64,000 nucleotides of DNA from contig ML769505.1 of assembly GCA_009733575.1 (NCBI GenBank), positions 79,567-143,566 of the forward strand, given 5' to 3'. Source of the stretch: Gymnopus androsaceus JB14 (Eukaryota > Basidiomycota > Agaricomycetes > Agaricales > Omphalotaceae). The notes beneath the pieces were generated by a model, which ran no database searches, was not told where the DNA came from, and was given only the letters and a program-made list of their open reading frames with translations. Position numbers and translations under genes: made by a program. How positions within the stretch are numbered: the stretch's first letter is position 1; every line of letters begins with the position of its first letter. Below are positions 1 through 64,000 of the stretch, piece after piece.

Positions 1-111
1 CGGATGTTACGTTCATATGTTTGGGCAAACAACTCCTGTTTTTTTGATGTAGGGCCAGAAATTTGGTACCGAGTATAGGCCGGAAGCTCCTTAACATACC
101 GTAATGAGATT

Positions 112-1183
112 TTGGCATTGCTTCCAAGCGGATCCACCTTGGAAAGCATGTTCCAGCACTTTCAGACACAATTAGCCTGGACTGAATCAGGAAAACCTCG
201 AAATGCCAAATCTATGCTGGCAAATATCCAGGATATTGTAAGGCAGGCAATAAGCAAGAAGTTCAATCTTCATAATGTGAGTGATTATGGATGTGCTCGC
301 AGCTGGCTGGCTCGTGCTGTCACAGATGAGCTTAGCCCTGAAGTTAAGCTGCATTTCTTTATGCAGCATGTTCCTCATTGGAAATGTGAGTCTGGTCACA
401 CATGCATTCCATCAAGTGGAGATGTACCATTCAACAATGCACTTCAGTTCACGGATTGGGATGTTCAACACCTGCTTGTGCTGCTGGGAAAGGAAATTAA
501 AAGCATCAGCATCAATCAGTATGTTAAGCACCTGATGCTCGGCATCCTGGAAATGGGGGTACCGGTGCAGGTAGTCTAGGACCTGAAAGGCATGAAAACA
601 TGCTCTCATAGCGGCTGTAAGTCTATTCCTCAGATTACACAAGTACTTACATACTGGCCCAAATTTTTGCCTGTGGTCCCTTCTGCCCTTCCTGGATTTC
701 CTGGGATTTCCATGAAGACTTCTCACTCATTTTCCATCCCCTCCATTTTTGGATCCAATGATTCATCTTGTGTTACTTATGAACTTGTGGGCAGAGTGGT
801 CTTTAGCAATGGGAATCATTTCACTGCTGACATTCTCCTGCAAACAATGAGGATGTTTCAACCTTTAGATATGATGACATGAGAGTCCCTTTGACCAAGC
901 GGGGTGAGCTGGAGCACCTTGGCAGTAGAGCAATGATCAATCAACAACCCCGTGGGTATACAGATTTCTTTGTGTATAAGAGGACCTCTGATATCTCAGT
1001 AGTAAGTAAACTGTGCTTCATTTCCAAAATCCTTTACTGAATTCACTTCAGGTAACATCGGACATTGATGCTCTTGAGGAAGCATACAGGATTGGGGAAC
1101 GCTCCTGGTCAAAGTACAAGAATCCAGTATATCCATTGGATGAAGCTGGAAATGTTATACCTCCTTCTCCTCCAGATCAATAA
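112..1183 (+). pseudogene. Transposon-associated gene with USP-like catalytic-His box, probably broken
   Basis: The first coding block (112-579) opens without an ATG and runs to a stop. It contains LARAVTDELSPEVKLHFF and a Cys/His cluster (HWKCESGHTC). A second block from 592 reads TYWPKFLPVVP and then YELVGRVVFSNGNHFTADIL. The latter resembles the catalytic-His region of ubiquitin-specific or SUMO-type cysteine proteases, where a GxHFxA box sits before a YDD-type motif; YDDMRVPLTKRGELEHLGS follows near 870-925 in another frame. A clean intron (1002-1051) then joins to VTSDIDALEEAYRIGERSW and a stop at 1181-1183. At least two frame changes are needed to connect the blocks. I do not see a catalytic Cys box, which may lie left of the window. 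Genes of this kind often accompany large fungal DNA transposons. The protease assignment is an inference from a short motif. Confidence 0.4.
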
Positions 1184-1541
1184 ATCGAGCATGCTTCAAT
1201 AAATGACATGCTTGATCCTGGTACAGGAGACTCCCCTACCAATCACTACATAAAGCTTCCTGCACAAAAAGATGCACCTTTTGATGAGCCAATGGACTGG
1301 GCTGAGAAATGAGGATACATTGTCACTTAGTACCCGCAAAATCATCCAGATATGAAAATGGACCCACAAGATGTTCAGATGAAAGATCTCACTGAACCAC
1401 CAGAACATGACACTGAAGATGAAAATTATTGCCCGGAATCGGACTGTGATGTTGAGACTTGTGAAAGTTGTGGACACTGTGAGAATTGTAGGCAAACTAT
1501 TGCAAAGCTGTAAGATCTGAGTTGATTCCTAAGTGAGCTGT

Positions 1542-2985
1542 ATGGCACTAACTGTTCAGGCTTTTATGTTTAGGGTAGGACAATTTGTGATGATTAAGAC
1601 TAAGGATATAAGAAAATGCAAATTGTATGCTGCTAAGGTAGTCAGCTGGGACAGGAATGCACGGGGATTACTTATTCAATTTTATTCTGGAAATATATAC
1701 TCTAAAGGGGAAGCACCAGAGAAATCCACTGTGATTTTGAGTATTCAAGATGTCCAGGAAGCTCATGGAAATGTCTTCCTACCTGTAAGTATTTTCTTTG
1801 CTCTTATTAACAACTGCATTAAAGGAATTTCAGGGAACTGTAGGTGATTTGAAATGGCCAGTCTCACTCATGCAGGATGCTGTAGACCTTTACAGCTATG
1901 AGAATGCCGCTATTTCTAAGGCACTGAATGATGCCCAAGCTGGGATAGCTGAAATCATATTCGGAACATCACCTCATCCTATTGTAGATCTCTTCAGAAG
2001 GTGGTCAGGATTGGGATCTAACAAAGAACAGTTCACTAAGTGGTCAAGATCAGAAGGAAAGAGAGTCCTTTCGATTCCAAATTCATTCAGGGATGAATGC
2101 TTTGACTATGATCTTCTTCCGGGAGATTATTCAATCTCAGAAGCTGCTTGTATTATTCTGGGGCAAAGAATACAGCAGGCTCCTACTCAAAGTATAATTG
2201 GAGGGTTAATGCCTAGCATTGATGTTGCCCGAGTGCTCCTTGATCTGGTGGCTGTAAGGGTTTATCTTGACAGGACCCCAGAAGATGACATTGAGATATA
2301 CCATCTGGCACGCAAATATAAGCCTTCAGAAAGTAATGAAGGATGCTCATCCTTGGCCTCGCTGGGATATCTGAAAAGACATCTATCTGTGCCCGAAAGT
2401 GCTCTGGCAGCTTCTCAATCTTCAAGAGACACGCGTTTTCCCCCAGTTTACATTGGCCATCGTTTATATGGGGGATCAAAACTAGTTACTAATAATGAGC
2501 ATAATATCAGGCTTTTTCATGATGGAAATCAGGCCATTACTGCACATAATGCAGACGGATCATCATACAGCTGGGGAGTTTCAAAAATAGACAGCAAAAT
2601 GTGCACACCTCAAGGGCAGATCGTATATTCACCACCAATAGCCCCGCCTCCTTTGCCTCCAAAGTCAAAAAAGTTGACTAAATCAATGGATGTTGATTCC
2701 ACCCCTTCCAAGCCATATAACCTCCGACGTAATCCTCAACCTAACAGACTCCGAGGTGATCCAAATACCAAGAAACGTACTAGAAAGGATTCCTGGGATG
2801 ACCCAGAGTTTGTATCTAACATGAAAAGAAGTCGCAAAATGGTGTCACAGGAGGCGTTGGAAATTTGCCATGATCTGGAGGATGATGAGCTTCAAATGAA
2901 GGATACTCATGGAAATGGTCAATCTGGAGGCAGAGGAAGAGTCAGAGGAACACGTAGAAGGGGCAACCGCAAAGCACAGAGATGA
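1542..2985 (+). CDS. Transposon-associated hypothetical protein with basic RGR/RRG tail
   Basis: The gene has two exons: 1542-1784, and 1834-2985 after a 49-bp GT-AG intron. The phase agrees and gives 464 residues. I took the ATG at 1542; a non-ATG frame extends slightly further upstream. The N-terminal part (VGQFVMIKTKDIRKCKLYAAKVVSWD) looks like a small beta-rich chromatin/SH3/BAH-type module, but this is only an impression. The middle is globular (IVDLFRRWSGLG, IPNSFRDECFDYDLLPGDYS). The last 110 residues are disordered and basic: a proline run near residue 350, SKPYNLRRNPQ, an NLS-like KKRTRK and a final GRGRVRGTRRRGNRKAQR, all suggesting a nuclear nucleic-acid-binding protein. It follows the protease-like gene on the same strand and probably belongs to the same mobile element. 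I do not recognise a named family. Confidence 0.55.
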
Positions 2986-3811
2986 TGATATAAATTTCAT
3001 TGAACCTGCAGCAGATATCTGAGATTAGTCCCATTGTACTTTACATGAGTATCAAGTAGATATCAAATAGCATACATACATATTTTACCAAGATGAACTG
3101 CTTTCATAGCTGATTTGTAGATATAGTCTTAATACATTGCTTAAGAGTTGAATTTTAATGATGCTGAACCCCAAGTCAAGTTCTTGTTCACTTACATGTT
3201 AAGTCAAGAAGCTCGACATGTTGGTAGTCAACACAGGTTATATCTACCATGGTATTATCTACAAGCAAAGGGGGATACTTAAACTATGTTGATACATTAT
3301 CATACTATGCCTAGGCATTGTGTATACAATCCCAGTGTTATAGGCATACAGCACTGTATACCATATTATCTGAAGGCCCTTTGAACACCTGTAAGATACC
3401 ATACTTGCTACACTCATTGAGAATTTTTGTAATTCAGTGTTATAATTAGTTTTGAATAGTGTGCTTAAGCTTAAGGTAACTCCGATCCGACAGATTCCGA
3501 TGTCGTGCACTCAGAGCATTGATTATCAGTGTAGTATATAGTATAAGTAGTCTTACGTGTAACTGTACTGTTTCGGCCATCGATATAGACCTTATATGGC
3601 TGTTAGGGTATAAGATATGCAATAACATGGCATATAGTAGCGAGATTACATTTATGATATCTAAAACATGTGTTAATCTAAGTCGCTAGTAAAACGCAAG
3701 TTAGTTGCACTTTGCCGAGTCTCGGCAAGTTAATCTCGCAAGCGCGGGAAAAAACAAGTTAACTTGATTGAATGGGACAAGTTAGCCCGACAAGTTACTT
3801 TGCTCACACTC
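2986..3811. other. AT-rich non-coding stretch left of a foldback repeat
   Basis: No convincing reading frame. It contains palindromic TATACA/GTATAC runs near 3310-3365. Its right part (about 3735-3812) is copied, inverted, at about 62098-62170, sharing AACTTGATTGAAT and CAAGTTACTTTGCTCACACT. Confidence 0.5.
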
Positions 3812-3817
3812 GCGTAT

Positions 3818-4037
3818 GACAGATCCAGCAGGCACCATGTGATCCGAAAACTTTTTGCGGGACTTTACAAAAACCTTTTGCGAGACTTGTAAACTGACTC
3901 TTTGAAAAATTCCTGTTGGGTGTTTCAAGATATACCTTCTATCTTTATTCACGCAATAGGAATTTTTCTAAAAAGTGAGTGTAGCGGTCTCGCAAAAGCT
4001 TTTCAATTTCACGTGGTGCCTGCCGGATCTGTCATAC
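3818..4037. mobile_element. Small foldback/MITE-like element, about 220 bp
   Basis: The left arm reads CGCGTATGACAGATCCAGCA and the right arm is its near-exact reverse complement, ending GATCTGTCATACGCG. Inside the arms, GGCACCAYGTGA and CTTTTGCG-type blocks also pair. No certain target-site duplication is visible, so the superfamily is unknown. Confidence 0.55.
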
Positions 4038-4420
4038 GCGTATCTTACTGCGTTTGAATTGAGAACAAATCGACTGACGGTGCTAGCTACTCGAGTCTCG
4101 ATGAAACGATTACGCGTGTTTCTAGAGCCTGTGTAGTCTCTGCATCTCATATTGTTTTCTTTCGCGTCGCCTTTATCCCAATTCCTCGACTCATTTTTCC
4201 CTCGACTCTTCAAATGATGACAACCGATTTTTTCTTGAAATCAAGTGCTCTGTGTCCGACTGTGTTGTTCTGGCTTTATCTCGGTGACGGTGGTGTTTGA
4301 GAGTTGTAAGAATGAGAAGAAGAGAAGAGCCGCTCGGCGCTTAAGCACCATGGGTCGATTATAGACTTTCACTTGCGGGTCTGAGTCGTTCTGATTCGAA
4401 ATACCGAGCTTAACATTTGT

Positions 4421-4501
4421 TCCGATATGATGTAGTCGCTTCTTTGATACTGTTCATTGAGCTCGACTGTATCAGCACGGGTTCGACTCCCGCAATCGGA
4501 G
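4421..4501 (+). tRNA. tRNA-like sequence, probably a pseudogene
   Basis: An acceptor stem TCCGAT/ATCGGA pairs over six of seven positions. The T-arm CGGG-TTCGACT-CCCG carries a perfect B-box core (GGTTCGACTCC). GATAC at 4446-4450 pairs with GTATC at 4469-4473, enclosing an 18-nt loop, as if the anticodon loop held an 11-nt intron. The D-arm does not pair, lacks the loop GG, and no U33-anticodon can be placed. The ends resemble Asp/Glu tRNAs. Most likely this is a decayed tRNA or tRNA-derived retroelement head. Confidence 0.3.
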
Positions 4502-5088
4502 TAGCTGGGATCTAGTGAGGAGTATTTGTCTTTTCTTTTTTCGTATCGGCTCGCTTCCATTCTGAATTCATGGTGTAAGACACAAGTGCTAGCTTACCTG
4601 ATATTGCAACTTTCGTGCCAGTACTAGGAAGCCAGTCCTATCTTCCGCAGTACGCAGTTACATTCCCTGCTCTTATTTTTTTCCCTCACTCATGTTTTCG
4701 CACATTGCGGTCGGCGGAGAAGAGTGCATACGCTATTAACTGCATCAACATCTTTCCGTTTCCCATGGCATCGATGTCGAGTTTCTCACTTTGGCCAAGT
4801 ATCTCTTGGCTTCAGTACAGTACCGGCCTAAGCGAAGTTTCGAGAGATCTTAGCTATTGTAATAATGAATAACTTGTTATTAAAATAAGACACCAGCTCC
4901 TCCGAGCTCCTTGGTTTAAAGCCAATGGCCTACACGCATCTTCTCGACAATATTTAACACTTTGGCCCGATCCCAAATCGCAATGGTGTTATACATCTAG
5001 ATACCCATCAGCCAAGGGGACCTGGAGAAAAACGAGCTCTAAGACTAGCTTTGATTCACATACCCGTTATCAGAGTCACCGGCAAGGC

Positions 5089-5423
5089 TTAGGCAGCAGA
5101 TTTTTCCAGTAGGGCCTATCAAGAGAAACAAATCGAATTAGTGTTTGTTGCCTAGATAACCGCGAAGGGAACTTACACTGTCAGAACGAAGCGATGCGTT
5201 AATCAAAAGTCTCCTAGTCAATCCAGTCTGTGCGGGTACTTACATCCTCATCGCTAGTACCTAAAATAGTGAAGCAGATTTTGATTAGCATCGCGCAGCG
5301 TAGTACGCTAGACCGTTAGCAGTACTTACAGCTATGACGATGACGGGTCGCTGAGGCCTGGGCTTCCATGACGAAGAATAAAGCAAGCACGAAGATATTC
5401 GCTGAACTGAATCTCAAGTACAT
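5089..5423 (-). CDS. Small secreted protein, multi-exon
   Basis: Exon 1 (5423 down to 5330) starts with ATG and codes for MYLRFSSANIFVLALFFVME followed by AQASATRHRHS, a textbook signal peptide with an Ala-x-Ala-type cleavage region. It ends at a consensus GTAAGT donor. Two further GTAAGT donors follow within 160 bp, at about 5243 and 5176, bounding very short exons. One splice path (exons about 5244-5253, 5177-5213, 5089-5115) stays open and gives roughly 55 residues. Another path would read TGKICCLSLAGDSDNG in the last exon but does not join in phase. The first exon is well supported; the 3' structure is not. Possibly a secreted peptide of effector type. Confidence 0.45.
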
Positions 5424-5805
5424 CTCCAACTCGTCAAGCTTGAGTAATCTGAGAAAAAGATATTTGCGAACGGCGAAAGCTTTTGTCTGAACACTTCTTA
5501 AGTACGTTCGTTTTGAATAGTCGCATATTTCAGATATATCTAGTATTATGGAAAAACCGCATTTCCGTTATGATTGGGGGGCAGGCCGCAAGCGGCGAGG
5601 GCCGAACCTTCAAAGATCTGGCCTACTTGAGAGTAATCACTCGGGCTCTTCACAACTCAACTCTCAAGTCTCTTCCATCCGAGACTTGAGTAGCTCAATA
5701 TTTGTAGTACCAATCTATGTTTTCTCTTGCGTACTCCATAGTAGCTTTGCTTAGGATCTCAGTCCTCTTCAATTCATCTCGAAGCTCTTCTGAAATATGA
5801 TTTTT
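5424..5805. other. No gene seen
   Basis: Spacer between the small secreted-protein gene and the left copy of the long direct repeat. Short open frames exist but show no protein-like composition. Confidence 0.4.
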
Positions 5806-6318
5806 GTATGACACCATATTTGACCAAATATTCCAACTTCAACTTGAAATTCAACTTTAAAATCAAATGTTCGACTCGAACTTTCAACTTTTTGTTCAAC
5901 TTCAACTTTTAACTTTTGTTACTTTAGCTTTAACTTCAGGGTAACAATACTACTACTTGTGGTCATGCATATATCAACCATACAATATATTGTTTAACTG
6001 GTACCCTATTGAGAGGAGCATAACACAATCTGATTGTACCATTTTGAGTACTTCATAAGTACAAGACTGAAATCATACAAAAATTTTACAGTATTTTTGA
6101 GATCTTGGTTGATTTTGGATATTTTACAGAGGTCAAAGCTGTCAGAAATTACTATATAAGGTCATTTAACCATGCGCTAAGTGGGCGCTTATAAATCTTA
6201 ATGCCATTTATGAAGTGCTTGAAACAATAGAGGACTTATTTCATGGGTCCCACAAAAGTCAGACTTGTTGGGAAATAGATACATTTTATGATCTCAAAGT
6301 TGGAATGCCCTTGACTTG
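5806..6318. repeat. Long direct repeat, left copy
   Basis: This ~510-bp stretch recurs in the same orientation at about 15487-16014. Shared blocks include ACCAAATATTCC, CATGCATATAT, ACAATCTGATTGTACCATTT, TCAAAGCTGTCAG and CAAAGTTGGAATGCCCTTGA. Differences are scattered substitutions and small indels. It begins about 70 bp beyond the stop of the Helitron helicase and so is probably the 3' non-coding part of that element. Confidence 0.8.
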
Positions 6319-8415
6319 CACTAGAATAGTATACATAAAGTTGAAGTTAGTATACACAAAGTTGAAGTTGACAAACTGAATGTATTCAATTGTCATCAAA
6401 ACGAATCAGCCAGAAGTCGAAATATTTGGTGAAAAATACCGTCATATTTTTGATTCGGTTCAAGTTAAATGGTCGCAAAATACACAAGCCTTTCAAAGAA
6501 CGCACACGCGATAACATCACATATGCACTCTGGATTGAGCAACTGCTAGCTAGATCAATGCAAACCACGTTAAGTGAACGTCCTTGCGAGTTATGGGAAG
6601 TGAATCCAAATGTTGGAACGAGAGGTAACTGCATTCTATTTGCGCTATAGACTCTTTCGGAGTTTGGAAGCTTGAATTTAATTGTTTTGTTGATTGGCTG
6701 TAGAATAACGCGGTGAGGGTGCTGTGGATCTGACGGAGTACCTGTATAACTGGGAAAGTCAACGATAGCTGATACAGCATATCGTCTACCATTGCGCTCC
6801 TGATAGGTTACTGAAACTAAAGTACCCGAGGTACTTTTCGACAATCCGAGTTCAGTAGCAATGTTTTCCGTACCAAATACAGAATACAGGCATACCTGGA
6901 ATGTAAGGAACTTTGCCACCTAAATCACCTGCTTCCTTTACAGACACTCTCCAGGCTGCATCAGCTGCAACACCCTTCAATTCCTTTTTCTTATTTCCAG
7001 CTCCGAGTCCACGTGTATCTAAGGAGTGGTAAATATGGAACTCTTGGCCTGTTGCTTCTGCAAATGCACAGGCACATTCAAAATTGTGTGAATCACGGGT
7101 GGCATATATGTTATCAACGGACAAGCATTCTCAGGGTTTGTCACCCATCGGGTAATGTCAGTAAGTGCCTTAGTCTCTGCAGTGCATTTTCCATTGCCTA
7201 GAACGTAAGAATCTAGGAGACTTTTATCCCCTTCGGTGCAAGTTCCAGTGCGCAGTCTGCTCAATATGTCAATAAGGACATCATCACCCTTTTGTCTCAT
7301 TATTTCCTCGAGAATCACAACATGATTTACTTGATGCCATGCCTCAATTCCTTTTAGGTCATATTGTGTCCCTCCATGCTGTGCGTTTAGTCTATTTGAT
7401 CGGAAACAGTGCACAAGCTCACGATGGAACAGAGATTTGGAATTCGGGGGAGGTAGCTGAGCGGGATCGCCGCAAGTGACAAGATTGAGTTTGGCGAATG
7501 GATGTTCAGTAACACCTTTCGCGATGCAGCAGTACTCAGACAGTAGACTCATGTCCTTTGTGTCCATGAAATAAATCTCATCAACAACAAGTGTTTTCAA
7601 AGGTGCAAAACGTTTCTCTAATGCAGAACGAACTTTCTGACTGTTTGGGGTATCAGCTCGCATGGTAGAATGTGATACACGTAGCGCTGCTTCAGCATGT
7701 ATTGTGCAACCACCTATATCACTCGCAACGGCTCCAGTGGGTGCCGTAAGCCTGAATTCCTCCAAACAGTAAAGTTCTTGATGGAACTCAGTCCAGGCTT
7801 CAAATAAACGTGATTTCCCTGTACCACCGGGGTCAGTTACAAGTAAACGCAAAGGTTTGAAAGGTACACTGACTTCTAATTGGCAGCCTATTGTATCTGC
7901 AACCAGAAGAAAAGCCAAAGTCTGACACTCATTGAGACCATGTTTCTCAATTAACGCAAGTGCTAGCTTTTGGTATGGTCTCAAAATATTCCAGTTGTTT
8001 TCAGCATCCGAGTTAAATCTCAGATGAATTATTCTTGCTCGTTCAATTTCTGCATCCATATTGGTCGAGAAAGGTGAAGGAATATGTGGTGACTCGGTTC
8101 GATAGTGTCGTTGTTGGTCATGCTTTTGCAAAACTAGGTCAGCGCGTTTCTTCAGAATTAATTCTTTTTGTAACATTAACAAATGTGATTCATGATCTGC
8201 AGCCTCACGATCTTCACCTGTTGCTGTTGTTGCTCGGTTAGCATATTTCAGTTGTACTGCATGAGATGTTGGGGTACTTGTGTAGAAACCATGCTCCCAA
8301 CTTGCATTGATTACAGATGCGACTGCTTGAGGTGCATCTAAATAATCTCATTCATCATCCATCTCATCTGGATCAACAGCAGTTTGCATTGCATTTTCTA
8401 ACTCGGGATCAAATA

Positions 8416-8649
8416 CTGTATCATTTCGATTAAGTGTTCATGGGGTTTTGTGCGTTACGCATTGATTTCAGTTATGTACCTGTTCAATTTCCTTATATGA
8501 CAGTGCCGGCGGAGCCGGCACGCAAGAAATTACCTCATATGGTAAGTATTTTCGCATTTTTGGCTCTGTTATGCGTTACGAAGTGGAATTTTGTGGTGTT
8601 CATGGTGCCCCATTACGCGTTACGTGAGCACTTAATTGAAATGATACAG
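8416..8649. mobile_element. TA-flanked MITE (Tc1/mariner-like), 234 bp
   Basis: Terminal inverted repeats CTGTATCATTTCGATTAAGT and its near-perfect complement (one A/G difference) are flanked by TA on both sides (8414-8415 and 8650-8651). Joining the flanks at one TA restores the helicase frame NEDNDVFDPELENAM, so the insertion boundaries are certain. It has no coding capacity. It contains several CGTTACGC/GCGTAACG-type sub-repeats and a GC-rich palindrome GCCGGCGGAGCCGGC near 8505. A TA duplication is characteristic of Tc1/mariner; no transposase is present to prove it. Confidence 0.85.
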
Positions 8650-9689
8650 TACATCATTATCTTCATTGACGGCTCTTGTGTTACCTGAAAAGCCTCCCAG
8701 CTCAGCAATTCTCTTTCTCCTGAGCGCAGAGTAATCAAACTTTGCATCTCAGGATGCATATAATAGTTGCATATTTTCCATTATTTTTGTATATTTCATG
8801 CCTGCAGTAAGCTTCCAAGCTGCAAAAGCAGATTCCCAAGATTCACAATGGTCTTTCAACAAATTTATTTCACTCATTGAACAAGGCTTGAATAAAGTGA
8901 GCATTGCTATTGCATATTTTGTACTTTGATCATCTTTGTCATTGCGAGGAATAGGATAACCCTTGAGAACAGGAATGCATGGAAGTTCATTGCATTCAAT
9001 TTTCTTAAGGCAATGCGTAGAATATTGGGGATGTCCGGACTTGAATCTTAGATATGTCTTAACTTGAGTCTTTGTTTGAGGTATTTCCTCCTTCGCGTAC
9101 ATTATCATAATATCCCAAACACATAAATCTTCCAGCTCATTCGGATGGAGGAAAATGTTATTGTAAAGATGGTTACGTTTATGCGCATTGTCAGAATGTG
9201 TACTTGGTTTAATGTTTTGTTTTTCTGACAAAAACACATAAGAATCATCTTAATTTGGATCAATGAGCTCTTGCGTTGGTAGGTCATCTTTATCAAGTTC
9301 ATTGGTCCGCTCTGCTACACTCTGATTTTCATCAAATACCTCCCAAGCAATATCACGCAACATGCCAGACCAATAGAATATAGGGTATGTACGATTTGTA
9401 TAATGGCTAGGAATGCCAATGAGCATACTGGTAATCTGCTGACTGCTTAACTTGCATTTGCCAATGAGCTTGTTCACAGTCTTAAGCAGAAGTTGGCAAC
9501 TCTTCTCAAGTGTATCAACATTCCCGTCAATATCTAAGGGCACCTTCTCAGACAATATTTTGATTGCAGCACACAGAGCAGAAAAAATGAAAGCCATATC
9601 CATGCTCATTTTAATGGTATAATTCCCAACATACTGAAATAGTGCCATAGCAATAGTTCCACAACTGATTGGCTTAGAATCCATAATAC

Positions 9690-10209
9690 TAGGGTTTTAA
9701 GGTCCAATTCAATTCAGTTTATTTGCTAAATTTTTAATGAACCATGAATTGCACCAGTGCAAGATTTTTTGAAACCTGGATGAACTGTAAACTGGCACTG
9801 GTTTAAATGGTCCATCAGTGCAATCTTTAGTAGTGCATTTTTCAGTGCAGTTCAATGCAATTCACAATTTAAACTGGCTTGAACTGGTCATTCTTACATC
9901 TAAAGATAGAGTACCTCAACACAATAATGCCAACCCAGCTGGTAAATGTCCTGTTTATCATGTATATACTATTGGAAATGTAATGTCAGCATGATAGGAG
10001 TGCCCAAAGCTCTGTTTGTATTAGTATTAATTTGCACAGATTTAAACTGATGCAAGACAGTTTAGGTAATTTTCAAAAATTGAATGCACCATGAACTGGC
10101 ACTGATTTAAACTGTGCATCAGTGCAACCTTCAACAGTGCATTTTCCAGTGCAATGCAATGCAATTCACAGTTTATTTGCAGTTCATTGAACTGGACCTT
10201 AAAACCCTA
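9690..10209. mobile_element. hAT-type MITE inserted in Helitron helicase, 520 bp
   Basis: Perfect 8-bp target duplications CATAATAC lie at 9682-9689 and 10210-10217. The termini are TAGGGTTTTAAGGTCCA and its complement, with imperfect pairing continuing inward. Eight-bp duplications and TAGGG-type ends fit the hAT superfamily. The interior is a mosaic of GTGCA/TGCAC/CAGTGCA motifs, and a block of about 85 bp occurs twice in direct orientation (about 9785-9872 and 10090-10175). Removing the element with one duplication copy restores the helicase reading ...AEQCIMDSKPISCG. No ORF inside. A second member of the same family lies at 52736-53496. Confidence 0.9.
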
Positions 10210-13200
10210 CATAATACACTGTTCGGCTGTCTGTATGATAGGATTGTGACCATTTACAAAGCCATTATTGCATTGAAGAACCAGGTAGCCATCCTCGTCA
10301 AAGTGAGTTTCTGCATGTGTGGGTCTCGGGAGTTGAAACCAACAATCTTTATCATCATTGCGCAAAGCTTTGAGATTAGCTGGAAGATGTTTAAAGCATG
10401 TAGCATTGTGCTTGTGAATCATACCAGTATTTTCTAACACATCTCGTAGGTCTTGATTGAAATTTTCCCAGAATGCAGGATCTTGGGGATTGGGAGGATG
10501 ACTCATAATGGGCTGTCTGGCATACATACCCTCGGTGCGGTAATACGGATGAGTATTTTCAAGAAGATTTTGGGAAAATACATCATCATACCAAGCTATT
10601 AACTTCTTAGCCCATTCGGGATCACTTTCACAATGACGTTTGATCTCGAGCAGGGAGAGACCCTTTTTCAGCCAAATAAGAAGATGAATATGAAGAGAAC
10701 CACAACCTTGAGCTTCAACTACACCATAATAGACAGATACTTCACCAAATGGCAAAAACAACCTTGCTATTAGCGCGTTTTGTTCCCAGCAGTATATCAA
10801 GTAAGATCCTTACAGATGTATCAAAAAATTGAGCAGATGCAACTGGATTCTGTGAGGTAGCTTTTGCCCATTCAAGGTTTTCTGCACCGGGACACAAGTC
10901 ATCAAAGAATTTGTCTAGGTCAAGATCACGACCAGCTAGTACTTGATCAATTGGATTATTAGTGTCCGATGGATTGAGGGTGAGGAATACATGTGGAAGA
11001 CCATTGCTGTGTACAATTGAATACATTTCATCTCGCAAGTTCTGAATTTCAGTTGTAGAACCAGGTACATGCTCCGCAACATAACTGACATATTGCATTA
11101 ATTTACAAGCAGCCTTTTTGCCATCAGTTTCAGGTCTTGTAAAAGGATTGTTCTTGAGTTTCTCAGTATAGCTTTCAATGGTAGCATCAGAGATCTGTTC
11201 AAGTAATGCATCTACACAAGGGAACCATGACTTCTTGACAGCGAGCTTTGATTACCCATAACAAAAATAAAGCTAAGATGTGTTTGGAAGCATCGGTCAG
11301 AGCCATTAAGCAAAAAATGAGAAACATGTTTTTTACTGTCAATTTCCCGGAACCCAATACTGTCATTAGAGGGGACATTGTCATTTTCCATCATACCAAT
11401 ACCATAAGGAAACAGAGTTGGCCATCGATAGCCATATACACTTGGATTTTTGCATGTTGAAAGAGGAGTGGAACCACTTGGGAATTTGATGTAAGGTTCT
11501 GAACTAGTTTTAAGTTGGTGAAGAGCATCTAATTTTCTCATATTATAGGTGGAGTCTGCATGATCAGCATCAACAACTGTCGAGGAAGGAATACTGAGCG
11601 GCGATACATTTCCATTGAACAATTCAGCATTAGCTTGCTTTGTGTAAGTAGCACCTTCTGCTGTATTACTGTCAGTGCGAATAACACTTTGTATTGGAAT
11701 TGGAATACCATGTTCAGGGTATTCAGCGGCATTTGAAAGAATGGTCTCAAGATTTAGATCAGAGTAAAGAGGATCGTTAGCAAAAAGCCACTTCGAAGCA
11801 TTGATAATTTGGGACTGGTGGACAAGGAGAGGTGTCCTAGAAAGCATGTCAACAGTTATCTCAGTGTCCAGAGAGCCAACAAGAATTACACACACTTCAT
11901 CATGCAGTTGAGACAACGGGGGGGGGGGGGTAGTGAAGTAGCAAGAGAGGAGGGATCTTGAGGAAATATGCATACATTGCCTCTGGAAGCGTACTGGCCT
12001 GAAGGACCAAGCTGAACTTTGAACATACATTTAGTAGTACGGGCACGAGCAATGCATTGTTCTTCAAAGAACATCAAACCTTTCAAAGCATCCAGAACAT
12101 CACCTGTCCATAAACCATTCGCATAGCTATGAACAGGTATCTTGACAAATATTCAATCAGAAGAATGATATCTGCTTGGATTTTCAGGTGAAGTCTTTAC
12201 TCGGATGTCAGATTTGCAAAGAGCACAAACACAGTAACAATTATTTTCAATGGTTTTGGGTCGGAAAGCTTGAATTGCAGATTGATCAGACTTTGAGCGC
12301 AATTCCTCAACTGCACTTTCCAGCAGAGAAATGTCAAGGTTAGAGCAAGCAATAGAGGAGATGGTATCAATACACTCCAGAGTACCACAGAAAGAACACT
12401 CAGTGCACTTGATTGCAGCATTAGAACCAGCATTATAAGACTCTTGAAGTATGGAGAGCTTCTCACTGAGAGGTAAGATATTGAGCCAATCATCTGAGTC
12501 ATCAGTCGGGGCCACTGGTTGAGGCAACAAAGATGGCACAACTGCAGATAATGTCAAGGAATTAACAGAAGTAGTTTTTTGCTTCTTCCAAGAAGACATG
12601 TTAGCAGAGACAAATTTCCGTTTACCTGATATGGGCATAGATGAGGCATAATTTTTTAGCTTCAGAGTTTTTGCACAGGACAAAAAGTCAGTTTCTGAAA
12701 GAATGGGATAGTTACATAGACCGGCGTGGTCAGCATGCTCCACTCTTACAAGACAGGCGAAAGAACAACAATAAGAAGAGAACTCAGATCTCATATCTTG
12801 AGTACTTTTCTGCTTTCCATGTGGATGTCTCACGCAGATGTTATGGTGTAAGGTAGCAAGCTTTCGAAGGTCATGGATGCTGAACTTACTCTGATTGACA
12901 AGATACTTGACAACAATGTTCTTCTCATTGTTTGTCAACAAGACAAACTCAGAGTGAACATAACGAGAGGAAGCAGAGGGAGTAGAGGGCACAGCAATGG
13001 AGGAGAAAGTATCATTTTCATTATCATTTTCATTATCATTATCAAACAACATGAGAGTTTCATGAAACGCCAGTGGGGCAGACGCATTCAATGAAGCAGA
13101 AGAATACTAAAAAACTATATGTCAGAGTGGTGAAAATAAAGCATGAAAGCATGCACCATATTTTGCCCAGAAGAGCAAGTGCCATTGGCAGGATGCGGAG

Positions 13201-13614
13201 GTCCAAAGTTTGAGTGAGGCTAAGTAGGCTTGAGCATAAGACCATCACAAAGTTGACATGAAGAAGCAACTACAGGAGAGAGGGATAAACCCTGGCCAGA
13301 AGAGGAAGGAAAATTCGGGTGTTGTGGGCGAGAGTTCCAGTTAAAAAACATGACCAAGAAAGCAGCAAGGAAATCACAGAGTTAGAGATGGGAGGTAGCA
13401 AAAAGCTGGAAAAATGCCACGTAGCCACGTAGCGTGTCAGCCGTTGATGGTGACTCAGTCCGGAAATGACAGAAAAAGATGTATTAGGAAGGGCACTACT
13501 ATATATGTGCCGTGGGAATGGGTAGAAGCAGGATCCATGTAAGACGCCAAACCTAAAGGTTCGGCAATTAGGAGTTAATGTAGTCATTGTATGACTCTGC
13601 ATGTTACTTTACTT

Positions 13615-15150
13615 AGGACCTCGGAATCTCCTATGGAACCTTGCCCGAAATACTGCAGCATCATTTTGGGCAAAATTTGAGGGAAATCCTTGTCCTAATA
13701 TAGCGTCAATTGATGCAAAAAATCATGGTCCTTGTCTGCCCATAGCATCATTTAAGCTGGCGCATCAGTGCCGAACAGAAATTTTGGACCTTTGCGAGGA
13801 TAATTCTACTCAACAACCCCCTTGATTCTTGACAACCCCAATTTTTTCTCAACCCCGCTTACCGAAACTTTCAAGTTGGGGTTGGTACCGGCCAGCTTCT
13901 GGCGAGTCCGGCGTGACAAAGTTACAACAGTGCAACTTTATTTTTCAACGTTCACACATGGCGTCAGGCATTTCAGCGCTTCCAACTCTTCTCATTACTT
14001 CCACGAGCTCAATGTTACTGCTAACAAGAGATGGTCAGTGTACCCACCCCGTCAAAGTATTCAAATACATTTGAGACTGCTGCTACTCCAGAGCCACCAA
14101 CCTGAATCCTTGGATCCCGGACCATTCAGGAGAAAGCCACTGACCTTTTTTGGCAGATGTTCAGACAGCTGATGATCTCTCAGAGTTGTTGGAGAATTTG
14201 CAGGACATTTGGTATGTGTTAGCGTCTCAATTCTTTCTCTCCCGAATCTACCATTCAACAGGCCCCTTTACAACAATTTCCATTACATCTCCCCTGGTAA
14301 CGACCCCATCTGGCACCGCTTGTTCTTCTCTCCTTTCACGATAACTCTCGCCTCCAATATAACACTTATGGCTTACTCAGTATCCGAATTACCGCTCCAT
14401 TGGCGCTAACGACACGTAACTCCTGGTACACGCGTACTATTTCAATGGGCAGTGTACTACGAATCAACGGCACAATCTCCCATGACCCTCTCATGTTCCC
14501 AATACTGCGCGTCTCTACCTCTGTCCTCGCCGACTACCAAATCTAACCTTCCCCTCACTCAAAATCTTATACTTCCACCCTAACTCTATCTTTAATCTCT
14601 CGTACAACCCGTGTCGAGGTCGTGTTAATACCTATAGTATGAATCTCTTAGTAGTTAATCAAAAACCCCGTCTGCTTTGCAAACCATGGCCCAGTCACAT
14701 AGTTTTATTAGAACAATTTCGCAATAGCATCGATTAGCTCCAGAATTAATATATTGTTACTTGTGACACCGCCGGGCTGCCCTTCGGTGGTCCCATGGAG
14801 GTCCGGAAGGGTTGTGGGATAAGGTTCTCTGAGAATGGGGTTGCGAGTGGGTTGTCAACAATCAAGGGGGTTGTTGAGTAGAATTATCCCTTTACGAGAC
14901 CTTTGTGAACGGCACCGAGAAAATCAACTTCTAATACGTATAATGTAGAAGTTACTACAAGCAAATTACAAGCCCAACGTAGAATTGTTGTGCGATTTTG
15001 GGCGATTTTTGGAAATTTCTTGGAATTTTTAGCGATTTTTTTCGATTCACGTGACAATCCTTGTCCGAAATAGCGTCATTTAAGCCGAAATCATAGCGTC
15101 ATTTAGGGCCTGGGGGCCGGGCAAGGTTCCATAGGAGATTCCGAGGTCCT
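13615..15150. mobile_element. TIR element with 8-bp target duplication, 1.5 kb
   Basis: The ends are perfect inverted repeats of 33 bp, starting AGGACCTCGGAATCTCC and read inward from both sides. They are flanked by identical CTTTACTT octamers (13607-13614 and 15151-15158). A second strongly conserved inverted block, GATAATTCTACTCAACAACC onward, lies at 13798-13839 and 14849-14889. A subterminal direct repeat AATCCTTGTCC..ATAGCGTCA occurs near 13685 and 15055. The 1 kb core has only short frames and no recognisable transposase, so it is non-autonomous or has captured host DNA. The 8-bp duplication is compatible with hAT or KDZ/Mutator-type groups, but the AGGACC end is not a classical hAT end. 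Confidence 0.88.
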
Positions 15151-15486
15151 CTTTACTTGACCATCTTGCTTTGATGGTTTATCTATGTCTATATTCAGCT
15201 AACTGGGTTAAAGTAGCGACAAAGCACATACATGGTTTAAACGAAAAGCTCTAAATGATTCTCCGAGTTTAAATATGCATAATTTGATTGATAATTTGCG
15301 CCCCTGTTAAAGCTAAATGAGAAATTAGATAAGCCAGATTCATTGTTTACCTTGAGCAGGTACTATTTGACTTTGTAACCTTCAACCTCATGCTCAATGT
15401 CTACATAGACGGTGACTAGACCGCTTTGAGCTGACAACCTGTGTATTGGTTTTTAGGAGCATGAATACGGTGCCTCTGAACCTGAA

Positions 15487-16014
15487 AGTATGGCATCATA
15501 TTTCACCAAATATTCCGACTTTAACTGGAAATTCAACTTTGTGTTTTAACTTCAACTTTAAATCACATATTCAACTCAAACTTTCAACTTTTGTTACTTT
15601 AACTTTGACTTCAGGATAATAATACTACTACTTTTGGCCATGCATATATTAACTATACAATATATTGTTTAACTGGTAGCCTATCAAGAGGAGCATGGCA
15701 CAATCTGATTGTACCATTTTGAGTACTTTGTAAGTAAAAGACTGAAATCATACAAAGTGTCACATTCTGTAGTAAGTATCTTTGAGATCTAGGTGGGTTT
15801 TGGGTCTTTTCAGAGGTCAAAGCTGTCAGGAACTACTATATAAGGTCATTTAATCATGCATTAAGTGGGTGCTTATATATCTTAGATTCTTAATGCCATT
15901 TACCAAGTGCTCGAAATGGTACAGGACTTACTTCCCAGGTCCCATAGAAGTCAAACTTGTTGGGACATAGATGCATTTTATGATCTCAAAGTTGGAATGC
16001 CCTTGAATTCTGAT
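15487..16014. repeat. Long direct repeat, right copy
   Basis: Same-orientation partner of 5806-6318. After the main block the similarity resumes weakly in TCAATTATCATCA (about 16038-16050), matching the last bases of the helicase coding end near 6388-6402. This copy may therefore be the 3' end of a second, internally deleted Helitron. Confidence 0.78.
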
Positions 16015-16050
16015 GCCATATGAAAGTGCAGCAAATGCGTCAATTATCAT

Positions 16051-17226
16051 CATATAATGTGGAAGCTAGACGGAACCGGAAGGGTTTTCTGACGCAGTCA
16101 CGCAAGTGAACTTTTTATGAACGATGGAGTACTCACTCACTATCACTCTTTAGCTTGTTCTCATTCCTTACCTCCACCCGTACATGCTCCGTCCTAATAT
16201 CTTGTCCCACAGCGCTCTTTGCATTATACCTAGATTACAGAGGAACATGAACAAAGAAAAAGTATCGAATGCAGTGATGCTTACCATTCCCACAAGTTTT
16301 GAAGGCTCTGAGCTTAACACCAGTGCTAATCAGAATCTTCGTTCAGAGTCGACTCTTTAAAGAAAATGTCTTCCTATATCTGCCATTCAGCTTCATTCGT
16401 GAGGGGACCCGAACGGCCAAAATTGGAGGACCAGGCCAGTTTGAATAGGAACATCCGAGATACTCGTCGCGAGTCGTCGGTGGGAAGGAGTTCTTGATCC
16501 TATCATGCGTGTCATCGCGTGAATTCACTATGAAAATACCTTTGGAAATAAAAACCGAATGCACTTCCGTCAATACTTGACCGAAACGGTTTCCAGTCCG
16601 GCTTCGTTATTGGCACTCACAATTAAAGAAAAGCTCCGCGATGGTCCCACAGCCTTGTCTTGCGGCGTGATGGTGATATTTCATTGAAGAAAAATCTGGA
16701 CGTCAAAGAAAGTAGCATCTTCAAGGCAATCATTTGTGTATTCATTGGTTGTCCTTCGTCGAGTCTGAGGTTGAAGTAGAGTAGATCGTCGAGTTACTGG
16801 TCGACAGTGAAATTGAATTGATCACGCTAGGAAGGTGTTAAAGGTTAGAGGTCTAGATGAGCTCGGGTGAGCAGGTTTAGAGTTATGATGGCGTAGGTAG
16901 TGGTGGTTTACTAGAAGAAACAAGTCTAAGCGCTCGCGCGCCTAATCTGACAATTGCGCTCTCTTTTACTTACCATTGGGCGATGTTCAGAGTCCAGACC
17001 CAGTTGCGCTCTTTCATTGCTCTTTCACTCTATTGGCTCAGACCAGGCCTACTAAACGAGCACGATCAATTAATTCATGGATAGGTGTCCTGCCGGAACG
17101 CTGACGACGCAGTCTTTTTGGACGGAGTCAGCGATCTTTACTACATACTTCCGTTCCGTGGCACTGTGCAGGTACTTACTGCTCACCTTTAAATAATGGC
17201 AAACGCGTCCATTTCATCCATTCCAA
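16051..17226. other. No confident gene; promoter region of the oxidoreductase at its right end
   Basis: A minus-strand frame at 16343-16573 (76 codons, containing SYSNWPGPPILAVRVPSRMK) could be an exon but has no recognisable relatives. Nothing else is protein-like. The last few hundred bases are presumably 5' control DNA of the gene starting at 17227, though no TATA element is obvious. Confidence 0.35.
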
Positions 17227-18640
17227 ATGCCGTCCTATAAGAAAACCGACAGCGCCAAGTTCACCATCGTTGTTATTGGAGGCGGGTTTGGGGGTCTAGG
17301 TGTAATCAACAACCTCTCGAGCACCATTGACCCACAGAAACACGATCTCATCCTCGTCGATGCGCGCCCAATTCATATAAGCCTTCCCTCAACCCTCCGC
17401 CTCGTTGTTTCAGATACGGACAATCTCATTGAAAAAACTTTCCACCCATACGGCGAGCATACTTTTCGCAAAAAACTCGCTGGGAATGGAGATTCATCCA
17501 GGCCACCGTAACTGGGATTCAATTCGGTGATACTGCTACGGGAAAGGGTGGTTCAGTGGTTCTAGATAGCGGCGACTCAGTGGTTAAATATGATATCCTG
17601 GTACTTGCTACTGGATCAATTTGGCCAGGTCCGATCGCATTCCCGACAGAGAGGAGCGCAATTGAGGAACATGTCAAGGTGCAGCGAAAAGAGTTTGCAA
17701 AGGCTTCAGATATTTTACTGGTCGGGGGCGGAGCATTTGGTATAGGTTCGTGTTATGCAATGCTTTCTGAGGCATGTTTCTTCCTCGCTGATGGGAATGA
17801 TCATGAATCCTAGAACTCGCTGGAGAGCTTAAAGATGTATTCCCGTCTAAGCCTATTACCATCATCCACCGTGGCAGATTGCTTCTTAATGCCGCATATC
17901 CAGATAGGTATCGCATTGCCCTTCAAAAACAGTTGGAAGGCCGAGGTATCACTGTCCTCATAGGAGATGCTATTGCCGCTTCCGACGCGACTGACGTATC
18001 GGAAAGTAACGTTCCTAATGTCGGATTCGTCACTAAGCAAGGAAAACACCTCAAGCCCGACTTGGTGGTGAGTTACTTACTTCCAACTTACATTCCGTTG
18101 TCTGAAATTCCCGTAAAATTTCCCTATAGATCCCAACGTGGGGTATACGCCCAAACACTTCCTTCCTCCCCTCTGACCTCCTCTCATCAACTGGACATGT
18201 TAAAATCCTCCCTACATTCCAGCTCCCTGCACATCCCAATGTCTTTGCTCTGGGTGATATTATCGATTGGCAAGAACAGAAGAGCGCCGCCAAGGCTATT
18301 TATTTCCATGCAACCAAGGTGGTGAAGAACATCTTGACATATCTGAGTCTCGCAGAACTCGAAGGTCGGTCTGGGGTGGTGGATTTGCCCGCGTCCAGAA
18401 AGAGTGCAAAGTATAATGGGAGCTTGGAAATGATAATTGTCACAAATGGAAAGGTACGTGTACTGGAGGCTGGAGGCTGGAGCTGACCAAACGTTCTCTC
18501 GTTCGTACAGTCAAGCGGTGTGGGATATTTTGGTGTTCTAGTGGGGCATCATTATCGGCGGGTGGCTCAGTGCACTGATGAAATCGAAGAAACTCATGGT
18601 TTCAAACATATCTCGTCTTACTGGGTATGCTGCTCAGTAG
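17227..18640 (+). pseudogene. FSP1/AIFM2-like FAD-NAD(P)H oxidoreductase, two frameshifts
   Basis: Members of this pyridine nucleotide-disulphide oxidoreductase family are FAD flavoproteins that reduce quinones with NAD(P)H. The N-terminus MPSYKKTDSAKFTIVVIGGG begins the FAD-binding GxGxxG loop. A second dinucleotide motif DILLVGGGAFGIELA spans intron 1, and the C-terminal FALGDIIDWQEQKSA is the second FAD contact typical of the family. The end SALMKSKKLMV is also characteristic. Introns at 17746-17813, 18068-18129 and 18454-18510 have consensus ends and join in phase. Two single-base shifts remain: near 17490 (..AGNG to RFIQATVTGIQFG, one base missing) and at 18541 (one extra G between GYFGVL and WGIIIGGW). 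About 430 residues would be expected if intact. Either a young pseudogene or two sequence errors. Confidence 0.85.
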
Positions 18641-19011
18641 GATACCATTTCTCAGTTCGCTTGATGAACTTTCCTTTTTTATATCTAACATTCTCAACTG
18701 AGCCCTTCAACCTCCGAGTCGATAAGGCTCTCCTTCATCTTCCATAATGATATACTGCAGATCCAAACCGACTCTTCAATGCTCTACGCTGAAATTGACG
18801 AATGATACGTGCGATACGGTCTGTACTCACATCCAGAGGGTAGCCATATCATCATATCCTGCTTATGTCGCGTTTCTACTCCTGGTGCTTACTTGTGATC
18901 GAAGACATCCAGATACATCTTGCAACTTCAACTGCAACAATCAGCAACAATCATCAACTTGATGTCACATCACTGATGTACCGAGTTGGATTCTTGCAAA
19001 ATGACCAGTGA

Positions 19012-19361
19012 CCAGTGAGATGCCTTGCTCCGAACGAGGGAACGTCTTGTGGGAGAATAGTGCAGCTGCGAGACGTTCGGCGCACCTCGTACTTTTTCAA
19101 GGTCCAAATCTCTCATGAGCCCATTATGATCATCTATTGTTCAACAATCGATGCTGGCACATGCTCAAAAAGATGGTATCGTTACTTTTCTTTCCTTTCC
19201 TCCTACTTTGATTCACTGTTACATCCTGTTCCATCTTGATTTTTAACCGTTATGATCATCCTCTGTTGAGCGATAGATGATCATAAAGACCTTGAACGCG
19301 ACGTGTGCAGCTGCACTGTCTATCACAGATGTTCCCTCGTTTGAGCAAAGAATCTCACTGG
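19012..19361. repeat. Imperfect foldback repeat, 350 bp
   Basis: The left arm starts CCAGTGAGATGCCTTGCTCC and the right arm ends with the complementary GAGCAAAGAATCTCACTGG. Inner pairs include GTGCAGCTGC, TTCAAGGTC and TATGATCATC. The arms are about 140 bp with a ~70 bp spacer. It lies immediately upstream of the DUF6534 gene, and its polypyrimidine segment (about 19150-19230) is partly repeated at 19370-19450. No sure target duplication. Confidence 0.6.
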
Positions 19362-19461
19362 TCAACAGCTGATGCTAGAACAGGTTCAAAGAAGATGGCG
19401 CTGCTGGTATCGTTGCTTCCCTTCCCTTTCCTCTTCCCTTGATTCACTACTGTACTTCTGT

Positions 19462-20994
19462 ATGCCTCCAGTCACATTCTTTAGTCTCGATTCTCCTCAA
19501 CTATTGGGTGCCATCGAACTCGGTGCCTTCATTCAGTGTATTTCTATTTGGGGCTATAGTTGTCCAAGGGCATTTCTTATCTGACTCACTGCAAGAACGA
19601 CTCAAAGATCTTGGTCTCATTTGTGAGTCCCGACGTTTTCAAGCAGGTTTTTTTCATGGTCGATGTTTTCTCAATCTATAATTCCCTCGTGCTCACTAGG
19701 TTTGCTTTGTATTGTAAGTCCCTCGTCGAAGCCCAAAGGCACTTTCACGCTAAACACAGACATCATCACAGGGCACTGGAAGCTGCCCATACCGCTGCAG
19801 CTATCCAGATAGTATGGTCGGGCACTGTAGCAGTAGCCACATCGTATTCCACTTGTGAGGCCAGTCTTTTTGAAACTGTTATCACTATTTCTGTGCAAGT
19901 GAGTCGTATAGAAATTCAAACAACTTTGGAATGAATCTCATCGATCTCAATAGGCCTACTACTTCCACCGTATCGGCCAATTGAGCTCGAAAACATGGCT
20001 CTCCCTTCTTGGCTGGTTTGTGACAACAGTTAGCTTTGGAGTTGGGCTCTTCACCAACTACCAAAGCTTTATTTTGGAGGCGGTCCAATGGCAATTGGAA
20101 TGGGGATGGCTTGTCAAGGTTTCATTCGCAGGTATTGCTACAGTGGATATCTTCATTACTGGGTTACTTTGCTATTACTTGAAGAGAGCTTCAGCTCCAG
20201 CTATAAAAGTGCCTTTGATGACAAGGTTCGATACCTATATTTTGCGATGCTGAAAAGTTGTTACCAAGCTAACCCAGATGTACTTGACAGCTCAGCGGAG
20301 CTCGTGAATAGGCTAATCATCTGGACAGTCGGTGAGCCGTTTATTATATATGATTATCATCGAACCGGCACCGACAGTAATGTTTTAGAAACCGGGATGC
20401 TGACTAGGTATATAATCGATACCTTTCTATTTTCTTCCTCGTCTTATCACTACTCTTTGCATACAGTATCACATCCATTGCGGTTCTGATATGTGTGAGT
20501 GCAGTACCTCGAAATTTCGAACATTTCTGAATTTCATTTGTCACGGTATAGTTCCAGATGATGGACTCGAATTGTGCGTTCAATCTCTCCTGTCGTGCGG
20601 ACGGGTTATTCTAATTGACGTGTTCCCGGCTAGGGATCTGGTACGGTTTATATCTTCCAATGGGAAAACGTAAGTGCAATAGTTAACTTGTGTGAGTACG
20701 AGCAACGACTTTTCATCCAGTTTATTCGAATTCTCTTCTGGCCTCGTAAGTTGATTTAACGGTACTACGTTTCACTTATTGACCATACGGTGATTATTCT
20801 TCAAATAAATTTTAGCTTGAATGCCCGAGCCTCGCGCCGTAAAATGCTAGGTATGGTTCAGATGCTCTCGGACGCTGGATCGCTTGCCACTGCAAACACG
20901 GGTATGTAGAGGGAAATCTTCGAGGATCTGATTTTGGTCTGAGAAAGCTAATCAACTTTTATAACTTGCAGACGATCAGCACACAAAGCTCTAG
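19462..20994 (+). pseudogene. DUF6534-type membrane protein, several frameshifts
   Basis: Basidiomycete DUF6534 proteins are seven-helix membrane proteins of unknown function. The start MPPVTFFSLDSPQLLGAIEL is followed by the first hydrophobic segment, continued in shifted frames as FLFGAIVVQGHF and YLTHCKNDSKILVSF. Next come SLFETVITISVQ, an intron (GTGAGT to CAATAG, about 19899-19953), AYYFHRIGQLSSKTWLSLLG and a helix FAGIATVDIFITGLLCYYLK. Then SSAELVNRLIIWTV, an intron, VYSNSLLAS, an intron, and the family signature LNARASRRKMLG, with a last tiny exon coding DQHTKL. At least two one-base insertions in the first exon region (near 19548 and 19576) and another near 20195 break the frame. The order and signatures fit the family well. 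Confidence 0.75.
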
Positions 20995-22294
20995 ATCTCC
21001 TTCTATCCACAATGTCAGGGAGGGTACCATTTTGATTCTACTTCGACACTACCTTCCACCGTCACCGCTCATTTTGGACCTGAACGACCTGCTGGGCATC
21101 GAACAAGAAGGTCAACAGTGGTGTCTGTCTCTTCGGATGTAATTGAGGTGAGCAGCGCTGACTAGAAAGTATCAATAATTTGCTCTTACCTATGAGTTTA
21201 TTCGATACTAAGGGATGGGCAGTTTGATATTTCGCCGCAGAAAGGCCAGACATGAAAAAAAGAACTTTATATCATCGGATCACTTGCACTAGTTTATTGC
21301 ATTGAAACGGCTACCAGGTATCTCATAAACTTAGCTACAATATGTATCATTATAATTCTTACGTACATGTACTGTATGAGAAGACTAATAGTTGACGAAC
21401 TTGGAAGCCAAAGCGTACGTTATCACCGGCTCGGTGACACGAGGCATTTTTTTTTCCACTGCTCTCCAACCGAAGGTGATGTCTTCTAGATGCAGATATG
21501 AATTACTCACATTAGATTTGTTATTGACATGTTAAAAGTGGCTTATCTCACCTGTTGATCTCATTATGTGCGCAAATGTGAATATTATGTTATTAACTTG
21601 TTATTAACTACTTATGTTAATGATAGCCTCTCCCAACATAAATGTGAATAACATTGTTATTACATGGCTTTGAATTATTCACTGTACCCTATTGAACGGT
21701 ACCACGAATCAGGGGATGTCAGACGTTCAAACGAGAAATAGAGTCCCACTATCATCTTCAAGTACCAATGCCATTGGCGACTCCAGCCCGTTGAATCATC
21801 CCCGCAAATTATGATCATCGATGTAGTTTGCAGCTTGTTTGACCAATGTTTGGGTCGACCGTGCCTATTTTGCCATAGACTCTTTATGACAACGTTAATC
21901 TTTTCCCATCTTCCATAGCTATAGGCTCCTTATGCTACACTTAAAGGAAGGGATTGATTCATGTGGTGCATGGTCTAACGAATATCTTTCCCCCTTCATC
22001 CTGCATCATCACACTGCTACACTGTCTTCCTCGTGCACTATTCTACCGCTTTCCACGCTCTTCGCCCTGTGCCTTCAGGCTGTATCGTCGATCTTATAAA
22101 GGAGGGTACTTACCCCTACGGAAATCTACTATGACACTTCGATCGATATCCTGTGGCATTCGGATAACTTCAACTGTATTACATTCTGGGACTTACGATT
22201 TGAAAACCCGAAGTCGAGCGTTAAGTGACGAGTTATGCAAAGATAAACACGGAAATGAATTAAGCAGTTATATCAGAAAACATAGTTTCCCAGA
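20995..22294. other. No gene recognised; AT-rich repeat patch
   Basis: About 21530-21670 is rich in GTTATTAAC/TTATTAACT repeats, with AAATGTGAATA occurring twice. The plus-strand frame 21954-22298 (114 codons) lacks recognisable motifs and overlaps the 3' exon of the opposite-strand zinc-binding protein. Confidence 0.4.
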
Positions 22295-23195
22295 CTAAGG
22301 ACCCCAGAATAAAGGCTCTTCGCCAGTATCTCCATGTATTTCGATATGGGCCTGCCGGAGATAAACTGCAGAGGGTGTGATTTCAGTGACTCCTGCTGGC
22401 AATTCAGAACATGAACTTAAAAAGCAAGAAAAAAGGGAATCACCAAAGGAACGAGAATGGGAAATTGCTGTTTTTGGAAGAACCGCTGGATTATTATCGA
22501 TTTTGTGCTCTTCGAAGTGAGAGTTCTAGTAGCAAAATACAAATAATGTGTCAGAGAACAATCGGGACTGGAAAAAAACAATCTGACCTGAGTTAGCTGT
22601 GCTCGCTGCTTAGGCAAGTTCTCCTTCTCGGACTCAGAGCTTCCAGATTTAGGGTAGTTGCTCTGGATGCCGTTGCATCTTTGCTTATGAGTATTCCACA
22701 GGCCTCGATAATACGGTTTTTTGGGGTTAGAGCCGAGAGACACTGTTTTACTGCAACGTCGACAGACGACAGAGAGAGGTTGCACTTTCTGAATATCAGG
22801 ATCTGCTCTTAGAACCTTGTAACGTTCCTGAACGGAAAGACGACCCGTCGATACTGATGAATGCAGCGAGTCATCGTAAGCCAACGGCAATTTGCTCGCA
22901 TTTCGACGACGCGCAGGAGGTTGAGGCGACGAAAGACTGAACCGAAGGGGAGATATGTATATTCCATCAGTAACGGGGTGAGGTGGGATATATTAAAAAC
23001 TCACGTTTGAGCTTTATTCTTCGATTTGTTACGGATGCTCCTTCTAAGAACAACCAAAGGCGTATCATCTGCTCGTGGCGTAGATTCTAGAGTATCCTCT
23101 CCCACTGAAAGGTCATTCTCCCGATGGATCATGCTGTTATAAGGTGTAGTTTCAGTATCGAGAAGCAGCAGGTGCAACGGTGAACGCGGACTCAT
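22295..23195 (-). CDS. Small protein with C-x2-C / H-x3-C zinc-binding module
   Basis: Three exons join without a break: 23195-23005, 22936-22588 and 22525-22295, with introns of 68 and 62 bp. Their summed length is 771 nt, or 256 residues. The centre carries ERYKVLRADPDIQKVQPLSV followed by VCRRCSKTVSL and LWNTHKQRC. This is a recurring Agaricomycete pattern in which two Cys and a His-x3-Cys pair likely bind one zinc, resembling a degenerate BED-like finger. The N-terminus contains a basic stretch LRRSIRNKSKNKAQ. An ATG at 23195 opens the frame; protein-like sequence in another frame continues upstream (MVPVNGTESQLPP, near 23290) and may mean a lost 5' exon or a frameshift. Function unknown; DNA or RNA contact is a guess. 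Confidence 0.6.
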
Positions 23196-26100
23196 TATGA
23201 GAGGTGCTCAACCCAGAGCTATCACCATTGTGGATCATTCGTCTAAACTTCGGTGGCAACTGGGATTCTGTTCCGTTAACAGGAACCATGGCTGGAAAAT
23301 CGAGACGAAGAGAGTAAGGTAGATATAATCCTCTGCACCGATGAGCGGAATGACGAAATTGAACGGCGAAGGAAACGACTTGAAGGAAGCTAAGAAAAAT
23401 GGTATGAAACCACACGTGCTAAAGCAATGACCACGGTTAGTCAAAGCTCACACCTGGGTACAAGTTCGGGTGACGCCGCTGTATCTTCTCTTGAGGAGTA
23501 CGAATGCTTTCTAATTCTTGGAGCTGGTCGGATTTGGCTAATTATACATGATGTCGACTCTTCGATCTAAAGGATCTGGATGGAAGTCAAACCTAGAGTA
23601 GAGCAAATTGTCAGTTTGGCTGGCGTATCGACTTCACCAAGGTGAGTCCTCCACCTTTTCCCTTGGACAATTGAAGGTGCCGCCATGCAATTTATCGAGT
23701 CTGTAATCCTTCCGAGTTCAAGATCTTAAAATGATATGTTAAACTCCGAGAACTCTATGACACAAAAAATGTAACACACCCTTTTGATTTCTTCGATCAA
23801 TGATTTTCAAGTTGTGAACTGAGTATGCCAGAAAAATACTAAAACATTGAAATGATAGGTTTCAAATATGATCGCAAGAACATCATAATCCTCATGGTCG
23901 GGGAAAGTAGAGCCACTGAAAGGAGAAAATAGTGAAAAAGATTATGCGTCAGGACCAAGTCAGGACTACAGCAATAAGATTGAGAAGACGAATAAGTAGT
24001 GAAAGGACAACTAAAATCGTATATGTACAAAGTGCTGGAACTATAAGCCGATACTACACTTTCTCCGTGTTGATATACTTGTCCCATAACTTGTGTGTGC
24101 GAAATAACCGTAGTCAGCAACTGGGAGGAGAAGAGAGGAACAAGGAGAGAAAAGGCTGCGTTCTGAAGCGAGCGCCCAGCGGGAAGATAGTGAGGACGAG
24201 CAGGAAAAGAAATAATGAAGAAAAGAAGAGACGTTCAAACCAACACTCCAAGTCTACTTGCTTCTAGAATTCCATCGCTAGCGCTTTGAGTCAGAGTGAA
24301 TTGTGACGTTGGTCAAATGACACTGTTATTGCGTTCGATTGAACCAAACCGTTGGCAGAGTCATGGCCTATATGGATAGTCGGAGTCAAGAGGACAATAC
24401 TTGTATAACTTGGCAATGAGTGAGTCCACGATGACTGGCTCGTTCAAAATGTGTCGGTTTAACGGTTTCGCGGTTCCAGTTGTGACCTCGAGGCTCACTG
24501 ATCAGCATTACAAGCTCTCGCGAAAATGTTGAGAGATACTCACCTTCAAACTGCTTCCGACTTGATTCAACTTTTACTCAAATTATTATCAGCCTCGACC
24601 TTCTTTCTAATGTGCGCAAAAAATTGTCATGAGTTGAGTCGCAAGAATGAGTTCAGCACATTCCAATCAAAATTGAATCAATCTTAAGTCGGAAGATTGG
24701 GAAAATTGCTGCCAGAATTCTGAACGGCGCGATAAGGTTCATTGAGAACAGGTTGGGCTGGTCGCGTTTCGAGGTTAGAGTCAAGTTAGAGTCGTGATTT
24801 TTCAATTCTGATCGAGCGCTTTTTGAGCGCCAATCCACTCTCACTGATACGATTACGGTCTATAAACGACCTATTCCTTTTTCTGTGCCCTTCGACTCCA
24901 AGAAATCGCTTCGAATTGCAAGAAGTTCACGCGTGTCTTTTCTCAGACGTCGACTGTCACTCGATGAGTCAACTTTACTCGGACTGCTTGCCTATACTGG
25001 ATCCGATTCTATGTACATCCTATATCTTTCCGGAACCAGGGCGTTGGGAGGTGGTTTTACCTCAATAAGCGAGATTCCGCCCCCATCATACTACAGTACT
25101 GGTTTACGCCAGCCAACAAAAAAAATTAGCTCCGATGGTTCCAGGGCTTCGTCTGCGATGGCGGCTATTTTATCTCACTTGAGATGCATGATATGTATAC
25201 CCATCCATCAGCATATTTCTCGGGCTAAAACTGCTATCCCCTGAAAGATTCCATCGAAGTACATATCTGGCGCAAACATGTGCGCAGTTTAAAGTACTCA
25301 GCTGCATCTCACCCCAGCCGCCGAAGCGACAGCCTTGTTATTAGTATTCTGCCAATTTTCTTCTGTCTGTTCAATATTCGAATCGAGCACGCAGAGCATT
25401 CTTTTGTCTTTTGTCTTTCGTCCTCCCTTCTCTTCCGGAGCTGACTTTCCTCAAGGACATAAGGCTATTGCGCAGGTAATGTTGAAAAGTACGGGGAGGA
25501 TCTGGTAAGTCGTGGCGTTATAGACGCACACTTTGCTTTGAGTGCTCCTTAGAGTCTTCATTCAGAGATGCGAAGTTTAGCATTTTCTCCTACCTTCTTG
25601 CTCGGACAGGATGAAGCGCTGCGAATTCGAAGGACATTCCCGTGAACCACGGACAGTCTCCATTATAAACAGCACAACTTCGGGTCAAGACCTTTGCTAA
25701 ACCACCTCAGAATGACGATTGCAGATCTTACAATCGCGGTGTGAGTGATTTTCGATTTGATTCAAAAACCAACTAACTTATAGCACTGTAGAGTATGGAT
25801 TTGCTTTTGTATGACGTTTCCTCTTTTGGCTGGGATAGGTCTCTTAGCTTCTTTGCTATATATCTTATTGCACTTCTAGGGTAGGCAATAGCATAAGGAT
25901 ATGCCCTATATTTTTGCGCGATCGACTCAAGTTTATTTCCAGGGTTCTGGCGACACTTCAATCAAGTAGGATACATTTACTACGTGGTTTGAAATGAATC
26001 GGACACAATCGGGGCGATTGTCTTGCGAGCTAGATCCTTGTATTTCTTTGTATCACATTAACAGAAAGGAAAATCTCTGCAGTGGTTCACCAGTGAGTTC

Positions 26101-26819
26101 ATAACGATTTTAAGTTTATCTCTATTTGACAACATGCATATACCGAGATCCAACTGTCATAGCAGGGGAAGCTGGATTCGGCTACGCATTGCGACCTGTA
26201 GAACATGGACTTTGACTAGGAGAAGGCCTACAATGGAGGGATTAGCATGATCTAAGTCGTCTCCTAAGATTAGTGTCCAGTGCGCTGTTAGAATGATTCG
26301 AAGCAAAACGATCTATAGAAACAGTGAAACCTTTTAGTATTGGACTAAAAACCAAGCTAAACCGTACCTCAACCCATGCTATGATTACCAGAGCAATATT
26401 TTCCGAGCCTTTGTAGGCCCAAAGCGTGCACAGAACGCATATAGCTGTTTGTAGTTCTGAAATTTGAACCCTTAAACCGCAGAGTTTGGCCGGCATGCAT
26501 ATGGTTTAACCTTGCATCGAACCCTTCCTTCCTGCCTGTGGCCTATAGTCTAGCCGTCACTGCACACTTTCGGACTACGCATTCGACGTAGTGTGTAAAT
26601 TGTACGTTGTTTAATTAGTATTCAACTCGAGTATCTAGTACTGCTACTCGACTGCTACTGGAAGTTCTACAGCCGCGTCCAATGCCGGTTCAATCGCTAA
26701 CAGTAATTTGACCGAGGGCGAAGCACCCAGTCACTAGCCATTTGTCTACGACTGGTCATTTCTGTAGGATGCATGTCTCAAGAACCCGATCTCCCGAATC
26801 TCCCGCATTGATGAGAAAA
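23196..26819. other. 3.6 kb without a recognisable gene
   Basis: Several frames of 60-120 codons occur on both strands (for example 23932-24267 plus and 24885-25244 plus) but none shows domain motifs or a coherent exon chain. A hydrophobic minus-strand frame at 26242-26496 (LQTAICVLCTLWAYKGSENI) faintly resembles one helix pair of a DUF6533-like membrane protein. I do not call it. Confidence 0.35.
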
Positions 26820-27730
26820 CTCAGAACGTGTTCAGTGAGCATCTAGTGGTACGAGTAGTACCTACTTACCTACTTATTTCCTTTGTAGGTCTCCGAGGCC
26901 TGATTCCATAATTTCTCAACTTCGAATCAAATCCCCTGTCAAATTCATCGACGAACCAGGGTAGAAAATGCTTGGGCTGACAAATTGCGGTACGTTCCGG
27001 GAGCTAACGATGGTAAATTAACCGATAGCGATAAGTAGCGAAGTACAGCACCAAGCTACAGTCTCGGTGACTCGGCGTATCCTCGGTATATCGATATATC
27101 GAACTGTAGGTTGACTTCGAGAATGCTGTCGCACTCCCGCACTAAGGGTTAGAAAATTCAGAACATGAAGTTTCCGGCGTCCAATGGGCACCTACTTACT
27201 TATTTATTTTCGAGGCTTGCGACATATGCATCAAATATGCATACTCTCAGCATTCCCAGTAAGATTTATAGGGTAGACAACGCTAACGTACAAGTTTGCG
27301 TCTCGGTAGCTACGTCCCTTCATTTTTCAACTGCGGTCAACTATCTCATAATGCACAAGGTCGGGAGATAGCTAATCCTATGTATTTTGAGATTATATAC
27401 TCAAAATAGCAATGTAACTGGTGGCGATAGTGAAATTCAGCGTCACAGTCTTGACGACTCTCTATCTATGTATTCGAACTGTAGATCGGTATGCTTCGAG
27501 AGTGCCATGTTGGCACTCCTGCATTAAAGGTCAGAAAACTCATTCAAATGCGAGATTTCCGGTGTTCAAAGAGCATTTACTTACCTATTTGTTCTCCAGG
27601 CTTGCGAGGTTCCACGCTTTCTCAACTTGGAATCGAATCCCTGGTCAGAATCATCGGCGACCCAGGGTAGACAATGCTGCCTTGCATGTATATTTAAATT
27701 TGTAGCATTCTGGGTTGGCGAAATTTTGGT
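26820..27730. repeat. Three degenerate tandem copies of a 200-400 bp unit
   Basis: Unit starts at about 26818, 27150 and 27532. Each begins with AAAACTCA/AAAATTCAGAAC-like sequence, then ACCTACTTACTTATTT-like sequence, GAGGCTTGCGA, an ATCCC(C)TGGTCA-like block and CAGGGTAGACAATGC. The first two units finish with TATTCGAACTGTAG/ATATCGAACTGTAG, CTTCGAGA and CACTCCTGCA/CACTCCCGCA. Unit lengths differ through indels (about 330, 380 and 200 bp). No coding capacity. Confidence 0.7.
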
Positions 27731-28035
27731 ACGCGCCAGAATCTGCGTGCTGTTAAGCGATTCACTTTTCCACTACTAATTTTCAACGTCGAGCCTGCGG
27801 CAAGGGTGCAACTCTAGTGAAACTGGAATGTCAGGCATATCTGAAAAAGCGATAAGTACTTAAATCTTGTTCTGAGCTCAGTATACTTCCAACTGCTAGT
27901 CAGATTCCCTCCTTTTTGCTGGTTAAATTTATTTTCACCTTTACGATCTACAAACGACTCATCCCTTCTCCTCGCCTTCACAATTCACAATCCACCCACT
28001 GTGGCAATACAAAAATAACCCACTACACTCTCATT

Positions 28036-28206
28036 ATGCGTTTCATTACTGCTTGTCTCGTCTTATTCATGGTTTTCACCACCATTGCATTCGCGTCGCC
28101 TGTACCGGTGGTGGGCTGCTCCGCATTCTTTTCAAATACTCAACTTATCATCAGTCGTAACAATATTATACCGCCGGACATAGACTTGTTGAGGCTTGTT
28201 ACTTAA
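28036..28206 (+). CDS. Short secreted peptide
   Basis: A 56-residue frame begins MRFITACLVLFMVFTTIAFA and continues SPVPVV. This is a strong signal peptide with cleavage expected after AFA or ASP. The ATG at 28036 is preceded by a CACTACACTCTCATT leader like those of other secreted fungal genes. Only about 35 residues would remain after cleavage, so the gene may be truncated, or a donor site may lie inside the frame with further exons downstream. No cysteine pattern beyond one Cys. Function unknown. Confidence 0.4.
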   Translation: MRFITACLVLFMVFTTIAFASPVPVVGCSAFFSNTQLIISRNNIIPPDIDLLRLVT

Positions 28207-28384
28207 TTGGCAATCGACCTTGGATGCCTAAGCTTAAATCGTTCGATTTGACTGACTTTATCTATTTACTTCGCTTTTTCCTTGTGACTCTGGGAGAGTA
28301 CGACGGAGGTAATTTGGCGCTTGGGCGCCATCACTTAGGCGCCGAGAAACGCTTGTCTATTCCATAATGTTGTGTCTAAAATTA

Positions 28385-29060
28385 TCGGCCATGCTGGTTC
28401 AACTGCTCCAGCTCAACCGAACGTATTGGTTTAATGATGTCCCTTCGTTGGTCGACCACTCTTGGATGCTTGAATACGAAACGATATCCTCTCGCCACCT
28501 CTTCGCTCCCAGTATCTCAATATCTTCGCCGCAGCACAAACCATTCTAGCCCTCCTTTTTTCAATAGATACTTTCACTTTAAAACCATCCTTGATTTATT
28601 CCTCCATTGATGTGCGCCAAAGAGTGAAAACCATCTCTAGTGCCTACGACCAATACACTGATTCTCAATTATCTATGGTAGACGTAGTGTGCCATGTAGT
28701 ATCGAACTATGGATAGCCACCTCCGTGAGTGTTTTCCCAATCTCCACAACTTCACCTTTAGCATCAGCACTTTCTGTATGATCATCGTGGTCCTGTGGAG
28801 CCCACTGGACAGGTTGGGCATAACTATGTTTTCGATGCACGGGTATACCGTGTTGTCCATATCCAGACTAAACTTACAGCACACATCTCCATACGTACCA
28901 ATTTACCGGCCTGGTTAACAGCCCTTGAGCCCGCATAGTGACGGAAGAACCTCAACAACATGCATTGGCAGTCATCATCATGGTACGCCTGTTGACGTCC
29001 ACATCCTGAGTGGATATTGACTCCTCCAGCTATGTAGCAGGTTATGCCCTCCTTTCCCGA
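28385..29060 (+). pseudogene. Decayed copy of the HSWMLEY F-box-like family
   Basis: Translations in shifting frames align in order with the gene at 44276-45579: SLVDHSWMLEYETISSRHLF against PLVNHSWMLEYARLSSCHLF, then SFFNRYF against SFFNRFL, then AYDQYTDSQLSM against IYDQYIDSKSSM, then VFDARVYRVVHIQ against VFDARLYRVVNVF, and finally VRLLTSTS against VRLSTSTA. Stops and frame changes occur throughout, so it cannot be translated. It lies on the opposite strand to the fuller copy 16 kb away. Confidence 0.75.
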
Positions 29061-31657
29061 TTCTTTAACGAGCTAGTCCTGCGGGAAAGCGAAGGTGTTA
29101 TCGAGAACAGAATACACGAATTTCAACTGGGTGCCAACTTGAAATGACTTACCCACTGGGCCAGTCACGACTCCGTTCCGCGGCAGTCTTACAGTAACTA
29201 TTCTAGGTAAGTTCAAAACGTGTGCAGATATAAAGAAGGTTTAAACGCTATAGAAACAGATCCAACGGCTGCTGAAAAATCTTCCTAGTCCTATTGCTAC
29301 TCGGGAAGCCAGGTGATTGTGCTTCCCGAATCCTTCACCGACAAAAGTGAGTCTTGTACAAAGCATCTTGCACCACAGCACGTATTTTCATGAACTGTGC
29401 CAGTTTGTCGACATAATTGGAGGGCTTAGAGAAGGATGCTGAAGCTATGGTACAGCATCTTGGCCACTGCATAAGCGTACTTCACTCGATAGCGCTAAGA
29501 TGGCTATGTTCAAGATTAGGTTCAGTGGGCGCGCGTAAGGGTAAAGAATCAAGCTATCACACAATGCAAAACCGCACTCCTCCCAGAGTGAGAATGCGAC
29601 TATGTACATGCATCGCTTGTTGAAGCTGAAATGGACCCACGCCACTCGGTATGAGTTCCGATCTGCGCTTATGGAAACAATCGCTATCTTTGCGGGAACG
29701 TGAACCTGAGCTCAGACTTTGGAAGGCGCCTCATTGGTGAATGTGACAGCCTTTGCTGAACAGCATCTTCATTCCGTTCTCTCCCCGATGTGATAAACTC
29801 TTTGCAGCGTGGATACAGCAAGCCAACAGCCTACAGTTACTCGTGTGAGGAACTGTGCCTCTTTGGTGCATCCCGAGTACCTAACTGCTCTTGAATCAGA
29901 TACAGACATTTCTTGGTATTCTCAGCCTTGCTTCCCGAGTCGAATTTTTAGCTTCGATGTTATTTTTAAAATCTAATATATCCAAGAACGAAGCGAGCAG
30001 CCCACCCCGTGGTGGTCCAATACAAACCTTTCCAGTTGTATGGTTAACTTGAAGCTCGCGGCACGCACATAAGCATGGTATGGCCATTCTTCACTTTCCG
30101 AGGAACAGTTTAAATGCAACCTCAAATGGTGATAGAATTTAAGAATCTCTCGGAGGCTATACAGTGATTCAATGACACTTGTGAACAAGCCAGCTCGCTA
30201 GTAGCGCTATCTAGTTGAAGTTAAAAAAAATCGATCCAACAATGTCCAGCTCCAACGGATATTCATATAAGAATACATAAACTGGTACGACATGTTTTCC
30301 AACATTATTGGCTATAATTTTGGAGAGCCACGGGACCGTATTGTCCAACTGCAAATGCTTCTGCCGAAAGCTTGTAGCGGACACCTGCCTTTATGATTCT
30401 ACACTAAACTCACATTCAAGCCGTACTGTCGACGTCAAAACAAGCGCGATCTGTTCTTGCAGATCGCACCTAACAAGACTTCTCCCGCTTTAGCGTTAAA
30501 CAAAAAACGAGGATATTCGTTTGTTGATTAATTTGAATTTTGAATGGAAGGAATTTATTTCGTCGAATACAAGACATGAACCGGTAGCAGAAAGAATGAT
30601 AAGGGGAAATCTTTTTACGTCCCTTGTGTTGTTCAATGGCGAGAGAAACAAATTGCTATACCCTCGTGCTGTTGCTTGCAAGCAATAGATCAGTTGCATA
30701 TTTGTATAAGGGATGTAATACGGAGATTGTAGAATCCTGAGATTCCAAACCATCATGCATACCTTGGAGACGTTGCCACAGCGCATTGGCCATTGGCTCT
30801 TGAATGCAATGTGCGAACCATTTCCCGGGTGGGAGATAGAAACCGTTGATAACGCATTGAGTTAAGAGCATAATTCCGAAGTGGTCAGTAGAATTTATGC
30901 AAGATAAGTACTTAGTCGAGGAAGTATGTAGGAAAGAAGGTTTCACTCCTAGAGGATTGTGATGAACGGATGGAACGATCGTACGGATCGGACCTTGATG
31001 AACGACCTATTTGAACAGCCAGAGTTATCACCACTTGAAATCCCAGAGAATGCATTGCTGAAGTCGGCGAATAGCATCCAAAGCCGAATAATATTCCGGA
31101 ATACGAGTACACTGAATCTGATGGACGGTTCGGATAGCCACTACTGTAGCATATAGTTGACCTCGTCCAGAAGTAGCGAGTGGATCCTGAGAACCAAGCG
31201 CTCCCAAGGCGAAAATGCGGGGATATAATCGGGCTTTTTGATGGATAGGTAGCAGCTCCACTTGGAAGTAAAGGTAAATAATTGATTGGAGCTAGTTTGA
31301 GACGAGAATTTCCGCTGGTTCCAAAATGATACTAGGCCACCCCGACGGAAACTCGCTCAGAATTGTCAGCTGGATGCGCAAGTTTCAGGAAAAGCTTCAA
31401 GCGAATTGTTGAACCACCTAGATTCTGAGTGGAGGAGTTTTTTTTGCAGTTGCTGAACCAGAGGAGCAATGTGACCAGTCACGCGGTAAATCACTCACCA
31501 CGTGATATTACACATCGCGTTTGGTTGAATCTATAGTTCTTCAACAACAGTCATCCCGCCCCGCCAGTGCGCTTTCTATAGTCTGACAGTATCTCGGCAC
31601 CAAGGTATATTTTTCCTATGTCTACTGTACCGCTAATTCTAACCACTTTTCAGCAGG
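29061..31657. other. 2.6 kb without a recognisable gene
   Basis: Short frames on both strands (for example minus 30656-30946 with FGIMLLTQCVINGFYLPPGK, and minus 31028-31261 with FALGALGSQDPLATSGRGQL) look partly protein-like but do not join into a convincing gene. The right end carries the 5' leader of the TPX2-family gene; a CTTTTCAG acceptor just before its ATG suggests a 5'UTR intron. Confidence 0.35.
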
Positions 31658-33650
31658 ATGGAGAACGGAAACGACCTTAGCTTGAGGCATCTTCCTGATC
31701 TTTCCAGCTCTTCTTTCTCCTTCGAAATTCCTCCAGAGTCCAACGATGAACTCCTACTAAACAACGACGACGACTTCTTCGGCGCCGCAAATGATAGTTT
31801 CGCAACACCAGCACCCACTCGAACTATCCAAGAACCTCTGACCGTAAAGACAATAACCCCAAAACCCGTCGCCAGCGCTCAGCGAGAATTTCCCGGAACT
31901 CTAAATCACGAGAAGATGGTCATGACTGTTCTATCGAACTCTTCTCAGTCCAATTCTACTCGTTCGCGTGCGGAAGCAGAAGAACACTCCGAAAAGCCTC
32001 GAGTCAAAATTGCGACAGGTCAGAAGATGAGAGGTACAGGTGGATTCGACATGCGGAATGAGGTGTTGTCTACGCCTCAGAGGATGCAGAAATTAAGGGA
32101 TGAGATTAAGAACTTGGCGGAAACGAAGCATAGGTCGGAAAAGCCCATCCCCATGTCCGATTCCATCGAAAAGCAAGCCAGAAGCAGCGTATGTACTCCC
32201 ATTAGGCGTTGTCCAAATCTTGGAACTTATCATTTTGTATGTTAGGCCGTCATAAGTGGCGGAGCTTCCAGGCTGAAGAATATAGTGACTTCATCCAGCC
32301 ATTCTCTTCTCGAGCGACCTACATTCAGCCAGACCATCTACGTACCAAGTGACGAGGCCGCTGTAGGCGCTTCCGAAAATAGGCACATTGACATGAACGT
32401 TATTTCGACAGCTCGTGGCGGATTGGCTGAACGTTTAGTAATGTACAGTCAAAACCTTGCTGGCTCGCAAGAGTAAGTCGCCTAATCTCGCCTATTCTCG
32501 ACTTTCGAGCTTGGCTCAACTTTCTTTCAAATTAGGCTTTCTAATCTGCGTGCTGGCACCGTCTCTTCGGCATTGACGGTTTCTTCACCTTTCCATCAAA
32601 TTTCCAGCCATCTTCCCCATGGTGCAAGTCCGAAGGCTTCAACGAGGGACATGGTGCCATGTCTCACCCTTTCCCAGCTTTCCCCATCGAAGACGAGACG
32701 GCGCTCGTCCACTCCTGAACCGAAATCTCTTCGATCTTCCGATGGCGATGCGTCACCCATGCGTCAATCTCACAAGAGGCCAGGTTCACCGGTCTCGAAC
32801 ACGCAGCTTAGGAAGAAGGAAAAGATATCCACTATCAGCTCCTCCTCAGCGCGCGCCATCCTACCGGGAAGTCGTGCCATCATCAAGAGACGTACTCCCT
32901 CAGTAAACTCAAACTCAGCCTCCGTCATGGCCAAGACCAAGCCTATGCGCCACGTCAGCGGTCCATCCAGAACTACGCGAGGTCCACCGGTGGTCTCGAA
33001 AGGGTCTCTCGGAGGCTCCTCGATAGCGCAAAGTCACACCGTGGTTCATTCCTCCGGCACCTTAATGGACTCGGGTGGCTCCTCCAAACTCAGCGTGGAA
33101 CAATCCGAAGGCTCTACAAAGGTAAGCCTCATCCCATTTTCGTGCTACCAGTAACTCGAAAGTCTAGTTTTAGATAACAAGAAGTCATCCAACACGACCT
33201 GTTGAATTCAATTTTCGCACCAACGTGCGAAGTGAAGCGGGCAGACCTAGTTCCAATGCACGAGAGCCCGAGGACAGCTCCCAACGAAAATTGAAACATC
33301 ATACACCATACACCATACCCAACTTCAAGTCCTCTCATGCCGCCCAAGATGCGCTCTTAACCAGTCTCAAGGGACAGATTACGCCTGTCGTACCTCTTCC
33401 TATTGAGATGCACACGGACGTGAGGGCTCGGGAGAGGAGTAAATTCAATGAACGTGTCCGAGAGAAGGAGGCGGAAATGGATCGTGCTTTGGAAGAAAGG
33501 AAGCGGCAGCAAGCGGAGGAGGAGGAAAGGGAAAACAGGGAGCTGCGGAAGAAAGCGATACCTAAAGCTCATCCGGTGCCGGACTGGTACAAGGACGTTC
33601 CTCGTCGAAAGGAACAACGGTCCCAGTCGGGGAGCGAAGTAGACCGCTGA
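31658..33650 (+). CDS. TPX2-family spindle/microtubule protein
   Basis: Four exons (31658-32188, 32246-32472, 32536-33121, 33174-33650) with consensus introns of 57, 63 and 52 bp sum to 1821 nt, an uninterrupted 606-residue protein. The C-terminus carries the TPX2 domain: PTRPVEFNFRTNVRSEAG, then PLPIEMHTDVRARERSKFNE, a long charged helix (EKEAEMDRALEERKRQQAEE), and KAIPKAHPVPDWYKDVP, where the KAxPVPxWYK box is the family hallmark. The rest is Ser/Pro-rich and disordered, with SPSKTRRRSSTPEP and TPQR sites that look like Cdk/mitotic kinase targets. TPX2 proteins bind microtubules, target and activate Aurora A and promote spindle assembly; here the role is inferred from the domain. The acidic N-terminus (LLLNNDDDFFG) may serve as a kinase- or partner-binding segment. 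Confidence 0.88.
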
Positions 33651-34840
33651 GATAAGGCTTGGCCAGGTTCGGTAAGTAGTTTGTCGTTTACGATGAATGT
33701 TCTGCACGGAAAAAAAACTTTTCTTTCTCTGCTCGTTCCTCTTCCTCATTATCACTGTCATCTGAGTTATTAAAGTATCATCATATTCGGGTGCTACTCG
33801 CGTAGATGCTGAATTTGTATGTAAGTACATACTTCCATTTATCAATGTACCCAATTTATTCACATTGTGCTATGCATCTCTTCAGAATCACAATTGACGT
33901 CTGCTTCAAATCACACTGAAACGGTAGAAGAAAACCGGAGCAGATGTGATTCCGCGCTGTCCGGACTACTTACGCCTAACAATCTGTTGAGCCTCGTTTT
34001 TATATTCTCACCTTGAGGAGTCTGGAGCGCTTTCTCTTTCTGTCACCGCGGCCGCCATTCATAAGTATCAGTTACTTTGCTGTCGCTACTTGACGGTTTT
34101 CTTTTGACAATGACATCCACACTAATTTTTACAGACGAGACGTTTTCCCTGGACTGTATACATTACTACATGCTAGTCGCTGACAGCTAACATCAACGTC
34201 AGGACGCTGTACTAATTTCCTCTTCAGGAATAGGTGTATTTTGTGTATGTCTATTCTTGCAATTTCAGATTTTAAAATTCAGATCACTGTAGCATCGGGC
34301 TTGCCAAGGAAGATCTCTCGGGAGATGCAGTTTATTCTATCCTGTACCTCGGCTCGATCTCAACCCGGTTCGTATCCGTTGTGTGGTTCACTTACACAGC
34401 TCCCTACTACAGCTTCTTATGATCACTCATTAACTTCGCCATTTTCACAGTCGAGGCAAAAACGTGGTGTTCCTATGACCGAACTTCTTTGTGTTCCGAC
34501 GGTTCCGCACTGCGCCGTGCATTAATCTGGTAGGTCAGCAGGATATCTGCCAATCGTTTTTTTGTTTGATGATATGAACTTACCATAATTGGCCTAGATT
34601 GCTTTGTATTATGCTTTCTCAACAGTGGCTCAGCTCTCTCGTTCCACTTATCAACATCTAACAGGCGCCAAAGTAGCAAAAGGGATGCCGAAAGGTGATG
34701 CCGTCACTGGAAAATAGATAAAAGGCAGCTGAGTCTCCTTACCCTCTCTATCGAACTACCCATCTTCATTCGCAGTCTTCATCTGCCGATACTCATCTGT
34801 TGAATACTCTCTCGATTCATCCATACTCTCTTCATTCATC
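33651..34840. other. Intergenic; promoter of the small Cys/His protein at its right end
   Basis: No gene seen. A TATA-like GATAAAAG sits at about 34717-34724, roughly 120 bp before the ATG at 34841, followed by a CT-rich leader typical of strongly expressed fungal genes. Confidence 0.4.
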
Positions 34841-35020
34841 ATGTGCACTCAATCCGCTGCCACAGTCGCACCCTCATCTTCCGTTTCCCGAAACGCTTGC
34901 ACACCTGCCTCTTCGCAGTCCACCGAGTCTAACACGGGCATCTGCCATCATAACGCTCCCCAATGCGCCATCTGCAGTTGGCGCGGTGAACATGCCCCCA
35001 ACTGCCCTTTGAAGGCATAG
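34841..35020 (+). CDS. 59-residue Cys/His-rich protein
   Basis: ATG at 34841 and TAG at 35018-35020 frame MCTQSAATVAPSSSVSRNAC, a Ser/Thr-rich head, and a compact tail ICHHNAPQCAICSWRGEHAP-NCPLKA. The tail has the spacing C-x6-C-x2-C with a His pair after the first Cys and a later H-x3-C, which suggests one structural zinc site. The codon choice, the TATA-like box and the CT-rich leader upstream support a real, possibly highly expressed small gene. A longer overlapping frame on the same strand is less protein-like. Function unknown; metal binding is inferred from the residues only. Confidence 0.5.
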   Translation: MCTQSAATVAPSSSVSRNACTPASSQSTESNTGICHHNAPQCAICSWRGEHAPNCPLKA

Positions 35021-35794
35021 AAGGGTTTCATCGTACGTTCTAGTCCTCATCTAGCCGCGTCGAGCTTGAATTAACGCGTCTTTGTTTAGCCCTGAGCTCA
35101 TCGCTCTTTCCACCATCTTATTATTCATGTGTTGTATCATCCTTGTTTCGCCTTCTGAATCCTTCTGCGATTCCACATATCGCATGTATCATATACGCCT
35201 ATTATTGCAGACGTTGTGCTTGTACGAATGGTACTGGAGAACGGTGGTGTGGAGGAAAGACGAAGAATAATATCATCCGCTATCCTACTCTACTCAAAAC
35301 TACTATTACGCTCCGTGTTTTTTTGCTACATATCTTGCTGTGTAACAATATAATGTTTTCTTGCTTTGTTGTTTTCAATTGCTTCAGGTCCAAGCGTTAC
35401 AATCGATGAGATACTCGGAACTTGAAAAGCAGGAGAAAGATTGATTATCTTTACCATGGAAACATAAACGGCGCGTTTTCACTCCAATGTTCTGAACAGC
35501 TGGTTGCAAAGCGCTCCCGCTCCGATGCAAAGACCTCCGAGACCTCCTGCGGTGGCTGAGCGAAGATAAACGGCATCTGGTACCTCACAAGTCTATTAAT
35601 CTTCAGTGGCGATCCTGACGTCGGTGGCAGGCAGTCAGAGAAACTCGGAGACTGAGCGCTGAGGTACCAAAGAACTCTCCGATGGTTCCATCGGCAGGAA
35701 CAAAATCAATATTCTCCGCATTCCGTAAACCTGGGGCAATTCACACCGGTGATGACCGGGCCGGGTATCTTTCCGGAACTTCAACCCAACCATT
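35021..35794. other. Intergenic
   Basis: 3' region of the small Cys/His gene and 5' region of the enoyl-CoA hydratase gene; short frames only. Confidence 0.4.
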
Positions 35795-37133
35795 ATGACA
35801 AAAGCACATTCCCCTCCTCCTCCTCATTCTGAGCAACTCTTGGTGTCTTTTCCAACTGAACATGTCGTTTTGCTGACTCTAAACAGGCCTAAATCTCGCA
35901 ATGCTATGACTCCGCAGTTGCAGAAAGACTTGGAATCCGTCCTCGACTGGTTCAGTGAAGAATCTGGACTCTGGTAATTCGTCTAGTTCCGGCGCCAGTT
36001 TACTTACTGAGTAGATAAAATAGGGTTGCTATAGTGACAGGCGCAGGGCAAATTTTTTGTGCTGGCGCTGACCTCGTCGAGTACGTTCTTATCATCTCCG
36101 CTGGTTAGCCATTTGCATCTGGCTCTGGCAAGACGCAGGTATCGACAGCGGTACCAGCAACTGCCTCCGATACTGACCAAGAATATCATGGGTATAGGTG
36201 GAATAAGAACCAACAGAGTGGTAAATCGGAAGAACAGAAGCAAGTGGGCCAAGACGCTCACGGTTTTGGTTCACTTTCCCGACGCCAGCTTTCAAAGCCT
36301 CTCATCGCTGCTGTGAACGGCGGAGCTCATGGTGGCGGAACTGAAATCGTTCTCAACTGTGATATTGTTGTCGCGGGAGAAGACGCCAAGTTTGCGCTAC
36401 CAGAAGTTAAACGAGGAGTAGTTGCCGCGGCTGGAGGTGAGTGTATTCTTGGCCTTTCATTACGCCACTCAAATATTCATTTATCGTTAGGCATCCCTCG
36501 TCTAGCTCACATAGCGGGGCACCATGTATGGATTTATTGCTGTCGAAATCACCCGAGCCTGAACTGAACCTTCGTCTGTCGTTGCCCTGTTATTGAATTG
36601 AAGCTTGCAGCCGAAATGCTTCTGACTGGGAAGACTATCAGTGCAAGAGATGCCTTTGAAAGATTCGGATTGTGAGCATCAAATCTCCATTAAATTCTTG
36701 CGTGGCTCATGGATTCCCGCATTGCAGCGTTAATAGTGTAGTACCATCATCAGAAGTCGTCTCGGAAGCCATTTCCATTGCCAAGGCTATTGTCGCTAAT
36801 TCACCTGATGCGGTCCAGTCCACAAAATATGGGCTACTTCTGTCGCAGAGCCACAGTCCCGAAGAAGCGTTCCAGAAACACACGTTCAGTTCGGAAAGTG
36901 GTAGAGTGTACAAAGGCGAGAATATCAAAGTCAGTGGAGCTATTATTGACGTTGTCTAGGACTGAATGTCCAATTTCTTAATTTTTTTGAAAATACAGGA
37001 GGGTCTCAAAGCATTTACAGAGGTCAGTCTGAGAGCTTCATATGAACATGCTTTTTTAATCGGATGTTATCCTTGCTGTGTGTTCTGTCGTTAGAAACGT
37101 CTACCGATGTGGAAGAATCCTGCAAAACTGTAG
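35795..37133 (+). CDS. Enoyl-CoA hydratase/isomerase family protein, probably peroxisomal
   Basis: Eight exons join without a break into 843 nt, 280 residues: 35795-35973, 36024-36080, 36198-36436, 36491-36525, 36604-36671, 36728-36929, a 24-nt micro-exon 36999-37022, and 37095-37133. Crotonase-fold signatures are in order: [32 protein letters not shown] (oxyanion-hole strand), [40 protein letters not shown] (catalytic-Glu region), and [20 protein letters not shown]. The C-terminus reads [21 protein letters not shown], so the last tripeptide AKL is a plausible PTS1 peroxisomal signal. The family hydrates or isomerises 2-enoyl-CoA in beta-oxidation; the exact substrate cannot be told. All eight exons keep phase, in contrast with the broken genes around it. 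Confidence 0.9.
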
Positions 37134-40100
37134 AGCGCACAAAACGTCTATGATCCACAATTCGAGTGGCACCGATGGAGCACTGTATAACGGGCTTGGA
37201 TCTGACGGGAAAGCGGACAGACTTTGGGGCCACGATCGTTTTTTCTGGCGTCGACATCAACATCTACTCTTGTGCTCTTGTTTTTATTGGAAATATTCCT
37301 TTTCTTCTTACCTAAATGAAATTTCATCCAGATACATTGTGAATCACTTTGTAAGTACATCTTACTTGAGATCTACATAGCAGAAAAATTCGAAACATTC
37401 GGGCTCAGTGGGCGCCGGAGTCTTGGGCGCAGGCGCACGATCTTCTAGCAAGTTACGCTGCGGTAAGTTTGCAGGGTCGATACCTGTCGATACGAACCTG
37501 TCGATACGATATGTCATTGCGACATGAGAGCACTAAACCTAAGGCGGATAAAAAAAATATTTTACAGAATCGTCAGCAGCAGGATCGCTGCGCTTCACTG
37601 CCCTCCCTCGTACCCGACTTATTCATCGTATTCCATGCTGTTCAGTGTGATATCACAAACAAGTATCAATTGTATGTTTTTGCGTGCAGTACACTAACCA
37701 AATATTGCTTTCAGATATCAATCAGGTATCGCAGTGAGCACAGCGCCGATCTGTGCTTCCAGTGATTTGTGGCGGAGACAACGGAAAAGCGCGACAAGCC
37801 TGATAGAAAACGTCAAGGATATTCATGGACTCCTAAGTACGCTGCATCAAGAATGATAGGCTATATGGAGTTGGACGCACCATCGCGGGAAGAGCACTGG
37901 GCTTTCGTTTCCAGTACTTGGGGCGCACCCTGGACGTACCTACACATATCAACAGGCATCATATTCTAGATAGAAATATAACCAAAAAAAGACATCGATA
38001 TGTAAAATGACTGCCGATTCATTCATCTTTCCCCTGTCCCTATGCTTTTTTTTTCCTCATACAAATGGCTTCGGATATGGTTGCTGAGTTCAACGCGTCT
38101 GTGCTCCACGACGATGATAGGGGCCTCTAACCCCGAGAGCTATGACAGGCCAAGCCATTTCTTGGAATAAATAGGCACTGGTTGATTTGAGAAGTGAACC
38201 AGGTCGTGAGCATGCTTTGGACGATTCAGAATTTGGAACCAAAGATCGACCTGAACTCAAAGCTTCTAGTGCTTGAGAGCTTCGAAGCAACCCTGCAACT
38301 GCTGCTTGGCTGCGGTCACTGAGGCCAGCCGGCCTTTATTCAGACCGACTCGAGATCCATACATATTTTGGCAATTTGTGACAGGTAATACTAAGATGAG
38401 GTTCACTAATGTCAACTGTTGCCCGAAGTCTGTAGAGATTGCATTCCAGTCCTAGTTTCCAATAAGACTATATTGGTAAGACAAAGCTCTTGGTTGGAAC
38501 TGACTTGCCTTTTCAAACGTATATCTGGCCTGCTCGCGCTTTCTAATAAACGTTGCCGCACTCTTGAATGTCTGAGGACAGAGGACACTGATACTTCTAC
38601 CCATCTTCGCTTCAATGCCATTCATTAACTTTGAAGCTATCAGGACCTGAATGAAGGAACGCCATCCCATGCTCTTTCATCGGCAGCAGATAAACGTAAA
38701 ATGTTATCCTATCCTAATAATAACTTGAAATGGCACCCATATTTGATCTCTGGCTTCCATGGGAGCTCGCAAAGCGTTAGCACCTGGATTTAAGAAGAAT
38801 TTAAACACCGGCCGACGTCCAATTGATTTCAACTCATAAATTTTCTATTCGATATAAAAGCAGCTTGATAGCAACTGCCATTTAAAATATAGGTCAGCCG
38901 CTTAACGCTAGAGCAGACTAAAGCAAATACAGTAGAAGGATGCCAGGAATGAGGAGCCACTGCCAGGGACTGAATAGTAGCTGCCAAGGCCGGTTCAATT
39001 TCACTACTTCGCGCTCGTCTTCTTTCCGCAAAAGTCACAGCCAAAAGAAAACGAATGGTGCATTACCATTGAGACCGTCAGTTCGGAAGTATTCTTTGCT
39101 ATAGTCCTTCCAGTACATACCTTTTTTGGTGATGATCACTGACGGACCATGGTCGAAAGAACGTTGCCCGTGGAAATTTGATCGCGAGGCTCGTCTAACT
39201 CTCCGAGTCAATTATGAGGTTTCAGCACTTGATTCGCAGCTTGTAGTCTCTTCTGGGTGCAAACTCGAAAGCACACTAATAATTTCTGCAGCCATCTAGT
39301 ATGCAGCCGTTGGAATAAAATCAACGTCAACGGTCGGTGTACTTACTTACTAAGTACTGTATATCGTCGTGAAATGTTACCAACTTTAGCGTTTGAATAA
39401 ATCCAGTCAAATGACTTGATATTTACTGCGCTAACCTCGGAAAAAATGTACTATGTACTGAAATGCGGGAGAAGATCATTAAAAGCAGCTCCGAGTCCGA
39501 CCAGACACCTTCATGAAGGCCCCCTAACCCGTACTAAGTAATAGTAAATGATACAGGATGTTTATTTGCTCGTCCGAAAAGTTTCGGGTTGAAATTTTCT
39601 CGGCTGAGTACTCTCTATCCTCAGGCTGCCACTGCCGTCGGGATTACCAGACTCAGAAATGAGCCGCAGCTATACTACTCTAGATAATATTAACCATTGC
39701 CGTCTGTTTAATTCTATGCACATCAACGATGCTAGGCTATGGCTTTCAACTGTTATGAATAAAAACAGTATAGGAAGGTTCAAAGAACTAAGGGTCAACT
39801 AAATCCGTAGTGCTCACCCAATGGACTCTTCACTTCGCAAGTGATTAAATTATCATACTGTTATTAACTATTTAATGTCTATATCAAAGAATCTCTACCT
39901 GGCTCCCACTAAGTCGACTCGGACGATCATAAGCATCTATATCTGATTGATATCCGAATCCGAATCGACTTTTACTGTACCCAACGCATCCGAGGCAGCC
40001 GATTATCCGTATGCAAAAATGCATGTATGTACATGTTACTTAACCCTTCCCCCACTAATGCCTAAGGCTATACGCTCTGAAATTGAAATACGAGTGCGAC

Positions 40101-40620
40101 TCACGAGTCACGGTCTGCAACCTTTCTCATGCTTTGTATTAAAGATCTTCATTCGGTGAGTGGTGGATTCAAATGTTCTCTCCCGTCGAGGTCCTACGCG
40201 CCTTTTACCTTTTGCGTTTACCCGTTAATAGGCACAGGCTCTTGCTTGCAATCGGTAGAACCCGGCCTTGTGAAGCTGGACACGTTCCTCTCGCCCTGTA
40301 ATCCCCAGCAGAGGAATTATAGGCCAGGTAGGTAACATGATCCATCATCCGTCATCCAAGTGCGCTCAGTACGAGTCTTAATTAAAAACTCGAACCTCGA
40401 GCTCAAGTCAATTGCTTTGGGAAAGACAGTAGAGTCCGGACTCTGAGTCGGTCATACTAGTAGGCTCGCGCTATTATAGTAAGTTCTTGACCTGGGCCAA
40501 TTTGAATATGTAACACGCGAGACTTTTTTAGCCTGAGGCTCTCAATAATAGGCATATGAGTTCTGTTTAGTTCTTTCCACTCATCAATATAGAAAGTTAG
40601 ATCACAAAATCAGAACAGAC
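37134..40620. other. 3.5 kb without a confident gene
   Basis: A possible exon chain on the plus strand (about 37385-37462, 37569-37677 and 37714-37841, the last reading YQSGIAVSTAPICASSDLWR and ending SLIENVKDIHGLLSTLHQE) has reasonable splice signals but no recognisable family. Minus-strand frames around 38090-38290 and 38412-38670 are of uncertain meaning. The rest, 39-40.6 kb, is AT-rich and empty. Confidence 0.3.
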
Positions 40621-40690
40621 TTCCAGCTGTGTAGTGGCTAACATTCTCATGTGCTGCCGATAGCCCGAAGTTCGATTCCCCGTGTCGGAA
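40621..40690 (+). tRNA. Second tRNA-like relic
   Basis: The A-box-like TGTAGTGGCTAACA (a TGT/ACA D-stem with loop AGTGGCTA) and the B-box-like GTTCGATTCC are correctly spaced. The ends TTCC and GGAA pair, but the anticodon stem does not, and two T-stem positions mismatch. The A-box is that of Asp-type tRNAs. Probably a pseudogene or tRNA-derived element. Confidence 0.3.
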
Positions 40691-41021
40691 TTGGCTTGTA
40701 AGCCGCTTAGGTTATGTCTTTTTCCCCCAAAAAAAAGGCAGATAACTTATTTACAGTAAGTACGCACATACAAGCTTATCCAGATAATGCAAATAACAAT
40801 GTTAGTGGATCGTTGATTGACCTTCTCACCCGATTCCTCGAACCTAAGTATACAGGTTCTCGCCCTCCAGACCATGCACTCCTCGGATTCCTTCTGCTAC
40901 TAGTCTGCAACATCCCCCAGCCGGTCCGAACTTATTGAGTCCTTCCCTGATTTCTCCTCGGACTCCTTTAGTCCTAGTCTCTCCTCGATACTCTTACTCT
41001 TGATCCGAGGTCTCTCATCCT

Positions 41022-41426
41022 ATGTCGGATGTCCACGCAGGGCTTGCGTCCATACCTATACCCATATCCATACCCCCACCGGTGAAAACTAGAGGCCGGC
41101 ACACCACACCTACCCATTCATCCGTCACGGCTCTTTTGGCTCCTCGGGCTCCGCGTGTGAGCCTCTCTCCCCTCTCCCCCCTCCCCAATCGATCCGATAT
41201 CCTCCTCGGGCGTAATACGATTGTTATCTTGCCAGTGCTGATGCCACGACCATGTTCCCCTAAATGTCGAGCCGGGTACATTCATGAAGACAGCGAAACA
41301 TCATCAGACTCGACTCGGAGGAAGAAACAGAATTCGAATTCGAAGGCCATTCCATTGCCAGGAACAGGGCCAACTATAATGAGTGGAGGCAAGTCGACAG
41401 AGTCGAACCCGGAGTATGGCGCATGA
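41022..41426 (+). CDS. Low-complexity hypothetical protein
   Basis: An open frame of 134 codons begins MSDVHAGLASIPIPISIPPP and is Pro/Ser/Arg-rich with a charged tail (EDSETSSDSTRRKKQNSNSK). It has an ATG and a local rise in G+C, but the opposite strand is also open over much of the same stretch. There is no domain. It could be a disordered protein or chance. Confidence 0.2.
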   Translation: MSDVHAGLASIPIPISIPPPVKTRGRHTTPTHSSVTALLAPRAPRVSLSPLSPLPNRSDILLGRNTIVILPVLMPRPCSPKCRAGYIHEDSETSSDSTRRKKQNSNSKAIPLPGTGPTIMSGGKSTESNPEYGA

Positions 41427-43050
41427 CATTTTCGGTATTTCGAGCCTTCGTGCATACGCCACACTAGTGCAGATTTCAGGCTGAGGAATAGTCCATGATA
41501 TTCTTTCATCTCTCGTCATGTTTCCTCTCCCCTTTACTACGACCCAAAGCATCTCCCCACGGCTGCAACTGCCCCGTCATTTCTGCCCTATCCTCTTGAA
41601 CCTCGGACCTCTTCTCCCTACCTCCTTACACTCCATCCTCGTTTCTCTTCTCTCTCCGTATCCTCATACACTCGCCTGTTCTTTTTCTCCCTACTAGAAG
41701 TGCGGATACACGGAAGCCGGAGGTGCTGATTGAGTGGGAGAGGTTGACTTGGGTAATGGGCTTGGTTGCGGTTGGGATTTCGTGCTGCTGCTGCTGCTCT
41801 CGCCAGCTTCATCCTCCCCGTCGTAATTCGCAATCGCGGCGTTTGTCTCCGTCATCGTTCTATTGAAGGTGACTTACATGTAATGAGGGATGGCGATGGT
41901 GATACTGGCTGAAGACTGCATCGGATGAGCCAAATCTATGTGAGACTATGAGTGTACTAGTAAGGTATGAGGCCCATGTAGGAAGGAAGAAAGAAGAGGA
42001 AGGAGATGAGTCCCGAATATGTAACGGTCACACACGCCGCTGTCGACAAATCATCCAGATTATATATGAAATACCCTGTCCGTAACCCCTCCTGCTCCTG
42101 CTTCCGCCGATACTAGCCCCGGAGGTGAAACGAAGAGGATTGTGCATGAATGAGGGAGATTGGGTCCTGGGAGGGAAGAAAAGGCGAGAAGGAGAGGCAA
42201 GAGTTGAGATGCAAACGAAATGAATAAAGAGATAAACCGTAAACCTCTACTTGAGCAACTTGCGGCTCAGGAGCACGGTCGAAACGACAAAGAATAGTTC
42301 CTTCTTATCCATCTATCTATCCATCACGAAGCCGCTTTAACCGCTCCTACCCTCGCTAACTCCTGAGACTGAAGACCAATAGACAGCACAAAACGCTCAT
42401 CGTACGCGTATCTTTCACGACGTAGATCCGCAAACATACTTATCCCATCTCCATCTACCTACATCCCATCCGAACCCAGGCAACGGAGCAAGCAAAGCGA
42501 GCCAAGGGAATCCAAGAAAGCAGGATAGACCAATACGAATGGAAGGGGGGAAAAAGCAAGAAACTGGAACGATATTCTCGAACAAACTCCTCCTTTGAAA
42601 ACTGAGATGAAAATGCACACAAGTGACAGAGCAAGTAGTTCACAACATTCCCTACAAAATGAGAGCAGAAAAAGGGTGCGCGCAAAGTTGAAGCAGGCCG
42701 AGCAGCGTTATGGCGCGACTGAAGTAAAAAATCTGCTCTATCTGCTCCTCCAATCCGTCCAGCTTCTACTAAGGAATGTTCGATGGAGTTAGTGTCGTTC
42801 CATTCCTGCTCGTGTATAACGCATTGGCGTCGCCTACTGTTAGCGAAAGCATTCAGGTTGAAAAAGCTTGGTGACAATATTGAATTGGCCCAGGATCAAA
42901 AATCTAGAGGTACTGTCGCTGCGTAGGCGAGAAGCAAAAACACAAGCGCCCGACTGTCCTTTTTTTAGTTCTAGATAGCGTCAAATCAAGCCGGCGCTTC
43001 CTCTCGCCAGCTCAATTGCAACACTTAATTTAATCATCTTTGGGATCCCT
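41427..43050. other. G+C-richer intergenic stretch
   Basis: CT- and GA-rich segments dominate, with a short CTG run near 41791. No protein-like frames beyond short overlapping ones. Confidence 0.35.
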
Positions 43051-43054
43051 TTCC

Positions 43055-43440
43055 ATTGGTCCACCACACTTCGATGCTCGAATACGCAAAGGATATCCGC
43101 CGCCAAACTGCGCCATTGAATGTTTACCACCTGGTGCTCTATTAGTACTTATCACTTCAGATGCCGCCAAACCCATCGACTCGCGTCTTCAAACGCCTAC
43201 GCCGACGACTACATACATCTATACCATTTTTTCCATGGTAGCGTACTAGGAATTTTCAGGTCATCACTATCCTGTCACTTGCGTAAATTCTTTTCCAACC
43301 TGCGCAAGCTTCGCTCCCATCATTCGGAACGACCTGGGGAGGAAAATGATTCGGCTTTTGTTTGAAATCAAGCTCAGACCCATGTTCGACGACTCGGATG
43401 CATTTCATATACCTATTGCTTGAAAGGTGCCACCTGCTTA
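43055..43440 (+). pseudogene. Second decayed copy of the HSWMLEY F-box-like family
   Basis: VHHTSMLEYAKDIRR (about 43060-43105) matches VNHSWMLEYARLSS of the fuller gene, and CHLRKFFSNLRKLRSHH (about 43276-43325) matches CNLRTFFPNLRQLRFYQ. The intervening part is shortened and frames change. It is a clear but heavily eroded paralogue. Confidence 0.65.
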
Positions 43441-44093
43441 AAGTTATAGATCTCGAGTGACTCCTAGTGTGTATTACATATCGGGAATGTAACTGCCTCT
43501 CATCAAGCATTCTGTTCTTCCTTTTCTAACACTGTCACCCATGTCCCGTTGTTGCCAGTGGAATCGACACTGCTCGATCTTGAAACGAACCGTTAGTCGG
43601 ACTCGGAAGGGTTTCTATTACTGCAAGCATGTCAAAGGTCGATATCGTGTATGTTTCAACTTGGGAAGGAACTCGGACCGATATTGAGTAGGTTTCAACT
43701 TGGAGTTGTCCCTGCGCTCCACTCGGAGAGAAGGATCTTGATACCTGCGAGCCCTAAAGCTGAATGGCGATTTTGAATTCAAACGAGCAAACTCACTATA
43801 GAAGTTAAGTCGTATTCGACATTGCCTCCCTCGGGAGTCTAACGTTGCAGACAGAGACCCACATAAAGTATTAGAACACGTCAAGAACACGTACGATACC
43901 TTTACCTACGACAGGCGTTCGCTATCATATACTAACGCACCTGGGCGAATAAACGAGATTTAAAAATAATTCGACATTGCGGTGGAAGGAACCGACTAAT
44001 CATGATGTAGTCGGGTAGATAAAATCGGTGCAGTGAAGTACATACAGCTAGTAGAATAGCAGATTTGTAAACAATTCACAGTAAATAGCTGGA

Positions 44094-44117
44094 AGAGAAG
44101 AGAGAGAGAGAGAAGGC
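44094..44117. repeat. (AG)n microsatellite
   Basis: A pure AG run embedded in AAGAGAAGAGAGAG-type sequence between the eroded and the fuller F-box-like copies. Confidence 0.85.
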
Positions 44118-44275
44118 CTGAGAGATATGAAAGGAGCAAGCAAGTACTACCGGGGTTCGGAGAATTACATGGATTGAACATCAGAAAATCGCCCGTTAGC
44201 ACACCCGTGGAAGTGTATCATAACAATGAGCCGAGGTAGTAGGGAAGGTGAGAGAAATCTGGTTACCGGCTTTGT

Positions 44276-45579
44276 TTATTTGTGCTGGGGGAAATGGACG
44301 AAACTGGCTATCGCCCAGGTAATAATAGCGAGAGCAATGATCAACTGTACAATGCATAAGCGAGAATGAGAGTAAAAAGGCAGAGTAGAACTTACCCCAC
44401 CCATGTATCTGGAGATGGTTTTAGCATCTGTTCGTACTACAGGAGAGCTGGGAGTGCTGGTATAGAGCGGTAGAATATATTGTTGTCTACGAGCAATACC
44501 ATTACCACTCGGGGCCGGTAGCTTTGGTTCAAACAGCGGCATGGTGATATCAAAATGGAAATGCCTCACATCCCCTTCTCCATCTACAGGTGCAGGAAGT
44601 TCAACTGTGCGCTCAATATACTTCAATAAATCAAATCCACTACCATGCCCAGTCCATGGCCAATTTTCACCAGAATCAATGGCACTGGCATTCGCAGTAG
44701 CAGAGTGCAATTTATTATAAAGACTCCGGGATCCAAATCCGCTGTGGATGTCGACAGGCGCACCATAATAACCGCCAAAGCCTGCTTTTGCAGGTGCTGG
44801 AGGTTAGTGATGCGTCTTCTTTCCACGAGAAGTACTTCGAGCCAGGTAGGAAAATCATAGTCTACAGCAATATGCGCTGTAATTTTCTTGGATTGGAAGA
44901 CATTGACAACGCGGTATAACCGAGCGTCAAAAACATGGCCCAATTGCGAATGACCCACTTGTGCGGTGGCAGGACCATCGTAATTGTAGAGAAAGTGCTG
45001 ATAGAAGCGAAGTTGGCGGAGGTTGGGGAAGAATGTACGGAGATTACAAGGAAATTGATAGCTCGATATTGCGTGGTAGGCATTCATAGACGATTTTGAA
45101 TCGATGTATTGGTCGTAGATGCAAGAGATGCTTTGCACACGATCACGGATATCCGAATCAAACGACCGATAAATGAAGCTTCGGCTGGATGTGGTGGGTG
45201 AGCTTGTTCTGCCATTGGAAGAGATGCGTGCCGGAAGAAATCTATTGAAAAAAGAGTGTCTGGTGCGGTTTGTGATTCGGGGAAGGTATTTATTCAGATA
45301 AGAGGTGTTGGGAATGAAGAGGTGGCAAGAGGACAGTCTTGCGTACTCGAGCATCCAAGAATGGTTCACCAATGGAAGCGTGAGCATTAAATCGGTCTGC
45401 TCTTTCGCAGTGGAGCAGCTGAACCAAGCATGGCTGATAATTTCCGACACGATTTCGGTAGGGACCATGACATGATGAGAACGAGACAGAGACACGGATC
45501 TCGGTCCGATTCGATGCGCAACTTCGCCGCGGGACAATGCCGTGGGAGGTAATTTAACGCTCGTCAATGTTATTCTCAA
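44276..45579 (-). CDS. F-box-like lineage-specific protein with C-terminal membrane segment
   Basis: The N-terminal half contains an F-box-like helix, MVPTEIVSEIISHAWFS, and LMLTLPLVNHSWMLEYARLS, the pattern seen in expanded Agaricomycete F-box-like families. The likely start is the internal ATG near 45468, though an earlier ATG at 45579 is in frame. Leucine/aromatic segments follow (LRTFFPNLRQLRFY; VFDARLYRVVNVF). Near 44720 the frame must shift by one base to continue as SLYNKLHSATANASAIDSGE, NWPWTGHGSGFDLLKYIERT and DVRHFHFDITMP. A 51-bp intron with no stop (GTAAGT to TACAG, about 44339-44389) leads to LIIALAIITWAIASFVHFPQ, a single predicted membrane helix at the C-terminus. The shift could be a real break, or two adjacent genes may have been joined in my reading. 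This is the fullest of three copies in the window. Confidence 0.5.
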
Positions 45580-47197
45580 CGCGTGCGAAACGATTGCCTC
45601 GGTACCATTTTCATGTAAGATATAGCATCCGAGTCTAAGTTATAAGCGGTCAGTACCCGAAAACTTTTGGAAGGCCCGGCTATCGCGGTTCATGGTGTTT
45701 GTGGCAATACCCAACAGCGGCAGCCCCGAAACAACAAACCATTAGCTGAGGTAGCACTGAATTATTGTCTTTGCTGAGAGTAATTCGCTAATATGTTCAA
45801 TGCTCAACTCCCAGATACTTAAATTTTGGCCTGGTATATAGACACGACCGCCCATTAATGCCAATAATACCAAGACCAGTCAAAGTAACCGGTGAGAAAT
45901 AGGAGAAGAGGAGACCCGCGAGTTGTAGGTTACTGCATCGCAAAACCGACACGGAAAATAAGGAAAGAGACGTCGTTAATAGCCTAAAATGAGCTTGCAT
46001 TTGGCGAAATGCATTGTGAGTGGCCCAATGATTATTATTCATCAACGTCCTGTCAAAAACAAATTGCCCGATGAACTCAGATAGAAGAAAACACGCGTCT
46101 ACTGGTAGACGGTACATAGATAAGGAACAGACGTGATCCATCATCTATGTATACTTAGATGAATTCTGTTTATCTATCTGAGTCTGAATGTATCTACACG
46201 TACTAAGAACAAACTGGCCGTCCCATAGACATGCTATTGGTGTCTATTCTCATCTATTCATGTATATACTAACAAGGACACTACTGAATAGACCCATGAT
46301 AGATTCTGATTTAGACATTGCAATGCAGCTTCAAATGGACCCAAAAGAGATTCGAAAACCCGATGAATTGAACATTATACGGCCTCGTTACTCCGAGTAA
46401 CGCGACCCCAAAGATAATTGCACCAGCTAGGACAGATAAAATCACCGACATCTTCCATCACTTCATTGACTTCAACCATACAATCGCATATATTGCAGTC
46501 GTGTTCAAAGACCCGAGCGTAACAAGAAAACGTAATACCAGAATGAGTATAGTCGCTTAGAATGGATCCTGAAGCAGGAGGAACAGCGAGAGGAGCAGCT
46601 CCGACACTGATACCGGTCCTTGTGTTCTTCTTATGATGATAAGGAAAGATACAGTCTGCCTTTCGCGCGAAGGCGACACTGACATACTCCTTTGTTAAAT
46701 GATGTTACATCCGAAGCTATTATTTTCAATTCCGTCCTATAGACAATGGTTGGCAATTCACGAGTGTGGAGGTATTGATGCTTTTTGTTCAGATAAGTAA
46801 CCGGGAAAACCAAAAGAGCTACTGGAGAATGTAAGAAGAAGTATTCAACTTCGAATTGTATGTAGTAGACTTAATATCTTTGACCTACGTTCGCATTGTA
46901 CTTGAGTTCCCGCCACTATTTTTCGTCTGCGCCATTTCGTAGCATCATTCATACAGTCGTTCTGCTAGCGTGAAATCAAGCGACAAGCTCGCGCGTACAG
47001 GGAAAACCGTTACAGTTAATGCACTGGCATTCTGATGTTAAAAGAATATATATATAAATATAGTATACAACACGCTAATTCAAGCACAGAATGTTCTGCA
47101 ACGAAGTAAGTGCATCTAAAGTAGAGGGTCTACACGTCGGATCATCATCGGCCATTGTATGAAGCAGCTCAAGGACAGCTTCGTTCTTGCAAAGGAA
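45580..47197. other. No confident gene
   Basis: A minus-strand frame at 45797-46144 (115 codons, hydrophobic) and a plus-strand frame at 46188-46400 (ending PKEIRKPDELNIIRPRYSE) have no recognised relatives. A TATATATAAATATAG run lies at about 47048-47062. Confidence 0.3.
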
Positions 47198-48515
47198 TTA
47201 TTCAATAACAGAAGACAGAAGACAGAAAAGAACACGTACAGCGAAAAATCCTTCACCCAACTTTGACGCCGAGTCTAATCCTAACATCAAAGCACTCATC
47301 GCAAACTGCCAGCAATCAACAGGGAAGGGCGAGAAAGGATGTCCAATATCCGTAATTTCTGGTGCTTTCAGCATGAGCTGTGATCTCTTCGAGTCTGATC
47401 CTGAATCAACAGTGCTAGTGAAAAACTGCTCCCCGAAACAGAATCGGTCCACAGGGAGAGTATTGGCTGGGAAGGAGACTGCGTAGTCAAAGTTGGTGAT
47501 GTAGACGCGAAATTGGCCTGTGAGAGGGCGAGATTGCGAATCGGAAAGAGGTGGAGAGTCAATAAGAAAGCTGCTGAAAGTGACGTGCTATTTGTTGAAT
47601 GGTGAGAGAAGAGATCACTGTGGAGGCGAGAGAGAGTCTTACGAGGATGAGCGATGAGGTTTTCGTGAAGGAATTCGAGTGCCTAGGTTCGCCAAATGGA
47701 TCGTTATGGTTATCCTAGCTGATACGAACCAATCAACATACCTCTAGGCATTGCGCGAATATTTCTAGCATATCTCTCTCCAGCATAAAGGGCAGTGTAG
47801 TCGGTTCAAATGTATCTGCGAGACTAGCTGTAACCCGAGGAAAGACGCCTAGCACGATATCTTGCAACACAATCTCTCTGAACATAGGAACGAGCATGAT
47901 TGGAGCGTATCAGCGCCTCAGGCGCAGTTGCAATCTGACGGAGGATTTTCAGAGAACGTAGACCTTCTCCGCCTAGGAGATATGACTCGAATGACCACAT
48001 CTCCATGGTCGTGGCGTGCTGGCCAGAGAATTTTTCTCTAAGAAACACACAGAGCGTCAGAAACAGAGACTAATTGAGGACAACATTGTCACTCACCGGA
48101 GTAGCTAGCCCGCCTAGACCTAAAACTGCGCCCGGACCTCCGCCTACTTTCTGTGCAGAGGACAGCAGACCAGGAAGGGGTGTACAGAAAACCATTAGCC
48201 ATACCATAATCCCATCCTGGAGGAGAAAGAGTCCCAGGTCGTACATGATCAAACGACCAAAGTTTATATCCATGACCAGCGAGGAACTTGCGGAGGTAGT
48301 TCCAAGATGTGATATAGCGAGCGTTCATTCGCCATTCGGTCAGATCTTGAGGAAGCTAAGTGACATAATGAGGAGATGATATCAAACTGTGAGCAATAGC
48401 CTACCTTCTTCCTGAGGTGCTCAACTGAAATAGGTCCAGTATGCGTATGCGTATCGGAGCCAGATCTCCAGGAGAATATCCAGAATCCAGTCAATAAACC
48501 CGTTACAAGAATCAA
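47198..48515 (-). pseudogene. Fungal protein-kinase-like protein, frameshifted
   Basis: Reading leftward from 48515: a hydrophobic helix LILVTGLLTGFWIFSW, an intron (GTAGGC to CACTTAG), then LPQDLTEWRMNARYITSWNY and LRKFLAGHGYKLWSF. The glycine-rich segment GGGPGAVLGLGGLATP may stand for a nucleotide loop. Next comes LGGEGLRSLKILRQIATAPE (ATP-lobe-like), VLQDIVLGVFPRVTASLADT, and ALEFLHENLIAH. The C-lobe reads FRVYITNFDYAVSFPANTLP and LMLKAPEITDIGHPFSPFPV-DCWQF, equivalent to DFG and APE motifs with an altered DFG (NFD). One-base frame changes near 48190, 47990 and 47890 prevent a continuous product. Such kinase-like proteins are abundant in Agaricomycetes and often degenerate. Confidence 0.6.
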
Positions 48516-49893
48516 CGATAGGATACACTAGCATTCGATGATGAAGATGAAAGCAGAGTTACCGCTGTGGGTCCATTGGAAGGCGTCTTTTATTAATTAA
48601 ATCCAGCAGGTACCCACGCAGAAGACTGCTTCGTTACAGCATGGTAACTATAGATTTGACTCCTGAATGCTTCAAGGTGGTTGCACGTCTGAAGCGAGCG
48701 CTGTCGAACCCAAAGGTGTGAGTATACCAGGAGCAGAGTACAGGAGCATATCACTTTGAAGCGCCCATTATTATTATTCGGCGCTTAGTGGGCGCTTGAG
48801 GTTCTTTTGCATCGCGCATTTTTCCGCTTTTTCGCTTCTATCTTTGCTTAATCCATGTCCTTATTGCAATATGACCGACGAGATTTCAGGCTACTTCTGA
48901 CAACTTGAAATCAGGGTAAAAGACGGAAGGCTAAGAATTTGAGGAAGAGGACGACGTTTCCGACGATTAGGATATGTTTTTGAGGGGTCTTGGCAGATAT
49001 TCTGAAGCCAGTTGAGCTCGAGGTGTGTATTTTCATCAGAAGGATCTCAATCATCTCAGCTAACTATTTATTTTAGCTCTTCCTACAGATAACCAGAAAA
49101 TCATTGATACATTATCGGCTACACATCGCGACCATGAATGAGCCTACAAGATACTCCCAAATTGCAAAACAGATATGGTTTGTTAAGGACGAGATGGGCG
49201 AAGTTCAACAGTACCGATTCTCTTATAAAATGTATATATGTCCAACTGTGCTCTTAAATCCGCGCTGGTTTACATAGTCCTGAAGGAAAGTAGCCTCGTC
49301 AACGCTCTAAATGCTTTCGCTTGCTCGTATTCATACGACTCAGACACAATCAAAATCCTTCACCACCGCAGCCAGTGATGCTTCCAAAGTGTCACTGAAT
49401 ACGCAATACGATCGGTATCCTGTCGTCCTCTGTCTTTCGATGGTGTCGTCGGAGCTCTGTCATCGCATGGTCAGGAATTTCCTTGTCGATATGATATTCC
49501 AGAGCGTGTACAGCTATTCGATCTTGAAAAATCATTCAACGCGTGCTGGAGCTTCGCCGCTGAAGAGATATCAGGACGGGTCCGCTTTGCTTTCTCTGTA
49601 GGTGTAGCGATGGTCCTCGATGCTAGGTTCCTGCTGAACAATTTGTCGTTGCAGGTATTTAATTCGTCAAGCTCTCGATAGGCTCCTTTTCACATATCTC
49701 AAGCCTACACACGCTTGTAGAGGTCACTGGTAAGGCATGCCATGCCGCTGATTGACTCTTCAACAATGCCACCGCAGCCCTGGCGCTGCTACCAGTACTA
49801 GCCAAAAATCCGTTTAGGTTTGGCAGATATACGGGCCGGGCTTCGATGCGCTCGTGACAGCGGAACACGTTTTATCTGCTGCTTCCAACACGA
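48516..49893. other. No confident gene
   Basis: Contains GGCGCTTAGTGGGCGCTTGA-type GC-rich palindromes near 48780-48800. A plus-strand frame at 49311-49601 (YPVVLCLSMVSSELCHRMVR) is not identifiable. Confidence 0.3.
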
Positions 49894-50885
49894 ATGGCCA
49901 GCGATCCTCCTACGTTTCTCTACGTTTCTTCAGCTCGCGCGCGAGCTCCGCGATCAGATCTATGATAATGCATTGCTCTTTACGACTACTGGAACACCTC
50001 CACAATCCATTCCTCCGCATCTCGTAGACGCATCCAATCCACCATCTACTTTTTGCACGCTACGATGGCGAATCCCATCCAGTCGAGGTTCTTGTTCAGG
50101 CCTCATGTACTCCTGTCGACAAGTCTATACTGAAATGCTCGAGTCCATCGATAGACACGGTGGTGTCTCCTTTGAGCTTGATCTTGCAGTTATCAAGACA
50201 CGGTCGCTGTCGTTGTCGTTGTCGTTGGACAATGTAAACTCATGGAAAAGGATTCGTCAGGATGCGGAGGAAGATATGGGCGGAATGGGTGGTGCTTCCC
50301 ATATGCACGTATGTTATCCCAAGATGTTCAACCATTCCCGAGCAGACACGAAAATCCCTCCTCTCTTTCCTTCACCCAAATCAAAAGTGCCGGAATATGC
50401 GCGTTTCTTTTAGGATTCAATCCGAGACGCGGTTTTGGTGGTGGGGTACAATCGGCCCTGGTCCATTGACCAAGCAGCTATGCAAGATGATCACGAGATT
50501 TCTGCTGCACGGGCCGTTAGGCTTGCCTAAAGATTCCACATCCGAGCACAAATCGGATTCTAGTAGCGGCAGTAGCTCGAGATGGAGCATAGACACCTTG
50601 TCTATTGAAATCATCAGCGGCATTGGCACGACCTATACGAATCCGTACAATGGTCAAAGTTTTACAGTACCCAGTCGTGTGGTGGAAGATGCGGAACGAG
50701 GAATAGAGGCGCACCTGATCGGTAACCTATGTTTAAGCGGGGCTTTATCTGGTCGAATTAGAGTTGTTAGGCTCCTTGTAGACGGTAAGGTTAAACGGGA
50801 GTGCGTAGTTGACCCAGAAAAGAAGTTTTCGCCCAGGGAAAAGAGCGACTGGGCGCTCTACGGATGCCATTGGGCTATTGAATGA
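49894..50885 (+). pseudogene. FWWWG-type Agaricomycete protein with 10-bp duplication after the start
   Basis: The ATG at 49894 reads MASDPPTFL, after which a tandem pair TACGTTTCTC/TACGTTTCTT (49911-49930) shifts the frame. Counting the decamer once, the protein continues QLARELRDQIYDNALLF, a common start of Agaricomycete families with a LAxELRDxIY head. Next are CSGLMYSCRQVYTEMLESID and SFELDLAVIKTRS, a 79-bp intron (50309-50387, GTATGT to AAAAG) and a second exon with RVSFRIQSETRFWWWGTIGP and LLHGPLG. The end reads KSDWALYGCHWAIE before the stop at 50883-50885. No in-frame ATG exists upstream of QLAREL before a TAG. The function of the family is unknown. A (TGTCGT)n run near 50210 codes for SLSLSL. 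Confidence 0.6.
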
Positions 50886-51020
50886 GATTGTAGTAACCTC
50901 TTTCGACTTTTCGTGTACTTTACTCATTCTCATTCAAAGACTTTTTTTGTATCAAAATAAAATACAAAATTGAAATATACACATGAAATATTTTGAACTT
51001 CGCCGCAGCTCAGCTCAAGC

Positions 51021-51470
51021 TCAAGTGCGAGCTCGGAATTGACGCATGAAAGCTTCCGGTAAACAGCCCGTATCGTTTCTCCGCTCATACACCTCCAATT
51101 TCCCATCCCTACACACAAGACTCAGCCTTCCTTCCTTCCCAGCATCAACAGCAATCTCCCTAATCAACTCCAACGCAACTCTCAACTTCTTCAAATTCAT
51201 CTCAGACATCTTCTCCGCCTTCAACAGTTCTGGATCCTTCCCCAACTCCCGTTTCTGCACTTCAATAAACCGGCCGGATTGATGCACTCCTAGATAGTGG
51301 AAATTGACAATAAATGCAGATGCATGTAAGCCATTGACAAGATGATTGGGATTGTCTCCAAGAGCAGAGTTGTTATCAACTCTCAGGTTCACTTTGCATA
51401 CAGCTGAACACCATTTGAGGTCCTCTATGGATATATCCCAAAATCCATAATTTTGGTGCCTGGAAGGCAT
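51021..51470 (-). CDS. Hypothetical protein, charged C-terminal part
   Basis: An open frame of 149 residues begins MPSRHQNYGFWDISIEDLKW. It contains FIVNFHYLGVHQSGRFIEVQ and a helical Lys/Glu-rich segment, LLKAEKMSEMNLKKLRVALE. It then reads LSLVCRDGKLEVYERRNDTG and ends near a run of Ala/Arg residues. This layout resembles the C-terminal third of a widespread uncharacterised fungal family (LWxSQ..LxxAYHxxGxF), but the match is by pattern only. The coding sequence probably lost its 5' part, because a different, plus-strand coding fragment starts right at its 5' edge. Confidence 0.4.
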   Translation of the reverse strand: MPSRHQNYGFWDISIEDLKWCSAVCKVNLRVDNNSALGDNPNHLVNGLHASAFIVNFHYLGVHQSGRFIEVQKRELGKDPELLKAEKMSEMNLKKLRVALELIREIAVDAGKEGRLSLVCRDGKLEVYERRNDTGCLPEAFMRQFRART

Positions 51471-51599
51471 TGGGAAAGCATATCCATCTGTAGATCAATG
51501 CCTGGAACTTTTGCAACAGGCCCAGGAAGATATGGAAGCAGCTTTATGGATGAGTCAAACAGTGGATGTCAAACCTCACAACCCTGCCACAGTCATTTG
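51460..51599 (+). pseudogene. Short coding fragment, mobile-DNA related
   Basis: One frame reads CLEGIGKAYPSVDQCLELLQ and QAQEDMEAALWMSQTVDVKP, ending HNPATVI and a stop. The composition is protein-like, but there is no start and no family. It abuts the truncated minus-strand gene and precedes the LTR-like element. Confidence 0.3.
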
Positions 51600-51890
51600 A
51601 GGTTGGACAACCTGTGTAGCTTTTGGTCAATAACCTGAAGATTCAACAGAAAAATGAGAAGCTGTGAAGTGATCAGTTAGGGCCTTTTGAGGTTAAAAAC
51701 AGGGACACATACATAGCAACTAGTGCTTCCAACCTGGATGGAAATCCATGACAACATCCATATCAATTAACTCTCATCATGGAAATGAAACAAGATCAAT
51801 GGCATTCTTCCTCCACCTCCAGATTCAGAGATAGTGGAAGGAGGAGATTTTTATGACATGAATGTAATTTTGGACAGCAAGCTGTGAGGG

Positions 51891-52323
51891 TGTTGGAAGA
51901 AGTTACAATACTTGGTATGGTGGAAGGGGTATAATGAGCATCATGATAGTTAGGAGAATGTATTAGAGTTTCGTTCCTAAATAGGAAGTAGCAGCAGTAA
52001 GTCCACACAGGACTTAGTAGTAACGATCACACAGATCGATGGGGGACAACAGTGTTATTACAGGGTATGGTACCTAAGCTTATATACAGTCCTAAGTACA
52101 AACAATATATCAGGCAAGTGGCTACTGCGTGAATATGTGTGGCTACTGTCCATACGGTAAAGTGGGTACTGCGAGAGAGCAAGTGGATACGGCGAGAGAC
52201 TAAGTGGAGTCTGCGAGACAATAACAGTGGAGTGCATGGGATGGTGATACAAACAAGTGGAGACTACGAGAAAGCGTTCCATGTATAGTTCAATAGAATA
52301 TATTTACCTTTGATATTCCAACA
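51891..52323. mobile_element. Probable solo LTR, 433 bp
   Basis: The segment starts TGTTGGAAGAAGTTACAATA and ends GATATTCCAACA, so it has TG..CA ends inside an 8-bp inverted pair TGTTGGAA/TTCCAACA, typical of Copia/Gypsy LTRs. A TATATA box-like motif is at about 52079. The flanking pentamers GAGGG and GAATG are not identical, so the target duplication is absent or eroded. No internal retrotransposon domain is adjacent. Confidence 0.55.
52158..52276. repeat. Degenerate ~22-bp tandem repeats inside the LTR
   Basis: Four or five units follow the pattern AAGTGGRTACTGCGAGAGA: AAGTGGGTACTGCGAGAGAG, AAGTGGATACGGCGAGAGAC, AAGTGGAGTCTGCGAGACAA, and CAAGTGGAGACTACGAGAAA after a gap. Confidence 0.7.
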
Positions 52324-52686
52324 GAATGAAGATGATGTAGTGGGCCCAAGTGGCGAGGCAATTGCTGAACTCCACTGAACTCGCCCTAGCACTCCAAGAT
52401 TTCCACCTCAATATTCCACTCACTATTGGGGTAATGCTGTACAGCTTTTCATTATCAATCACCCCCCTATCAGCCATGTGACCATACTCATTGCTCATTA
52501 CCAGCTGAACAGACTTCCCAGAACATTGATCCCTCTGATTCCCTAACTCACAGGGTACTATTGTCTTTCTTTCTATTCAATTAATCATTATTGTTACATA
52601 CTGAATGGACCCTTACACTTCTTCTTGTTCCTATCACACTTATTGCTGCATGACACCATACTCACCTAGTTTCTTCTTGCACTATT
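52324..52686. other. Spacer between the LTR and the CACAC element
   Basis: No gene seen; no primer-binding-site-like sequence next to the LTR end. Confidence 0.4.
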
Positions 52687-54017
52687 CACACCACCAATAA
52701 TTGTGCTTCAGCTTAGCTGAAGCATTGTGTGAAATTAGGGTTTAAAAGTACGGTTCATTAACTGCTTAAAAACCGCCAACTGCACTGCACTGAACTGCGG
52801 TGCAGATTAAAAAACATTACACCGGTGCAGCGGTTGCACTGCAGTGCAGTTCTCAGTTTTCTAGAATTTGGAAATTCAAATAACCGATAAAAACCGGTGC
52901 AAACCAGTGGTGCACTGGTGCAATTTTCCATACTAAGTAGGTGTGTATATACTTGTAGTATGGTAAGTATTTACTCACAGTGTTTACTTACAGTACTTAC
53001 CAGTATTATAGTAGGTGTTTTACTTGAGTTTCCATGCTTACTGTTACAATACTTACTTACAGTGATTACTTACTAACTAGTAGTAGTATACAGTAAGTAC
53101 TTATGAGCATATATTAATACCAATACCTACTTACAAGTTACAGTCACTTATACTCACTAAGTACTGATGAATATTGCTACCAAATACTAGTGTCAATATT
53201 AGTAGCAACCTTTACTTACTGGAATGACCTCTTTAATACATTTTTGTAGTAAATATACAAGTTGTCAATTTTTGAAGCTACTGAAACTGCAGTTTGAACC
53301 GGTTCTGCACCAGTTTGCACTGATTAGCTGCAGAACCAGTGTAAACCACATAACTGCACTGACCTTGCACCGGTGCAACTTAGAACTGCAGTGCAGTGCA
53401 AGGTTTGCCAAAATTGAGTATTTTTAGCACCAGTGCAGTTTCCAGTTCTCCAAAAATGGCTCTAAAAACTGAACTGCACTGCACTTTGGAACCCTATGTG
53501 AAATGGATTCTTTCAGCAGCTAAAGAAAATGTACTTTTTCAAAGTGGTGTAGAAAATAAATGCTTCATACAACTTATGAAGAAAATATATTTGTACCATC
53601 TGAAGCTTGAAGTTTCTGCGCGTTTCCGAAATAATATTTTTCGGCCAGGATGTGAAGTAACCTGCTTCAGCTGACTTGAAAGCATGAATCACCGAAGCCG
53701 GCTGAATTTATTCATTTCAGGGCTCCCGAAATGGTAGCGGTCACCATTTCAGCTGACCTGAAATGTAATACTTTGGGCGGCATCGGTAGTTTATATTTTT
53801 GGACCGGCTGAAGCAGTTCACATCCAGTCCGAAAAATGATGTTTTGGAAATTTGCAGAAAATTCAAGCTTCAAGTCATCTGAATTAATTTGTTTCTTAAG
53901 CCCTAAGAAATGTTCACTTTCAGTATTCCTCAGAAAAGTTACAGTTTCCTTATGGATTGAAATAATATATTTCTCATAATGCTTCAGTCTGACTGAAGCA
54001 TAATTATTGGCAGTGTG
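52687..54017. mobile_element. CACAC-ended TIR element carrying a nested MITE
   Basis: The left end CACACCACCAATAATTGTGC pairs with the right end, which read inward is CACACTGCCAATAATTATGC. CTTCAG..CTGAAG palindromes follow at both ends. ATT lies outside both ends (52684-52686 and 54018-54020), a 3-bp duplication like that of CACTA or Harbinger groups. The body has many CTTCAGCTGA/CATTTCAGCTGAC motifs. A hAT-type MITE (52736-53496) interrupts it; without that the element is about 560 bp and non-coding. Confidence 0.75.
52736..53496. mobile_element. Second hAT-type MITE, 761 bp, nested
   Basis: Exact TGTGAAAT duplications lie at 52728-52735 and 53497-53504. The ends are TAGGGTTTAAAAGT and, from the right, TAGGGTTCCAAAGTGCAG. 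Dense CACTGCACTG/GTGCAGT repeats lie within 200 bp of each end, as in the copy at 9690-10209. The core (about 52930-53220) is a low-complexity tract of ACTTAC/GTAAGT/TACTT motifs. It has no transposase frame. Confidence 0.88.
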
Positions 54018-54020
54018 ATT

Positions 54021-55596
54021 GTCTTTCCTCTTATTGTCATTGTCTTTTATCCTTATCTTGATCCTTATTGTTGCAAACAGTACTTATAGAGCAGTAGGTA
54101 CTAGGTAGCACCTAGTCCCCTATCTCAACCTCTTGGTCATTGGGAACTAGGTCCATATTTGTACTCTGTACTTTTTCCAATAACTAACTTGCTAATTTGC
54201 TCATTGGGGACTGGATTACCCCTCTGTGCTATCACAGGCTGTTGAGATCACCACCTTCTCCATCACCTTCACACCTGCTCTATTTTTGATGCAAGGTACT
54301 CCTCTTTGCATTGATGCTTAGTCATCAACCTGCTTCTAGTCTTGTTGTGGCAATGTATTGGTTTCCAGTCATACAGACTCATACTAGAATATGAATACAA
54401 TGTTATTCTGATTCTCTATAGTTGATTCTTGCTTCATTTGAGCCAATATATTTGCTGTAATATGAGCATTAAATCTTGGAATAACAGTGTAATTTTTTGA
54501 ATAAAATTGCATTTCAAGTGAATACTTTGCCTATTTTATCAAGGGACCTTTCTAACAGGTATTAAATTGAATAACCTGCATAATTTGCAAAAAGGGACTA
54601 TATTATGATTTTTTGCCTACACTTTGCTGAACTTTGCCAAACCTTTGTCTCATTCTGACACTCTTTGCTAATGTAGGTCTTCCTGATGGAGATTGGCAAA
54701 CAGAATACAGACATAAACCTAGAAGTGAAAAATACCCAGAAGCGAAAAATTTGATATTTGAGCCATATAGAATACATTTTAGGATGCAGTTGTTTTTATA
54801 CGACATCCAGGAGGGTTTACGGACATGACTACGATAGCTTGCATCTATAAAATCTTTCATATATATGATCATATATGAACACTATGCCAAAAATGCGATT
54901 TTTCTGATTGTTGAAATATTATGAGTTGTATCATGAAGTATGTGGTATTTTTGGGCATGTAGCACATTCAAACTACTCTATGAGCATGCTAAGTCATGCT
55001 ACAAACAATCCCGAAGGGATGCACCTGTGTAGCAGTTCAATTAACTCAAACTTTCGCTTCTGGGTTTTGGGCAGTTTTTGACAGCAAAAAGAAATTTATT
55101 TATGATGACTTTTGAAGGCCCTCAGAAAATTTGATAAAATCAGATTATAATCCTTGCATACTATATGACCTATAGAAAAAAAAGAATCAAGAAAAACCAT
55201 GCAGAATTGCCCTGAATATATTAATTTCTTAGAATTTTTCACTTCTGGGTTTGCTTCTGTAAGTATTCCGAATTGACACCGCTATGAAAACAAGAAATAT
55301 AGCTATTGACTAATGTTGAAATGGAACATAGCTTTTAAAATCATGTATAATGGTAAAAGCAGAAGCAAGAGTAAATATTTACCCATTCACAAATTAACCA
55401 CAGATTGATTTGTTACAGACTAACAAAATGGCCACTTGGAAAAATTGGCCAGGTATCATCATTTCTGTGAAGAAAATTGAATGCAGTCACTTGTAAATAT
55501 GTATGCTTGCATGATCCATGCTCTCAAAGAGCTTTAAATGGTACATAAAAGCACAATGAATTTTTATAAAGGAAATGTTGTACTTAGAGTATAAAT
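54021..55596. other. AT-rich stretch downstream of the receptor gene
   Basis: No convincing gene. A frame at 54634-54828 (GLPDGDWQTEYRHKPRSEKY) is short and isolated. Probably the 3' flank of the receptor plus old repeat sequence. Confidence 0.4.
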
Positions 55597-58500
55597 TTAC
55601 TCAATAAGATTAATAAAGCTCAGCTCAGCATGCTTTGACAGCTCTGACAGGCAATGGACTGCTACACATCTGATATCTGCATCTTCATCTTTCGAGGACT
55701 CCAGGACTTGTGACAGGGCAGTGACAATACAGGAATGGAGTCTCTCTAAACCTTCTGTCAAAATGGCTTCTATAAATTATTAACCTGGAGAGGGCCTCAC
55801 CATGCTTTGCAAGCTTAGACAGGCATCTCACTGCTGCCCTTCTGACATCTGAATTTTTATCTCTTAAGGACTTCAGAATTCTTGACAGGCCAGTTGCAAT
55901 GGGAGGATGGAATATCTCTAGACTTTGTATTACAGTGGTTTCAATGAACATAAACCTGGACAGGGGCTCACCATATTTTACAAGCTCAGACAGACAAATA
56001 GCTGCTGCTCTCCTGACATCTGATGATGCATCTTTCAAGGACTCCAGAATTGTTGAGAGAGCAGTTAAGATAGTGCTATGGAATTTCTCTGGACTTGGAA
56101 TTACTATAGTTTCTATGAACCTCAACTTGGACAAGGACTCACCATGCTTTGTCAGTTTAGAGAGGCAATTAAGTACTGCTTCTCTGGTATACCAGCTGAC
56201 ATCTTTCAGACATTTCAGAATCATTGATAGAGCTGCCGAGATGGTGGGATGAAATTTTTCTAAACCTGCAGTTAGAATGGGTTCCAGGAAATCTGAACTT
56301 GGAAAGGAGGTCACCATGCTTTGCAATCTCAGACAAGCAATATACTACTGCCTTTCTGACAGTTGAATCATGATCTTCCAAGGACTGCAGAGTCCTTGAC
56401 AGAGCTGTTTCAATCAGGGGATGGAATCTCTCTCAACCTCCTGTAAGCATGGCTTTCATAAAATACTAACTTGTGAGAGAAGCTCACCATGCTTTGCAAG
56501 CTCATGCAAAAAATTCACTACTGCCGCTCTGACATACCACTGGAGATCCTCCATAAGTTCCAGAATTTTTGGCAGGGCAGTTACAATGGGGAAATGAAAT
56601 TTCTCTGGACTTTAATTTAGAGTAGTTTCTATGAATGTAAACTTGGCCAGCAACTTGCCATGTTTTGCAAGCTCAGACAGACAATTAATTGCTTCATATC
56701 TCCATTGTGACTCCACATGTTTTAACAGTTGTGTAATGCTTGACAGTAAAGTTGAGACAATGCTTTGGAATTTGTCTAGAGCTGATGTTGGGGTACTTTT
56801 CTATGAAATACAACCTGGAACAGGAGCTCACCATGATTTGCAAGCTCAGGCAGACAATTAATCGCTGCCCTTCTAACATCTGAATTTTCAATATTGAAGG
56901 ACTCCAGAATTCTTTCCAGGACAGCAGCAATGGGGAGATGGAGTTTTTCTGAACCTCCTGTTAGAATGCGTTGCATGAATCATTAACTTGGAGACTAGCT
57001 GACCATTTTTTGCAAGCTCAGGCAGACAACTCACTGCCACCATTCTGATAACTGAATCTTTATCTTGTAAGGACTCTAGAATTCCTGACAGGGCAGCTGC
57101 AATGGGGGAATGGTGCTTCTTTGAATCTCCTGTGGGCTGTTAGAAGGGCTTCCATGAAATATCTACTTGGATGTAAGCTGACCATATTTTGCAAGCTCAG
57201 GCAGACAGTTCACTGTCACAATTCTGACACCTGAATCTTGTAAAGGCTCCAAGATCCTTGGTAGGGCAGATACAATGGGCAGATGGAGTGTCTCTAAACC
57301 ACTTGTTAGAGTGGCTTCCGTGAAATATCAACTTGGAGAAGACCTCACCATGCTTTGCAAGCTCAGACAGACAATTAACTACTGTATATCCAACATGAGA
57401 TTTCAGGTCTTTCAACAGCGCTGGAAGGTTTGACAGGACAGTTGAGACAATGCCTTGGAACTTATCTAGACTTGATGTTGCAGTACTTCTCTATGAAATA
57501 TAACCTGGGATAGGAGCTCACCATACTTTGCAAGCTCAGGCAGACAACTAATTGCTGCCATTCTGATATCTGTATGTTCAATGTTCAAAGATTCCAGAAT
57601 TATTTCCAGGGCAGCTACAATGGGGAGATGAAATTTTTCTGAACCTCCTGTTAGAATGGCTTGCATGAACTATTCACTTGGAGACTAGCTGACCATGCTT
57701 TGCCAGCTCAGGCAGACAACTCATTACTGCACTTCTGACATAAGATTTTTCATCTTTCAAGAGCTCCAGAATTCTTGAAAGAGCAGCTGCAATGGGGGGA
57801 TGGAATATCTCTAAACCACCTGTTAGAGTGGTTTGGATAAAATGTCAGCTTTGAGAGGAGCTCACCATGCTTTGCAAGCTCAGATAGACATTTGACTGCT
57901 GAAATTCTGACAAAGGAATTTGAATCTTCCAAGGCCTCCAGAATGTTCAACAGGGCATTTGCAATGAGGGGTTGGTATTTCTCTAAATTTCCTGTTAGAG
58001 TGGCTTCCGTGAAATCTGAACCCGGACAGGGAATCACCGTGTTTTGCAAGCTCGCAGAGACAATTAACTGCTGCCTCTCTGGTATACCCCTTTACATCAC
58101 TCAGAAGCTCCAGGATTATTGAAAGAGCAGCTGAGATGGCGGCATGGATTTTTTCTATACCTTCATTTAAAATGGCTTTCTGAAGATACAAATTTGGAGA
58201 GGAGCTTACCATGTTTTGCAAGCTTAGACAGACAATCAATGGTTACCTGCCTAACATGTAAACATTGATCTTCCAACAACTCCTGTATTCTTTTGGACAG
58301 GGCAGTTGCAATGGGGAAATGGAATTTCTCTCAACCTCTAGTTAGAATAGGTTTCACGTAATTTCTTCAAGAGGAGCTCACCATGCTTTGCAACCTCAGA
58401 CAAAAAATGAACTGCTGCCATTCTGACACGCGAATTTTCATCTTTTAAAGACATCAGAATTCTTGACTGCGCAATCCCAATGAGAGAATGAAATTTATCT

Positions 58501-61500
58501 AAATAACCTGTTAGAATGGCTTGCATAAAATATCAACCTGGACCAGAGCTCACCATGTTTGGACAGTTTAGACAGGCAATTGACTGCTGCGCCTCTGACA
58601 TAAAAATTTTCATCTTTCAAAAGCTCCAAAACTTGTGACAGAGCTGCTGCGATAATAGGATGGAATTTCTCTACACTCCATGTTGTAATATTTTTCACGA
58701 AACATTAACTTGGAGAGAACTCACCATGCTTTGCCAGTTCAGGTATGCAATTAACTACTGCTTTTCTGACCTTTGAATCTTCATCTATCAAGAGCACTAC
58801 AACACTTGGCACTGCAGCCAATGATTGAGACCCTAATGACACCAGCATTGTTGACATTATCTGGTGAAGTGCCTCTATGGCACCACCCACAGAACCAGGA
58901 ATATGAAGAATCGAACACCAATACTGAAGTTTGGCTCGCAGTCCGATTTGAACCTCAGTATTGAGTGCCTTTAATCCTCTACCAAGTGCTGTCTTCAGGT
59001 GCTTTAGCCAAAATCGGCAAGCATATGAGAGTTCAACTTTGATGTATCGCTGAAAACTCCCTCCCACATACAGTTCTTGGGATTCAGGGTTGTATAAGAG
59101 GGTCAGGTTATCCACATTGGACTTTAGCTCATTATCAATTATTTGAAGGCAGGCTCTGCCAAGATCAAAGTGATACTCTGCAATGTCAACAGAGAATTCC
59201 TTGCTGCATATGCTATGACCGAGAAATTTATAGAATGAGGCATGGACAGGGCCTATAGGTTGGTAGCGGCGGTGTGTGTTTGTCAAAAGAGACTCCATAG
59301 CAGTTAAAAACTGCGCTAATAATCTGTCATCTAATCTTCCAAGCCTTATCAACTCCAACATGGACAATGGAGTGTAAGCGGCCAGAAGATAGCCCATTAC
59401 AGGTTTGAATTGAGTGGAAAATAACGTGCCGTAGGTGCGGTGGAGGCGGCTTAGCTCCTCCATATACAGACAATCATTTTGCGCCACAGGCTCTCTGATA
59501 GGCTCTGATGACTTTCCGAAGGACACTATCAGAGCTTTGTACCCAGATAGTGCACTTGTCTCCTGCTGGAATGTGTTCCCACATATGGTTTCACAGGCTT
59601 CTATTATCCACCGAAATGATCCCCGAGCTCTCTCCACAAGTTCAACAATAATGGGCTCAAGCTTTTCCTGAGTGAAATAGGGTAGAAGCGTTTTTCTGCA
59701 AACCTGTGAGAGCTCGCACTTCATCACCCACTCATCAACCTCCATGGAATAAAATATGACCACTGGATTTCCAGCAAGATGCTGAAGAATATGGGAGTCA
59801 TTTCTGGCTATGAGAAGAATCCGGAAGTTTGGAGGAAGATGATGGCTTTTGTTAGCCAGAACTTTGAGGAAGGCATAGAGATCCGTAGACTCCAGGCAAT
59901 CATCCAAGCCATCAAGGACAATAACAATAGGTCCTGATATTGTTAAGGAAGTTGATGGTCCAAGAATGAACTTTTCACACTGATCACTAATTCCAATGGT
60001 CTTTGTAAGGGCTCTATCAGACTCTATGACAGTCCACAGTGCATTGCGAAACTGGATATCCAAGTCAGCAAGGTCTCGAGCCATGGTTGGAAATAGTAGC
60101 ACAGGAAGTCCAGTGCTTGTATATGACTCAGGTTTAGGAAGATCTGCAAAGATTGAAGATCCAAGACGCCCAACACTGTGATAGTGACTAGAAATTGAGT
60201 GTGCAATGGCTGACTTTCCAGTACCAGGTAGTCCTGTCAGCACAAAGATACGCTGATCACCATTACTGAGGTCGTCAATCCAGTTGATGATAGTGTGTAG
60301 GATGCCTTCCTGTGTCTCAGGCAGACACTGCTTATCACTTTGGAATCGGACACCATTTGCATAAGGAAGGTCATTGATATCAATCTTCATTTCTACACAA
60401 TGTAAGCATGACTATTCCTATTTTCTGTAGTTAGCTTGTTGTACTCACCAAGTTTTTTCACTGTCTCCCAGATTCGCAAAACAGTAATCTCAGTGTTGAT
60501 AGTGGAGTGTGCTAGCAGAGCACTCTTGAGCTCATTAAGCTTGCTCCCATACATAGTTATAGCTGCATCCACAGGAGAAACAGCATACTTGACAGTGCGC
60601 ATAACTAGAACAAAAGTTGATGAATGCAGAAGAAATACCAAATATGGCACACATACGGAATGTATCAACACAGTATGCAGATATAAAATATCCACATTCT
60701 GTTGTTTGTTGAGCTAAACGAGCCATAATCAACTTGTGTGATTCAATTTGCTGAAGTGGCTCAGCTTCTTTGACAAAGCTGTATATATCATCCATGGCAA
60801 GAATTAGACAGTTGATATTTGCATCGCGTTCCAGTTGTTTCATAACAGCCTTCAAGTGGAATTTAGACTGGTCAGGCTCTTGGTTAAATGGGCTTGGCAA
60901 TGACCTTGTATGCCATGGAAATTACACTATATGCAGCCTTTGCATATGGATGGACCTGTCAGCATAAATCCGTCGGTTTTGCTGAAATAAACATTGATAC
61001 TGAAACTCACCTCTGCAACTTTATCAGCTAGGTTTGCAAATATTTGCAGTTTTTCAAGCAAATGATCCCAAATCTCTACTATATTAACAAAATGAATATC
61101 CCCAATCAATTGCATCCTGTTGAAAGAAGCACTATCATGCATGGCTTGGGATTTTGCAAGCCGTGAAGCTTGAATCTTCACTCTCTGAACCATGGCAGAG
61201 ATAGCTCCAACCACGTCTTGGTCTTTCAAATTGACTTTGAACTCAATAAGAAATTTAGACGTCCCTGCATTTAATTGGGAACCGGAGGGAAGAGGTTCAC
61301 TAATACCTTTGAAAATAAATGATTGAATCATTGAGTCAGGAGCCTCAAAAATTGCATGATTTACTCACTTTTGTCAAAAGACCTGATCAGCAATGCTTCA
61401 AGATCCTCTGTGTAACTCCCAATCAAGACATCTGACCAGCGACGAAGTTTACGTCGCCGAAAGACCTTGATAGCGAACTTGCACGGCACAGGAATTTCAC

Positions 61501-61714
61501 TAAAGTATGGCCATGAGCTTTTGAACCAAAGATTTGAATAAAGAAATACAAACAAAGTAAAGTCTTCGTTCCATCCTTGGATCAAAGTTTTATCCTTGGT
61601 GGTCTCCACTGCATCGTTGATAGTGACTTTCGCAAAATATTTCTGCGATGGTGGATTTTTTCCACTGTCAGATGAATGATGAAGTCTAATGACTTGATAT
61701 ACCAAGTGAGCCAC
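55597..61714 (-). CDS. STAND/NLR-like receptor: C2, NACHT and 19 HEAT-type exons
   Basis: The N-terminus (ATG at 61714) is C2-like: KYFAKVTINDAVETTKDKTL, an intron, then KFAIKVFRRRKLRRWSDVLI-GSYTEDLEALL. The linker helices follow the Agaricomycete NLR pattern: ADKVAE-intron-VHPYAKAAYSVIS, SFVKEAEPLQQIESHKLIMA, RLAQQTTECGYFISAYCVDT, INTEITVLRIWETVKKL. A large exon (60390 leftward) starts MKIDINDLPYANGVRF and holds NACHT with Walker A FVLTGLPGTGKSAIAHSI, Walker B PIVIVLDGLDDC and a sensor-like FRILLIARND. From residue ~540 of that exon the first HEAT-type unit begins (VRKAVVNCIPELAKHGE), followed by 18 more, each on its own exon. The last reads CLSELSKHAELSFINLIE and stops at 55597-55599. Exons between 61000 and 60860 are uncertain because one apparent intron is only 37 bp. 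Such proteins are thought to act in non-self recognition and cell death; here that is by family only. Confidence 0.85.
55629..58760 (-). repeat. 19-unit array, period 172 bp, one HEAT-type repeat per exon
   Basis: The repeat boundary (base before the donor) falls at 58725, 58554, 58382, 58210, 58038, 57867, 57694, 57522, 57349, 57183, 57004, 56832, 56659, 56488, 56315, 56143, 55972, 55801 and 55629. Spacing is 171-173 bp apart from one 166/179 pair. Each unit is a 117-nt exon plus a ~55-nt intron. The exon codes EKFHPPIAAALSRILESLKD followed by ENSDVRRAAVNCLSELAKH-like sequence, 39 residues. Every intron is phase 1, splitting a codon after KH. Most donors read CATG/GTGAGC; one is a GC donor (CATG/GCAAGT at 56658). 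The final unit has CTGAGC in place of the donor and runs to a stop. Confidence 0.9.
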
Positions 61715-62083
61715 AATGAGTCACCGTAAACATAGTGAAAAGTCTGATTAACTCACTTGTAACATGCACTATTCCTATCTCCGGAGATTGAATGCCGCTG
61801 CTGTTGAAAGTCAAAGAATATCAGCATGATCAGAGGAAGAACGGGAAATTCATCATGCTAACCGAACGACAGACATAGTAGCAAGCCTCAATGTGAGAGT
61901 TGGGAAGAAAGAAAGAAATCGACCATTTAAACTTTTCAGCGCGTGTGAAGAATCAAGATATTGCAGTGGTGCAAGTAACGCGGATCCATTAATATCATTG
62001 ACACAGCCAATTGAAAAGGTGTACCGATGATGACGTTGCAACCATCTGCGATGGGAGCTACAGTGCTGTGCATAAATTTCACA
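61715..62083. other. 5' flank of the receptor gene
   Basis: Presumed promoter and leader of the minus-strand receptor. A minus-strand frame at 61853-62041 (LTLRLATMSVVRL) is not protein-like. No clear TATA element. Confidence 0.4.
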
Positions 62084-62170
62084 CCGCCAATAATTTGAGT
62101 GTGAGCAAAGTAACTTGTTTCGCTAACTTGTTCAATTCAATCAAGTAAACTTTGTTTTTTCCCGTGCTAG
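62084..62170. repeat. CACACCGCCAATAAT end and inverted copy of a left-end sequence
   Basis: Starts CACACCGCCAATAATTTGAG, the same terminal motif as the element at 52687-54017. It continues with GAGCAAAGTAACTTG..TCAATCAAGT, which is the reverse complement of about 3735-3812. No matching second end is visible to the right, so this is a fragment of a dispersed element. Confidence 0.6.
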
Positions 62171-62329
62171 CGACCAAATATAAATGAGTTTTGATATATT
62201 TCGATTGTTATTACTGCTCTAGACCATCTCGTAAACGGTCACGGCTGCCAAGAACACACTTATAACTGTCTCCAAAAATTCTGAAACAGTACGGTCCCTC
62301 CTGTAACGATCCTATATACAGTATTAGGG

Positions 62330-62541
62330 CTGCTCGCCGTAACTGTACATACGGGTCCAACGGTTATGGGCTTACGGTACTGTATACCGTACATCAGCAC
62401 TTTTACAGGTGTATGGAGGTATGGTACCATACACTCCATACCAATTCTATACGTGGTCGCGATGTATGGCTGCTACGGCGTCGCAAAGTTTCCATACCCA
62501 AAGTATGGACTTCCATACCATTCCATACCTGCTGTCCCATA
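62330..62541. repeat. CCATAC/GTATGG-rich segment
   Basis: More than ten CCATAC or GTATGG hexamers in both orientations within about 200 bp. The segment resumes (CCCATACATT) after the hairpin MITE, which therefore inserted into it. Confidence 0.7.
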
Positions 62542-63033
62542 CACGCCAAAAGTGCAAAAAAATCCGCTCGAATGAAATACTGATTGATTTACTAATTTTC
62601 GCGTGAAAAATCGCTTATGAGTGAAATTTTGAGCGAAAAATGATCATTCAGTTGAGCTACATAGTTTAATGAAAATATACTTATCGGTTGAGTTTTCAGT
62701 TAAAACTGAAAAAAAGACTGAAATATCAGCTACTCTGGCAGCCAAAACTGATGGACCCCCAACAACCTACTGAAGGGCCAGATCTTATTTGGGTGTGATT
62801 CAATACCTGACTTGGGGGGCCCATCTGTTCTGGCTGCCAGAGTAGCTGATATTTCAGTCTTTTTTTCAGTTTTAACTGAAAACTCAACCGATAAGTATAT
62901 TTTCATTAAACTATGTAGCTCAACTGAATGATCATTTTTCACTCAAAATTTCACTCATAAGCGATTTTTCACGCGAAAATTAGTAAATCAATCAGTATTT
63001 CATTCGAGCGGATTTTTTTGCACTTTTGGCGTG
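62542..63033. mobile_element. Near-perfect hairpin MITE, 492 bp
   Basis: Two arms of about 222 bp are almost exact reverse complements. The left begins CACGCCAAAAGTGCAAAAAA and the right ends TTGCACTTTTGGCGTG. The spacer is only about 48 bp. ATA lies on both sides (62539-62541 and 63034-63036), a 3-bp duplication. The arms differ at only a few positions, which implies a recent origin or maintained pairing. No ORF. Confidence 0.9.
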
Positions 63034-63036
63034 ATA

Positions 63037-64000
63037 CTAATCCCATACATTCAACACATTGAGAATTATACAGTCCATAATATAAAGAAGCATCGTTCAA
63101 TTTGCATATATACATAAGCCAATACATGGATAAGTATACTACACATGACCCATCGCATGAATGTAAAAATAAGAAGTATCCGCTTACACCAGTGCTCGGA
63201 TGGTCAGGGTTCCGGCGCTCTGCGTGTAGATGTGTTCACAAATAAGATGGTTCATGAAATGAGATCGGGATGAGCATTACCCCCCGTAAGCCCAGTGGCG
63301 ACAGCAATGGCAGTAGGAGAAGCAAAGTCGATGAACATAAAGATCCGGGTCTGAGATATCAATACACCAACAAGTCTTTCGATTGGCTAGATCTGTTTGT
63401 GAGCATTCTAAAGCATCGCTCAACGGGATAATGAACATACTGTTCTTTGCTAAATCACAGATACATGTATTACGGAAGCTGAGAAGCAGCGTTAAAGGGA
63501 TTGATTTAAACTATGAACGTTGGTACACACCTTTGGAACTTGAGCACCATAAAGGAAGAGTGCCGCCGCTAAAGTTCTCAGAAATATTGCTGCTTCATAT
63601 CCAGTATGGGTTGAGATTTGGATTCGACGCTGAGACTCTGGGATGATCAAATTAGTTTTATAGATGGAACGTACCAGCAGGCGCAAGCTGAACCCTAAAC
63701 CCTCAAAAGTAAAACGTCGCCTGAATCACCTATATCCAAATCCAATGTCAAATCAATGAACATGAACCATGATTGAAGAAAAAACAGCGCACGTATGAAA
63801 ATGAATGTATACGAACTCAGGAACAGCCAGAGCATTAGACTTGTCCAAGGTGATATTATCCTATCCTTATATCCCATGAAACATGCTACAGTCTTGAAAA
63901 AATGGCATCGCAGTTGTGACGGAAGAAAGCACTATGATTTGTATGAAGAGGCTGGAAAATTTGTAGAAGGAAGATAGTCGGTGCACGTGCAGCTATATAG
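63037..64000 (+). other. Possible gene running off the window
   Basis: Two plus-strand frames, 63383-63646 (ILFFAKSQIHVLRKLRSSVK; LKFSEILLLHIQYGLRFGFD) and 63795-63977 (MKHATVLKKWHRSCDGRKHY), have plausible composition. They are separated by stops, and no splice chain could be confirmed. No family recognised. Confidence 0.2.

Follow-up and report, generated by a model that had tools for sequence, protein, structure and literature searches.

A receptor tail in which nearly every repeat has its own exon raises the question of whether such a tail can be rebuilt repeat by repeat and what part its introns play. The tail analyzed here lies in a window of 64,000 nt from Gymnopus androsaceus JB14 and belongs to a STAND/NACHT-type receptor gene on the minus strand, the C-terminal end of which consists of 19 HEAT repeats.

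A NACHT-Type Receptor Gene with a HEAT Cassette Array

The first exon of the gene begins with an ATG at 61876 that is common to the paralogs, the stop codon ends at 55597, and the N-terminal splice sites used here are those of the public model P0001. The P0001 protein starts with MSVVR and is named C2 domain-containing in UniRef; the C2 domain model (PF00168) matches its residues 15–101 with an E value of 0.00057 and 20.5 bits, slightly below the cut-off of 22. A P-loop NOD (NACHT-type) domain is present, matching PF24883 (NPHP3_N) with E values of 2.4e-15 to 4.5e-15, and the Walker A (GLPGTGKS) and Walker B (VIVLDGLDD) motifs are readable in the protein; the Pfam NACHT model PF05729 gives only an E value of 0.06, under its cut-off. 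C-terminal superstructure-forming repeats are likewise present, as the spliced tail matches the Pfam HEAT model PF02985 with an E value of 1.2e-77. P0001 has a length of 903 aa and ends with ...ELAKHGEFSPS by reading into the first tail intron, and the whole cassette array is absent from it. Rfam and tRNA scans of the 64,000-nt window gave no matches.

The 19 HEAT-type units of the original prediction were recovered as 18 complete cassettes and one unit fused to the NACHT-type exon, and the predicted combination of a STAND/NLR-type protein with an intron-punctuated HEAT tail of symmetric phase-1 exons was likewise supported. Each cassette is composed of an intron of 52–56 nt and a phase-1 exon of 111–126 nt. 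The regularity that had been proposed holds with some exceptions: the spacing of 171–173 bp is found in 16 of the 18 units (the remaining two are 166 and 179 nt), the exon length of 117 nt in 15 (the others are 120, 111, and 126 nt), and phase-1 introns flank 17 exons on both sides, the last exon lacking a donor at 55628 and entering the terminal codons directly. All 18 repeat exons share phase 1 and a length that is a multiple of three; a 42-residue exon was rejected as the rule. The features are listed below.

55597–61876, minus strand: entire receptor gene, from the N-terminal exons through the NACHT-type exon and the HEAT cassette array to the stop
60449–61876, minus strand: N-terminal exons with the C2-like part (PF00168 below cut-off) and adaptor region
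58725–60391, minus strand: NACHT-type exon (PF24883), encoding the NPHP3_N/STAND NTPase, a helical part, and, fused to these, the first HEAT unit; phase 1 at its end
58725–58812, minus strand: unit 0, the HEAT unit that forms part of the NACHT-type exon and comes first in the tail; unit profile match 58820–58725; PF02985 on residues 527–555, E value 0.00018, under cut-off
58554–58724, minus strand: cassette 1, intron 58724–58671 (54 nt), exon 58670–58554; groups with the first units of five paralogous arrays
58382–58553, minus strand: cassette 2, intron 55 nt, exon 58498–58382
58210–58381, minus strand: cassette 3, intron 52 nt, exon 58329–58210 (120 nt)
58038–58209, minus strand: cassette 4, intron 55 nt, exon 58154–58038; sister of cassette 15 in the tree (100/99)
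57866–58037, minus strand: cassette 5, intron 55 nt, exon 57982–57866
57694–57865, minus strand: cassette 6, intron 55 nt, exon 57810–57694
57522–57693, minus strand: cassette 7, intron 55 nt, exon 57638–57522; pairs with cassette 11 (86% identity; 100/99)
57349–57521, minus strand: cassette 8, intron 56 nt, exon 57465–57349; pairs with cassette 12 (79% identity; 100/99)
57183–57348, minus strand: cassette 9, intron 55 nt, exon 57293–57183 (111 nt)
57004–57182, minus strand: cassette 10, intron 53 nt ending CCCACAG, exon 57129–57004 (126 nt); usual acceptor AG missing
56832–57003, minus strand: cassette 11, intron 55 nt, exon 56948–56832; pairs with cassette 7
56659–56831, minus strand: cassette 12, intron 56 nt, exon 56775–56659; pairs with cassette 8
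56488–56658, minus strand: cassette 13, intron 54 nt with GC donor, exon 56604–56488
56315–56487, minus strand: cassette 14, intron 56 nt, exon 56431–56315
56143–56314, minus strand: cassette 15, intron 55 nt, exon 56259–56143; sister of cassette 4
55972–56142, minus strand: cassette 16, intron 54 nt (multiple of 3, no stop), exon 56088–55972
55801–55971, minus strand: cassette 17, intron 54 nt (multiple of 3, no stop), exon 55917–55801
55629–55800, minus strand: cassette 18, intron 55 nt, exon 55745–55629; no donor, reads on
55597–55628, minus strand: terminal codons (AELSFINLIE) followed by the stop; closely resembling ends are found in arrays A, B, and G

GT/GC–AG borders are preserved in all 18 tail introns (17 GT donors and one GC donor), in one of them by a substitute acceptor: unit 10 is without the usual AG, and its frame is kept only with CCCACAG. 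In the other 17 introns the acceptor AG, judged by eye, lies at the aligned standard place approximately 9 nt downstream of the CTAACAG motif. This motif had been proposed as the general acceptor, which we rejected because ACAG directly follows the CTAAC-like motif in only 8 of the 18 introns by eye (a pattern count gives 7, missing unit 14). The CTAAC-like stretch resembles a branch site.

Divergence of the Window Array and of Its Paralogs

The window units are approximately 67% alike in DNA, below the within-gene repeat identity of >85% that marks NLRs with high internal conservation, and their introns (mean distance 0.339) and exons (0.332) are equally diverged. Intron and exon distances correlate weakly (Mantel r 0.23, P = 0.042), and without units 7, 8, 11, and 12 the correlation is lost (r −0.08, P = 0.69). 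Copying of whole cassettes, as originally proposed, was thus shown in the window for one block, cassettes 7–8 versus 11–12 (tree support 100/99 each), and more clearly in the paralogs, and was rejected as a general account of how the window array arose. The array looks like an old, settled member of its family that apparently is no longer homogenized, and the lively arrays are its paralogs.

A search of the genome with the repeat exon, in which all 70 first-look candidates were scored, gave 62 matches on seven contigs, and all 62 belong to this receptor family, to which the exons are restricted within this genome. No HEAT cassettes were found on the examined stretches of two receptors that are 47% relatives (C523 and C45) and two of a 31% group (C49 and C266); their tails read as WD40-type in long frames (by eye; the C523 protein, P0004, has Pfam WD40 matches).

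The predicted change in unit number at this type of locus, together with a change in unit order, was supported by comparison of paralogs. The window, A, and B arrays contain 18, 19, and 15 cassettes, respectively, and although the 5' parts of the A and B genes are 95% identical, their internal cassettes lack colinearity (P = 0.16, or 0.73 when the last unit is omitted). In array A, a higher-order period of three units is present (exon identity of 0.887 at lag 3, P = 0.0004; both tests used A2–A19 and B2–B15, including frame-changed units). DNA identity by lag in array A is 86–91% for whole cassettes and 82–89% for exons, which is borderline relative to the level of >85%. The first units of six arrays form one group (100/98) and the last unit of A pairs with that of B (100/99), whereas the middles are scrambled. 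The 40 internal units of the young arrays share one side of a branch (99/99) with no window unit among them; five first units (A1, B1, D1, E1, and F1) are excluded from this young set. In the tree, units of A and B do not sort by locus: A requires 14 changes against a shuffled mean of 16.6, a value as low being reached in 40 of 500 shuffles, and B is no better than shuffled. Part of the unit pool may therefore predate the A–B split.

The proposed comparison of intron and exon divergence, even in the window, gave a different result in the young arrays, for which all 40 units were used. Introns are nearly invariant across exon variants, and in array A they are three times less diverse than exons (π 0.048 vs. 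0.155; 18 units). These introns are not conserved by nature, because introns and exons of the old window array diverge equally. In Mantel tests on A3–A19 and seven B units, array A introns are uncoupled from their own exon and correlate with the 3' half of the upstream exon (r 0.44, P = 0.003, in one of several tests of this kind). In A and B, the near-invariant introns, the scrambled middles, and the conservation of the outermost units at both ends support a turnover of whole cassettes, and because sister genes differ in unit number and order the tail can probably be rebuilt by exchange of whole exon–intron units.

Variable Residues and Selection

Exons of young units are more diverse than introns, with a peak at codons 21–23, and the strings of residues 21–32 take 25 distinct forms in 30 young units. 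The string analysis, the entropy comparison with other 39-residue HEAT proteins, and the pN/pS values exclude 10 of the 40 young units, in which indels change the frame or the borders were wrongly set; pN/pS was obtained by simple counting that ignores recombination. The check for selection proposed with the original prediction gave whole-exon values below 1, namely 0.69 (0.56–0.91) in array A, 0.67 (0.56–0.82) in the 30 usable young units, and 0.72 (0.46–1.23) in the seven usable B units, and positive selection over the whole exon was rejected. The 30 units give 0.91 for codons 24–39 and 0.54 for codons 21–23; only codons 24–39 (1.30) and 21–39 (1.08) of B reach values above 1, and their intervals are wide. 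Diversity at synonymous sites is likewise higher than in introns, and exon diversity may therefore be old variation spared by homogenization, not fresh positive selection. A frameshift relation between the two main types of residues 21–24 was rejected as too weak (shuffle P = 0.045).

In the predicted structure of a 39-residue HEAT relative (pLDDT mostly 80–93 in the repeat region, mean 56.5 overall), helix A of typical units ends at residue 19, the turn comprises residues 20–22, and helix B starts at 23. On this model, exon borders would fall in the inter-repeat loop.

Alternative Explanations

The public model could be taken at face value, the gene ending in the first tail intron at 903 aa and the downstream HEAT exons being decaying leftovers. 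The frameshifting indels in paralogs A and B fit this, as do two further public models without a tail, P0002 and P0003; the latter weigh little because they represent the F and D genes, which are both cut by contig ends. The window array itself argues against this. A 1269-aa frame stays open across the 18 predicted introns, and the 18 exons contain no stops in the spliced frame, whereas the shifted frames contain 38 and 40; in 2000 simulations of neutral substitution at equal divergence (units are approximately 21% diverged from the consensus), the 15 exons of standard length acquired a mean of 15.3 stops and never fewer than 4. Exon lengths vary by threes only, unlike intron lengths, and a departure from the standard length is found in 9 of 18 introns (standard 55 nt) and 3 of 18 exons, against an expectation of 19.1 if exons varied at the rate of introns (Poisson P = 6.7e-6). 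Adding a pN/pS of 0.66 between the 15 units of standard length (the other three were left out of codon counts) and the preserved splice borders, we regard a relic tail as very unlikely. If the exons are used, exon skipping or alternative acceptors might yield many predicted tail lengths from one gene by analogy with the LRR exons of NLRP3, a precedent described in PMC11352923. The 17 symmetric phase-1 exons are compatible with this, some introns have tandem AGs 9 nt apart whose alternative use would add three in-frame residues, and introns 16 and 17 could be retained without stop or frameshift; retention of the other 16 of the 18 brings one or the other, and symmetric exons are no evidence for regulated skipping because duplication of one cassette already predicts them. 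Such a splicing repertoire appears rather doubtful.

The turnover itself could be questioned in two ways. An old HEAT domain may have been amplified once, with incidental introns, in a family that no longer changes and whose paralog differences date from its origin; the low likeness of the window units (approximately 67%) and the intermingling of internal A and B units in the tree are in line with that, but the difference in cassette number (19 vs. 15) and order behind 95% identical 5' parts, and young introns that hardly vary across exon variants, make it improbable. Collapsed or chimeric repeats in the assembly could also mimic changes in copy number and order, given that four of the seven cassette-bearing contigs end inside an array, that a fifth (C156) has a chimeric end, and that units B7–B13 are rich in 1-nt indels. 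The latter look like unpolished long reads, decay being the other possibility, and there is a stop in the NACHT-type reading of B. The window array can hardly be misassembled because it is internally diverged, and array A, nearly clean with two 1-nt deletions among its 19 units (in units 6 and 8), has a regular three-unit period; we do not expect an assembly artifact to account for the differences.

We therefore prefer, with a probability of roughly 70%, the reading that the gene encodes a fungal NLR-type (STAND) receptor with a HEAT solenoid as its C-terminal sensor, made of frame-neutral exon–intron cassettes that turn over by unequal exchange or gene conversion. Each exon would encode one helical hairpin, with the phase-1 intron in the loop between repeats, and all cassettes would most likely be spliced constitutively into a 19-repeat solenoid with a putative role in ligand recognition. 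Unequal exchange and gene conversion, the presumed causes, would add, remove, and reorder whole repeats without harm to the frame, because cassettes are frame-neutral and young introns supply near-identical DNA. Residues 21–24 at the turn between helices A and B would stay diverse during this exchange, and the window gene would belong to the older members of the family, with homogenization no longer apparent in its array. A further suggestion, possible yet tentative, is that the introns are the working part of the diversity generator, serving as homology seams where exchange starts or resolves and thereby shuffling intact exon variants between positions and loci.

Comparison with Known Repeat Receptors

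NLRs with high internal conservation in Podospora anserina include het-d/het-e with WD40 tails and others with ANK, TPR, and HEAT tails (Pa_6_7270 has HEAT), and they share with the window receptor a NOD and a repeated C-terminal sensor and are described as having concerted evolution, repeat-number variation, and hypervariable binding-face residues (PMC1805685, PMC4986451, PMC12222747). In contrast, each repeat here is its own exon, with introns homogenized alongside it in young arrays, number variation is known between paralogs of one genome, and pN/pS > 1 was not found over the exon. Vertebrate NLRP3 has LRR exons that are likewise equal-sized, cut at the same repeat position, and frame-keeping on skipping, but with two LRRs per 171-bp exon and demonstrated alternative splicing; the accessible text mentions neither near-identical introns nor array turnover (PMC11352923). 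The NACHT-ANK proteins of Tuber melanosporum are also fungal NACHT receptors with a recognition region in many small exons (PMC9815663, PMC4986451); those are 3-bp mini-exons, whereas exons of 111–126 nt here encode whole 39-residue repeats. In Ascomycota and Mortierellales, N-NACHT/HEAT receptors combine NACHT with a HEAT tail and have the HETHS motif FhHxxhQE[YF]hxA (PMC12258605). This NAIP-like helical motif is missing from the window protein, which has PVHASFYKFL at the corresponding place (by eye), and the nearest relatives of the window receptor carry WD40-type tails.

HEAT arrays of 39 residues without a NACHT match occur in other Agaricomycetes, namely the DUF6535 proteins P0071 (Serendipita) and P0074 (Mycena) and P0070 (Mycena), which were compared by protein sequence, without a view of exons, and have other N-terminal parts. 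The spacing is exact for 16 of the 18 P0070 steps and looser in P0071 and P0074, and residues 21–24 are highly variable in P0071 and P0070 too; position-by-position entropy agrees only weakly between the young arrays and these two proteins (rho 0.22–0.23, not significant; based on 11 of the 12 P0071 units and 9 of the 19 P0070 units). For a composite of young repeats, the closest sequence relatives in the PDB are alphaRep artificial HEAT binders, which are engineered and have repeats of approximately 31 residues; some of their variable places (23, 24, 27, and 31) are variable here as well (by eye). No fungal receptor with one exon per repeat was found described in the literature searched, which mostly lies outside subscription journals. 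Fungal receptors with rapidly changing repeats are already known, and the one-exon-per-repeat HEAT tail is a variant of them.

An intron of its own for every repeat can separate homogenization from selection unit by unit; the WD40-tailed relatives offer no such neutral yardstick inside the array because their repeats sit in long frames. A sensor tail built of cassettes can also vanish from a gene model, and because the public model is without the whole array, tails of this type may be underrepresented in basidiomycete receptor surveys. If introns do act as seams, they would provide a fungal sensor with a built-in means of exon shuffling, and the same gene could add splicing diversity.

Anatomy of the Receptor Gene

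The array forms the tail of a receptor gene and has paralogs in the same genome. Each cassette consists of one intron and one HEAT exon.

55597-58760, minus strand: 3' part of the receptor gene, HEAT tail region
Array W, window, minus strand: 18 cassettes
Array A, contig C540: 19 cassettes
Array B, contig C185: 15 cassettes
Array D, contig C540: truncated by the contig end
Array F, contig C155: truncated
Contigs C156 (chimeric end), C524, and C319: array pieces

The gene starts near 61876, in an ATG region common to three paralogs, and its public protein model (P0001) begins MSVVR. This model matches the Pfam domain NPHP3_N (E 4.5e-15); C2 falls slightly below its cut-off, and NACHT reaches no better than E 0.06. 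Splicing in silico yields a 1269-aa reading from 60390, where the NACHT-type exon has its ATG, across 18 introns to a stop codon whose last base, 55597, is exactly the left border originally predicted. Nineteen separate HEAT exons had been proposed; 18 cassettes are found, and the first unit belongs to the end of the NACHT-type exon that precedes them. The proposed exon length of 117 nt holds for 15 of the 18 cassette exons, the others being 120, 111, and 126 nt, and the proposed spacing of 171-173 bp holds for 16 of 18 units, with unit 9 at 166 and unit 10 at 179. The introns are 52-56 nt long (17 GT-AG, one GC-AG), and the last exon continues into a short ending, AELSFINLIE, common to related arrays. 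The spliced tail matches Pfam HEAT with an E value of 1.2e-77. With these corrections the original sequence observation is confirmed, and the interpretation attached to it is partly supported.

An AG occupies the aligned standard acceptor place in 17 of the 18 introns, as read from alignments; the acceptor motif first suggested did not hold up, as by eye it ends in ACAG in only 8 of 18 introns. The usual AG is missing in unit 10, where an additional CCCACAG, taken as the acceptor, gives an exon that is already in frame. A CTAAC-like stretch in the introns resembles a branch site. Retention of the 18 window introns would introduce a stop in nine and a frameshift in seven; the remaining two, introns 16 and 17, would stay open and could be retained in frame. 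A 213-aa frame (55685-56326, minus strand) crosses both of these unspliced introns, each 54 nt and stop-free.

Elsewhere in the window, a probable element of MITE type lies some 0.7 kb upstream of the start of the receptor gene: an inverted repeat at 62542-63033 (arms of 219 nt, 98% complementary, spacing 54 nt). ORFs at 6386-12030 on the minus strand seem to resemble a PIF1-like helicase and a Helitron-type protein.

Reading Frame and Constraint

The spliced frame contains no stops over 18 exons, whereas frames shifted by one or two contain 38 and 40; neutral drift of the 15 standard exons from their consensus (mean divergence 0.214) would produce 15.3 stops, with a minimum of 4 in 2000 simulations. 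Intron length departs from 55 nt in nine of 18 cases, eight of them not by threes, whereas exon length changed in three of 18, always by threes, where the rate seen in introns would predict 19.1 (P 6.7e-6). Together with pN below pS between 15 window units (0.30 and 0.45), these patterns show that the predicted exon borders are correct and that the protein has been under constraint. The public model of the window gene ends within the first tail intron, and the models of the F and D genes (P0002 and P0003), which are truncated by contig ends, likewise lack the tail.

Distribution and Origin of the Arrays

In the 83.3-Mb genome NACHT matches number at least 90, a lower bound from scoring 90 of 218 candidates. 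With the 39-aa exon as query, 62 matches were obtained at E 0.01, every one of them on seven contigs; full unit counts apply to W, A, and B, as truncated arrays give none. Four of the seven contigs break off inside an array (the stretches concerned are L023 on C540, L026 on C156, L027 on C155, L028 on C524, and L029 on C319), and the end of C156 is chimeric and includes an inverted piece. The NACHT-type domains preceding A, D, B, and F are 60-63% identical to that of the window, and the 5' parts of these four genes and their upstream stretches are 90-95% identical, which marks them as recent segmental copies.

WD40-type tails were found in long frames of both 47% relatives (C523 and C45) and two 31% relatives (C49 and C266, representing a group with several further members outside the sample), and the fetched stretches of these four contigs carry no HEAT cassettes. 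Five of six Rhodocollybia proteins found have WD40 Pfam matches, and the sixth (P0010) has none. Given the WD40-type tails of the next relatives, the HEAT cassette tail appears to have replaced a WD40 tail within one small branch.

Probable Turnover of Cassettes

In a tree of 63 units from W and the paralogous (young) arrays, the first units of six arrays cluster (support 100/98), those that close A and B pair up (100/99), and a branch (99/99) sets the 40 internal young-array units apart from every window unit. As end units group by position and internal young units stand apart, position fixes the ends, and the middle of young arrays has been renewed out of a narrow stock. Units of A and B are intermingled (14 changes for A vs. 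a shuffled mean of 16.6; 14 vs. 13.7 for B), and the two arrays are not colinear (p 0.16; p 0.73 with the last unit left out; the test took in B units 7-13, whose quality is doubtful) despite 95% identity of the 5' gene parts. Array A has a three-unit period (lag-3 exon identity 0.887, p 0.0004), and the tree recovers older pairs in the window array (7+11, 8+12, and 4+15; 100/99 each).

B units 7-13 (positions 7970-9190 of L024, the stretch carrying B) contain numerous 1-nt indels, both in introns and in exons, and look like unpolished long-read sequence; units 2-6 are all 172 nt. At codons 21-24 (stretches L024 and L021) two residue types predominate, DSWY and TDED, and they look like one DNA stretch read with two compensating 1-nt indels (shuffle p 0.045); B8 and B12 carry a hybrid of both, 1 nt longer.

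Divergence of Introns and Exons

Whole exon-intron cassettes had been thought copied, with conserved introns; in the window array, introns have diverged like exons (0.339 and 0.332). Array A shows distances of 0.042 for introns and 0.159 for exons (17 units) and pi of 0.048 and 0.155 (18 units), and exon variation is highest at codons 21-23. Positive selection on the repeats is not claimed: pN/pS over the exon is 0.69 [0.56-0.91] for 16 units of A, 0.72 [0.46-1.23] for 7 of B, and 0.67 [0.56-0.82] for 30 units taken together, and synonymous diversity in A exceeds that of introns (0.196 vs. 0.054); codons 24-39 of B, taken by themselves, reach 1.30, and the interval there is wide. These data are most simply read as introns being homogenised across exon variants that themselves persist. 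The introns of array A vary with the 3' half of the exon upstream of them (r 0.44, p 0.003); with their own exon they show no correlation (r -0.22, p 0.92). Because this was one of several tests and the window array gives r 0.17 (p 0.10) for the upstream half, such coupling may be regarded only as a lead.

Predicted Structure of the Repeats

A structure was predicted for P0071, a protein of Serendipita whose HEAT units have 39 residues; pLDDT is mostly 80-93 in the repeat part, and the model taken as a whole is poor (mean 56.5, pTM 0.44). In a typical unit (699-737), helix A comes in two short pieces (1-8 and 11-19), followed by a turn at 20-22 and helix B at 23-36, which would place residues 21-24 at the A-B turn and the exon borders in the inter-repeat loop. 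Residues 21-24 are highly variable in the 39-residue HEAT arrays of P0071 (residues 600-1067) and of P0070 from Mycena (1009-1740), being the most variable four in the former and within the top six in the latter; the overall position correlation with young arrays is weak and not significant (0.22-0.27). Neither protein has a NACHT-type match among the Pfam matches listed, and such proteins are possibly another receptor class. Among PDB sequences, those closest to a composite built from young repeats belong to alphaReps, which are HEAT binders made by engineering.

Comparison with Known Receptors

Within the limited literature set covered, we found no description of a fungal receptor with one exon per repeat. 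A helical motif reported for N-NACHT/HEAT receptors (PMC12258605) is missing by eye from the window protein. Repeat turnover, as here, is described in reports on Podospora receptors (PMC1805685, PMC12222747, PMC4986451), in which a HEAT tail has 3 to 12 repeats across five strains determined (PMC4986451), and symmetric exons, as in the window gene, in one on vertebrate NLRP3 (PMC11352923). The window family differs from both systems in that it unites the repeat turnover of the one with the symmetric exons of the other.
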